Part shown: positions 1 to 46,893 of the stretch, in pieces
How the letters are laid out: each line of letters begins with the position of its first letter
Position numbering within the stretch: the first letter of the stretch is position 1
Assembly: GCA_023131975.1 (NCBI GenBank)
Contig: JAGLYV010000009.1
Span: 1 to 46,893 of the forward strand
Direction of reading: 5' to 3'
DNA: 46,893 nucleotides
Origin: Candidatus Krumholzibacteriia bacterium
GTDB lineage: Bacteria; Krumholzibacteriota; Krumholzibacteriia; Krumholzibacteriales; Krumholzibacteriaceae
Program-made: the position numbers and the translations under genes
Notes under the pieces: model-generated
The model's input: only the letters and a program-made list of their open reading frames with translations
Databases searched by the model: none
What the model was told of the DNA's origin: nothing

Positions 1-460
1 GACGCTGGCCGCCGAGACGAAGAGTTGGGGGATGGAGATCGTCAGGACCGAGTTGAAGGAGATCGATCCTCCCGAGGACGTCCAGGCGACGATGAACAAG
101 GTAGTGAAGGCCGAGAACGAGAAGATAGCTGCCCTCGATTTTGCCAACGCGAAAGAACGTGAGGCGGATGGTACGAAGAGGGCTGAAATCAAGAGAGCAG
201 AGGGGATCAAGCAGGGTAAGATCCTTCAGGCCGAGGGAGAGGCAGAGGCGATCCGGCTCGTCAACGAGGCCGCCAACAAGTATTTCATCGGCAACGCGCA
301 GCTTCTCAGGAAACTGAAGGCCGTGGAAATATCACTCCGTGATAACGCCAAAGTCGTTCTCCCGGCGGATTCCGAGCTTATCAATGTTATCGGTGATCTT
401 TCGGGGGTCGTTCCTGTCGGCAGGCGTGAGAGAAGTTCGAAGGACAGTAATAACGAGTAG
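1..460 (+). CDS. SPFH/band-7 (stomatin-like) membrane protein, C-terminal part
   Basis: The gene enters from outside the window; the open frame starts at base 2 with no start needed. About 153 residues are visible. The first ones (KSWGMEIVRTELKEIDPPED) match the end of the SPFH core of stomatin/slipin proteins. An alanine/glutamate/lysine-rich helical stretch typical of the coiled-coil oligomerisation segment follows (around QGKILQAEGEAEAIRLVNEA), then a short polar tail. Family members are anchored in the inner membrane by an N-terminal segment, not visible here, and form ring-shaped scaffolds, often with a protease partner. A rho-independent terminator follows 20 bases after the stop. Family assignment is firm; the exact subfamily cannot be settled without the N-terminus. 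Confidence 0.88.
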   Translation, partial: TLAAETKSWGMEIVRTELKEIDPPEDVQATMNKVVKAENEKIAALDFANAKEREADGTKRAEIKRAEGIKQGKILQAEGEAEAIRLVNEAANKYFIGNAQLLRKLKAVEISLRDNAKVVLPADSELINVIGDLSGVVPVGRRERSSKDSNNE

Positions 461-480
461 TGACTCGATTTGCTCAATAC

Positions 481-517
481 AGCCGGGCTCGTTTTGACGT
501 GTCCGGCTTTTTCTTTT
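481..517 (+). terminator. Rho-independent terminator of the band-7 gene
   Basis: The arms AGCCGGG (481-487) and TCCGGCT (502-508) pair, with an inner CG/CG closure, and a T-rich run (508-517) follows. The T run overlaps the stop codon of the minus-strand gene ending at 516. There is no matching A run on the other side, so it serves the plus strand. Confidence 0.8.
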
Positions 518-1703
518 AGTCAGTATTGTATTGGATGAAGTCTGTTTCGATCCTTCCCCCGTAATCGGCGAAAGATATCCTTGCTTCACCCCTGGAGTAC
601 AGCCGACTGTATGTCAGTATCGAATCCTCGCTGCCTTCCGTGATGAGGTCGGATCTGATCGAACCGGGCGTGATATCGAGTCTCCAGCCCGAAAAAACCG
701 GTCGGTCGTATATCTCCGTGTAGAGACATCCTGCCAGGAGGCTTGATACGAGGCAGAAGTAGTTGTTGTACTCGACCGCGTCGTTAGTCAGGATACTCCA
801 GGTCCTGCCGCATGCTTCGCTGAGGTAGCCTGCCTGTTGATTCTGAAGGAGTAACTGAAATCCCTCACGGTCTGTCAGCCCCCAGCGCATGTTAGGGAAG
901 ACTTCATAAAAGATCCCGTTCAAGACGCCCGCGAGTTCGGCGTTCTCCTGTGGGACACGGCCGTTTCCTATCTGGATGAAATCGGATCCCATCCGTTCAC
1001 TGATCTCGGCGGCATAATCGATCTGCCATCTGAGAAAGTTTTCACGCTCGATCGCGTCATCTGCCACCAGGATACCGTTACCGTCCAGGTCTATGTCCCC
1101 GGTTATGACATCTTCAAAGCCATACGCGATGTAGGGGCGGTACATGAAATAGTCGTGCATTATTCCGTCGAGACAGATCGGCATATCAGCCTGATAAGTC
1201 TCTATGAGATCGACCAGGTCTTCGATGAAGTCGTAGTCGAGTTCACCGTCTGTGAAAGGATTCAGAAATATAGATCCGGGCCACATCGAAAGGGTGTCGC
1301 CAGTTGTGGTCCAGGCCCAGTGAGAGCGCGCGATCAGATGGAGATCCATTTCAAAAGGCGTGTTCTGAAGTACGGTAGCTGTGTCGGCAAATAATTCTGT
1401 TATCGAAAGCATGCCCAGGTATCCGATGATCTTCAGATCAGGATTGAGGGTCTTTAAGTCTCTTATGATCTCTTCGCCCGCTTCGGAGAGGCATATGGAA
1501 ATCGGGAATATCGCGAGTCTCGAATCGGCAGCTTCCGTTATCGTCTCTTCGTCCCAGGTCAGGAATGATTTCCAGTGGACGATGCCGCGGTCGATTATCT
1601 GCTCCTGATCGGTCGCCGTCACTTTGTCTCCGGGAGAAGAGACCGGATCAGAACATGAGAACAGGAAGATACAGGCGATAATCAGAAATGCCCCTCTGTG
1701 CAT
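516..1703 (-). CDS. Lipoprotein, putative glycoside-hydrolase-like TIM barrel (GHL15-type)
   Basis: 395 residues. The N-terminus is a lipoprotein signal with lipobox LFSC (Cys17), so the protein is probably membrane-anchored outside the cytoplasm. The body resembles the putative glycosyl-hydrolase families (GHL15, endo-polygalactosaminidase-like): a start of the HWKSFLTWDEE type, a strand with LKIIGYLGM, and the acidic motif LDGIMHDYF near residues 179-187, where such barrels carry a catalytic Asp. A DIDLDGNG segment (about residues 205-212) looks like a calcium loop. The ATG at 1703 has a GGAGGT ribosome site. The gene is transcribed alone, and a palindrome sits 31-48 bases upstream. Substrate unknown; the hydrolase function is inferred from fold-like motifs only. 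Confidence 0.6.
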   Translation of the reverse strand: MHRGAFLIIACIFLFSCSDPVSSPGDKVTATDQEQIIDRGIVHWKSFLTWDEETITEAADSRLAIFPISICLSEAGEEIIRDLKTLNPDLKIIGYLGMLSITELFADTATVLQNTPFEMDLHLIARSHWAWTTTGDTLSMWPGSIFLNPFTDGELDYDFIEDLVDLIETYQADMPICLDGIMHDYFMYRPYIAYGFEDVITGDIDLDGNGILVADDAIERENFLRWQIDYAAEISERMGSDFIQIGNGRVPQENAELAGVLNGIFYEVFPNMRWGLTDREGFQLLLQNQQAGYLSEACGRTWSILTNDAVEYNNYFCLVSSLLAGCLYTEIYDRPVFSGWRLDITPGSIRSDLITEGSEDSILTYSRLYSRGEARISFADYGGRIETDFIQYNTD

Positions 1704-1733
1704 AATGCGATACCTCCGGTTCGGAAGGGTTCA

Positions 1734-1751
1734 AAACGGTAATGACCGTTT
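1734..1751. promoter_or_regulatory. Perfect 7-bp inverted repeat upstream of the minus-strand lipoprotein gene
   Basis: AAACGGT (1734-1740), a 4-base spacer and ACCGTTT (1745-1751). It lies 31 bases before the ATG of the gene starting at 1703, so it could be an operator or a 5'-UTR hairpin. No T run follows on either strand. Confidence 0.35.
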
Positions 1752-1890
1752 CAGCTTCAGGGCAGTACCCTCCCTTATAGGGAACTTCTGGAAATGGTCC
1801 GGATGCCGGGTCAACGCCCCGCAGTCCGACCTTCCTCGCTGCTAAGATAATGCAATGAGCATGCCTGCCGAAAGTGTTGTTTTGGCTGTC

Positions 1891-1919
1891 TTGACAGTCA
1901 CCTGGATTTCCACTAGACT
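1891..1919 (+). promoter_or_regulatory. Sigma-70-type promoter of the DUF3857 gene pair
   Basis: A consensus -35 TTGACA (1891-1896), a 17-base spacer and TAGACT (1914-1919) as -10. It is 49 bases upstream of the GTG at 1968, with a strong ribosome site AAAGGAGGT between. Confidence 0.55.
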
Positions 1920-1967
1920 GGTCGCTCCAATTATGATCATCCGGGTGTCTCAAAGGAGGTTGTTCCT

Positions 1968-4016
1968 GTGGAAAGCCGTGTCTCCCGTTTATCCGTCCTC
2001 ACCATATATATTGTCACATTCATTTTCCTGATGGCAGCATCTGTCTCAGGAGCTGATGAAGCTGGCAGGCCACCAGGAGAGGCCTCATCCCCTGACGTCT
2101 TTTTTCGGGTCGAAGCTGCCGGGTCTTCAGAGACCAACGGGGGGGCTGATTGGGTCGTTGTCTACGATTACGCCAGGAACTTCGTCAAGCCGACGGGGGT
2201 CACATATGTCGAGAGTCATATCATCCACAAGATCCTGACGACAGCGGGATGCAGGGACAGGTCCGTGCTGGGCTGGAGTTATGATCCACAGAGCAGCCAT
2301 GTAGAGATCAAAGAGGTGAATGTCATAAGGGAAGGAAAGAAGATCCCTGTTGATATTTCAATGGTCCATGATCTGCCGGCTCCCCAGAGGATGATCTACT
2401 GGAACGATCGCGTAAAGACTCTTCAACTACCCGAACTCATGGTAGGCGATGGAATCGAGATTATGGCCTCCCGTAAGGGTTTCACCTATGCCCTTCTTGG
2501 AGGCGGTCTTCACGAAGGCGAGACCGCCGCGCAGGATGACGAACAATACATTCCACCGATGCCGGGCGAATATTTCGACATCGTCTATTTTGACGAAGAG
2601 GTGCCTGTTATCGAGAAGATATACATTCTCAGCCTTCCGTCCGACAAAAGGCTGCATTCCCGGGTCTACAACGGGCCCCTGTACTCTGCCACGACATATG
2701 ACGAAGAGAGGACGGAGTATCAATGGTGGGGACTGGATATTCCGCCCCGGATTCATGAAGCAAGCCAGCCGGCCAGCAGTGATTTTGTTACCAAGGTCGT
2801 AATGGCGACGGCGGAGAGCTGGGAGGCGAAAAGCAGATGGTTTTTCGATGTGAATAAAAACCAGTTTGAGGTCACTGACGATATCAGGGAAAAAGTGGAA
2901 GAGATCCTGAAGGATGCCGGAGTGGAAAAAGCATCGGAAGAGAGGAGGGCAGAGGTCCTTCTTCACTGGGTCGCGCAGAACATACGGTACAGCGGGCAGA
3001 CGATGGGAGAGGGGGAAGGGTTTACTCTGCATCCCGCATCCATGATCTTTGAGCAGAGAAGCGGAGTATGCAAGGATATCGCCGGGATGCTGGTCGCGAT
3101 GATGAGAGCTGCCGGGATGAACAGTTTTGCCGCGATGACGATGGCCGGTAGCAGGATAGAAGATCTGCCTGCCGACCAGTTCAATCACTGTGTCTGCGCT
3201 CTGATGAAAGATGACGGCAGTATCGAGATGTACGATCCGACCTGGGTGCCGAACAACAACAATATCTGGTCTTTGCTGGAGGCGGAACAGCACTACCTTG
3301 TCGGTACTCCGGAGGGGGAGGATCTCAGTCGTATAAAATACAGCCCCCCTGAGGAATCTCCTCTCAGGATAGTCCATGACGCGGAGCTCGGATCGGACGG
3401 TACTCTGAAGGGAAGGGTCAGATTTTCCGGTTCCGGAGCCATGGACAGCCGGCTTCGCGGGCTGGTCAACAGCCGGAAAAAAGATATGACACTTATGTTC
3501 GCCGGTCTCCTGGCTCCGGTCAGCGAGAGGGTGGAGATTGAGGGTTACGATTTTCCGGAAATAGACGATTTCAGCCAGGACATGTGGATCGAACTGAGTT
3601 ACCGGATCCCGAAGTTTTCATTCGATATCGATGATGGTTTTGAATTTCGGAGTCCGATGATGCAGGTCGTCCTGAGCAACGGCAGGTTGTTCCGGGCAGC
3701 TTCAGCAGGTTATGGAGCGGAAAGAAAGACAGATATCTTTTTATATTACACCCAGCTTGTCGATTGCATTGAGAAGATAAAGGTCCCGAAAGGATACAAG
3801 CTGGTCGACCCTCCTGCTTCGGCCATAGTCGATGAGACCTATGCCTCCTTCAGTGGGACCAGCAGTATGAAGAAACGGGTGGTGATCATCAACCATCGCG
3901 CGGAGATAAGGAGACGCCAGATTCCCCCGGATGGATTTGCCGGATTCAAAAAGGCTATTGACGAAGCGCGGGAGTGGAGTCAGGTCTCTTTCAGGGTAGA
4001 GAAGGGAGGAAAGTGA
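1968..4016 (+). CDS. Secreted DUF3857 / transglutaminase-like protein, intact triad
   Basis: 682 residues starting at GTG, chosen because AAAGGAGGT lies seven bases before it. Residues 1-28 form a signal peptide ending near SVSGA. Residues about 60-250 resemble the DUF3857 beta domain (KPTGVTYVESHIIHKIL). Residues about 315-420 are a transglutaminase-like (papain-fold) domain with Cys358 in RSGVCKD, His397 in FNHCV and Asp413 in MYDPTW, a plausible complete catalytic triad. The rest is beta-rich. The family is known but its substrate is not; it probably acts on proteins or peptides at the cell surface. The stop overlaps the next ATG by one base, so the pair is translationally coupled. Both members resemble each other in plan. 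Confidence 0.82.
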   Translation: MESRVSRLSVLTIYIVTFIFLMAASVSGADEAGRPPGEASSPDVFFRVEAAGSSETNGGADWVVVYDYARNFVKPTGVTYVESHIIHKILTTAGCRDRSVLGWSYDPQSSHVEIKEVNVIREGKKIPVDISMVHDLPAPQRMIYWNDRVKTLQLPELMVGDGIEIMASRKGFTYALLGGGLHEGETAAQDDEQYIPPMPGEYFDIVYFDEEVPVIEKIYILSLPSDKRLHSRVYNGPLYSATTYDEERTEYQWWGLDIPPRIHEASQPASSDFVTKVVMATAESWEAKSRWFFDVNKNQFEVTDDIREKVEEILKDAGVEKASEERRAEVLLHWVAQNIRYSGQTMGEGEGFTLHPASMIFEQRSGVCKDIAGMLVAMMRAAGMNSFAAMTMAGSRIEDLPADQFNHCVCALMKDDGSIEMYDPTWVPNNNNIWSLLEAEQHYLVGTPEGEDLSRIKYSPPEESPLRIVHDAELGSDGTLKGRVRFSGSGAMDSRLRGLVNSRKKDMTLMFAGLLAPVSERVEIEGYDFPEIDDFSQDMWIELSYRIPKFSFDIDDGFEFRSPMMQVVLSNGRLFRAASAGYGAERKTDIFLYYTQLVDCIEKIKVPKGYKLVDPPASAIVDETYASFSGTSSMKKRVVIINHRAEIRRRQIPPDGFAGFKKAIDEAREWSQVSFRVEKGGK

Positions 4017-5968
4017 TGATAAGAATCAGATGTAGATATGCAGTCTCGATTGTGATCATGATCCTGTCTCTCTATTCCAGTATATTACCGGCCGCATCGA
4101 TGGGGTCGTCAGAAGGTCATGACCTTGACGCGTTGCTGGCCAGGGCAGGGGAAACCTGTGATCTTTCTCAAGAGGATGCCGTTATCCTTCTGGCGAGCCA
4201 GAGGGTGAGTATCGGTGATGATGGAACGATGAAGACCAGGGTACACTACGTCGTCTGGATCGGAACGGGAACCGCTATCCATCAGTATGCGGATCTCAGG
4301 ATCCCCTGGAATTCAGCCGTTTCCCGTCTCGATGTGATCCGATTGAGGACCTGGCGTGAAGGGATGTGGCACCCCTCGGAATCGGAAGTCAGTGAGACGG
4401 CCGTTGTGGAAACGCTCCCATTTGCGGTGGCGAGAGCCGATGACTACACGGCAATGCGCGAAACGATGCTTTTGCACGACGGGATCGAACTTCCCTGTGT
4501 GATAGAGACCGTATACGAGATCACGGAGCCGGAAGGCTCGCTCATCGGCGCCGATGGGATCTGGATATTCCAGCAGGACGATCGGGCGGTGATGGTTGAA
4601 TTTATAATGGAGACTCCGGCCGGGCATATGCCCCGGTTTGTAACAGGAAAGGGTGCCCCGGTCCCCGTGAAAAGCGTTCTTTCAGACGGGCGTGTGAGAT
4701 ATGTCAGTAGTGTAGAATATGTTCCCCGCCTTGGAGTTCCTCATATCGACCAGCCTGAATGGCATGCTCCTTTTCTCTACTGGTCGACCTGGAAGGACTG
4801 GCAGTCTCTGGCAGACAGGACCGCAGCCACCTTCGAGGATTTCCTCGATCTGGGTGATGAAATAAGAGAAAGACTGAACGAGGGCCTTGCCGATGAATTG
4901 GAAGATGTTTCAAAAGTCGCAAGGATAGCGTCGATGATAGATGAAAGAGTCCGTCTGGTAAGGTGCGATCCCCGATTAATGTTAACCGAGCCTCGCCAGG
5001 CATCACGGACGTGGGAGACCGGGTACGGACATGTGGCAGACAGGGCCGTTCTGGCGATCGCCCTCTTTCGCGCGGCCGGGATGAAAGCACAACCGGTATA
5101 TATTTCAACTGTTTTTAATACGTACTTGTGGCAATTGCCGGGACTTTCGATCTTCGACCGACGATTGATACATGTACAGTCAGGGACTGACGGCGGTTGT
5201 CTTGACGCCTGGTATAGTCCACGCACAGGAGAACTGATAAGAAACAGGTATTCGACTGGGATCAGGATGTCCTGGCTGCCCTGTTCGGAGTACGTTCTTC
5301 CGACTCGGACAGAGTACAGCAAAGATATTTCAGATAACAGCTTCGACTTGACCCTGTCTATTGAGCATGATGAAAATGCCGGATGGAAAGGGAAAGGGTA
5401 TCTCAGCGCGAAAAAGCTGCTCTGTCCGATCGACAGGATGTCGGGGCTTCATGACGAAGCCGCCTCCTGGCTTCAGAAACTTGCGGGGTCGGTCATCGGT
5501 GAGGTGAAAGTCACATCGTACAATCCATATATCTTTAACGCGCAGGCAATATCTACAGGTTTTGACTTTGACGCGGAAAATATCCCGGAAGACACATTCG
5601 GCAGGGTCAGGATCTATTCAGGCGTCCCATCCGGCGGGATCCTCGATATGCTTCCAGGCGATCTTCGCCTGTACCATGAGCATCGGGATTCTCCTGTCGT
5701 GCTTCAGGACAGGATGTCCCAGAGAATATTACTGAGGATCAGGAAAAACAGCATGAAGCTGGTTCATGCTCCCGAGCCGGTATCGATAGAGAACGCCGCC
5801 GGCATTTTCCGGCTCGAAGTCAGAAGCGAGGGTGAGTGGCTGGTCATCGAAAGAGAGCTGGAGATAAAAACACCGGGCGTACAGCCTGAGGAATGGCCCA
5901 TGCTCAGAGCGCTTCTGCTCGAAGAGAAGGACGCGTCCTCTCGAGCGATCCTGTTGAAAAAGAAGTAG
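4016..5968 (+). CDS. Secreted DUF3857-type protein with a degenerate transglutaminase domain
   Basis: 650 residues from the ATG at 4016, which overlaps the previous stop by one base (TGATG) and has GGGAGGA five bases before it; a longer frame from 3974 would add 14 residues before the signal peptide and is less likely. The signal peptide ends near LPAASMG. Early residues (VSIGDDGTMKTRVHYVVWI) match DUF3857. In the transglutaminase-like region the expected G-x-C-x-D reads YGHVADRA, so valine replaces the catalytic cysteine, although a His (RLIHVQ) and an Asp (LDAWYS) remain in roughly the right places. I infer a non-catalytic partner of the upstream protein, perhaps binding the same substrate or forming a complex with it. 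Confidence 0.75.
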   Translation: MIRIRCRYAVSIVIMILSLYSSILPAASMGSSEGHDLDALLARAGETCDLSQEDAVILLASQRVSIGDDGTMKTRVHYVVWIGTGTAIHQYADLRIPWNSAVSRLDVIRLRTWREGMWHPSESEVSETAVVETLPFAVARADDYTAMRETMLLHDGIELPCVIETVYEITEPEGSLIGADGIWIFQQDDRAVMVEFIMETPAGHMPRFVTGKGAPVPVKSVLSDGRVRYVSSVEYVPRLGVPHIDQPEWHAPFLYWSTWKDWQSLADRTAATFEDFLDLGDEIRERLNEGLADELEDVSKVARIASMIDERVRLVRCDPRLMLTEPRQASRTWETGYGHVADRAVLAIALFRAAGMKAQPVYISTVFNTYLWQLPGLSIFDRRLIHVQSGTDGGCLDAWYSPRTGELIRNRYSTGIRMSWLPCSEYVLPTRTEYSKDISDNSFDLTLSIEHDENAGWKGKGYLSAKKLLCPIDRMSGLHDEAASWLQKLAGSVIGEVKVTSYNPYIFNAQAISTGFDFDAENIPEDTFGRVRIYSGVPSGGILDMLPGDLRLYHEHRDSPVVLQDRMSQRILLRIRKNSMKLVHAPEPVSIENAAGIFRLEVRSEGEWLVIERELEIKTPGVQPEEWPMLRALLLEEKDASSRAILLKKK

Positions 5969-6051
5969 CCAGGCCATTAGACATGAATATTTTTTGTAGT
6001 ATCGTTGTACAGGTTATGACAACTCATATTGATCAGTAAAGGAGGCCCAGG

Positions 6052-6660
6052 ATGAATACGATGATTTTGAAGCCGGGTAGGGGATATCTTCGAAAAACGT
6101 GGTTGATATATACTATCATCGCTTTCGCGATCGCCGGATTCGGGTTGGCCCTGGGTCTGCTTATCGGTATCGATGAGGGGCCCCAGGTCGCGATGAACGT
6201 GTTTTCAGGGTTTTTGGCCGCGGCGCTTCTCTTCTGGATACCGTCGATGGCGTTGTCAGTACCCTATTACAAGAGTCTCAGCTACGAGATTCAGGACGAT
6301 GAGGTCATCGTTCGGGTGGGTATAGTGACCAAGTCGGTAAAGCATGTCCCATACAGGACCGTTACGAATATCACGGTAAACAGGGGGCTTTTCGACAGAT
6401 TCCTTTTCAATCTCGGTACACTGAATATCCAGACCGCCGGCATGAGCGGTTCGACAGGGGCCGAGGAAAGCCTCGTCGGACTGACCGATGTACAGGGTGT
6501 CTACGATATCGTCGTCGAAAAGCTTCACCGGTTCAGAGGAGGCATGTCACCGACAACGGCTGACGATGAATCCGGACATACAGTCATGCCGGGCAACCTG
6601 CTCGGCGAGATCCTGGATGAATTAAGGGAGATCAGAAAGAATACCGATAACCGGTCCTGA
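6052..6660 (+). CDS. Membrane protein with bacterial PH domain (YdbS-like, bPH2)
   Basis: 202 residues, ATG with TAAAGGAGG seven bases upstream. Two transmembrane helices (about residues 17-40 and 48-68) are followed by a bacterial pleckstrin-homology-like domain (about 75-160) with the usual elements SLSYEIQDDEVIVRVGI, VPYRTVTNITV and FNLGTLNIQT. The C-terminal 40 residues are polar. YdbS-like proteins sit in the cytoplasmic membrane; their biochemical role is not established. It is 83 bases downstream of the DUF3857 pair and may share its transcript. Its stop is only three bases from the stop of the convergent hydrolase gene, so no terminator fits between them. Confidence 0.85.
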   Translation: MNTMILKPGRGYLRKTWLIYTIIAFAIAGFGLALGLLIGIDEGPQVAMNVFSGFLAAALLFWIPSMALSVPYYKSLSYEIQDDEVIVRVGIVTKSVKHVPYRTVTNITVNRGLFDRFLFNLGTLNIQTAGMSGSTGAEESLVGLTDVQGVYDIVVEKLHRFRGGMSPTTADDESGHTVMPGNLLGEILDELREIRKNTDNRS

Positions 6661-6663
6661 TGG

Positions 6664-7527
6664 TTATGCTTTGGTGATCCAGTCTATTATTGTGCTGACG
6701 ACTTCGTCTTTTTCCGGCTCGTTGTGAAGTTCGTGAAAAAGGCCTTTCCATATTCTTAAGGTGCAGTTTTCTCCCGTCCGTTCGGCGAACTCTCTGGACG
6801 CGCTATGTGAAGTTATTCTGTCGGCATCTCCGTGCATGAGCAGGAGGGGGAGTTTCAGGTTGCCGGCATTTTCAATCGCCCACCTTCCGGCATCGGTTAC
6901 TTCAAGGAAACGGGGAGTCACTTTGGCGTGAACGAGTTTGTCCGCGTCATACGCCGCGACAATCGCCGGATCACGAGAGAGGCCGGCAGAACTGATCCCG
7001 CTTTTCATAGGTAGAGAGGGCCAGATCCTCATCATCAGGCGTGCGATAGTTCGTTTCCATCGTGGAGGCTCGTTTACGAGACGTAGAAGTGGTGAAGTGA
7101 TTATGACTCCGGCAGCAGGGGTTGAGTGGCGAAGAGTATAATTCAGGGCGAGGTTTCCTCCCATGCTGTGACCGTAGAGGAATAGAGGGATGCCGGGATG
7201 CCTGTTTGATATCACAGATATCATCGTAGAGATATCATTCATAAACTCCATGTAGCGGGGGAAATCGCCGCGTCTGCCGCCAGAACTGCCATGCCCGCGT
7301 AGATCGGGTACGTACAGTTCTATCGAATGTCGATTGAGAGTATTCGCGAGGCGATCGTATCTCCCCCCATGCTCACCATGCCCGTGGATCAACAGGACGA
7401 CTCCGGTTGCCTGTTTCTGCGGCTTCCAGTGGTGAACGAGGAGACTGAGCCCGTCAGAAGTATCGATGTTGAAAGTTGAATCCAGAAGTCTCTCCATGGT
7501 CGGGGGAAAAGACATTTTCATAATCAT
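6664..7527 (-). CDS. Alpha/beta hydrolase, monoacylglycerol-lipase / lysophospholipase type
   Basis: 287 residues if started at the ATG at 7527. An in-frame extension to 7647 exists but would run through the terminator hairpin of the neighbouring gene, so I reject it; ATGs at 7521 and 7515 are also possible. Motifs of the MGL/PldB (Hydrolase_4) family are complete: oxyanion HGHGEHGGRY, PDLRGHGSSGG, nucleophile elbow GHSMGG, the acid in LLLMHGDADRIT and the His in FHELHNE. There is no signal peptide, so it is probably a cytoplasmic or membrane-associated lipase or esterase of monoacylglycerols or lysophospholipids. The exact substrate is not visible. Confidence 0.85.
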   Translation of the reverse strand: MIMKMSFPPTMERLLDSTFNIDTSDGLSLLVHHWKPQKQATGVVLLIHGHGEHGGRYDRLANTLNRHSIELYVPDLRGHGSSGGRRGDFPRYMEFMNDISTMISVISNRHPGIPLFLYGHSMGGNLALNYTLRHSTPAAGVIITSPLLRLVNEPPRWKRTIARLMMRIWPSLPMKSGISSAGLSRDPAIVAAYDADKLVHAKVTPRFLEVTDAGRWAIENAGNLKLPLLLMHGDADRITSHSASREFAERTGENCTLRIWKGLFHELHNEPEKDEVVSTIIDWITKA

Positions 7528-7610
7528 ATCATTCCCGGGATCTCCCCGAGGATGTTTCTGAACATGGAAAGGATAGCACAATATTCCGGGCTGTCCAGCT
7601 TTTTGGATTC

Positions 7611-7655
7611 TGATAATAAAGGCCCCATGGAACCTTGTCGGCTCCACAGGGCCTT
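7611..7655 (-). terminator. Rho-independent terminator of the DUF5916 gene
   Basis: A long two-part stem, AAGGCCC/GGGCCTT outside and TGGAACC/GGCTCCA inside with loop TTGTC (7619-7655), is followed on the minus strand by TTTATTATC. It lies 38 bases after the stop at 7693. Confidence 0.8.
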
Positions 7656-7692
7656 CCGCGGACGGCCGGAATACCGGCAGTGCATCTGAAGT

Positions 7693-9993
7693 CTAGATCT
7701 GGAACAGGTACTGGAATTTCAGGAAAAACTGCCTGTCTCTGAGGTACCAGCCCTGGATACCGCGCTCATCCATTGCCATGTCCTGGTATGTATGGGTCGA
7801 GCCAAGATAGAACGCGGAGAACGCATTTACCCGGTAAGTCAGCATCGGGTCGATGTCGAACGCGTCCCAGCGGTCGTTATACTGGGCTATCACTCTGGCT
7901 GAGAATCTGCGTGAGAACTGGTAGGCTACGCGGGACCGGAATACCGATTGTGAGAAAAGGCGCTCATCTGTATCAAGATCGTTGCTTTCAACGTAGCTGA
8001 ACTGTCCGAAGAAATATAGCCTGTCGAGGGGACGGATCTCAGCCCAGAGGCCGTATGTCAATTCTTTGCCCATTACCAGCTCATAACGGGCAATGCGGTG
8101 ACCGTAATCGATGCTTCCGCCAAAGTGAAGGGCGCCTGATGGGGTCGTGTTGAAATGTGTGTGAGCCAGCCAGATGTCGTTGAACTGCTGACCCTGGTAT
8201 AGCTCGTTGCTTGCCAGGAATATGCTGCTAATATTTGTCTGGGCCGCTCTGAACCTGAGTTCCCAGCTGGTGTAAACCCATTCATCCTTCTTGACATTGT
8301 CGAAATTCCAGACCCTTGCCAGCCTGACATTGGCACTTGTATGTTCAAGGATGCTGCTGTCTTCGAATCGTTTTACACCGCCAAACCAGAGCTGCGCTCT
8401 TCTGCGGTTGTTGGAGGGCTCGAACCCGTTGTCGGCCCGGAAAGTCGGACTCATCTCCATGTAGTCGGCGCCTATATTATAGTTCTCGGGGGAATGTGCC
8501 AGGTTGACCAGCCATGCGTGTCCCCAGAATGTCTCTCCATCGAGGCCTTTAGTGTACTTGTCGTCGGCGAACAGTTCCGCGTTGAAATCATCGTCGCTGA
8601 CAAGTGAGAGCTCGTTCACTTCCTCCGTGTATGAGGCCAGGCCCTGGAAGAGGAGGCGACTGCTCGTGGAGAGCCGGATCCTTCCGTCTATCCCCACCAC
8701 AGAACCCGATCCACCGTTATCGAATCGTCTGTCGGTCCCTATGAGGCCGATATGGGCCTGCTGGCCGAAGTCGTGTTTTGCTCTGACGATATTCGAATAA
8801 CTCTCCCCGTTCAGTACGTTCCTGCTGCCCTCCTCGAAAGGCATCATGATGATGGAATGTTCGTCGTACGCGGACAACATGGCGACGCTGTTTGAACCCT
8901 TGCGCCATGTTACTTTTCCAGCGAGGAGCGGGTCATTGATCGAACGGGTGTAGACGGCGTTGAAGTATGTATTGAAAAGGTCGCTGCCCTCCTGGAAGAA
9001 GGGACGGCGTTCCCGGTAGTACAACGCGAAATTCGAATTGACATCGATCTGGGCAGCGTCTGATTCGATCTGGCTGAAATCGGGGTTTATCGTCGCTTCC
9101 ACTGTCAGTTCGGACGAGATGTCGTATGAAAGACCGAGAGACATCTCACCGTCCCCTTTGTGGTTATCGAAATAGTTCTGGTCGTTCAGATTTCCGCTCT
9201 GGTAGGCGACAATGGAGGGGAGAAGTTCCAGTCCAGATCCGGGTTTTACACCCGAGATGCCCTTCACGGTCCCCCACTGGCAGGGCCAGCAATTCTCGTC
9301 ACGGTCATACGCGGCCCAGGAATACTGGAAGCGGGATTCTCTCGACCTGTTTCGCCAGAAGTCCATCCGCCATTCCTGTTCATGGCGGTCGGGAAAGCGT
9401 ATGCTTTCGAACGGAATGGCCATTTCGACGATCCATCCGAATTCGGTGATGCGTCCATCGGATTCGAAGATCATGTCGTAGGAGCCGTCTTCGCCGTTGG
9501 CCGAGGAGAAGAGCATGTCCCCCGGAATACCATAAGGATTGGCGGCTATTTCGTAGGCGAGGGTGGCGTCTCCATATGTATCGATGCAGAGGATCACGTA
9601 ATCACCACCGAAGATCTGGTCCCTTTCACGGTAAGAGGCCCTGACTTCGTTTGGGTCGTCGTAGCATATCCACGCGACGTAGAGGTGTGTATCGTCGTAT
9701 GTGATGAGTACTTCGGTGTCTACTTCAGGTTTTGTCTGGTCGCCGGGGTTGTGTTCGAAAAACTGGTCGATCTTTTCGGCCCCTTTCCAGCCTCTATCCT
9801 CGATATATCCGTCTATTTTGATGGGGCCGCTCGCTCGCCTGATCGTCAGTTCGGGATGGTAAACGGGTACATACTCTTTTTCGTCTTGTGCCATCGCTGC
9901 TGACGGTAAAAATGAAACAGCCGACAGTAAAATCGAAATTACTGCCAGCAGCGTAAAACATAGGAATCCATAAGGGGTTTCAAGCCTGCGCAT
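7693..9993 (-). CDS. Outer-membrane protein: CBM9-like domain plus DUF5916 beta-barrel
   Basis: 766 residues. ATG with ACGGGAG eight bases upstream. The signal peptide ends near SAAMAQ. Residues about 50-240 form a carbohydrate-binding family 9-like domain (IKIDGYIEDRGWKGAEKI, FEHNPGDQTKPEVDTEV, YVAWICYDDPNEVRASY). The rest is a DUF5916 domain rich in alternating aromatic strands (NPDFSQIESDAAQIDVN, RRPFFQEGSDLF) and ends in FLKFQYLFQI, a beta-signal-like C-terminus expected of an outer-membrane barrel. The family is common in Bacteroidetes and relatives; its role is unknown, and sugar or glycan uptake is only a guess from the CBM9-like module. It is a single-gene unit with its own terminator. 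Confidence 0.85.
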   Translation of the reverse strand: MRRLETPYGFLCFTLLAVISILLSAVSFLPSAAMAQDEKEYVPVYHPELTIRRASGPIKIDGYIEDRGWKGAEKIDQFFEHNPGDQTKPEVDTEVLITYDDTHLYVAWICYDDPNEVRASYRERDQIFGGDYVILCIDTYGDATLAYEIAANPYGIPGDMLFSSANGEDGSYDMIFESDGRITEFGWIVEMAIPFESIRFPDRHEQEWRMDFWRNRSRESRFQYSWAAYDRDENCWPCQWGTVKGISGVKPGSGLELLPSIVAYQSGNLNDQNYFDNHKGDGEMSLGLSYDISSELTVEATINPDFSQIESDAAQIDVNSNFALYYRERRPFFQEGSDLFNTYFNAVYTRSINDPLLAGKVTWRKGSNSVAMLSAYDEHSIIMMPFEEGSRNVLNGESYSNIVRAKHDFGQQAHIGLIGTDRRFDNGGSGSVVGIDGRIRLSTSSRLLFQGLASYTEEVNELSLVSDDDFNAELFADDKYTKGLDGETFWGHAWLVNLAHSPENYNIGADYMEMSPTFRADNGFEPSNNRRRAQLWFGGVKRFEDSSILEHTSANVRLARVWNFDNVKKDEWVYTSWELRFRAAQTNISSIFLASNELYQGQQFNDIWLAHTHFNTTPSGALHFGGSIDYGHRIARYELVMGKELTYGLWAEIRPLDRLYFFGQFSYVESNDLDTDERLFSQSVFRSRVAYQFSRRFSARVIAQYNDRWDAFDIDPMLTYRVNAFSAFYLGSTHTYQDMAMDERGIQGWYLRDRQFFLKFQYLFQI

Positions 9994-10100
9994 TTATCTA
10001 CTCCCGTAGTTATTATCCTAAGGATAGAATCCTTCCGAGACTCTAATCAGATAACCGGTACCTTTTATACGAATAATCCGTGGATCTGGTTCCAATTATC

Positions 10101-10116
10101 TGTGAAATTTTTCACA
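10101..10116. promoter_or_regulatory. CRP/FNR-like palindrome upstream of the DUF5916 gene
   Basis: TGTGA-N6-TCACA, in fact a 7-bp perfect repeat TGTGAAA-TT-TTTCACA, 108 bases before the ATG at 9993. This is the exact core of the CRP consensus. On the minus strand a possible -10 (TATAAA, complement of 10064-10069) lies between it and the gene; no good -35 pairs with it, as expected for an activated promoter. Confidence 0.5.
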
Positions 10117-10200
10117 TTTGTGTAACTGGTTGTGATATAAGCAGGATCTGGGTATCCTGAGTCCCTGTGGAGGCTGGGATCTGAAGATTTTTCGGAACTC

Positions 10201-10764
10201 TCAGGACAATTTCGAAGAATATTTTTCCAGGCTGAAGAATTCTTCGGGCTTGCGCCTGGGCGGTCGGACTTTTTCTGCTGCTATCTGGTTGTTGTTGAGT
10301 CCGGATGTATCTTCCGATTTCTTTCCCATGATCAGAAGTGTTATCAGGAGAAAATCGTTCGGAATTTTCAGGACATCTCTTGCCGCTTCGGGGTCGAAGC
10401 CGGCTATCGGGTGCGCGACAAGGTCAAGCTCCGTTGCCCTGAGGATCATCGCTGAGACCGCCATGCCGGTGTCGAAGAGATAATACTCTCTCTTGTTGAT
10501 CACGCAGTCGTCTGTCTTCCTGCAGAACACGGCGACGATCATCGACGCCTTTTCGGCCCATTCATTTCCCTTGCTCAGTGTGGCGTGAAGCTGGTCGAGC
10601 ATCTCCGGCGACCGTACGAATACGAAACGCCATGGCTGTTTGTTGAAACACGATCCGGCCAGGCGGGCTGTCCCGGCGAGTTCCGATATGGTCGAATCGT
10701 CGATCTCAATGGCTTCGAGGGCGCGGTAGGCTCTTCTCTTTTCTATGGCTTCCCGAACATCCAT
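10201..10764 (-). CDS. Nitroreductase-family FMN oxidoreductase
   Basis: 187 residues from the ATG at 10764, chosen because GGAGGT lies five bases before it; the 26-residue in-frame extension contains a terminator-like hairpin of the gene upstream and is rejected. Family features: EKRRAYRAL (FMN phosphate-binding Arg cluster near the N-terminus), AGSCFNKQPWRFVFV, EWAEKASMIVAVFC, the tyrosine-containing DTGMAVSAMILRATELDL helix and a late GFDPEAARDVLKIP segment. Such proteins are cytoplasmic homodimers that reduce nitro, quinone or enone compounds with NAD(P)H. It follows the large ABC-permease fusion gene at a distance of 87 bases. The substrate cannot be read from sequence. Confidence 0.88.
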   Translation of the reverse strand: MDVREAIEKRRAYRALEAIEIDDSTISELAGTARLAGSCFNKQPWRFVFVRSPEMLDQLHATLSKGNEWAEKASMIVAVFCRKTDDCVINKREYYLFDTGMAVSAMILRATELDLVAHPIAGFDPEAARDVLKIPNDFLLITLLIMGKKSEDTSGLNNNQIAAEKVRPPRRKPEEFFSLEKYSSKLS

Positions 10765-10801
10765 CAGATACCTCCAGTATTCAGCCAGGCGATCGAAGAT
10801 C

Positions 10802-10818
10802 AAAAAGCACCTTCGGTG
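10802..10818 (-). terminator. Possible weak terminator after the permease fusion gene
   Basis: On the minus strand CACC-GAA-GGTG, then one C and TTTTT, 34 bases after the stop at 10852. The stem is short, so read-through into the nitroreductase gene is likely. Confidence 0.4.
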
Positions 10819-10851
10819 ACGCCTTAAACAGCGGGCCGACAAATCAAACGA

Positions 10852-13800
10852 TCACCGCTTCACCCATTTTACCGCATCGGCGACCAGAACTCCATGTGTA
10901 CAATCGTCGCTCAACTCCACGCGGGTCTTTCCCTCATTATAATAGAATCTGCCGAGAAGGTTCCAGCCCAGTTCGGCCTCGTACATCACTGGGCGGCAGC
11001 TTGCTACCCCATCGCTGTGATATACGGAGAAATCGTAGGGCTGGTTGTAGTACTCGCGTGTGTGTTTTTCACTCATTCCGGTCATTCTGGTCATATAGGC
11101 ATAGACATCGTACCACCCTTCGTTCTGGATATCGCAGTTCCACGCTACACGGTTCTTTCCCTGACCGGCCCCAATAAAACAGGCCGAACTGACATAGTCA
11201 CCATAAAATCTTTTTTCCAGACAAGGCGTCCACCTGGCGGGAAAATTGTTGTTCCTCATATGCACGTATCCGTCGCGAGCCTCCACATCTTTGATCCATG
11301 GAAGTAGGGTTCGAAGTCTGTTTTGCTTTTTATTGAGAATCTCGAATCTGCTGTCCTCGTTATCGACTACGATAATATCGGTATCGGTGGCCTTGCGCGG
11401 TGGATCGATGAACCGTTCTCCCTCGAAAACGGTTTCCCAGCCGACAAGATCATCCTTTATGATATTCCTGGAATTAAGTCTCATGCGATTTGGCAGGTTT
11501 CTCGATATCAGAGTGTAAATCATAATTGAGGATCTCGGCTTACTATGAAAGATGATACCGAACTCCTTTGCCCGGCCCGCTTCCACGATAAAGGGTGAAT
11601 AGATTTTCTCTTTCTTTGTTGAAGAGTCGATGACGAAGATGCCGTCAACCTTTTCAGGATTGAAAACCTTGAGTCGCAGATTATAGATGGTATGTTCGTC
11701 CAATAGCGACCGGGACAGTCTGATATCCGAAAAGATGAATCCCGGAAGATCGTCCTGGCTGTACCATGCATCTATGACAGGCTGGATATCGATTCCAAGG
11801 CTCTTATTCAGGGTGGCCACAAGTCGTGGCATTTCAATTACAGTGAACGGCTCCGATTCAAAAATGTCGGTGAGAATAGTTTTCAGGCTTTCACCGCCAG
11901 CCAGTGCTTCCAGCATTGTGAATAGAGAGACCCCCTTTGCAGTGACAGCCATGGCCATCGAATCGATACGGCTCGGGGAGTGGAGGAGGTCTTCGAGACT
12001 CTTTCCGTCGAGGTACCTGCTGGCCAGTTCTATGGGGCGGAGCCGACTACTATATACAGTATGGTATTTGGGGTCGAGGTAATGATTAAGCAGCGAGTTT
12101 TTATTTGACAGCGCTATATACGAGTCGAGGGCCTTACCCAGTACGGGGATATCCCCGGAGTTGACAAGGTTTCTCTGGTAGAAGAACGATCTCTCTTCGA
12201 ATAGTATCCACAAGAGGGAGAGTGTCTGGCTCTGAATCTCCTTTTGCGATGGGGTCCTGTTGAGGTCCTGCCCTAGATACCACTTCGCGTTTCTGAATAC
12301 TCGATCGAGATTCATGTAACCAGAGCTGTTGTCTGTAGGGACCATCAGTATCTCTGGCTGAAAGTCCGCGCCATAACCGGGCCAGAGGGGGTTCGAATGA
12401 GAGGAAAAGTCCGAGGGTATCTGGACCAGGGCGAACTTCCTGAATGGATAGGGCAGAAAGGAATCCGACTCGATCCTTTCTCGCATATCCCTGATTAGAT
12501 CGGGAAGGGTATCAGCGACGGCATATATATACCTGTCGAATCTGTCGAGTTTCTTGAATGTATAGCTGTTGTACCCGGTAGAGTCGACCTGAACCGACCT
12601 GTGCCTGAACTCTCCAGCTATAAGAGAGATCCCGGTCAGAGGGTTGGATGGCGTGAATCGGTACTTTCCGTCCCCAGTCTTCGTGACTGTTCCCTGAGAA
12701 GCGGGGACAAGGCCTTCCCGCCCCGAGTACTCGACCGAGAAGGTCGAAAAATCGTTTTTGCAGAGTTCCGGCCGCTGATCGTCGTACCGGGCACCACTTG
12801 CCGGGTACCAGTGAACCTCGGGAGTCAGGAGCAGGAAATCATCCGAGATATAAGCGTATCTTTTTCCAGATACAGTCGGGTCGATACTTAACGTCCGTCT
12901 CTTGAGTTCCGACCTTTCGTCTTCTGTCGCGAAAAGATAGCAGGTTTCTTCATCGATCCGCCCGGAATAGAAGATATCGACCGTGTCGGCCGTTCCCGGT
13001 GCTAGTCCGTCACCGGCATCTACCCATAGATGATGAAGATTCCGGCTGTATTCCAGTGTGCCGTCAGTGCTGGTGACTTTAGTCACCTCCAGGCCGGAAT
13101 TCAGGGTCAGAAGGTATCGGTCCATATCAACATCGTCATGATTTCTCACAGCAAGGGCTGCCCGGCATTCAATATGATCGCCTTCGTGCCGCACAAAGAT
13201 GGAAGAATTCTCAATTTCGACTACAGGAAAAGCCGAGGCCTCATTATCGAGCGACCTCATTGTCTTTCGGATCCTTCGTCCCCGGTAGACCAGCGAGCCT
13301 GAATGGAAAGCGAGGGCTGCGCTTCCCGTGAACATCAGAGCAGCCATTACGATGCTCACCCGACTGAGCAGGCGTGACTGGACTTCTCGTTTGAAGATGG
13401 CTGTGGAGAGAAAAAAGAAGGATAGCCCGGCAAAAATAAAGAAGAATCGCTTTACTATCAGCATGGTGGTGTTGGAGAATCCTGTGATCGGATCGCTCAT
13501 GAGGGGGGTATACCATCCGAAAATATCAAGGATGCTGCTGATCGGGCCACCGGCAAAGAGAAGACTCAAAACAATCATGGGGATGACTGCCAGAAAACCT
13601 GTTGCCCTGCCGCCGAAAATGGATGAGATGAGCGTAGTGATCCCCGATATGAAAATGAAAGCAGGCAGGGCGATCAAAAATGGATATACGATATATCCAC
13701 TGATATCGGTCGTGGTGCCGGCACGAAGGATGTTCAGGATAAAGGTGGGGATCAGGGCCAGGAATGTCATCGTCATGAATATCACAATGATCCCGGCTGA

Positions 13801-14184
13801 CTTTCCTGCCATATAGACAAGGTTCGATACGGGTTTGCTGTGAATCGGCCGGATCGTATCGAGGTATGTTTCCCGCCACATGCTTTGGGCTGCCATAATA
13901 ACGACAATAGCTGAGAAGAAAATAGTGGTGATTATCACGTTTTCGCATGGCATCGAAGAAGGAATGAGATCTGTTCCCGGCCAGAAGGATACGAGTTTGT
14001 ATATCTTAAGGGAGAATATTCCACCAGCGACGGATATATTTCTAATGTGCCAGTATATATTAATCGAATAGATCAGCCAGATGACGCCGAGAACGATACC
14101 CGCCGACACACGGAATACCCAGCTGCGTGCTGTCAGACGCATCTCGGTCAGGGCTATTGTGCAGAATGTGCTGCGTTTTCTCAT
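10852..14184 (-). CDS. ABC-2-type permease fused to gluzincin-like region and golvesin-like C-terminal domain
   Basis: 1110 residues from the ATG at 14184; a TTG at 14250 would add 22 residues but has no ribosome site. Residues about 20-295 hold seven likely transmembrane helices with an ABC-2 permease look (IHSKPVSNLVYMAGKSAGIIVIF). A long extracytoplasmic part follows. Residues about 340-530 resemble the N-terminal beta domain of M1 aminopeptidases (LLLTPEVHWYPAS, FSVEYSGREGLVPASQG), and a helical region to about 800 resembles their catalytic domain, but no HExxH zinc site is present. The last 120 residues (NEGWYDVYAYM to VLVADAVKWVKR) match a golvesin/Xly cell-wall-binding-type domain. No ATPase gene adjoins it. 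I infer an exporter-linked surface protein; the function is unknown. Confidence 0.65.
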   Translation of the reverse strand: MRKRSTFCTIALTEMRLTARSWVFRVSAGIVLGVIWLIYSINIYWHIRNISVAGGIFSLKIYKLVSFWPGTDLIPSSMPCENVIITTIFFSAIVVIMAAQSMWRETYLDTIRPIHSKPVSNLVYMAGKSAGIIVIFMTMTFLALIPTFILNILRAGTTTDISGYIVYPFLIALPAFIFISGITTLISSIFGGRATGFLAVIPMIVLSLLFAGGPISSILDIFGWYTPLMSDPITGFSNTTMLIVKRFFFIFAGLSFFFLSTAIFKREVQSRLLSRVSIVMAALMFTGSAALAFHSGSLVYRGRRIRKTMRSLDNEASAFPVVEIENSSIFVRHEGDHIECRAALAVRNHDDVDMDRYLLTLNSGLEVTKVTSTDGTLEYSRNLHHLWVDAGDGLAPGTADTVDIFYSGRIDEETCYLFATEDERSELKRRTLSIDPTVSGKRYAYISDDFLLLTPEVHWYPASGARYDDQRPELCKNDFSTFSVEYSGREGLVPASQGTVTKTGDGKYRFTPSNPLTGISLIAGEFRHRSVQVDSTGYNSYTFKKLDRFDRYIYAVADTLPDLIRDMRERIESDSFLPYPFRKFALVQIPSDFSSHSNPLWPGYGADFQPEILMVPTDNSSGYMNLDRVFRNAKWYLGQDLNRTPSQKEIQSQTLSLLWILFEERSFFYQRNLVNSGDIPVLGKALDSYIALSNKNSLLNHYLDPKYHTVYSSRLRPIELASRYLDGKSLEDLLHSPSRIDSMAMAVTAKGVSLFTMLEALAGGESLKTILTDIFESEPFTVIEMPRLVATLNKSLGIDIQPVIDAWYSQDDLPGFIFSDIRLSRSLLDEHTIYNLRLKVFNPEKVDGIFVIDSSTKKEKIYSPFIVEAGRAKEFGIIFHSKPRSSIMIYTLISRNLPNRMRLNSRNIIKDDLVGWETVFEGERFIDPPRKATDTDIIVVDNEDSRFEILNKKQNRLRTLLPWIKDVEARDGYVHMRNNNFPARWTPCLEKRFYGDYVSSACFIGAGQGKNRVAWNCDIQNEGWYDVYAYMTRMTGMSEKHTREYYNQPYDFSVYHSDGVASCRPVMYEAELGWNLLGRFYYNEGKTRVELSDDCTHGVLVADAVKWVKR

Positions 14185-14337
14185 CTTTACCTGTGTATTC
14201 AGGGAGCCCTCTTTCCTTCCTGTTGAATATAGACAGGTCTCAAACCCCAAGTCATCACTTATTTTTCAGGGCCGATGAGCGGAAGAACCAGTGACAGGTC
14301 CTGAAAGAGGTATATCGAGAATCTCCGTTCCCTGTTG

Positions 14338-14366
14338 TTGAAATAAGCGCCGTCGACATGTATATT
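14338..14366 (+). promoter_or_regulatory. Sigma-70-type promoter of the ABC-F gene
   Basis: TTGAAA (14338-14343), a 17-base spacer and TATATT (14361-14366), 40 bases before the ATG at 14406. Ribosome site GGAGGCG lies between. Confidence 0.5.
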
Positions 14367-14405
14367 TGCCTGAAGTAAGTCGGCGTATGGAGGCGCCTTG
14401 AACCG

Positions 14406-16265
14406 ATGATCATCATTGAGAAAATATCTAAAAGCTATGGCAGCCAGGAACTGTTCAGGAACACCGGGTTCAGGTTGAACGCCAGGGAGCGCCTTGGCCT
14501 TGTGGGGAGGAACGGTCACGGCAAGACGACTCTCTTCAGGATGATCATGGGGATGGAGGAGCCGGATGCCGGGTCGATCATCATCCCGAAGGGATACTCT
14601 ATCGGGCATGTCGATCAGGAACCACAATTTTCAGAGAGTACCGTCATAGAGGAAGGGTGTCTCGGCCTGCCAGAGCAGGAGAGGGAGCATTCCTGGAAAG
14701 TGGAGAAGATACTGGCGGGGCTTGGTTTCAGCGAAGAGGACTTCAGGAAGCACCCCACCGAACTTTCCGGTGGATATCAGGTCCGTCTCAATCTGGCCAA
14801 GGTCCTCGTTCAGAACGTCGACCTTCTTCTCCTGGATGAGCCGAACAACTATCTCGATATTACTTCCATAAGGTGGCTGACGCGCTATCTCAGCAACTGG
14901 CAGGGAGAACTGCTCCTGATCACCCATGACAGAAGCTTTATGGACAATATTGTTACCCATACCATGGGCATCTATCGGAAGAGCCTCAGGAAGATCAAGG
15001 GAAACACCGGCAAGCTCTACTCGCAGCTCGCCATGGAAGAGGAAGTCTACGAGAAGACCAGGCTGAATGATGAAAAGAAGAGAAAAAAGACCGAGTTGTT
15101 CATCAGGCGTTTTCGCGCCAAGGCGAGACTCGGTAATATGGTTCAGTCGAGGATCAAGAGTCTGCAGAAACAGGAAAAACTGGAAAAACTCGAACAGGCG
15201 AAAGACCTCGATTTCTCCTTCCGGTCGAAGGTATTCAATGGTCGCTCAGCGATGCATGTGAAAGACCTGTCGTTCGGGTATGAATCCGGAAAGCCGTTAT
15301 TCAGCGAACTGTCTTTCGCGGTCGGTCCGTACGAGAGAGTCTGCGTGATAGGCAAGAACGGAAAAGGCAAGACGACTCTTCTCAAGACTATCGCCGGAAA
15401 ATTGCCTCCGGACGAGGGCGAGGTCCTGTTCAATCCAACGGTCTCCAGTGGTTATTATGAACAGGCGAATGAGGATTCATTGAGCGAGGACCTGACCGTC
15501 CTCGATGAAGTGATGTTGGCCGATCCCGACCTTCCGGCACAGACGGCAAGGAATATCTGCGGGATGATGATGTTCGAGGGGGATGCCGCTCTGAAGAAGA
15601 TAAAGGTACTCTCCGGTGGTGAAAAAAACAGGGTGATGATGGGAAAGGTCATAGCCACCCCGGTCAGCCTTCTGCTCCTCGACGAACCGACAAACCATCT
15701 TGATCTGGAATCCTGCGATGCCCTGCTGGAGGCTATTAACGAGTTTGAGGGCGCTGTGGTGATGGTGACGCATAACGAGATGCTGCTTCACGGACTGGCC
15801 GACAGGCTGATCATCTTCCAGGATGGAAAAGCCTCGGTATTCGAGGGAGGATACCAGAGATTCCTGGAAAAGAGGGGATGGGACGACGAGAAGGATATAC
15901 AGGGAGAGATCGAGCCTGTCACAGGGCAGACCGAGAGTATAGACCGCAAGACATACAAGAGACTCCGTGCCGAGTTGATACGGGAGAGGGCGAAGGGTCT
16001 TAAGCCGCTCGAAAAGAAGATAGAGGATATGGAGGAGGCTATCGTCGGGGCGGAAGCAGACCTCGAAAAATACCATGAAGAAATGGCCGAAGTCTCTGCT
16101 GCCGGAGAAAGTGAGCGAATAGGTGAGATCTCGAAGGGTATACATTCGTGTCAGGAGACTATCGAAGAGAGTTTTGCCGCGCTCGAAGTCGCCACTGCCG
16201 AGTACCACACCTTGAAGGAAAAATACGACGAAAAAATGGATAGACTGGACGCCAGCGCCAGGTAA
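14406..16265 (+). CDS. ABC-F family ATPase (Uup/EttA-like)
   Basis: 619 residues. It has two nucleotide-binding domains and no membrane segment. Walker A motifs are GRNGHGKTT (about 34-42) and GKNGKGKTT (about 316-324); signature motifs are LSGGYQVR and LSGGEKNR; Walker B motifs are LLLLDEPNNYLD and LLLLDEPTNHLD. The charged linker between the domains (KKRKKTELFIRRFRAKARL) is the P-site tRNA interaction motif region of ABC-F proteins. The last 110 residues form a coiled coil (KPLEKKIEDMEEAIVGAEAD), as in Uup. ABC-F proteins act on the ribosome as translation factors or in antibiotic resistance. The first domain has NNY instead of the usual TNH after DEP. Specific subfamily uncertain. Confidence 0.92.
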   Translation: MIIIEKISKSYGSQELFRNTGFRLNARERLGLVGRNGHGKTTLFRMIMGMEEPDAGSIIIPKGYSIGHVDQEPQFSESTVIEEGCLGLPEQEREHSWKVEKILAGLGFSEEDFRKHPTELSGGYQVRLNLAKVLVQNVDLLLLDEPNNYLDITSIRWLTRYLSNWQGELLLITHDRSFMDNIVTHTMGIYRKSLRKIKGNTGKLYSQLAMEEEVYEKTRLNDEKKRKKTELFIRRFRAKARLGNMVQSRIKSLQKQEKLEKLEQAKDLDFSFRSKVFNGRSAMHVKDLSFGYESGKPLFSELSFAVGPYERVCVIGKNGKGKTTLLKTIAGKLPPDEGEVLFNPTVSSGYYEQANEDSLSEDLTVLDEVMLADPDLPAQTARNICGMMMFEGDAALKKIKVLSGGEKNRVMMGKVIATPVSLLLLDEPTNHLDLESCDALLEAINEFEGAVVMVTHNEMLLHGLADRLIIFQDGKASVFEGGYQRFLEKRGWDDEKDIQGEIEPVTGQTESIDRKTYKRLRAELIRERAKGLKPLEKKIEDMEEAIVGAEADLEKYHEEMAEVSAAGESERIGEISKGIHSCQETIEESFAALEVATAEYHTLKEKYDEKMDRLDASAR

Positions 16266-16349
16266 GGGGGGGCAGTGTTGCCGACCTTTCCTGTGGAATG
16301 TGCTGTACTGCGTGGTTCCTTTGCCAGACCGACTGGCCTCTTGGTTCGT

Positions 16350-18062
16350 TTACTTGTCGATATAGCTGACTTCCAGCCAGGGGATGAAATCACCTTCCTG
16401 AACGATATTGTTGTTTTCCTTTTTTCTCACAGAGATCGGGGACTTGACGATCTGATATTTCATCGATGGCCAGTGAGAGGTCTCGACTATTATGATGTAT
16501 TTGCCTTTCCGGACTTTTTCTCCGTTGTGGTCTTTCAGATCCCATGTGTATATATGATGTCCAATATCGATGCTGGCGCCGGTGACGGCATCGACGTTCT
16601 CGAACCCTGATCCGCGTGCCCATGCCGGCAGGGTGACCTGGTTTTCCTTCACATATCCGGCAAAGCCGGAGACATAGATGGTGGCAATATATTTCCCGTC
16701 TCCATCCTCTATCCAGATGGCTGTCTGCGGGGGCAGTTCGTCCTGGTATCCGAGGATGAAGTCAATTTTTACGAATGGGGTTTCCTGTTCCTCGAGATCA
16801 AGCCTGGCCACTTTGGGTCGCATCGTCTCGTAGACCATCTTTTCCGCGTCTGTTCCCTTGAATTCTTTTGAGATCCTGATCCAGTATCTCAGCGCCTCAC
16901 GCTGTTTTGCTTCGCCCAGATAGTACAGCGCCTCGGCCTTCATCGATTCAGGTACTTCCGATGCTTCGACCATCTTCAGGTCCTCGACCCCCTGCTCGAA
17001 TTTTCCGAGAAAGAAAGGAAACATTATCCCGAATATCCCTCTCTGTAACCGAAGTTCCAGGTCTTCAGGAGAAAGGGCGACAGCCCTGTCCATGAAAGTG
17101 ATCGATTCGAGAGCGAGCCTGGAACGGTAATCGGTATCCTCGTAAATATTCTCGTCATATCCGATCTCTGCTGCCATCGCGACCGAGAATGAGAGCATCT
17201 TCCAGGCTTCAGGATCGGTGTCATCTAGTTCGACGAACAACTTGAGGACTTCAGCGGCTCCGCTGTAATCTTCTTTCGAATAGAGGGTTTTCCCAAGTTC
17301 GAGAAGTGTTGTCGCATCTTTCGGGTTGTCCGCGGCTTTCTTTTTGAGAACAGAGATATCCTGGGCATCCTTTTCTGAAGGAACAAGAATGTCGGGAGTT
17401 TTCTCCGGTTTTGTCTCTACTGCCGGTAACCCGGAAAGGGCCTTTTCCGCTTTGGCGGCTTTCTCTGACCCGGGTATCGTTTTAACGATAGACTCGAGGG
17501 CTTTTCGTTGTCCGGCAATATCGCCTTTTTTGGCATAGCCATCGCTCAATGTCGACAATGCGGTGATCAGGGCTGTCATCGATTCCTTCGACGATCCGGT
17601 AGAATAGAATTGTGCTGCCTTCTCCAGGTCTTTAATCCCCCCATCAAGCCTTCCAAGAAAACCGGGGACATTGACACCCATTATCCCCCTGAAAAGGTAT
17701 GCGAGGGAGTTGTTTTCATCGAGGGCTATAGCTTTGTCCAATAGTCCGAACGATTCCATCGTGAGCCGTCCGGCTTCCATATAATCTTTCGTGCTGCCAG
17801 CGCTCATCCCCGTGTAGAGGCCGAGGTAGGCCAGAGCATCGGAATTTTCGGGTTCAGCTTCAATAATTGACTCCAAAGCAGTCATCGCCTTTCCCAACTC
17901 ACCGCTCTCACCGAGTTTTACGGCTTCTTCGAGGGATGTGCCGTCGGCAGCTTCGATCGGAACTGACAGGACTGCTACCATTACAGCAAGCAGGGTACAG
18001 GTGAAAAAGACGGTAAAACTAGTGATAAAACGTGTGGTACGAGTGATGCCAAGCCATTTCAT
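16350..18062 (-). CDS. Secreted TPR protein with C-terminal DUF2271-like domain
   Basis: 570 residues, ATG with AAGGGAGAG six bases upstream. A signal peptide or N-terminal anchor spans residues about 15-38. Two TPR blocks (about 45-170 and 245-375) are separated by a Lys/Glu/Pro linker. The blocks contain matching segments, RGIMGVNVPGFLGRLDGGI and RGIFGIMFPFFLGKFEQGV, which point to an internal duplication. The C-terminal 130 residues (PPQTAIWIEDGDGKYIATI, NVDAVTGASIDIGHHIYTWD, GKYIIIVETSHW) resemble DUF2271 periplasmic proteins. It should act outside the cytoplasmic membrane, probably as an assembly or binding scaffold. No partner gene is adjacent: its stop faces the ABC-F gene and an intergenic gap lies upstream. 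Confidence 0.75.
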   Translation of the reverse strand: MKWLGITRTTRFITSFTVFFTCTLLAVMVAVLSVPIEAADGTSLEEAVKLGESGELGKAMTALESIIEAEPENSDALAYLGLYTGMSAGSTKDYMEAGRLTMESFGLLDKAIALDENNSLAYLFRGIMGVNVPGFLGRLDGGIKDLEKAAQFYSTGSSKESMTALITALSTLSDGYAKKGDIAGQRKALESIVKTIPGSEKAAKAEKALSGLPAVETKPEKTPDILVPSEKDAQDISVLKKKAADNPKDATTLLELGKTLYSKEDYSGAAEVLKLFVELDDTDPEAWKMLSFSVAMAAEIGYDENIYEDTDYRSRLALESITFMDRAVALSPEDLELRLQRGIFGIMFPFFLGKFEQGVEDLKMVEASEVPESMKAEALYYLGEAKQREALRYWIRISKEFKGTDAEKMVYETMRPKVARLDLEEQETPFVKIDFILGYQDELPPQTAIWIEDGDGKYIATIYVSGFAGYVKENQVTLPAWARGSGFENVDAVTGASIDIGHHIYTWDLKDHNGEKVRKGKYIIIVETSHWPSMKYQIVKSPISVRKKENNNIVQEGDFIPWLEVSYIDK

Positions 18063-18183
18063 AAGTCTCTCCCTTCAGTATCCCAATGCTTTGTTTGATT
18101 GATGTAGTACGTGGTTCACACCGGATTTGTTACAACATGATAAGATTCCTATCCAGGAAAAGGATGAGGATTCATTATGATAA

Positions 18184-18666
18184 TTATAATCCCATATCGT
18201 TCTTCATGTTATGAAGATAGATCAGGTGCTGCTGCTCTTCTTCGATCAGTTTCTTTGTGATTTTCTGCATCTTTTCGTCGACGAACCTGGAAAGTCCGTT
18301 GAAGAAAAGAATCGCGTCTTTTTCGAATCTGATCCCGATATCCAACGCGTCACCGGGGTCCTTGACGATATTCGCGAATCCTTCGGGTGTGATGTCGGAG
18401 TAGAGCTCGTTGTCGACGAGGGCCTGCATATAGGCCTCGATCTCACCGGGAAATGATTCGGCGTAATGGCCACCGGTGACCTCACTACGGATCTCTTCGA
18501 ACCTTGTTATGTGGTCCTCTTCCCAGTCGCGAAGCTTGCCGAATAATTCGGCAAGATCAAGGTTGTCTTTGAATTTGTCGGCCGCGATCGCATAGAAATC
18601 ACGTCGCTTCTTTTCCTTTTCTATTCCGATATCGATTATGTCAGCCGGCTGAAGTATGTTTGACAA
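18184..18666 (-). CDS. Rubrerythrin/ferritin-like diiron protein
   Basis: 160 residues starting with TTG at 18666; AAGGAGAA lies six to seven bases upstream, which fixes the start. A four-helix ferritin-like domain carries the diiron ligand pattern: Glu17/19 in helix 1, E49-x-x-H52 in WEEDHIT, Glu115 in RFEKDAIL and E144-x-x-H147 in EEEQQHLIYL. There is no C-terminal rubredoxin domain. Members bind two irons and act in peroxide reduction or iron handling in the cytoplasm of anaerobes and microaerophiles. The upstream 180 bases hold repeated 12-base elements that could be operator sites. Whether it is a peroxidase or a ferritin-like store cannot be told from sequence. Confidence 0.85.
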   Translation of the reverse strand: MSNILQPADIIDIGIEKEKKRRDFYAIAADKFKDNLDLAELFGKLRDWEEDHITRFEEIRSEVTGGHYAESFPGEIEAYMQALVDNELYSDITPEGFANIVKDPGDALDIGIRFEKDAILFFNGLSRFVDEKMQKITKKLIEEEQQHLIYLHNMKNDMGL

Positions 18667-18730
18667 GGGATTCTCCTTCCATCGATTCCAAATCGCGTGT
18701 CTGAACCAGGGTCCCGACCATGATAGTTAG

Positions 18731-18784
18731 CTGAAATTCAATTACGGTAACCTGAAATTCAATCAACATAGGTAATTGAAACAG
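18731..18784. repeat. Iteron-like repeats upstream of the rubrerythrin-like gene
   Basis: Two identical 12-base copies of CTGAAATTCAAT at 18731-18742 and 18752-18763, offset by 21 bases (two helical turns). A third, partial inverted copy (GTAATTGAA, 18772-18780) follows. They lie 65-118 bases upstream of the TTG start at 18666, in the only sizeable gap before it, and look like cooperative regulator binding sites. Confidence 0.5.
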
Positions 18785-18845
18785 ATAGTAACCGGACAAG
18801 GCAATAAAAATCGGGGTTGGTCGACGGGGTTGGTTGAGGACTCGA

Positions 18846-21839
18846 TTATGAAGGCTTGTAGATCACTGCGGTGCTTTTGCGTCCGTCCATCTTGGCCAGG
18901 AGGGGTGTTTCCATCCTGATGTGGATATAGTTCTCGGTACGTTCTTCCACAGGCTGGTTCTTGAGCCAGGCCCAGTCGATCATGTTCCTCCCTTTCTTGA
19001 AAGGGATGCTGAAATACCCGACGCCCTGCGAGGTGACATTATGAAAAAAGTGGGATCCCAGGGACGCGTCGAAATGGAAATCTTCCAGTTCGGCCTCGAC
19101 GATGATCCTGGCATTGGATATGTCGGGCCACCTCACGGGAATTCCCAGCCACCTGTCCCTGCTGCCCCATCGTCCCGGTCCTATCAGAATATATTTTCTA
19201 TCCGATTCTCTCATTTTCCTGTTTATCTTTTCCAGTTCGGCGGCCATCTCGACTGTCCGGCTCTTGTCGAATCTCGAAGTGTCGACATAGATGATATCCC
19301 GGATATCGTCTATCGTGCCGTTGCCCATTGCCTTGTTGCTGAACAGGACGAGATCGTCGTGATCGACAGCGTCGAGGTCGAGGTCGTAGTCCCGGAGGTC
19401 GCAGACCAGAGGTTTGATCTGCAGGATGTAGAAGGTAGGTTTTTCCCCGGCCCCTTCGTTGAGGTCGACGGCGAACTCGATCTGTACCGGCATACCCATC
19501 GAGCTTTTTACTATTTCGATAATCGCTTCGACAGTTTTCGCGAGAGGGATATAGTCATATTTAAGGATCGAGGCGAAATTCACTATTTTTGGCCCCTTGT
19601 ACATGTTTCCCACTTTTATCGATCTGTCCTGCGCGTCCCAGACCGACACGCAATATTCTGATGTGCCATCCTTTCCGGCAACTTCGATATTCTGTGAAAG
19701 GAGGTTGTCGCCGCCCCCCTCCAGGATCCCGGCGCTGTTCTCATCCATGTCAATAGTATAGAAATGTGTCTGTGATTCCCTGACGAAATCTTCCTGGGCG
19801 ATGAAATCGATGCCAGGGTGATTGGGGCAGAAACGCCATGCCTTTTCTCCGTCCACTACGTACTGGCCGAGACCCATAGCGATGACTGCTATTCCGTCTT
19901 CCGGCTTGAGGTAGGAGACGGGATAGTAATTGTACGATTGTGCCACGCCGGAAATATGAGGGTAGAAACGATTTTCGTGATGGCTTCCGGCCACTCTCTG
20001 GATCAGGACGGCCATCTTCTCCTCGCCGATCTTATAGTTGATTGCTTCCAGATATGACCTTGCTGCAGCTGAATACACAGATGCGTATACAAGTTTGATC
20101 GCTTCCTCGAGTCTTTGAAGTTTTACCTCTATATCTGGATGATTGTTCGGGAGAAAGTAGGTCTCATAGATCCCGGAAAAGGGCTGTGAGATGGAGTCTT
20201 CGAAAAGGCTGGAAGACCTCACCGCAAGGGGATAATCTATCGACTCAAGCATGAGCCTGAGCTTGTCCCGGAGCTGGTCGGAGAGTTCCCCGCCCGCCGC
20301 CAGTTTTTTTATTTCTTCATAGTCCGAAAGGTCAGCAAACTTGTTGCGAAACCCGTTTGTCTCGATAAAATGATCGTACTCCTCGGTGCCTATGATTGCG
20401 GTCTGTGGAATTGAGACATTGATGCCGGGATTGAACGAGAAAAGATCCTTGTTCTCTACAAGCATGTTAAGGAATACCATGCCCCGGCCCTTGCCTCCTA
20501 TCGATCCGTCTGTCAGTCTGACTACGCCTTCTTCCTCGATCTGCACGGTATCGTCGTAAAGGACGATCCTGCCCCTTGTCCTCTGCCTGTGAGCGATGTT
20601 GCATACTTCGATCAGGTGCTTTCTCAGGTCTCCGAAAGTCTCGAAATCGGAGACGGTCATCGGTTGGATGAACTTGGCTATCTGGATCTCACCCCTGGCC
20701 ATCAGCCAGCTGGAGAAATGGTTTCTGTTAGAATGGTATACGAGTGATTCGTCGGGGATTGTCTTGAGGAGTCTTCGGAATCCGGACATGGAACGGGCAG
20801 TATCGATTTGCCTGCCGCTTTTATCCCGAAAAATGAAATCACCGAATCCCAGGTTGAGATTAATGAAATCGGTAAGGTCGCGGGAAAGGTCGTCAGTGTT
20901 CTTGTCGAGGAACGCCGCGCCGAGTTCGGTGGCTTTCCGTGAGTTATCAGGGTCGGATGACTGAAGGAGAACAGGTAGAAACTCAAGTTTGGACTGGAAA
21001 TGCCTGATCAGGTTGACCCCCGCATTTTCATCCAGGACTCCCTCTTTCATGAATTTTACATCTGAGATGACACAGAGCAGATAATCCTGGTATTTGTCGA
21101 ATATCTCCACGGCCTCTTCCCAGTTTTCGGCCATCAGGACCTTCGGCCGGGTGCGCATTCTGAGAAGCTTTTTCATCTCGACGAGATTCTCGTCGGCGAT
21201 CAACCTCTGTGTCTGCCTCATGATCTCCGTGTGGAGGATGGGAAGGTATCTCGAAAAATAATGTATCGAGTCCTCGACGAGGAGGATCACCCTGACCAGT
21301 CCGATCCTTGTGTCGTTCACCACATTTATCTTGTCCTCGATATATTTTATCATGGCGAGAAGTACCTTGGCGTCACCGTTCCAGATGAAAACCCTGTCGA
21401 AACATTTGAGCCTGGTTTCCTTTCCGGATATCAGGGCAAGGTCATTATCGTCGTTGAGAAGGAGGAGGACCGGTATCGAACTATCCTTTTCCCTGATACG
21501 GTCACCAAGTTCGAATGGTGTCATCTCGTCTATTCTCATCGTAAGAATAATCATGTCGAACTTGTGCTCGTCGAGGCTGGCGAGAGCTTCTTCACCGAAC
21601 GCGACGGCTGTGACCCTCGGTGCGGTAGAAAGATTGAGCTGATGATATTCACCGAAGATCAGCTCGGTCAGTTTTCCTTCCTGTTCGAGGATAAAAGCGT
21701 CGTAGATCGTCGCTACAAGCAGAATCTCTCTCACCTTGAACTGCATCAGGTCGTGATATATCTCGTTATCCGACTTGTGGGTGGTGAAGAGGCGGGAGAC
21801 GAGCTGCTTGTACATACAGGAATCCTTTTTGAAACTCAT
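18846..21839 (-). CDS. Response-regulator-like / PEP-synthase ATP-binding domain fusion
   Basis: 997 residues from the ATG at 21839; an ATG at 21815 with AAGGA in front is an equally good start. Residues about 30-170 form a receiver-like domain (KFDMIILTMRIDEMTPFELGDRIRE, with Asp in the phospho-acceptor strand). Residues about 185-330 look like a second receiver-like domain (DYLLCVISDVKFMKEG). Residues about 440-800 carry the PEP synthase/PPDK N-terminal ATP-grasp signatures GGKGRGMVFLNML, PLAVRSSSLFEDS and PFSGIYETYFLPNN. There is no phosphohistidine swivelling domain and no PEP/pyruvate barrel, so it cannot run the full PEP synthase cycle. Proteins of this plan exist in Bacteroidetes and allied phyla with unknown function. 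A signalling phosphotransferase is an inference. Confidence 0.8.
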   Translation of the reverse strand: MSFKKDSCMYKQLVSRLFTTHKSDNEIYHDLMQFKVREILLVATIYDAFILEQEGKLTELIFGEYHQLNLSTAPRVTAVAFGEEALASLDEHKFDMIILTMRIDEMTPFELGDRIREKDSSIPVLLLLNDDNDLALISGKETRLKCFDRVFIWNGDAKVLLAMIKYIEDKINVVNDTRIGLVRVILLVEDSIHYFSRYLPILHTEIMRQTQRLIADENLVEMKKLLRMRTRPKVLMAENWEEAVEIFDKYQDYLLCVISDVKFMKEGVLDENAGVNLIRHFQSKLEFLPVLLQSSDPDNSRKATELGAAFLDKNTDDLSRDLTDFINLNLGFGDFIFRDKSGRQIDTARSMSGFRRLLKTIPDESLVYHSNRNHFSSWLMARGEIQIAKFIQPMTVSDFETFGDLRKHLIEVCNIAHRQRTRGRIVLYDDTVQIEEEGVVRLTDGSIGGKGRGMVFLNMLVENKDLFSFNPGINVSIPQTAIIGTEEYDHFIETNGFRNKFADLSDYEEIKKLAAGGELSDQLRDKLRLMLESIDYPLAVRSSSLFEDSISQPFSGIYETYFLPNNHPDIEVKLQRLEEAIKLVYASVYSAAARSYLEAINYKIGEEKMAVLIQRVAGSHHENRFYPHISGVAQSYNYYPVSYLKPEDGIAVIAMGLGQYVVDGEKAWRFCPNHPGIDFIAQEDFVRESQTHFYTIDMDENSAGILEGGGDNLLSQNIEVAGKDGTSEYCVSVWDAQDRSIKVGNMYKGPKIVNFASILKYDYIPLAKTVEAIIEIVKSSMGMPVQIEFAVDLNEGAGEKPTFYILQIKPLVCDLRDYDLDLDAVDHDDLVLFSNKAMGNGTIDDIRDIIYVDTSRFDKSRTVEMAAELEKINRKMRESDRKYILIGPGRWGSRDRWLGIPVRWPDISNARIIVEAELEDFHFDASLGSHFFHNVTSQGVGYFSIPFKKGRNMIDWAWLKNQPVEERTENYIHIRMETPLLAKMDGRKSTAVIYKPS

Positions 21840-21950
21840 AGTATCGATTCAAGCTCCAGATTATAGAACAGGGATTTGCGGTGGTCAATCACAGCTTCGT
21901 GTATTGAGATCGGGGCGAGAAAAATGAGTGATCATCCCGGTTGTTGGAAT

Positions 21951-21980
21951 TTGCGATTTCCGGGGATATTGTGTTATATT
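21951..21980 (+). promoter_or_regulatory. Possible promoter of the efflux gene pair
   Basis: TTGCGA (21951-21956), an 18-base spacer and TATATT (21975-21980), 71 bases before the GTG at 22052. Moderate match only. Confidence 0.35.
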
Positions 21981-22051
21981 ACGCAGAAGTTCGTAATGGA
22001 GAGATTCCCCCCCCCTGGACTTTCCTTAATTTTCAGTCTTTTCTGAAGTGA

Positions 22052-23266
22052 GTGGCTTTGAAATATTTATTCAAGACAAACCGGCGTTCTGCAGGTCTGC
22101 GGTGGCCCGTGGTGGCAGCAGCGTCCATTATTCTGGTCCTTGTGTCGATTCAGGGATGCGGTAATGGTGGGCATGATTCCGAAGGCGGACCTGAGTTCAA
22201 AAAGATTCCCGTAAAGAGAGGAGTCTTTCAGATCAGCGTATCGGCCAACGGAGAAGTAAAACCTATCGACAGGGTAGAGATGAAATCAAAGGCCAGCGGG
22301 ATGATAATGGAACTCCCGATAGAAGAGGGTGATTTTGTACGAAAGGGTGACCTGATAGCCAGGCTCGATCAGAAGGACGAACTGGCGGCAGTAAATCAGG
22401 CCCAGGCTGACGTGGACATCGCCCGTGCCGAACTGAAACAGGCGACAAGGTCGTTTGACAGAAGAGAACAGCTTTTTAAACAGAACTATATTTCCGAAGA
22501 GGAAAATGACCAGATCGAGCTGGGGCTGGCTATCGCCAGGGGAAAACTGATACAGGCCGAGACGGTACTGGACCGTGCCAGCGAGAGGCTGGCCGAGGCG
22601 ACCGTTCGGGCACCGATTGACGGTGTGATCCTTCAAAAGTATGTGGAGGAAGGCCAGATCATAGCTTCAGGGATCAGTAACGTCAGTGGTGGGACAGCGA
22701 TCGCGGATATAGCTGATATGAGCAGGGTCCATATCGAAGCGGGAATCGATGAGATCGATATCGGCAAGATCGAAGTCGGTCAGACCGCCACGATTGTAGC
22801 CGAAGCCTATCCCGGACGCAGCTTTGATGGCCTTATCGCCAGGATATCTCCCGAGGCAAAGATAGAGCAGAATGTCACCCTGTTCGATATAATCACCGAG
22901 GTGGAGAATCATGACGGAAGGCTCAAATCCGGGATGAACACATCGGTAGAGATAATAATCGTGAGAAAAGAAGATGCTCTTCTGGTTCCCTCTGTGGCAT
23001 TTCAGGCCGTCAGGGGAGGTGGCTCGGCAGAGAAAGGGATGATGGTACTTCTCTGGGATGGAGACTCCTGGATAGAAAAAGAAGTGGAAACGGGTCTTTA
23101 TGATTACAGGAATGTGGAGATAATCTCTGGCCTCAGCAAAGGCGATATCCTGGGAGTACCAATGACCTCACGGTTGAAGGAAGAGAACCAGCGATTGGAA
23201 CAGAGGATAAGAAGCAGCCGTAGTTTCGGGGCGGACAAGTCGAACAATAAGAAACCGAGTCATTGA
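22052..23266 (+). CDS. Membrane fusion protein of a MacAB-type exporter
   Basis: 404 residues from GTG at 22052; no convincing ribosome site is seen, and a TTG at 22058 is an alternative. The N-terminal hydrophobic segment ends in SIQGC, a possible lipobox (Cys36). Then come the HlyD/MacA parts: barrel-sandwich half (ANGEVKPIDRVEMKSKASG, IEEGDFVRKGDLIARLD), alpha-hairpin coiled coil (about 105-180), second half-motif ATVRAPIDGVILQKYVEEGQ, beta-barrel (ADMSRVHIEAGIDEIDIGKI), and a membrane-proximal domain (LLVPSVAFQAV). It bridges an inner-membrane permease to an outer-membrane channel. The permease follows 23 bases downstream, but neither an ATPase nor a TolC-like gene is adjacent. Confidence 0.88.
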   Translation: MALKYLFKTNRRSAGLRWPVVAAASIILVLVSIQGCGNGGHDSEGGPEFKKIPVKRGVFQISVSANGEVKPIDRVEMKSKASGMIMELPIEEGDFVRKGDLIARLDQKDELAAVNQAQADVDIARAELKQATRSFDRREQLFKQNYISEEENDQIELGLAIARGKLIQAETVLDRASERLAEATVRAPIDGVILQKYVEEGQIIASGISNVSGGTAIADIADMSRVHIEAGIDEIDIGKIEVGQTATIVAEAYPGRSFDGLIARISPEAKIEQNVTLFDIITEVENHDGRLKSGMNTSVEIIIVRKEDALLVPSVAFQAVRGGGSAEKGMMVLLWDGDSWIEKEVETGLYDYRNVEIISGLSKGDILGVPMTSRLKEENQRLEQRIRSSRSFGADKSNNKKPSH

Positions 23267-23289
23267 ACAGGAACGGATTCAACCGGTAG

Positions 23290-24489
23290 ATGGCAATATT
23301 TGTAAATATCGCAATAGCATTTCATAGCCTGAGATCAAATCCCCTGAGGTCAGGATTGACTCTAACGGGGATCGCCGTAGGGATCGCGGCCGTCCTCTAC
23401 GTAGTGGTCCTCGGACAGATCACTCAGGAAAGGATCAATGAGCGCCTCGAGTCGCTTGGTTCGAATGTCCTTGTCATCCGTCCCGGATATTCGAGGATGA
23501 GAGGTGTCAGGACCGGAGCCAGCGTCGTCAATCTTACCTGGCAGGATTCAAGGGATATCGTGACCGGCTCTGAAATGATACTTAGCACTGTGCCGATTTA
23601 CTCCGGTCAGGGTAACGCTGAATACCGGGACAGGACATGGTCTACCAGGGTGACAGGGACGACTCCGCAATATGCGGTCATCAACAACGATTTTCCGATA
23701 GATGGAAGATTTTTTACGGAGGAAGAGCTGGCCGGGAGATCGCAGGTCTGCCTGCTGGGAGCAACGGTCCATGAGAAACTTTTCGGGAGCGGCTCTCCTG
23801 TAGGGGAGAGTATCTTTCTGAATTCGAAGCGTTTTCTGGTGATAGGGTTGCTCGGTGTGAAGGGTGAGGGCTGGTCAAGTCCTGACGATCAGGTGTTCAT
23901 GCCGATAACCACCGCGCAGGAACGTCTCTACGGTGTCGATCATCTCTCCAGCATACTTGCGCAGATGAATGAGGGGGGTAGTGACGATGAGGCTCTTTTC
24001 GATATCGAGACGATACTCCGAAGGAATCACCGTCTCCGTGAGGACCAGGATAACGATTTTCGTGTGCGGCGGCAGGATTTTTTCCTGTCGACGATCCAGG
24101 ATACGAACGCCGAGATCGCTAATTTCATCGTATTGATCGCCTTTGTGTCGCTGGCTGTCGGAGGGATCGGAATAGCTAACGTCATGCTGGTATCGGTCAC
24201 GGAGCGGACAAGGGAGATCGGCATACGTCGCGCGATGGGAGCCAGGAGAAAACATATTCTCACGCAATTTCTTGTCGAGGCCGCCATCCTGGGACTCTTT
24301 GGAGGACTGCTCGGTATAGTGGGCGGGATGACATTCAACCATTTCAATATTGGCGCGGGATTGATCCTTCCCTGGAACTGGATCGGGTACAGCTTTGCTA
24401 TCTGTGCCGGGATAGGGGTGCTTGCCGGACTTTACCCCGCCATGCGGGCGGCGAAAGAGGATGTCATCAGGGCTCTGCATCATGAATGA
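23290..24489 (+). CDS. MacB-like FtsX-family ABC transporter permease
   Basis: 399 residues. One N-terminal transmembrane helix (about 20-42, preceded by SLRSNPLRSGLTLTGIAVG), a MacB-type periplasmic core domain (about 50-260; GSNVLVIRPG, GTTPQYAVINNDFPIDGRFF) and three C-terminal helices with the FtsX motif GGIGIANVMLVSVTERTREI followed by GIRRAMGARR. This is the transmembrane subunit of a MacAB- or Lol-like mechanotransmitting exporter; it needs an ATPase, which in E. coli MacB is fused to its N-terminus but here is absent from both the gene and the neighbourhood. The start codon has only a weak ribosome site. Coupled to the membrane fusion protein gene. Confidence 0.9.
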   Translation: MAIFVNIAIAFHSLRSNPLRSGLTLTGIAVGIAAVLYVVVLGQITQERINERLESLGSNVLVIRPGYSRMRGVRTGASVVNLTWQDSRDIVTGSEMILSTVPIYSGQGNAEYRDRTWSTRVTGTTPQYAVINNDFPIDGRFFTEEELAGRSQVCLLGATVHEKLFGSGSPVGESIFLNSKRFLVIGLLGVKGEGWSSPDDQVFMPITTAQERLYGVDHLSSILAQMNEGGSDDEALFDIETILRRNHRLREDQDNDFRVRRQDFFLSTIQDTNAEIANFIVLIAFVSLAVGGIGIANVMLVSVTERTREIGIRRAMGARRKHILTQFLVEAAILGLFGGLLGIVGGMTFNHFNIGAGLILPWNWIGYSFAICAGIGVLAGLYPAMRAAKEDVIRALHHE

Positions 24490-24616
24490 TGCGATAAGGC
24501 ACGATCTATGGATGGAGATGCGGACACTCGATTTATCGGGACATCCGTTTGTGTAGATGGTATTAATGAAATCCGATTGAATTCGCAACTTTGCTGCTAA
24601 CAGGAGGTATCACAGC

Positions 24617-26248
24617 ATGAGGAAGCGTTTGGCACTACTGGTCGCTATCGTTTCGGCAGCGGTCCTTACCGCAATGCCGGCGATGGCATGTACCAATTTT
24701 CTGGTCACGAACGGGGCCTCGGTCGACGGGTCGACGATGATAACGTACGCGGCCGATTCCCACGTGTTATATGGTGAACTTTATCACTGGCCGGCGAGGG
24801 ATCATCTTCCCGGCAGTATGCTGGATATTTACGAATGGGATACTGGCAAGTATCTCGGTCAGATCCCGCAGGTTGCGCATACCTATTCGGTGGTTGGTCT
24901 GATCAACGAACACCAGGTGAGCATAGGGGAGACGACCTGGGGCGGCCGTTCGGAGCTTCGCGATTCTACCGCGGTCATGGATTACGGCAGTCTGATGTTC
25001 ATCGCTCTGCAGCGTTCGAAGACGGCCAGAGAGGCTATCGAGGTCATGACCAGCCTGGTGGCCGAGCATGGATATTACAGTTCCGGCGAATCATTTTCGA
25101 TAGCCGATCCGAACGAAGTCTGGTTCATGGATCTGATAGGAAAGAACGCCGCGAACCCTGGCGCGGTCTGGGTAGTCCGCAGGATTCCCGACGGATACAT
25201 ATCGGGACATGCCAATCAGGCGAGGATCCGGCAGTTCCCCCTGAAAGACAAGAAGAACTGTCTCTACGCTCCCGATGTGGTCGATTTCGCTCGCGAGATG
25301 GGTTATTACGAGGGGTCAGACAAGGATTTCAGCTTCGCCGACGCGTATGGGCCTCTCGATTATGGAGCGCTCAGATTCTGTGAAGCCCGTGTCTACGCGA
25401 TGTTCAACAGGGCCGCTCCATCGCTGAATCTTTCGATGGACTTTGTGAAGGGTGTTGCCGGCGCCGAGCCGATGCCCCTCTTTATCAAACCGGACCGCAA
25501 GCTGTCGGTCCACGATATCATGGAATTCATGCGCGATCATTTCGAAGGCACCGATTTCGATTTGACAAAAGATATCGGCGCCGGGCCATACTCCTGTCCA
25601 TACAGGTGGAGGCCGTTGACCTGGGAGCTGGACGACAAAAAATATGTGAACGAAAGAGCGACTTCTACGCAGCAGACAGGGTTCTCCTTCGTCTCGCAGA
25701 TGCGTTCGTGGCTGCCCGACCCGATAGGCGGGATCACGTGGTTCAGTGTGGACGATACATACAGCACCGTTTATGTCCCGATCTATTGCGGTATAAACAG
25801 GGTCCCCCATTCCTACGCGGTCGGGACCGGCGATTTTCATCATTTCACCTGGGACAGCGCATTCTGGACCTTCAACTGGGTCTCGAACTACGCCTACTCA
25901 AGGTACTCCGAGATGATAAAAGATATCATTATCGTTCAGAGGGACCTCGAAGGAAAGTCTCTCGCGGACCAGTCTGTGATAGATGCCGCCGCCGCAGCTC
26001 TGTTTGAGAAATCACCGGGACTTGCTATCGACTACCTGACCGAGTATTCCTGCAAAGTAGCCGATGCGACGGTAGCGAGATGGCGCAGGCTCGGGGAGGA
26101 CCTTCTCGTGAAATATATGGATGGCAATCTCAAAGACGAGCTCGGTAATGTGAAGCATCCCGGATATCCGGAAAGCTGGTACAGGAAGGTCGTCGAGGAG
26201 ACTGGCGATCATCTTCTTCTCAGAGAGCTGGAGAAGAACGAAGAATAA
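24617..26248 (+). CDS. Secreted C69-family dipeptidase
   Basis: 543 residues; ATG with AGGAGGT eight bases upstream. A signal peptide ends at AMPAMA, and the next residue is Cys25 in CTNFLVTNGASVDGS. In peptidase family C69 (an Ntn-hydrolase fold) the N-terminal cysteine exposed by processing is the nucleophile, so the alignment of signal cleavage and cysteine supports an active enzyme. Further family features are SIGETTWGGR, SSGESFSIADPNEVWFMDLIG and PGAVWVVRRIPDGYISGHANQARI. It should cleave dipeptides in the periplasm or outside. It lies 127 bases after the permease gene. A GC-rich hairpin follows the stop. Confidence 0.9.
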   Translation: MRKRLALLVAIVSAAVLTAMPAMACTNFLVTNGASVDGSTMITYAADSHVLYGELYHWPARDHLPGSMLDIYEWDTGKYLGQIPQVAHTYSVVGLINEHQVSIGETTWGGRSELRDSTAVMDYGSLMFIALQRSKTAREAIEVMTSLVAEHGYYSSGESFSIADPNEVWFMDLIGKNAANPGAVWVVRRIPDGYISGHANQARIRQFPLKDKKNCLYAPDVVDFAREMGYYEGSDKDFSFADAYGPLDYGALRFCEARVYAMFNRAAPSLNLSMDFVKGVAGAEPMPLFIKPDRKLSVHDIMEFMRDHFEGTDFDLTKDIGAGPYSCPYRWRPLTWELDDKKYVNERATSTQQTGFSFVSQMRSWLPDPIGGITWFSVDDTYSTVYVPIYCGINRVPHSYAVGTGDFHHFTWDSAFWTFNWVSNYAYSRYSEMIKDIIIVQRDLEGKSLADQSVIDAAAAALFEKSPGLAIDYLTEYSCKVADATVARWRRLGEDLLVKYMDGNLKDELGNVKHPGYPESWYRKVVEETGDHLLLRELEKNEE

Positions 26249-26258
26249 AATGTGGGAA

Positions 26259-26287
26259 GGGGCGGGTCATGAATCATGGCTCGCCCC
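26259..26287. terminator. Hairpin between convergent genes
   Basis: A 13-base-pair stem (two G-U type positions) with a three-base loop: GGGGCGGGTCATG - AAT - CATGGCTCGCCCC. No U tract follows directly on either strand, so it is a terminator-like structure serving the dipeptidase gene and perhaps the convergent operon, not a proven terminator. Confidence 0.5.
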
Positions 26288-26359
26288 GAAATCCGTTTTG
26301 CGCCGCGGCTCTGATTTGCCGCGCTTTGCCGATTATCTCCGTCCAGGCACAGATCGGTG

Positions 26360-27781
26360 CTATTTCTCGAACGGCGATCTCAGTATATATTTCATCTTCA
26401 CTACGGCGTTCTGCCAGAATCTCCAGTTGATGTTGCCCGTCCTCCAGAAACAATAGCTCTGCAGGATCAGGCCCTTCATCCGCTGTCGTGACATCCTTTT
26501 TCTCGATATGCCGGGAAGGACCATGTTGAGGTCCCATACCTGTCCTGTTTTCTTCGGATCCTTCTCGAAAAGGTCATATTTTCCGGCTACCCTATAGAGG
26601 TCCGCTCCGGGATAAGGGGTGGCAAACTGCCAGGACATGTAATCGAGCATTCCTTTTCGTCTAAGGCGTGAGGCCTGTCTTATCGTATTATCCACTTCTT
26701 CTGATGTCTCGAAAGCGAGCTGTCCGTCTTCTTCCCACGCGTTGTAGAACATCATGAATCCGTATATCTTCAGATCATATTTCTTCAGCATCCTGCAGGC
26801 CCTTTCGACCTGTTCGACCGTTGTCTTTTTCCTGATCCCATCCAGGACTCTCTGGTTCATGCTTTCGATACCGATGTGGATCAACCAGCAGTTGATGTCC
26901 CTTAGTTCTTTCACGAGTTCTTCGGTGATATTATCTACGCGCAGGTTGCACTGAAAGAACATGTCTTTCAATTCCATTGCCTTAATTGCCTTGCAGACTT
27001 CGATCGTCCATTTGAGATTCGAATTGAACTCGTCCGCGCGGATATAGAGTTCCCTTATTCCACGGTCGTAGAGATACTTTATCTCTTCGCAGATACTCTC
27101 GGGCGATCTCGTTCTGAGCCAGGGTCGGCTGCTTCTCCACACGGGATTCGAACAAAAAGTGCAGTCGAACGGGCATCCACGGCTGAAAAGTATGCAGGTG
27201 CTGGGTTTCTTCTTGCTTATGAAAACCCCGCCGTAACGGTCGAAATCGACAAGGTCCCATTCAGGTATGGGAATTCTTTTTGTATCGAGGAATTGGCGTG
27301 GACCGTTACTGACGAATCCGCCCGAGTCGTCAATGTAGGCGATGCCCGGGATGGACTTCCAGTCGGTGCCTGTTTTGATATTTGCGAGAAGATCGCGAAG
27401 TGTCTCCTCTCCCTCGCCTATTACGCATAGATCGGTCTCCGATTCTCTCAGAACAGCTTCCGGAATTACAGTCGGGTGAGCCCCTCCGGCTATAATCATA
27501 GTCTTGTCGCCCAGGATCTCGCGCACTTTTTCCAGTGTGATGTAGGAGACCCGTTTCATATATGTCGCGAACGAGATCCCGTAGATATCAGGCTTGAGTT
27601 TGCGTACCTGCTCGATGTGGTCTTCGAGTGTCTCTATCTCCAGGTATATGCATTCTACATCGGGGAGATTCTCGCGCAGATAAGCTACCAGAGAGATGAT
27701 CCCGATGTTCGGATATGATATGACAGCTGAATACTTTGCCTGGTCCTTGATCTTTGGCGGGTCGGCCAGAACGATCCTCAT
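26360..27781 (-). CDS. Cobalamin-binding-type radical SAM protein
   Basis: 473 residues. The ATG overlaps the stop of the gene before it (ATGA), with AAAGGA upstream. Residues 1-150 form a B12-binding-like Rossmann domain (GIISLVAYLRENLPDVECIYLE, IAGGAHPTVIPEAVLRESE, VIGEGEETLRDLL) that lacks the classical DxHxxG, as in many class B radical SAM proteins. Residues about 195-400 are the radical SAM core with the iron-sulfur motif C203-x3-C207-x2-C210 in GCPFDCTFCSNPVW. The class includes methyltransferases and ring-forming enzymes acting on lipids, cell-wall sugars and natural products. It is the last gene of a four-gene operon after a glycosyltransferase, which hints at modification of a glycan or lipid. 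Substrate unknown. Confidence 0.88.
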   Translation of the reverse strand: MRIVLADPPKIKDQAKYSAVISYPNIGIISLVAYLRENLPDVECIYLEIETLEDHIEQVRKLKPDIYGISFATYMKRVSYITLEKVREILGDKTMIIAGGAHPTVIPEAVLRESETDLCVIGEGEETLRDLLANIKTGTDWKSIPGIAYIDDSGGFVSNGPRQFLDTKRIPIPEWDLVDFDRYGGVFISKKKPSTCILFSRGCPFDCTFCSNPVWRSSRPWLRTRSPESICEEIKYLYDRGIRELYIRADEFNSNLKWTIEVCKAIKAMELKDMFFQCNLRVDNITEELVKELRDINCWLIHIGIESMNQRVLDGIRKKTTVEQVERACRMLKKYDLKIYGFMMFYNAWEEDGQLAFETSEEVDNTIRQASRLRRKGMLDYMSWQFATPYPGADLYRVAGKYDLFEKDPKKTGQVWDLNMVLPGISRKRMSRQRMKGLILQSYCFWRTGNINWRFWQNAVVKMKYILRSPFEK

Positions 27782-28911
27782 TCCTGATTCCTTTTGTTCA
27801 AACCCAGAAGCTCATCAATAAGCAGATCTTTTACAACTATTTTTTCTGAAAATGTCTTCGCGAATTCATATCCTCTGGAGGATAGAGTTTCGTACAACTC
27901 TCTGTCGGCCGCGAGTCTGTCGAAGGCACCCGTGATCTGTTCCGGACTTTCTGGCTGGATCAGCAGCCCTGTCACTTCGTTCTCGATGATATCGGGGATC
28001 GATTTCCACTCCGTGGTGATGATCGGAACGCCAGCCGCTAAACCCTCAAGGATCACAGCGGGGAATCCTTCGCCGATATGTCTGGTCGGGAAAAGGAGGA
28101 TATCATATTTCTTTATCGTATCTATAACTGTGGAAGGTTCGATGATCCCACAGTACTCGATGTTGTCATGTTTCCCGATCTCCTTGAGGAACCTCTCCCT
28201 GTACTTTGGTATCAATTCACCGTAGAAATCGCAGCTCGCGTCATTTTTCGATCCTAAAGCCTCGATGATATCGAATACTCCCTTTTCCTCTTTCATGTGG
28301 CCCACAAAAAGGCATTTTCCCTTGAAACTACAAGGTTCCCGCCTGCCGGAGAAGGATCTGTCGAGAAGAAAGTTTGGAAAACGTACGACAAGTGATTCGT
28401 CAAATCCGAGGTCCATGACGAGTCCATCGGCTATGGCCTTTGTCTGTGGGAGGATCAGTTCGGCTCTGGATAGTACCGAAAGGATAAATCGCCTGTAAAT
28501 GGGGCCGTATTCTAAAATCTGTTCCACGAGATAGCTTCCGAACACCTTGACTATCACCGGTTTCCTGAACATGCGAGATACGAGTATGACAGCCAGCCCC
28601 AATGAACAGAGCGCACGCCTCGTGATCCAGAGGAGGACTTTATCTTTGCCCGGCAGATTGAATATGAACTGGATGAATATCCGCACGGCTCTGAAAAGAT
28701 CTCTGGCATCGATCTTTTCGCCCGGAAGCTTGATCCTGACGCCCTTGTACATGTCGATAGTAGTGAGGTTCACCCCGGCGTCGTCCCAGTACCTGCTGCC
28801 GATAAGTTTCGTTGTGGAAACGGTCTCACCACCGATCGGGGGTGGGAGGGGGCCTATAAAGAGGAATCGTCGGTTCTTCATTCTTAATTCCATGTATTCA
28901 GCGGGATTCAT
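27778..28911 (-). CDS. Glycosyltransferase family 4 protein
   Basis: 377 residues if started at the ATG at 28911, which overlaps the stop of the upstream gene as ATGA with GCAGGA before it; an ATG at 28881 (MKNRRFLFIGPLPPP) is the alternative. It has the GT-B layout: N-terminal FIGPLPPPIGGE, a middle linker, and a C-terminal donor-binding domain with LFVGHMKEEKGVFDIIEAL and the E-x7-E motif in GEGFPAVILEGLAAGVP. Retaining GT4 enzymes transfer sugars from nucleotide donors at the cytoplasmic face of the membrane in exopolysaccharide, O-antigen or glycolipid synthesis. It sits between acyl-CoA synthetase and radical SAM genes rather than in a sugar cluster. Confidence 0.88.
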   Translation of the reverse strand: MNPAEYMELRMKNRRFLFIGPLPPPIGGETVSTTKLIGSRYWDDAGVNLTTIDMYKGVRIKLPGEKIDARDLFRAVRIFIQFIFNLPGKDKVLLWITRRALCSLGLAVILVSRMFRKPVIVKVFGSYLVEQILEYGPIYRRFILSVLSRAELILPQTKAIADGLVMDLGFDESLVVRFPNFLLDRSFSGRREPCSFKGKCLFVGHMKEEKGVFDIIEALGSKNDASCDFYGELIPKYRERFLKEIGKHDNIEYCGIIEPSTVIDTIKKYDILLFPTRHIGEGFPAVILEGLAAGVPIITTEWKSIPDIIENEVTGLLIQPESPEQITGAFDRLAADRELYETLSSRGYEFAKTFSEKIVVKDLLIDELLGLNKRNQE

Positions 28912-29594
28912 TCCTGCGCATTGTTCAGGATCATCCTGGCGTCGGCTATCACGCAGCGGCTGCCCGAGCACATGACCGGGTTCAGGTCGATCGACTCGAC
29001 AAACGGCGCGAGATCCATTACCAGGTTCGAGAACCCGACTACCATAGAAGACAGACATTCCATGTTCACCGGCTCTGATCCACGGAACCCTTCCAGCAGT
29101 TTCCGGGCCTTGATGTCGGCGACCATCGACGGTACATGTTCTTTCTTTATCGGAGCCATTCTGATGGTGGTATCCTTGTATATCTCCACTCCGATCCCGC
29201 CGATACCAAGGATGATCACCGGACCGAACTGCGAGTCGTTTTTTGCTCCGACGATCAGTTCGACGCCGCTGAGCATCTCTTCGATAACAGCTCCGGCAAA
29301 TCCCTTCATTTTGCTGAATCCATCGAAGACTTCCCTGAGTTGTTCGTCACTGGAGATGCCGACTGCCACACCACCGACATCTGACTTGTGAAGGATATCG
29401 GGGGAAACGACCTTGGCGACCAGGGGATAACCCGTTTTCGACGCGAAAGCTTCCGCTTCCCCGACCGAGGTCGCGTGGATATATTCGGGGACATCCAGCC
29501 CGGCAAGGCTAAGAATCTTTTTAGCGTCAGGCTCAAGGACCCATCCCGTTCCTCTGGATTTTTCGAGGATGGCTTTCATTTCGTCTGTCAGCAT
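28908..29594 (-). CDS. acdB: ADP-forming acetyl-CoA synthetase, beta subunit (ATP-grasp)
   Basis: 228 residues from the ATG at 29594, seven bases inside the end of the alpha gene and preceded by AGAGGTG; a GTG at 29603 is less likely. The ATP-grasp fold is shown by GLDVPEYIHATSVGEAEAFA, YPLVAKVVSPDILHKSDVGG, AVIEEMLSGVELIVGAKND and FGPVIILGIGGIGVEIYKD, ending in SIDLNPVM. Length matches the archaeal beta subunit of about 230 residues. With the alpha subunit it converts acyl-CoA, ADP and phosphate to the acid, ATP and CoA, the ATP-yielding step of fermentation. Acyl specificity (acetyl or larger) cannot be read. Confidence 0.9.
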   Translation of the reverse strand: MLTDEMKAILEKSRGTGWVLEPDAKKILSLAGLDVPEYIHATSVGEAEAFASKTGYPLVAKVVSPDILHKSDVGGVAVGISSDEQLREVFDGFSKMKGFAGAVIEEMLSGVELIVGAKNDSQFGPVIILGIGGIGVEIYKDTTIRMAPIKKEHVPSMVADIKARKLLEGFRGSEPVNMECLSSMVVGFSNLVMDLAPFVESIDLNPVMCSGSRCVIADARMILNNAQE

Positions 29595-30955
29595 TGTCCA
29601 CACCTCTTCATCGCTTCGACCATCATAATGGCGCCCTCTATCGAATCTGCTACCGGAACGTTGTTGAGCTGGAACCCCTCGATTATCATCATGTATTTCT
29701 CCACATGAGGGACATAGGCGACGATCGGTTTCTTTGTTTCCTGGTATAACTGGCTGAGGCGGGCTCCGACGTCGGAAGTGACCTCTGGAAGGTAGGGGAG
29801 AAGCAGGATCAGAACACAGTCGATGTCATCGATGAGACTGAGTTGACGCGCGGCCACGACGAAATCGTCGTCATGGGCGCTTCCTGTCAGATCGATCGGG
29901 TTGCCGATCGACGCGATAGTCTTTATGCTGTTGGAGAGTTTCTCCCGTATTATTTCCTGCCTGTCTTCGGGAAGTGGAGGTACTTCCAGTTCAGACTTGT
30001 TACATCTGTCGACCGCCACGACACCGTGGCCTCCGCTCGCGGTGACGATGCCTACCCTGCCCCTGATAGCTTTGGGGTAGCAACTTAAAGCTTCAGAAAA
30101 ATTAAGCATCTCGTATTCGTCGGAAGCTTCGACTATGCCGTACTGCTTCATGACCGAAGAAAAGACAGTGTAGTCCCCGGCTATGGAGGCCGTGTGGCTC
30201 GATACGGCCCTGCTCCCCGCTTCGCTCTTGCCAGCTTTCATGACGATGACTGGTTTAGGAGAGCGGCTTGCCATATTGACGAACTCGCGCCCCTCGCCTT
30301 TTCCGAACCCCTCTATGTAGAAAGCTATGACGTCTGTCTGGTCATCACGAACGAGATATTTCAGAAGATCCAGTTCAGTGATGACGGCTTTGTTACCTAT
30401 GCTGATCGCTCTCGAAAGGCCGATTCCCTGATCGGCGTATTTGACCATCTGGTCGACGAGAATGCCTCCGCTCTGGCTGACTATAGCGACATTGCCCCGC
30501 TCGGGCCGTACCATACGCTCGCTGGGAAGAAAAAATGAATCGATATGACTCGGTGAATAGATACCGAGGCAATTGGGTCCGATGATCGGGAAATCCGCCT
30601 CGCTCGCAATTCGGATCAATTCCTCTCTCAAGTCGTGCCGTCCGGTCTCTGAGAATCCTCCGGATATCACGACTACTCCACCCACCCAGGATTCCACGCA
30701 TTCTTCCAGGACCCCGGGCACATATTCCGCTCGGACAGCAATGATCGCGAGATCTATCTTCTCGGGGATTTCTTTTATATTCTTGTAGACTTTTTCCTTG
30801 TAGTATTCGCCGCCCTTCGGATTGACGGCGTAGACCTTCACCGGATAACGGAAGCGATTCTTGTTATATATGACGTTGGCCGGGTGCCGGTCGTTATGGA
30901 GAGATACACCGATGATGGCCATCGTTTTCGGTTCGAACAAGGTCCGGAAATCCAA
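29588..30955 (-). CDS. acdA: ADP-forming acetyl-CoA synthetase, alpha subunit
   Basis: 455 residues starting with TTG at 30955; GGAGGAAAG directly in front fixes the start. Domains: CoA-binding Rossmann (MAIIGVSLHNDRHPANVIYN), succinyl-CoA-ligase-like (IGPNCLGIYSP, VAIVSQSGGILVDQM), and the phospho-histidine site SSHTASIAG (His254). A third flavodoxin-like segment runs to the C-terminus. Length is that of separate archaeal alpha subunits (about 455-460), in contrast to the single-chain bacterial and protist forms. It is the first gene of the operon and overlaps the beta gene. The split arrangement may reflect ancient transfer from archaea or a feature of the candidate phylum. Confidence 0.9.
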   Translation of the reverse strand: MDFRTLFEPKTMAIIGVSLHNDRHPANVIYNKNRFRYPVKVYAVNPKGGEYYKEKVYKNIKEIPEKIDLAIIAVRAEYVPGVLEECVESWVGGVVVISGGFSETGRHDLREELIRIASEADFPIIGPNCLGIYSPSHIDSFFLPSERMVRPERGNVAIVSQSGGILVDQMVKYADQGIGLSRAISIGNKAVITELDLLKYLVRDDQTDVIAFYIEGFGKGEGREFVNMASRSPKPVIVMKAGKSEAGSRAVSSHTASIAGDYTVFSSVMKQYGIVEASDEYEMLNFSEALSCYPKAIRGRVGIVTASGGHGVVAVDRCNKSELEVPPLPEDRQEIIREKLSNSIKTIASIGNPIDLTGSAHDDDFVVAARQLSLIDDIDCVLILLLPYLPEVTSDVGARLSQLYQETKKPIVAYVPHVEKYMMIIEGFQLNNVPVADSIEGAIMMVEAMKRCGQC

Positions 30956-31027
30956 TCTTTCCTCCAGGCTTCGGTGGTTTCAAAACGAAATCCACTCGGA
31001 CGGCTAATCCTGCACCAATGCTGGTAA

Positions 31028-31050
31028 AGTGTCAAGATTATCCCGACACT
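31028..31050. promoter_or_regulatory. Inverted repeat in the divergent acdA / lipoprotein region
   Basis: AGTGTC (31028-31033), 11 bases, GACACT (31045-31050). On the minus strand TTGACA (complement of 31030-31035) overlaps the left arm and could be the -35 of the acdA operon, though its -10 partner is poor. Confidence 0.3.
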
Positions 31051-31150
31051 GCAAATCTATATATACTATGGAACACCCATTATCAAGGAGTGTATAACAG
31101 ATCACGGACCAGGTTTGATTATTCACATTTCTTTTTCAGGGAGTACGTCC

Positions 31151-31756
31151 ATGAGATTCCGGGTGATCATGATCGTCGTGTTCATGTTATCAGCCCTTTT
31201 GGCGGGTTGCACATCTTCCGGCAGAGTGGCAGAAGACCTGGTCTTTATCGAAGGTGGCGATTTCATGATGGGCAATCCATACGATTCGGCAGATCCTGAC
31301 GAGTCGTTCATCCATCGGGTCCACCTTGATTCCTACTATTTCGGTAAATACGAGGTCTCGGCAGGGCAGTTCAGAGAATTCGTAGAGGATACAGGATATA
31401 TCACGACCGCCGAGAGGATCGGGAGTGCTGCCGTTTTCATCGGAAAGAAAGTCGAGAAACCGGGTGACGGAAGCTGGAAGAAACCATATTTCCCGCAGCA
31501 CGACGGCCACCCGGCAGTCTGCGTGAGCTGGTATGATGTGGTCGAGTACTGCAACTGGAGAAGCTCGAAAGAGGGGTTGACCCCCTGCTATACCGTGGGC
31601 GCGGATTCGGTCGTGACATGGGACAGAAGCGCCGACGGGTACAGGCTTGCCACCGAAGCGGAGTGGGAGTACGCGGGCAGAAGCAGGGGGAAAGGTTTCC
31701 CCTACCTGGCTTTCAGCTGGGGTGGGTTCCGGATAGCACGGTCGTTCTCGAAATAG
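31151..31756 (+). CDS. FGE-sulfatase (SUMF1) family lipoprotein with an apparent internal deletion
   Basis: 201 residues from the ATG at 31151 (AGGGAG eight bases upstream). The lipobox LAGC places the lipidated Cys at residue 20. The first part of the formylglycine-generating-enzyme/SUMF1 fold is clear: FIEGGDFMMGNP, HRVHLDSYYFGKYEVS, GHPAVCVSWYDVVEYCNW, GYRLATEAEWEYAGR. After residue 185 the chain jumps to GGFRIARSFSK, which matches the very end of the family (GFR-x-A/V-R). About 80-100 residues that normally lie between (the NVWEW and RGGSW region) are missing, so the fold is probably broken. It may be a decaying gene; I do not see the missing part in another frame. Confidence 0.7.
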   Translation: MRFRVIMIVVFMLSALLAGCTSSGRVAEDLVFIEGGDFMMGNPYDSADPDESFIHRVHLDSYYFGKYEVSAGQFREFVEDTGYITTAERIGSAAVFIGKKVEKPGDGSWKKPYFPQHDGHPAVCVSWYDVVEYCNWRSSKEGLTPCYTVGADSVVTWDRSADGYRLATEAEWEYAGRSRGKGFPYLAFSWGGFRIARSFSK

Positions 31757-31826
31757 TGATCAGGGGGATCCTTCAACTCAGGCATATATTATTGCGGCCC
31801 GGAGATCCTTTTCCCTGCCCTGTCTG

Positions 31827-32384
31827 TTACATTCCCTTTGACTCGAGAGCAAGCAGGATGAATACAAGAAACATCACAACAATCGGGACGATAACGCATT
31901 CAGGCACCTTGATCAGTCTTGGGATCGTGATATCGCCGAAATCGCCTTTCCGAAGAATACCGTTCATCAAGCGGGGATAGATCGCGGCGAACAGCCCCGC
32001 GCCGATCAGGATGCCGATTATTCCTCCTGTCGCAGCGTCTATATATCCGTTGCCGATGGCGCCCGCTATCGTTCCGGGGCAGTAGCCGAGAGTGGCGAAT
32101 CCTACCCCGAAGATCAGTCCTCCAACGGCACTCGATCCCCAGGACCCGGGTTTTGGATGGAGGTCCACCCACCCGAAAGATTTCATGGCGAATATGCCGA
32201 TCATTCCGGTGATTACCGCCGAGAGCATGATCTTGACGACGGTAAAATCGGTGAGAAGGAGCTGTCCGACGATGACGTCGTATTTAGTAGCTCCGCCTTT
32301 CTGCAGAAAGATTCCGAAGAGGATCCCGAAAAGGAATCCGAAAAAGAGTTGCAGCCCTTTTTTTGTATGTAGCGTGGTTAACAT
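31827..32384 (-). CDS. YeeE/YedE-family sulfur-compound transporter, second half-size subunit
   Basis: 185 residues from the ATG at 32384, with AAAGGAGGT seven bases before it; a GTG at 32393 lies inside that ribosome site and is rejected. About five transmembrane helices. The conserved cysteine segment GFATLGYCPGTIAGAIGNG and the preceding GGLIFGVGF mark the YeeE/YedE (TsuA-like) family, whose studied member imports thiosulfate through membrane cysteines. Here the protein is split into two half-size genes 15 bases apart, the common arrangement in many bacteria, so both together should form one pore. The locus diverges from an ArsR-type regulator and thioredoxin-like genes, which suggests a role in reduced-sulfur or related thiol chemistry. 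Confidence 0.85.
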   Translation of the reverse strand: MLTTLHTKKGLQLFFGFLFGILFGIFLQKGGATKYDVIVGQLLLTDFTVVKIMLSAVITGMIGIFAMKSFGWVDLHPKPGSWGSSAVGGLIFGVGFATLGYCPGTIAGAIGNGYIDAATGGIIGILIGAGLFAAIYPRLMNGILRKGDFGDITIPRLIKVPECVIVPIVVMFLVFILLALESKGM

Positions 32385-32399
32385 CCGGGACACCTCCTT

Positions 32400-32918
32400 T
32401 TAGCCTATGACTTTGAAAATGATAAAAGCACTCGCGATCCCTCCAACGAAAAAACAGATTGCGGCAATCCAGCTGCTGACCGCGAGCTGAAGTGTGCCGC
32501 TGATCCCATGGCCGCTGGTGCAGCCACCGGCCCACCTGGCGCCGAACCCGAGGAAGATCCCTCCAGCCAGGGCGGTCAGAATACGTGGGAGGGGAGCGGT
32601 TCCGAAAGTGGCGGCCCACATCGCGGGGACGGCCTGGATCGTGAAATCACCGGAGATCCTGGCGGAGATGAAGCCTCCCAGGATCACTCCCAGTACGAGC
32701 ATCCATTCCCAATCGATCGAGGGAGTGAATTGTTTGTAATAGGGCATCTCGCCGATCTTTTTTCCCTTGAAGATCCTGACGAACATCCCGCTTGTCCTGG
32801 CAAAAGCCGTCGAGCAGCCGATCGGTTTGTTCGACAGCAGAAAGGTAAACCAGCTTAAAACACCTATCCCGATGCCTGCCGCGTATGGCGACCACCGGAC
32901 TTCAAAGATCCAATCCAT
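32400..32918 (-). CDS. YeeE/YedE-family sulfur-compound transporter, first half-size subunit
   Basis: 172 residues from the third of three consecutive ATGs (32918), which has GGAGGT at six bases; the longer frame upstream is not coding-like. Four to five transmembrane helices. Conserved cysteines are in SNKPIGCSTAFARTSG and ARWAGGCTSGHGISG, the two classic YeeE/YedE motifs. It precedes the second half in the same operon. The leader of about 90 bases starts from a good promoter at 33012-33041. Substrate is presumably thiosulfate or a related sulfur species by analogy with E. coli TsuA; selenium or metalloid species are not excluded. Confidence 0.87.
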   Translation of the reverse strand: MDWIFEVRWSPYAAGIGIGVLSWFTFLLSNKPIGCSTAFARTSGMFVRIFKGKKIGEMPYYKQFTPSIDWEWMLVLGVILGGFISARISGDFTIQAVPAMWAATFGTAPLPRILTALAGGIFLGFGARWAGGCTSGHGISGTLQLAVSSWIAAICFFVGGIASAFIIFKVIG

Positions 32919-33011
32919 CATCATACCTCCGGTCGGCTGGTCCGGGAAATTACAGGGACGGCAGTGAATAGTATCCCGGAGAAAAACGATAATCCTCCTG
33001 CAGTGATCAGC

Positions 33012-33041
33012 ATCATACAGGATTGAACTAACCGGTATCAA
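33012..33041 (-). promoter_or_regulatory. Sigma-70-type promoter of the YeeE/YedE operon
   Basis: Read on the minus strand: TTGATA, an 18-base spacer, TATGAT (each five of six matches). About 90 bases upstream of the start at 32918. The rest of the 32919-33284 gap holds the divergent ArsR promoter and no gene. Confidence 0.5.
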
Positions 33042-33146
33042 TGATAACTCTGCTGTCAGGGGGTGGGTAGTGTCCCCGGATGTTTGGATATCCATGAAAA
33101 AGGGGTTGAAACAACAATTGATTCTGATCGGTCTACCGAAGCAGGC

Positions 33147-33182
33147 TTGACAATCATTGTTTATTTGGCTATAATGCCAAAT
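33147..33182 (+). promoter_or_regulatory. Consensus promoter with palindromic operator of the arsR-type operon
   Basis: TTGACA (33147-33152), exactly 17 bases, TATAAT (33170-33175): a perfect sigma-70 core. The -10 is the centre of a perfect inverted repeat, ATTTGGC (33163-33169) and GCCAAAT (33176-33182). A repressor dimer bound there would block the polymerase, as expected for the ArsR-family protein encoded 103 bases downstream. Confidence 0.85.
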
Positions 33183-33284
33183 AGCATAATAGTTCCAGCA
33201 GCGTCGGCGCTGGAGCTTTTCGATTACGCAAAAGGTTGAGCAGGGAGAACGCCTGCGGACTCTTCCGGACGGAGGGAATGAACA

Positions 33285-33605
33285 ATGGATGACCTGACCA
33301 GAAGACAGTATGAAGCACGGGCCAGGATACTGAAGGCGCTCGCGCACCCGAGCAGGCTTTTCATCGTAGACAGACTTTCGGCGAAGCCGCATTGCGTCCA
33401 GGATCTTGCCGGCATGATAGAGGCGGATATCTCGACTGTGTCCAGGCATCTTTCGGTCCTGAGGAACGCCGGTATCGTCAAGGACCAGAAAGAGGGGACG
33501 AAAGTATTCTATCGTCTGTCAGTTCCCTGTGTGCTTAATTTTTTTTCCTGCGTTGAATCGGTGATGGAATCAAACGCGAAGGAACAGGCAGGATTGCTGG
33601 AGTAG
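33285..33605 (+). CDS. ArsR-family winged-helix repressor
   Basis: 106 residues, ATG with GGAGGGAA upstream. Typical ArsR/SmtB fold: KALAHPSRLFIVDRL, then recognition helix ADISTVSRHLSVLRNAGIV and wing QKEGTKVFYRL. Cysteines that could sense a thiol-reactive ligand are Cys37 (PHCVQDL, at the place of the alpha-3 CxC site), Cys82 and Cys89 (PCVLNFFSC). The classical CVC pair is not complete, so the inducer could be a metalloid, a reactive sulfur species or another soft ligand. It very likely autoregulates through the palindrome at 33163-33182 and heads a five-gene operon. Confidence 0.92.
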   Translation: MDDLTRRQYEARARILKALAHPSRLFIVDRLSAKPHCVQDLAGMIEADISTVSRHLSVLRNAGIVKDQKEGTKVFYRLSVPCVLNFFSCVESVMESNAKEQAGLLE

Positions 33606-33613
33606 GTGGTGTC

Positions 33614-34927
33614 ATGAGATTCTGGAAAGACTATTGGAAGCCATTGCTGATCATGTCGGCCCTCTTTGCCGCCTTCTTTTTCCTCCCTGTAGAGGCTATG
33701 AGGGGTTCAGCGCGTTTCGAGAACTCGTTCTGGGAGGCGCTCAGTCTGGCGAAGTGGTACGCGCGCGAACATGTGATCCTGTGCCTCGTACCTGCTTTCT
33801 TCATTGCCGGCGCTATCTCGATCTTTATCAGCCAGGCCTCGGTGATCAGGTATCTTGGTGCCGGAGCGAACAAGGTGCTTGCCTATAGTGTGGCCTCGGT
33901 GTCCGGATCGATCCTGGCGGTGTGTTCCTGCACTGTGTTGCCCCTGTTCGCGGGGATATACAGGAGGGGAGCGGGGCTTGGGCCTGCGACCGCGTTTCTC
34001 TATTCCGGTCCGGCTATCAATGTGCTTGCTATAATCCTGACGATGAGGATCCTCGGTGTTGGGTTGGGAATAGCGAGGGCCGTCGGGGCGGTACTTTTCA
34101 GTGTAGTCATAGGACTTCTCATGCATCTCTTCTTCAGGAAAGAGGAGATGGAGAAGGCCGAAGCAGGTCTGGCCGAGCCAGATATTGAGGAAGGCAGGCC
34201 CCTCTGGAAGAACGCGGTATTTTTCGGCCTTATGGTCGCCGTGCTGGTATTTGCCAACTGGGGGCATCCCGGGGGTTCCTCCGGATTCTGGTCTTTTATC
34301 TTTTCGATAAAGTGGTATCTGACTTCGGCCGGTGCCCTTCTGCTGGCCTTTGTCCTCGGTAAGTGGTTCGAATTGCGCTGGTATTATTCGGCGATCGCTG
34401 TCCTTCCACCGCTCCTGCTGGCGATATTTTTTCCCGGCTTGCCCCAGGTCGCTTTTATTGCGGGTGTGATTTCACTTTCGGTGATAATGAACATCAACGG
34501 GGGCGAGACGGGGGAGTGGTTTCAGTCCACATGGTCGTTCGCCAGACAGATACTTCCCCTGCTTTTGTGGGGAGTATTGATCGCCGGCGCGTTGCTCGGC
34601 AGGCCGGGACACGAGGCTCTCATTCCTGAAGGCTGGATAGCGCGCGCAGTGGGAGGCAATTCGATATTGTCAAATGTCTTCGCGTCTGTGGCCGGGGCGT
34701 TCATGTATTTTGCTACGTTGACCGAAGTGCCGATCCTGCAGGGATTGCTCGGCGCGGGAATGGGAAAGGGTCCGGCGCTGGCGCTTCTGCTGGCGGGGCC
34801 GGCGTTGTCGTTGCCCAACATGCTGGTGATAAGATCCGTGCTGGGCACGAAGAAAACGATTGTATTCGTGTCGCTTGTGATAGTGATGGCCGCCCTGAGC
34901 GGAATGATCTATGGAAAGTTATTCTGA
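33614..34927 (+). CDS. DUF318 / ArsP-type permease
   Basis: 437 residues with about ten transmembrane helices in two halves. The signature LAVCSCTVLPLFAGIYRRGA (Cys104 and Cys106) and the following GPATAFLYSGPAINVLAI mark the DUF318 permease family, to which the organoarsenical exporter ArsP belongs. A second-half equivalent is ATLTEVPILQGLLGAGMGKG followed by GPALALLLAGPALSLPNML. The gene starts eight bases after the repressor and ends overlapping the next frame. Transport of an organoarsenical, or of a thiol-linked soft ion, is inferred from family and from the ArsR neighbour. It should export from the cytoplasm. Confidence 0.88.
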   Translation: MRFWKDYWKPLLIMSALFAAFFFLPVEAMRGSARFENSFWEALSLAKWYAREHVILCLVPAFFIAGAISIFISQASVIRYLGAGANKVLAYSVASVSGSILAVCSCTVLPLFAGIYRRGAGLGPATAFLYSGPAINVLAIILTMRILGVGLGIARAVGAVLFSVVIGLLMHLFFRKEEMEKAEAGLAEPDIEEGRPLWKNAVFFGLMVAVLVFANWGHPGGSSGFWSFIFSIKWYLTSAGALLLAFVLGKWFELRWYYSAIAVLPPLLLAIFFPGLPQVAFIAGVISLSVIMNINGGETGEWFQSTWSFARQILPLLLWGVLIAGALLGRPGHEALIPEGWIARAVGGNSILSNVFASVAGAFMYFATLTEVPILQGLLGAGMGKGPALALLLAGPALSLPNMLVIRSVLGTKKTIVFVSLVIVMAALSGMIYGKLF

Positions 34928-34938
34928 TGGAGGAAATG

Positions 34939-35175
34939 ATGAAAAAGGTGGAGGTCCTCGGAACAGGTTGTGCCAAATGTGCCCGACTTTATGAAAATGT
35001 TCAGAAAGCCAGCCTTGAGGCTGGACTGGAGATCGATCTCCGGAAAGTGGAGGACATAAATAAAATAGTCGGCTACGGAGTGATGATGACTCCGGCCCTG
35101 GCGATCGACGACAAAGTAGTATCTTCCGGTAAAGTCCTTTCAGAGGAAGATATTGCCAAGATGCTGAAAGGTTGA
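34939..35175 (+). CDS. Small CxxC thioredoxin-fold protein (redox-active disulfide protein 2 type)
   Basis: 78 residues from the ATG at 34939, which has GGAGG five bases before it; an ATG at 34927 overlapping the permease stop would add four residues. The fold is a mini-thioredoxin: KKVEVLGTGCAKCARLYENV with Cys11-x2-Cys14, and a cis-proline loop in MMTPALAIDDKVV, ending in SEEDIAKMLKG. Such proteins regularly accompany DUF318 permeases and are thought to hand over electrons or a soft-metal or sulfur cargo in the cytoplasm. Third gene of the operon. Confidence 0.9.
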   Translation: MKKVEVLGTGCAKCARLYENVQKASLEAGLEIDLRKVEDINKIVGYGVMMTPALAIDDKVVSSGKVLSEEDIAKMLKG

Positions 35176-35191
35176 TTTTAACCGGAAAGAA

Positions 35192-35249
35192 GATTTATCT
35201 ACGGGAGAACAGAGAACGCAGATTCATCTACGGGAGAATAGAGTGGGTA
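35192..35249 (+). repeat. Tandem 29-base duplication carrying the ribosome site
   Basis: Copy 1 (35192-35220) and copy 2 (35221-35249) agree at 21 of the first 23 bases. Each contains TCTACGGGAGAA; copy 2 supplies the ribosome site and the GTG start (35243) of the next gene, while copy 1 has no start codon at the same place. Confidence 0.7.
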
Positions 35250-35773
35250 CCAAAAATATTATCACAATCGTGCTGATGGTCTTTGTGGTGGGTAGCGTGG
35301 CGTTCATGATATTCGAAGGCCTTTTTCGGGATGACGTTGTTGATAGCGAGGGGATGGGAACGGCTGAGGAGATAGGAGCGGCTGAGGAGATAGGAACGGC
35401 TGAGGAGATGGAGGCTGTTCAGAGCCATCGCGTCGTCGCGTACTATTTTTACACCACGAAGCGGTGTCCGACATGTAAAAAGATAGAGGAATACACGAAG
35501 GAATCGATCGAGGCGAATTTCCCCCGGCTTCTCGAATCGGGTAGTCTCGAGTTTCACGCGCTGAATGTAGATGAAAGGGAGAACGAGAGATTCATCGAGG
35601 AGTACCAGCTCACTACCAAGTCGGTCATCCTTGTCGATTATCGCGGTGGCGAACGTGTAGCCTGGAAGAACCTCGACAAAGTCTGGGAATATACAGGAGA
35701 CAGGGAAATATTCGTCGATTATGTAAAGGACGAGACCCTGGGCTTCCTGGCCGAACTTTCAGGAGTCGAATGA
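35243..35773 (+). CDS. Membrane-anchored thioredoxin-like protein with CPTC motif
   Basis: 176 residues beginning with GTG at 35243 (GGGAG six bases upstream). An N-terminal transmembrane anchor (about 5-27) is followed by a Glu/Ala/Gly linker made of a 6-residue repeat (GTAEEI, GAAEEI, GTAEEM), then a thioredoxin-like domain with VVAYYFYTTKRCPTCKKIEE (Cys75, Cys78), FHALNVDERENERFIEEY and a loop TKSVILVDY that lacks the usual cis-proline. It faces outside the cytoplasm. The stop overlaps the CcdA-like gene (ATGA), so it is likely the periplasmic partner reduced by that protein, as DsbE/ResA is by CcdA. Confidence 0.82.
   Translation: MGTKNIITIVLMVFVVGSVAFMIFEGLFRDDVVDSEGMGTAEEIGAAEEIGTAEEMEAVQSHRVVAYYFYTTKRCPTCKKIEEYTKESIEANFPRLLESGSLEFHALNVDERENERFIEEYQLTTKSVILVDYRGGERVAWKNLDKVWEYTGDREIFVDYVKDETLGFLAELSGVE
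35356..35409 (+). repeat. In-frame 18-base tandem repeat, three copies
   Basis: Copies at 35356-35373, 35374-35391 and 35392-35409, differing at one to two bases (core GGAACGGCTGAGGAGAT). They encode the six-residue linker repeat and can expand or contract without a frameshift. Confidence 0.8.
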
Positions 35774-36462
35774 TGGATGACATGGCAGTAAAACTCGGTC
35801 TGGCGGTATGGTTCGGTATACTGACCTCGATCAGCCCCTGTCCGCTGGCTACCAATATCGCGGCGATGTCTTATATTGGAAGGAGAGTGGACGATCCCCG
35901 GAAAGTGTTGATCTCGGGACTGCTCTACTCGATCGGAAGGGCTCTGGTCTACATGGCCATCGCGGGCCTTCTTGTGGCAAGTATCCTCTCTGCTCCGAGG
36001 ATATCGTTCTGGCTTCAGAAATATATGATAAGGATAATGGGTCCTGTTCTTATTCTGACGGGGATGTTTCTTCTCGGACTTATCGGCCGGGGAATCCAGA
36101 TAGGCGGAGTGAGCGAGGCAGCCGCAAAAAAAACTGAAAGACTGGGAGTGTGGGGGGCCGGGTTGCTCGGTATCCTGTTTGCCCTGTCGTTCTGTCCGAC
36201 CTCTGCCGCTCTCTTTTTTGGAAGCCTGCTCCCCCTTGCCGTGGATACGGGGTCGGGACTGCTGCTCCCGGCACTTTACGGTGTAGGGACCGCGCTGCCC
36301 GTGGTTTTCTTTGCGTTTGTGATCGCGTCCGGGGCGAACCGTCTCGGAAAGGCGTTCGAAAAAGTGACCCAGCTGGAACTATGGGCAAGGAGGGTGACCG
36401 GGGGACTCTTTATCGGGATCGGGATCTGGTTTTCCCTCAGGTATGTGTTCAAGTTGTTCTGA
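35770..36462 (+). CDS. CcdA/ArsG-like thiol-transfer membrane protein
   Basis: 230 residues with six predicted transmembrane helices; the ATG overlaps the preceding stop. Two cysteines stand at matching places in helices 1 and 4, Cys24 in TSISPCPLATNIAAMS and Cys142 in FALSFCPTSAALFFG, the layout of CcdA/DsbD core proteins, which move electrons from cytoplasmic thioredoxin to extracytoplasmic acceptors. Sequences of this type next to CPTC thioredoxins are also annotated as ArsG-family efflux transporters. Context with the thioredoxin-like proteins favours thiol-electron transfer, but the two readings cannot be separated here. Last gene of the arsR operon. Confidence 0.85.
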   Translation: MMDDMAVKLGLAVWFGILTSISPCPLATNIAAMSYIGRRVDDPRKVLISGLLYSIGRALVYMAIAGLLVASILSAPRISFWLQKYMIRIMGPVLILTGMFLLGLIGRGIQIGGVSEAAAKKTERLGVWGAGLLGILFALSFCPTSAALFFGSLLPLAVDTGSGLLLPALYGVGTALPVVFFAFVIASGANRLGKAFEKVTQLELWARRVTGGLFIGIGIWFSLRYVFKLF

Positions 36463-36611
36463 TCAGACCCTGGTTGATTCGTGAGGATATGGGACTGTCC
36501 CCGAAGGAAACGCGCAGGATCATGAAGGAAGATAGATAAAAACTATCACCTGGCGCTACTTTTGACTCCTGAGCCTGCGGTTTGAGTCTACAGTCTGAGC
36601 CACGGTAAAGA

Positions 36612-36640
36612 TTGATTATTATCTTGTAATGCGTTACAAT
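36612..36640 (+). promoter_or_regulatory. Promoter with palindrome over the -10 for the lipoprotein gene
   Basis: TTGATT (36612-36617), 17 bases, TACAAT (36635-36640). The inverted repeat TTGTAA-N4-TTACAA (36624-36639) covers the spacer end and -10, so a repressor may act here. The gene starts at 36696 with ATGGAGGTC as ribosome site. The 36463-36611 stretch holds no gene I can support. Confidence 0.5.
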
Positions 36641-36695
36641 AGGGAAAATAAATCGAGAAAATCTTCCGACAGACAACAGAGATGGAGGTCAGACA

Positions 36696-37772
36696 ATGAG
36701 AACCGGAAGAGCTATGCGCATGTTATTTATCCTGGTCGCCGGGGTTATCGCGCTTACAGGCTGTGATAATGAGGCCCTTTCACCGGATGAGATGGGTGGG
36801 GCCATGGGTGATTTTTCGAAGTACGGGGAAGTCGCCTTCGACACTCTCTATTTTCACAGCGGCAATGGCGCTTGTGGTGAGCAGGACACACTCATAACGC
36901 TCAGGTATAGTATCGGGGGTATGGGCTATTCCGCACTTATAGGTGGGGGAAGCGATTCGTTGGAATGTTCATGCGACGCGATCGCCCTGCTGATGCCGGG
37001 TGCCCTGCCCGTCACGACATTGTCGCCCGGGTATTCTGCCGGCTGGTTCGAGATATCTTTCGAACTGCCAGAATACTGGCGTAACGTTACCATGTATCTG
37101 TCGATCCTTGCCGATGATGGTGCGGGAATCACTCTGAACGGATACGACCTGGGTCACGTGGACCTTCTGGATGGAACAGATTCCACCAGCGTGAAGGTGA
37201 ACGATCTGGTGATTACGGGTGACAGCCTGTTCGTGGAAGGTACGAACGTGATCACCTTTAATGTAGTGAATACCGGAACGGGATTCTTCGGAGATCCGGT
37301 AGCGAGGGCAGATTCGGCCGATTGCATGTATGTCGCTTTTGACGCTACCGTGATATTTGCCTTGGAAGACCCATGTGAAGTGGAAATAGATATTAAACCT
37401 GGTAGCGAAATAAACCCGATTAATTGCAAGAGTATGAACGGTGTCATCCCCGTCGCGATCCTCACGACGGATTGTTTCGATGCGGCTATGGTCGATCATA
37501 CTTCCGTGGTCTTTGGTCCTGCCGAAGCTTATGAGGCTCACAGCAACAAGCATGGGATGATACGGCATATGGAAGATGTCGATTTCGATGGCGACATCGA
37601 CATGGTGTTCCATTTCCGGGGATACGAAACGGGAATAGTCTGCGGCGATACCCTTGTGACCCTGAAAGGGCTGACCCTCGACGGGTTCAGTTTCGAGGCT
37701 TCGGATTATATCAGGACTGTACCCTACGATATGCCGGATTCGACTTATTGCGAACCGGATTCGACTCAGTAG
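36696..37772 (+). CDS. Lipoprotein with a repeat-type extracellular domain (IDIKPGS module)
   Basis: 358 residues. The signal sequence ends at lipobox LTGC (Cys23). Residues about 45-235 are beta-rich and contain seven cysteines likely to form disulfides (NGACGEQD, SLECSCDA). Residues about 233-335 are a module found in many surface proteins of environmental bacteria and archaea: VEIDIKPGSEINPINCKS, GVIPVAILTTDCFDA, VVFGPAEA, HMEDVDFDGDIDMVFHFR, ETGIVCGDTLVTLKG. The DVDFDGDID run is a probable calcium loop. No enzyme motif is present. It is a monocistronic gene with its own promoter and a strong terminator. Function unknown; a surface binding role is likely. Confidence 0.78.
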   Translation: MRTGRAMRMLFILVAGVIALTGCDNEALSPDEMGGAMGDFSKYGEVAFDTLYFHSGNGACGEQDTLITLRYSIGGMGYSALIGGGSDSLECSCDAIALLMPGALPVTTLSPGYSAGWFEISFELPEYWRNVTMYLSILADDGAGITLNGYDLGHVDLLDGTDSTSVKVNDLVITGDSLFVEGTNVITFNVVNTGTGFFGDPVARADSADCMYVAFDATVIFALEDPCEVEIDIKPGSEINPINCKSMNGVIPVAILTTDCFDAAMVDHTSVVFGPAEAYEAHSNKHGMIRHMEDVDFDGDIDMVFHFRGYETGIVCGDTLVTLKGLTLDGFSFEASDYIRTVPYDMPDSTYCEPDSTQ

Positions 37773-37836
37773 CAAGAGGTTGTTATAACGGTTTTGAGGT
37801 CTATTCGAAGACTATCAAAGCCTTCAGGAATATTCA

Positions 37837-37871
37837 GGGACCGGGGAATTGATTTCCGGTCCCCTTTTTTT
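37837..37871 (+). terminator. Strong rho-independent terminator
   Basis: An 11-bp stem starting GGGACCGG and closing CCGGTCCC (37837-37863), followed by C and seven T (37865-37871), 65 bases after the lipoprotein stop. Confidence 0.92.
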
Positions 37872-38106
37872 ACAAGCCGTATCGGACAGAGGGCTCTGCC
37901 CTGTCTCACTCTCACTGATTTACCATGATCCCGGCATGATCCTGACATTTCGAATGCGCTGACCCGACAATTTGCAATTGATGTGCAATATTAGTGGCCG
38001 CGAAGGGTCAGCCCCCCCTCGGTATCGTTTCTTATGGTTACCTTGAATGTAATTCTATATATCAAATATATTTAGATATATCTGTGACAGCTTGTATCAG
38101 ATTATT

Positions 38107-38133
38107 GTTACATGCGAGAAGCAGGCATGTAAC
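38107..38133. promoter_or_regulatory. Palindrome upstream of the sigma-54 promoter (candidate enhancer site)
   Basis: GTTACATGC (38107-38115), 9 bases, GCATGTAAC (38125-38133): perfect 9-base arms. It lies about 130 bases upstream of the expected transcription start, the usual place of an enhancer-binding protein site. Apart from this, the terminator and the promoter, the 37773-38292 stretch is AT-rich (around 38050-38085) and contains no gene I can support. Confidence 0.5.
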
Positions 38134-38226
38134 TTGTTGTAATGCAAGGGATTAAATAGAAAGAAATGCCAGGGGTCATTCATCCTTCCTGGTGAATCGA
38201 CTATTCACGCAGCGTCCTCTTCCCCC

Positions 38227-38244
38227 GAGGCACGTTTCTTGCCA
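38227..38244 (+). promoter_or_regulatory. Sigma-54 promoter of the minor-pilin operon
   Basis: GGCACG-N4-TTGC: GG at 38229-38230 (-24) and GC at 38241-38242 (-12) with the required ten bases between. Only the first T of the TGGCACG consensus differs. Expected start near 38253, 40 bases before the first gene. Confidence 0.75.
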
Positions 38245-38292
38245 ATATCTCCTCTGGAAAGAGTCTGATAACCCGATCATGTGGTGGTGCAG

Positions 38293-38766
38293 ATGATGAG
38301 AAAAAAAGAAAACAACAGAGGATTCACCCTTACTGAACTGATGATCGTCATATCGATCATGGGAATGCTGGCGATACTTATAATGCCGGGATATAACAAG
38401 TTCATGGCCAACTGGAGGCTCAATGGAGATACCCAGGAGCTGGCCACGGCACTTCGCACTGCCCGATCGACTGCGGTGATGAAGAACATAGATGTCGTAT
38501 TCGAATTTGATACTGATTCACAGACATATTCATATTTCGAAGACAAGGATCGGAATGGCAATCGCGGGACGGATGAGTATATGAGCGCGACCCATGAGAT
38601 GTCCCCCGGCGTCAAGATAGCTGGACACACGTTTTCCGGTACAATCCTGACTTTCGGAAGTAAGGGAAATGCCCGAGAAAGCGGGTCGATAACACTAAGG
38701 AATGTTTATTACAAAATAAGGGGTGTCGAAGTCTTCGGTGGAACAGGAAACATAACAGTCGATTGA
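38293..38766 (+). CDS. Type IV pilus minor pilin / pseudopilin, FimT-GspH type
   Basis: 157 residues from the ATG at 38293 (a second ATG follows at 38296; a GTG at 38281 is possible but unsupported). The class III signal is clear: a short basic leader MMRKKENNRG, cleavage before Phe, then FTLTELMIVISIMGMLAIL with the Glu at +5. The body has the GspH/FimT look: ELATALRTARSTAVMKN, VFEFDTDSQTYSYF, SPGVKIAG, GSITLRN. After prepilin-peptidase processing it would take part in starting pilus or pseudopilus assembly at the tip. First gene of a four-gene operon. Confidence 0.9.
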   Translation: MMRKKENNRGFTLTELMIVISIMGMLAILIMPGYNKFMANWRLNGDTQELATALRTARSTAVMKNIDVVFEFDTDSQTYSYFEDKDRNGNRGTDEYMSATHEMSPGVKIAGHTFSGTILTFGSKGNARESGSITLRNVYYKIRGVEVFGGTGNITVD

Positions 38767-38780
38767 AAAGGAAATATGAC

Positions 38781-39185
38781 ATGTTAAATGCAGAAAAAGA
38801 AATCCGATTTTCCAACAAGGGCGTAGGGCTCGTAGAGATTATTATCGCCATGCTGATTTTCGCGGTCGGTATCACCGCCGCGCTGAGGACTCTTCCCGAT
38901 TCCAACCGCGCGACATCGAGATCGAGGAATCTGACTATAGCTACGAACCTTGCCCAGCAGAAGATTGAGGAACTGATGGGGGCTCCGTATAGCAATGCAG
39001 ATCTCAACGCAGGCGCCCATACAGATCCTGATAATCCCATAGAGACTATTTTCAGTAGAGCGTGGAGCGTGACCGACAATGTGCCACTAACTGACATGAA
39101 GCAGGTCATAGTTACGGTGACCTACGATTCGGGGAGTAAGGATAACTCGGTTACACTTACCACATATCTGACGTCGAGACGTTAG
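38781..39185 (+). CDS. Minor pilin, PilV-type
   Basis: 134 residues from the ATG at 38781, preceded by AAAGGAAA; a TTG at 38763 would add six residues. The prepilin segment NKGVGLVEIIIAMLIFAVGITAA has Gly-Val at the cleavage point instead of the usual Gly-Phe, with Glu at +5. Then the PilV-like helix NLTIATNLAQQKIEELMGAPYS and a short beta domain with VTVTYDSGSKDNSVTLTTY. Minor pilins of this class form a tip complex with PilW and PilX types. It begins 14 bases after the FimT-type gene. Confidence 0.87.
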   Translation: MLNAEKEIRFSNKGVGLVEIIIAMLIFAVGITAALRTLPDSNRATSRSRNLTIATNLAQQKIEELMGAPYSNADLNAGAHTDPDNPIETIFSRAWSVTDNVPLTDMKQVIVTVTYDSGSKDNSVTLTTYLTSRR

Positions 39186-39205
39186 CCCCGGGAAGGAAAA
39201 GAGAT

Positions 39206-42178
39206 ATGAACAGAACACTCAGGAAAGATGCAGGGTTTACGCTTGTCGAGATGGTGATCAGCATTCTCGTACTTGGATTTGTACTGATCTCCGTTGCTGG
39301 TGTATTTGTCCTTTTCCAGAAGGGGGCAGCCCAGACCAGTGAATACGCGGAAGCTCAGCAGAATACCAGGGTGGCTCTCGACTACATCACGGATCATCTC
39401 AGACAGGCGGGCTCGCAGACCGACTATTTTCACGGGCAACGTCCTATCGCACACGCGGGGCCATACCAGATCGTGATCAATGCCGACATTGACAACGGCG
39501 AGGTGATCGACGGACAGCCTCCACTCACCGCGTATAGAAGGTCCGGGGCACCGAACACTGTTCCGACCTCGGGAACGACCCTGTACCAGCCGGCTTCGGA
39601 TTACAATTCCGACGCCGAGACGGTAGCCTTTACTCTGGATTCCACTACCGACGGTCTCATAAACAAGTCGGACAGGGGAGACGACACAGTGGAGGGCGGA
39701 CCGAACATCAACCTTTTTGTACTCAAAAAACGTATTTATGGAAACAATGCCGGGGTAAACGAGGTCAGGGAGAACGACCTGGCGATAGTCAGGGGACCTA
39801 ACCTGGCCGCGACCTGGCTTACGCCGGAGCCGCTGTTTCAGTATTTTTATGATAATGATGACGATATTATGACCGACGATGTCCTCTGGGGGGATACCGA
39901 TAACAGCGGAGAGCTGAGTACGGGCGAGATCGGCGGAATTACCGCGATGCCGGACAACCTGCTTGGCAAGATCCGCAAGGTCAGGGTCACTTCGATAAGC
40001 GAATCTAACAGGTACGACAAGAGGCACGAGACTAACGGTGGGTTTATCAATGTCACGATGACTTCGGAGATATATGTCAGAAACATGACGAGGTCGACAT
40101 CGACGATCCAGGGTCAGGTATTTCATGATACAGACAGCGATGGATCGCTGGATCCGGGTGAAACCGGTATTCCCGGCGTCGAGATCCGTATCGCCGGACA
40201 GAACCGTAACGTATTGACTGACAGTTACGGTCGCTACTATATCCCGCTGCCGGCGGGGGATTACTCGATCCAGGAAGTCGACCCGATGGGATACACATCG
40301 ACGACGGCGAATCTTGTGTCGGTGTCACTCGTATCGGGACAGTCATATGTCGTGAACTACGGAGACATTTCCTCCAACCCGTTCGGCATCATCCACGGTG
40401 TCGTCTTTGAGGATACTGACAAGAACGGTATCAAGGATTTCAGCGAAGACGGGATCCAGGGTGTGTCGATATCGCTCGATAATGGTGCGGCCACCCGTAG
40501 CAATGATGTCGGCTATTATTCTTTCGTCGCCCAGCAGGGAAACTATATCGTTGTGGAAACGGACCCGACAGGGCTCTCTTCGACTACACCCAACTCGGTC
40601 TCGGCGGCTATCGTCAGTCAGGACGATACCGTGACGATCAACTTTGGAGATTTTGCGGGGGATGTCACGGGAACGCTTGAAGGATATGTTTACAAGGATA
40701 TCAATGAGGACGGTGTCAGGAACTCGATGGAGGACGGGATCCCGAACGTGTCCATCGTAGTATCCAACGGTGACTCGATGATGACCAACGCTGACGGTTA
40801 TTACAGGTTCAACCTGCATCCGGATACTTATAAAATAATCGAGCGCGATCCTATGGGATATACCTCCACGACGGTGAATATCTACACAGATATTCTAATC
40901 GTGGCTGATACGACTGTAGTCCGCGACTTCGGTGATGTCCTTGAGGAAAAACTCGACTTCGTAGAGATACATATCTCGAATACCGACAGGGTGCTTTCCG
41001 TGTCGACCGGGAATCTCAATGAGGACGACAAGTACGACACCGATATCGTTCTCGGTACGGCGCTAGCCGGCGGAATAGGGAATATGCTTATCTTCCATAA
41101 CAACTGGGAGACCTCACAGACCCCGGTACACGAGTTGTTCAACTCTGAGCCTGTCTACAGACGGGATGCAGGTTACAATATCAACACGATGAGTCGTTAC
41201 GATTTCTCCGGTGACGGGACCATAGACATATTGAGTGGCCTCGAGATAGCTACGGAGAGAAACATACAGGTATGGTACACGGGGCTCGGAGGTATACTCA
41301 GTACTACGCCGGACAAGTCATACTTCACGACAGGGATGAACGAAGTGATGGACAGTGAATTGGCCGATTTTAATAACGACGGAAATATCGATATTCTTGT
41401 CGGCCTGAGATCGCCGATCGGGACCAGTGGAGCATTCGAGATCATGGAAGGGTCCGGTGCAGGTGATTTCACAGCTGGAGATTATGTTACACGTGCAGGG
41501 CCTGAAGATATATTTGTGCTTGGCGCGGTATGGGCTGTCGGCGCCGGAGATATCGATGGCGATGGAGACCAGGATGTGGTAGTAGGCACGCATATTACGG
41601 CTTATACCGGATTCATCGATGTCTATATAAACGAAGGTCTTGCGAGTGCTAAATTCACCTGGCATTCCAGGTACAACTCCTGGGGTGCAGTGAATGATAT
41701 CATAATGGCAGATATGCAGGAGGATGACGCTGGAGATCCCGACATAGTCGCCTCGATGAGTATGGGTCCGAGTTTTGGATTCATCATGCTGTGGAACAAC
41801 GAAGGCGGTATATTCGGAGAGGTGGATACGACCGGGTTTGCCTTCGGCCCGAAGGAAACACCCAACTTCCCTACGGATTGGGTCGATGCCAAGGGCGAAC
41901 CTCTCAGCATGGGTCTTCTCTACGTGAACAACGATGTGTTCCCGGATATCGCATATGGGACGAGGAGCAGTGCCGTCTATACAGGTGATATATACATTCT
42001 GCCCTCGTATGGAACGCTTCCGGAAAACGGATTCAAGATCAATACGACAGATCTGGGAGAGATCATCTCGATCGATGTCGCGGATTTCAATAAGGACAGT
42101 CGTCCCGATATTGTAGTCGGGACAAGATCATCTGCTACACAGGGTAAGCTTGTCGCCTATTTCGGCAGGGAACTTTAG
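39206..42178 (+). CDS. PilW-type minor pilin fused to three SdrD-B-like repeats and a seven-repeat FG-GAP propeller
   Basis: 990 residues, ATG with GGAAGGAAAAGAG upstream. Residues 1-35 are a class III prepilin stem (DAGFTLVEMVISILVLGFVL). Residues 36-297 are a PilW-like globular part. Then three SdrD-B/Cna-B-like repeats begin at residues 303, 398 and 493 (VFHDTDSDGSLDPGETGIPG, VFEDTDKNGIKDFSEDGIQG, VYKDINEDGVRNSMEDGIPN), an exact 95-residue period. Seven FG-GAP/VCBS-like calcium repeats follow near residues 602, 666, 721, 782, 836, 906 and 960 (for example DFNNDGNIDILVG, DIDGDGDQDVVVG), enough for a closed seven-bladed propeller. I infer a pilus-tip adhesin, with the propeller carried by the pilin itself instead of a separate PilY1. 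Confidence 0.85.
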   Translation: MNRTLRKDAGFTLVEMVISILVLGFVLISVAGVFVLFQKGAAQTSEYAEAQQNTRVALDYITDHLRQAGSQTDYFHGQRPIAHAGPYQIVINADIDNGEVIDGQPPLTAYRRSGAPNTVPTSGTTLYQPASDYNSDAETVAFTLDSTTDGLINKSDRGDDTVEGGPNINLFVLKKRIYGNNAGVNEVRENDLAIVRGPNLAATWLTPEPLFQYFYDNDDDIMTDDVLWGDTDNSGELSTGEIGGITAMPDNLLGKIRKVRVTSISESNRYDKRHETNGGFINVTMTSEIYVRNMTRSTSTIQGQVFHDTDSDGSLDPGETGIPGVEIRIAGQNRNVLTDSYGRYYIPLPAGDYSIQEVDPMGYTSTTANLVSVSLVSGQSYVVNYGDISSNPFGIIHGVVFEDTDKNGIKDFSEDGIQGVSISLDNGAATRSNDVGYYSFVAQQGNYIVVETDPTGLSSTTPNSVSAAIVSQDDTVTINFGDFAGDVTGTLEGYVYKDINEDGVRNSMEDGIPNVSIVVSNGDSMMTNADGYYRFNLHPDTYKIIERDPMGYTSTTVNIYTDILIVADTTVVRDFGDVLEEKLDFVEIHISNTDRVLSVSTGNLNEDDKYDTDIVLGTALAGGIGNMLIFHNNWETSQTPVHELFNSEPVYRRDAGYNINTMSRYDFSGDGTIDILSGLEIATERNIQVWYTGLGGILSTTPDKSYFTTGMNEVMDSELADFNNDGNIDILVGLRSPIGTSGAFEIMEGSGAGDFTAGDYVTRAGPEDIFVLGAVWAVGAGDIDGDGDQDVVVGTHITAYTGFIDVYINEGLASAKFTWHSRYNSWGAVNDIIMADMQEDDAGDPDIVASMSMGPSFGFIMLWNNEGGIFGEVDTTGFAFGPKETPNFPTDWVDAKGEPLSMGLLYVNNDVFPDIAYGTRSSAVYTGDIYILPSYGTLPENGFKINTTDLGEIISIDVADFNKDSRPDIVVGTRSSATQGKLVAYFGREL

Positions 42179-42205
42179 GTGGCACCAGACAAGGGGAAGA
42201 ATGAT

Positions 42206-43468
42206 ATGAAAAACTCGATTTTCAAAGAGATCCGGAACGAGAAGGGTAACCTTCTGGTGGTCACCCTTATCATCCTTTTCGCCGTGTCGGTGATCGGCGC
42301 GACGATGGTGATGGTCTCCTCGATGGACCTCAAGATCGCCGGTAACCAGCGGGTCACGACACAGTCGCTGTTTGTGGCGGAGGCTGGCCTTAATGAGGCG
42401 ATCCACCGGCTGTCCCTTACCGATCCGACAGTCGTGACGATCGGCGGGTGGACAGGTAACGCGTCAATATCTGACAGCAAGCCGTACGATCCGAACTGGA
42501 AGACAAAGATATATCTTACCAAGCCTGACGCAACCCCGGCCAGCGCCGGGTCGATCGTCAACACCGGCACTATCCAGGATCCTACCCAGCCGTATATGGA
42601 GTACAGCGAGCCTAATGGTACCGATGGGGTGCTGTCGATCGAACACAAGTGGAAGGACCGGGACGGGGACGGCACGCGTGACGCGAACGAGATCATAAGG
42701 TACGATCCGATGATGATACCGCCGGAGAACTTCACCTCGGGATTCCCCGTGGAGATAGTCACCGTCACAGGCAATTCGGCCAGTGGCAGGCGTGTGATCC
42801 AGGCCGAGGTCGTCAAACAGACTGTGATAGTCAGGACTCTCGGAGCGCTCTACGTGGACAAGGCAGTAAAACTTACCGGTAATTGTGCATTTTGCGGATA
42901 CAATCACGCGATTACCACGCCTGTCGGTACTCAGCCCAATGCCTGCGTACCTCACCATCAGGCAAGTGGAAACCTGCCAGGTGTGACAAGCACGGGCGAT
43001 GATGTAAAGACACAGGGAAGCGCTGACATACTCGGTAATCCGATACCGATCGATGATGCCGCGACGAATCCGTTCTACAGCCTGGACGAAGCTCTGGGAC
43101 TTCCGGTGGCTGACGTCAAAAAGATGCTGGCCAACGCGGACAATACATCTATCGTCGATCCGCTCAACGGGATCACATATATAAATGGTGACGCAAAGAT
43201 AGTGAGCAATCTCGTAGGAGAAGGACTACTTTACGTTACAGGCGATCTTAATGCCGCGGGAAGTTTTATCTTCAAAGGTTTGATATATGTCGAAGGCGAT
43301 GTGCAGTTTACCGGGTCGCCCTGGATCCTGGGAAGTATGATCGTACGCGGGACATCGGATTTCAACTTCTCCTCCGGTAACGCCGCGGTGCTGTACAGCA
43401 GTGAAGCGTTATCGCAGGCTCTGGCTGGCGCAATGCCCTGCATCGTGCTTTCGTGGAGGGAGATGTAG
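42206..43468 (+). CDS. PilX-type minor pilin with polymer-forming-like repeats
   Basis: 420 residues from the ATG at 42206 (AAGGGGAAG upstream); a GTG at 42179 directly after the previous stop lacks a ribosome site. The N-terminus fits the PilX type: NEKGNLLVVTLIILFAVSVIG, then SSMDLKIAGNQRVTTQSLFVAEAGLNEA. Here the cleavage site is followed by Asn and the +5 Glu is missing, as usual for PilX. A cysteine/histidine cluster (NCAFCGYNH, ACVPHH) follows at about residues 230-262. The last 90 residues are a right-handed-helix-like repeat (LLYVTGDLNAAG, FIFKGLIYVEGDVQFTG, WILGSMIVRGTSDFNFS). Last gene of the pilin operon. Confidence 0.85.
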   Translation: MKNSIFKEIRNEKGNLLVVTLIILFAVSVIGATMVMVSSMDLKIAGNQRVTTQSLFVAEAGLNEAIHRLSLTDPTVVTIGGWTGNASISDSKPYDPNWKTKIYLTKPDATPASAGSIVNTGTIQDPTQPYMEYSEPNGTDGVLSIEHKWKDRDGDGTRDANEIIRYDPMMIPPENFTSGFPVEIVTVTGNSASGRRVIQAEVVKQTVIVRTLGALYVDKAVKLTGNCAFCGYNHAITTPVGTQPNACVPHHQASGNLPGVTSTGDDVKTQGSADILGNPIPIDDAATNPFYSLDEALGLPVADVKKMLANADNTSIVDPLNGITYINGDAKIVSNLVGEGLLYVTGDLNAAGSFIFKGLIYVEGDVQFTGSPWILGSMIVRGTSDFNFSSGNAAVLYSSEALSQALAGAMPCIVLSWREM

Positions 43469-43545
43469 GGAAGATCGGGGCTGGAGACTCCCGGCAGCCT
43501 AAGCGGCCAGACTCGACTTCTCGCTGCATCAACGATTTTGAATTA

Positions 43546-46317
43546 TCACGCATTTTCAGGGCTCGTTGCACGGGCCCTTTTGAATATCTTTATGATCTCG
43601 AATACCAGAAGATACACTCCGGCCGCGCCCAGCACATAAAGCCAGTCAATCGCTCCAATAGGCGCGAAATTGAGAAACCTGCTGACGAACGGCAGATAAA
43701 TCGCGCCAAGGACCAGCAGTATAGAACCCAATATTGATACGTGAAGGATGCGGTTGGAGAAGAATCCCCTGTGGAAGATCGAATCCCTGTCGTTTCTTCT
43801 CGAAAAGATATTGACGAACTGACAGAAGGCGATCGTGACATAAGTGACAGTCGTCGCCGTGGAGTAGAGCAGGGGGTCTGCTGGCTCGATGCTGAATACC
43901 GTTCCGGAACGGTGCATGAAGAGGGCGTAATTGGCAAACGACAGCCCTCCTATGATCAGCCCCAGGAATATTACTTCGATCGATGTGAACCTGTTCAGGA
44001 TATGCTGGCCGAGATTGCGTGGTGGCCTCATCATTACGTCTTCCGGCGGCGGATCGTATGTCAGGAAAGTCAGGGGCATGATCTCGGCGAGAAGATCTAT
44101 GGCGAGGATCTGTATGGCCAGGATAGGTATTGCCCATCCTCGCAGCGAAACGGCGGTAAGCCCGAGAAGTACGACAAAGAGTTCCGCTCCGTTTGTCGTC
44201 ATCGAGGCTAGAACCGTTTTTCTCAGATTTTCGTAGATAGTCCTTCCTTCCCTTACCGCGTCTACGAGGGTGGGGAAGCTGTCGTCCAGAAGGATCAGTT
44301 CGGAAGCCTCTTTGGCGACATCGGTACCGATTTTCCCCATAGCGACCCCGATATCGGCCTTCCGAAGAGCGGGAGCGTCATTTACGCCATCTCCGGTGAC
44401 TGCTACGACTTCGCCGTTTTTCTCCAGAAGGGTAACGATCCGTAACTTGTCTTCCGGGTCGACGCGCGAGAAGATGATCGATTCTTCTTTTCGCATCACT
44501 TCAGAGAGTTCTTCGTCGCTTATCTCCTTTAATTCTTTTCCGGTGAATACAGGGGATGGAGCCAAGGAGTTCGACAGGCCGATCTCGTTTCCGATGGCCT
44601 GGGCCGTGACCGCGTGGTCACCGGTCATGATGAAGGTCCTTATTCCGGCGGTATGGCAGTGGGCAATTGCCTCTTTGACACCTTCGCGCGGAGGATCGAT
44701 CATGCCGGCCAGTCCGAGAAAGATGACATCTTTCTCAACTTCCTCTATCACGTAATCTTTGCCGTCCGACTCGAGGGGGCGGTATGCTATCGCCAGTACA
44801 CGAAGGGCCTGTTTCGAGAATTCATCGTTGATCCTTCGTATCTCATCTTTGTCCGCGTCGGTCATCGGCTCGGCTTTGCCGTTACGGTAGATAAACCGAC
44901 TTATTTCCAGCACGTTGTCCGGAGCGCCTTTCATCGCCAGCTGCCTGTGATTTCCGAATTCCCTGACCGAGCTCATCAGCTTGCGTTCCGAATCGAAGGG
45001 GAATTCCAGAAGTTCCGGATTTTCCTGGTCTTCCGTGGGAGAACGGGTGCCGAGCTTTGTGGACATGGCGACGAGCGCGGCCTCGGTGGGGTCCCCCACA
45101 GGATACCACTCGGCGTGTTCGTCGTCGGGCTTATGTATCTCGGCGTTGGATGCCATCGTTGCGGCGTCCATCATGATCTCTATCTCGTCGATACCGGCCT
45201 GATCGACAACGTTGCCATCGGCATCGAGGAGCTGTCCTTCAGGCTCGTAACCGATTCCCGTCATCTTGTAGAGACGTCCGTCAAACCAGATGTCGGTAAC
45301 GGCCATCTCGTTCCTTGTCAGAGTGCCGGTCTTGTCAGTGCTGATAACGCTTGTGGAGCCGAGTGTCTCGACGGAGGGAAGATTCTTGACCACAGCCTTT
45401 TTTTCGGCCAGACGCTTGCTGGTGGCTGACATTGCGACCGTGACCTGCGCAGGGAGGGCCTGGGGGACAAGGGCAACTGCTATGCCGAGGGCGTAGACCA
45501 TGCTCGTGAAGAAATCGAATCCCTGCCAGAGGGCGACTCCGAACAACATACTACCGATGATGACGACTGTAACGGTGAGCCATTTCGCGAGAGATCCCAA
45601 TTCCTTTTCGAGAGGTGAGGGTACTTCTTCGGTTTCCTGGGTCATCCCGGCGATCTTTCCCATTTCCGTCCGCATCCCCGTTGTGGCAACCAATCCGGTC
45701 GCGCTTCCCGACGTTACGGTAGTCCCCATATATGCCATATTGTCCCTGTCGCCCAGCCCACAGTCTTCTTTTATGGCATTCGTCGTCTTTCCCTGCGGCA
45801 TTGATTCGCCTGTCAGTGCGAAATCCTCGGTCCTCAGGTCGAACGATTCGACTATCCTCAGATCTGCAGGTATCCGGTCGCCTGCCTCGAGTTTGACAAT
45901 ATCGCCGGGAACGAGTCTGACCTGCCCGATCTCGGCCAGGTCACCTCCCCGAAGTACGCGGGCAGGAGAGGTGATCATGTTTTTCAGGCTTTCCAGTATT
46001 CTGCTCACTTTGAATTCCTGAACGAACCCGATGATGGCGTTTATGGCAACTATGATGAGCATGACGATGGCGTCACGAGTACTTCCTATAATGAATGATA
46101 TCGAGGCCGCTACGATCAGTACGATGACAAGTAGATCCTTGAACTGCGAGAGAAAGATCAGCCACCTCGAAACGCCCATGTCGGCGGTGAGCTCGTTAGA
46201 GCCGAACTTTTCCAGCCTCCGGTCCGCATCATCTACGGAAAGGCCATTCTGCGAACTTTCCAGCGCATTCAGAGCTTCCTGTACTGTCATTCTGAAATAC
46301 TTTTTTTCGTCATCCAT
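43546..46317 (-). CDS. P2-type cation-transporting ATPase
   Basis: 923 residues from the ATG at 46317. It has the full P-type plan: N-terminal cation ATPase domain, M1-M2 helices, actuator domain with TGES (about 169), phosphorylation site DKTGT (Asp about 328), nucleotide-binding domain with KGAPD, hinge TGDGVNDAP, and six C-terminal helices. Overall it is closest to SERCA/PMR1-like calcium pumps. The M4 ion-binding segment reads VPQALPAQ where calcium and sodium pumps have PEGLP, so a Gln replaces the key Glu; M6 has IDLLAEIMP in place of NLVTDGLPA. Ion specificity is therefore uncertain. It is transcribed alone and converges on the pilin operon. Confidence 0.92.
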   Translation of the reverse strand: MDDEKKYFRMTVQEALNALESSQNGLSVDDADRRLEKFGSNELTADMGVSRWLIFLSQFKDLLVIVLIVAASISFIIGSTRDAIVMLIIVAINAIIGFVQEFKVSRILESLKNMITSPARVLRGGDLAEIGQVRLVPGDIVKLEAGDRIPADLRIVESFDLRTEDFALTGESMPQGKTTNAIKEDCGLGDRDNMAYMGTTVTSGSATGLVATTGMRTEMGKIAGMTQETEEVPSPLEKELGSLAKWLTVTVVIIGSMLFGVALWQGFDFFTSMVYALGIAVALVPQALPAQVTVAMSATSKRLAEKKAVVKNLPSVETLGSTSVISTDKTGTLTRNEMAVTDIWFDGRLYKMTGIGYEPEGQLLDADGNVVDQAGIDEIEIMMDAATMASNAEIHKPDDEHAEWYPVGDPTEAALVAMSTKLGTRSPTEDQENPELLEFPFDSERKLMSSVREFGNHRQLAMKGAPDNVLEISRFIYRNGKAEPMTDADKDEIRRINDEFSKQALRVLAIAYRPLESDGKDYVIEEVEKDVIFLGLAGMIDPPREGVKEAIAHCHTAGIRTFIMTGDHAVTAQAIGNEIGLSNSLAPSPVFTGKELKEISDEELSEVMRKEESIIFSRVDPEDKLRIVTLLEKNGEVVAVTGDGVNDAPALRKADIGVAMGKIGTDVAKEASELILLDDSFPTLVDAVREGRTIYENLRKTVLASMTTNGAELFVVLLGLTAVSLRGWAIPILAIQILAIDLLAEIMPLTFLTYDPPPEDVMMRPPRNLGQHILNRFTSIEVIFLGLIIGGLSFANYALFMHRSGTVFSIEPADPLLYSTATTVTYVTIAFCQFVNIFSRRNDRDSIFHRGFFSNRILHVSILGSILLVLGAIYLPFVSRFLNFAPIGAIDWLYVLGAAGVYLLVFEIIKIFKRARATSPENA
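43559..43581 (+). terminator. Possible terminator of the minor-pilin operon
   Basis: GGGCTCG-TTGCA-CGGGCCC (one G-U pair) followed by TTTT, inside the 3' end of the convergent ATPase gene. The U run is short. Confidence 0.4.
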
Positions 46318-46540
46318 CAAGGTCTCTTTCGCGTCATAGTGATATTCTCTTTTTCATCTTGCCTGGTGGGCTGTCATGCCAGCTTGTCAGGACAGGCTCC
46401 ACAGGCGGCAAATCTATTCTGGGCCAGCAACCGGCAAATCGACTCCGACCAGTGGGCTGACTCTAGCATATGTTCGGTTTGATGAAAACCCCGGAAGATT
46501 ACAACGAGTCATCGGGGAACGGCAAAAAGCCATAGTGCTT

Positions 46541-46730
46541 TCATTTTTCTCCCGATTTTTCCTCACTTATCCCATAATAGTCCTATATTTTTTTCATTTT
46601 CCCCTCGATTTTCCCCTCAGGGTTTTTTCACTTATTCCAGAGTGATTTCAGATTATTCTTTCATCTTTTTTTCTCATTTTTTCTCACTTTTTCTCCACTT
46701 TTTTTGATATTTTCATTGACATGGTTTTTG
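46541..46730. repeat. Phased T-tract (curved-DNA-like) region
   Basis: In the 573-base gap after the ATPase start, this stretch is almost all T and C on the plus strand. T runs are centred near 46669, 46679.5, 46690, 46702 and 46711.5, close to the helical repeat, so the DNA should be bent. A short unit of TTTTTTCTCA type repeats at 46666-46700. No gene or other element could be supported in the rest of 46318-46893. Confidence 0.5.
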
Positions 46731-46893
46731 GGTCCATTTCGGGTTGTGGCAATGCTGGCACGGATATTCGGCGTACGGCACGCCTCTCGTCTGTGCTGCG
46801 GCGTTATCTCGTTCTTTCCGGCCTGCGTCATTCCAGCCTGCCCGTTCGGGCCATGGTAGGGGTCTGTAGAGGCCCGAAAATCCCATGGTATAA

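Follow-up and report, generated by a model that had tools for sequence, protein, structure and literature searches.

The window analysed here, a stretch of 46,893 nucleotides from a Candidatus Krumholzibacteriia bacterium, carries an operon in the order fimT-pilV-pilW-pilX, followed by a convergent gene for a P-type ATPase (Table 1). The third gene is a single uninterrupted frame of 990 aa in which pilin, stalk and propeller-type repeats are joined in one chain, as the initial annotation of this DNA had claimed. We refer to this protein as fused PilW.

Table 1. Features of the minor-pilin operon and of the fused PilW, with positions in the window.
Feature	Position	Strand	Basis
fimT/GspH-like minor prepilin	38281..38766	+	
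pilV/GspI-like minor prepilin	38763..39185	+	
Modular minor pilin, PilW/GspJ position, SdrD-B stalk and FG-GAP propeller, 990 aa	39206..42178	+	
Class III leader MNRTLRKDAG, cleavage before F11, E at +5	39206..39235	+	Sequence, N_methyl Pfam match
Hydrophobic N-terminal helix and PilW-like pilin domain, aa 11-298	39236..40099	+	Profile matches
SdrD-B repeat 1, aa 301-389, Ca-loop-like DTDSDGSLDPGE at aa 308	40106..40372	+	
SdrD-B repeat 2, aa 396-484	40391..40657	+	
SdrD-B repeat 3, aa 491-579	40676..40942	+	
FG-GAP propeller-type domain, seven blade repeats, aa 583-990	40952..42175	+	
Blade 1 loop, aa 603-613, two-residue insertion	41012..41044	+	
Blade 2 canonical Ca loop DFSGDGTID	41201..41227	+	
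Blade 3 canonical Ca loop DFNNDGNID	41366..41392	+	
Blade 4 canonical Ca loop DIDGDGDQD	41549..41575	+	
Blade 5 loop, aa 836-846, two-residue insertion	41711..41743	+	
Blade 6 degenerate loop NNDVFPD	41927..41947	+	
Blade 7 canonical Ca loop DFNKDSRPD	42083..42109	+	
Long pilX-type minor pilin, 429 aa from GTG; likelier start ATG ~42207	42179..43468	+	PilX_N 2.6e-9

The order of the operon is kept in relatives. PilX measures 420-458 aa in operons with a fused PilW, whereas operons encoding PilY1 hold a PilX of 157-169 aa and an ordinary PilW of ~200 aa. A profile of the long PilX retrieved nothing convincing from the PDB. In one relative (G036, L034:11524-13800), a 758-aa protein with VIT and VWA domains is encoded directly after the long PilX. 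In the window (43546-46320, minus strand) and in G007 (L033:3380-6139, minus strand), cation P-type ATPases of one kind adjoin the fused-PilW operon, on opposite sides of it in the two genomes. The window also holds an ORF for a lipoprotein-like exported product (36696-37772), which has the motif EIDIKPGSEINPINCKSMNGVIPVAILTT and no Pfam match. At 33614-36462, a membrane permease and a DsbD/CcdA-like membrane protein are encoded together with a small thioredoxin-like protein and a thiol protein, in a cluster that resembles a redox or metalloid module.

Prepilin stem, pilin domain and stalk of the fused PilW

The N-terminus of the 990-aa ORF matches the Pfam model N_methyl (1.1e-5) and has the features of a type IV prepilin, namely a class III leader, a glycine at -1, a hydrophobic helix and a glutamate at +5. 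Residues G10, F11 and E15 are invariant among homologs, which places cleavage between G10 and F11 and E15 at +5. The class III prepilin stem proposed by the initial annotation is thus borne out. A profile of the pilin domain matches pilin N-termini in the PDB. The gene occupies the third position of the fimT-pilV-pilW-pilX operon, which is the position of PilW/GspJ. None of the PilW/GspJ family models was passed by the protein, and generic or sub-threshold pilin models alone match; therefore, we assigned it to PilW/GspJ by its operon position. The earlier description of this part as PilW-like holds for its place in the operon, but not at the level of family models. An ordinary PilW from a PilY1 operon (G033, contig C3) aligns weakly to the fused PilW (E 1.8e-7).

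The region following the pilin domain matches SdrD_B over three stretches (4.5e-32, Pfam), and its autocorrelation shows a sharp peak at 95 residues, in agreement with the three repeats of 95-residue period described before. Each of the repeats begins with a calcium-loop-like segment.

The FG-GAP repeats and conservation among relatives

The C-terminal region matches FG-GAP_3 (2.3e-13) and FG-GAP (8.9e-8) in Pfam, with repeats reaching the very C-terminus. We aligned 19 propeller domains, the window copy among them. All 19 contain seven segments, spaced 54-68 residues apart, with a D...D...D-hhh-G signature. Across these homologs, blades 2, 3, 4 and 7 have canonical DxDxDGxxD-type loops, blades 1 and 5 share a two-residue insertion in the loop, and blade 6 lacks the first ligand. 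In a leave-one-blade-out analysis, a model built from six blades was scored on the seventh, with the 1% score of shuffled controls as the cut-off. All seven blades were recognised by models of the other six, both in the window copy and in 16-19 of the 19 homologs. The domain thus carries the seven FG-GAP repeats of a propeller of this type. The initial annotation had counted exactly seven D-x-[DN]-x-D-G repeats; the number of blades stands, but the strict expression finds three matches in the propeller, and the loops vary. Simple autocorrelation of the propeller gave no clear period.

A profile of the domain has its best match in the PDB in integrin alpha propellers (E 7.6e-8), with part of the domain aligned. 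AlphaFold2 yielded a weak model of the propeller from three sequences (pLDDT 42.6, pTM 0.47) and a poor one of the whole fused protein, likewise from three sequences (pLDDT 27.1). The top Foldseek matches of the weak propeller model (pLDDT 42.6) are mostly propellers, and we do not rely on them. Because the AlphaFold models are poor, we infer from the repeats that the C-terminal domain would close as a seven-bladed β-propeller.

The initial annotation had also asked whether the same architecture occurs in related genomes. Among 80 genomes of the phylum (named Latescibacterota in the analysis), five families (f1, f2, f3, f6 and f7) contain between them 20 copies that are full-length or nearly so; further fused copies, including one in f8, lie at contig edges or are split or truncated. 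The 20 copies share 34-91% identity with the window copy, complete copies are 978-1003 aa long, and SdrD_B and FG-GAP are both present in all 16 members that were scanned. An exact-pattern search of GTDB contigs, whose sensitivity is limited beyond the phylum, returned two close relatives of the locus. Comparing the window copy with its congener, we obtained dN/dS values of 0.10 for the pilin, 0.07 for the stalk and 0.07 for the propeller (0.08 overall). As these values are low in all three parts, selection maintains the fused protein over its entire length. Propeller and pilin domain are equally conserved.

Two loci show altered copies. In the one-contig genome G042 (L049:8212-9138), the fused gene is reduced to its first 210 residues, with 79% identity to the congener, and stalk and propeller are absent from the surrounding 20 kb. 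In G019 (contig C63, L019), the gene lies in two frames, split near residue 380-424, by either a frameshift error or a break in the copy.

The pilus machine of the host genome and the distribution of PilY1

The host genome is a draft of 2.79 Mb in 171 contigs, 96% complete; the phylum has been linked to detritus of algae (PMC4454575). One contig (C159) encodes pilQ-P-O-N-M, the prepilin peptidase PilD and a 158-aa major pilin PilA, and another (C65) encodes pilT, pilC and pilB; some of these names rest on gene order and sequence instead of a model. Together they make up one complete T4aP gene set. Genome-wide, N_methyl prepilins comprise the major pilin and three proteins from the window operon, which appears to be the sole minor-pilin set of the pilus.

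The four-gene order equals gspHIJK, and GspH is the best-scoring model for the first gene, which could point to T2SS pseudopilins GspH-I-J-K with a large GspJ handling secreted substrates. We consider this highly improbable, as the single secretin of the genome lies inside the pilQPONM cluster, one assembly ATPase stands beside PilT/PilC, and the fourth gene passes the PilX_N cut-off. A genome-wide search of the draft found neither a GspD secretin nor a T2SS ATPase set. With PilQ as the single secretin and ATPases of the PilB/PilT type only (three in the genome), the pseudopilin identity was rejected for the host genome.

The operon of the window contains no pilY1. The Pfam model of PilY1 (PF05567, T4P_PilY1) has no match in the host genome, and this negative is informative because the same model matches 33 relatives. 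We further built a phylum-specific profile from ten PilY1 proteins, which scores >1000 bits in most PilY1-bearing genomes and finds nothing in families f1-f4, the host genome included. The separate pilY1 gene that the initial annotation had named as evidence against its reading was therefore detected by neither model.

Across the phylum, PilY1 occurs in 34 of the 80 genomes and a large modular PilW, counting a second type without a propeller, in 36; eight of the fused copies in these 36 are contig-edge fragments, split or truncated. Both occur together in two genomes (G032 and G033). The initial annotation had asked whether genomes with this architecture lack pilY1; G032 and G033 keep both. 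In these two, the operon for fused PilW and long PilX and a separate operon for PilY1, short PilW and short PilX are found side by side (L038 and L062 in G032, L047 and L063 in G033). On a ribosomal-protein tree, about five changes of state in modular PilW and four in PilY1 suffice for the distribution. An independent-pairs test of the two was not significant once corrected for descent, with few transitions. The Fisher value of 5e-10 over the 80 genomes ignores descent and is not claimed as evidence. Since descent alone can account for the correlation, we claim no significance for the pattern; the complementarity of PilY1 and modular PilW in the phylum is suggestive, not proven.

The second type of long modular PilW (1055-1065 aa) was seen at L041:7687-10884 (G007), L042:7105-10293 (G009) and L045:7684-10851 (G030). 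It combines a related pilin domain with fn3/Ig-like repeats and a C-terminal MAM-like domain, and is encoded in its own fimT-pilV-pilW-pilX operon with a PilX of 449-460 aa. In several genomes it is the sole protein of this kind.

The initial annotation had pictured a stalk and propeller covalently joined to PilW, where other bacteria have the separate propeller protein PilY1. The fusion is upheld, but the propeller is of the FG-GAP/integrin type, and its homology to the PilY1 propeller is not detectable (hhalign probability 1.5%); hence, this is not PilY1 fused to PilW. Fused PilW is probably a functional analogue and a non-homologous replacement of PilY1.

Proposed role and comparison with known systems

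Four minor pilins, H-I-J-K, prime and tip the T4aP, and PilY1 caps them in diderms (PMC10191384). By analogy with this set, the pilin module of fused PilW would assemble with FimT, PilV and PilX into the complex of minor pilins by which the pilus is primed and tipped, while a position in the shaft is unlikely because of the bulk of the protein. The three SdrD-B repeats might act as a stiff spacer, probably stiffened by calcium, that would hold the seven-repeat FG-GAP propeller beyond the pilus tip, where it may bind a surface or polymer, cap the tip, or both. We thus favour, with a probability of roughly two in three, a modular T4aP minor pilin that serves as a self-contained, probably calcium-dependent tip adhesin or cap and stands in for PilY1. 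Tip position, calcium binding, adhesion and the replacement of PilY1 are predicted features of this reading.

Propeller and pilin domain are equally conserved, unlike what is seen in a fast-evolving host-binding adhesin, and this makes a purely structural part the main rival. The propeller would then cap the tip complex or help to prime it, instead of being an adhesin, and the stalk would serve merely for passage through the secretin. Both domains are under the same purifying selection, and the length of fused PilW is nearly fixed; moreover, PilY1 itself primes assembly (PMC7541494). However, the SdrD-B stalk would place the propeller far from the pilin complex. It also counts against a structural cap that FG-GAP propellers with calcium loops usually bind ligands. 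We regard this alternative as unlikely.

Still less probable, in our view, is that the propeller binds DNA for competence, or another soluble ligand, and not a surface. The precedent is Thermus ComZ, a tip minor pilin whose large module is proposed as a DNA receptor (PMC6561018). Against such a role, no competence link is seen in the operon, and acidic loops of the calcium type abound in the domain.

Turning back to a tip adhesin or cap that stands in for PilY1, the case is evenly balanced that PilY1 was lost in the main Latescibacterota branch and that its priming and tip adhesion were taken over by the non-homologous module on PilW, with the long PilX changed too. PilY1 is treated as a standard component of the T4aP tip in diderm bacteria. 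If our reading is correct, a diderm T4aP that is otherwise canonical works without it. The lineage makes it testable which functions of PilY1 (priming, adhesion, surface sensing) any tip-mounted propeller can supply, and whether the minor-pilin complex can do without PilY1 altogether.

As far as tested, the following are new: an SdrD-B stalk and FG-GAP propeller combined on PilW, the conservation of this protein across much of the phylum, and a full T4aP machine without detectable PilY1. In the literature searched, which did not extend to the 2021 data set of PMC8179133, no paper was found that brings FG-GAP and pilin together. Modular pilins as a class are already known, and fused PilW adds a variant: 264 architectures were reported in 2021, and minor pilins bearing large modules are well established as a class (PMC8179133). 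In Streptococcus sanguinis, part of the minor-pilin set gives way to modular pilins that bear grafted modules for adhesion (PMC8179133, PMC10191384). Like fused PilW, its PilB and PilC carry a C-terminal module, which in these two is adhesive and in PilB metal-binding (PMC8179133). Unlike fused PilW, these modules are of the vWA or lectin type, without SdrD-B stalk or propeller, and in this monoderm PilABC replace the PilHIJK set (PMC10191384), whereas fused PilW occurs within the canonical diderm set FimT-PilV-PilW-PilX.

For Thermus ComZ and CofB of ETEC, which are minor pilins with sizeable additional domains, a location at the tip has likewise been proposed, but their modules are a β-solenoid, or a β-repeat plus a β-sandwich, with neither SdrD-B nor FG-GAP. 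PilY1/PilC (PF05567) resembles fused PilW, as predicted here, in its large propeller and calcium sites, is likewise encoded with minor pilins, and occurs in sister lineages of the phylum; it differs as a separate non-pilin protein with a PF05567-type propeller and, in this phylum, a vWA-like N-terminal region. Integrin alpha shares the seven FG-GAP repeats and the DxDxDGxxD calcium loops, but is a eukaryotic receptor without a pilin, aligning to part of the domain.
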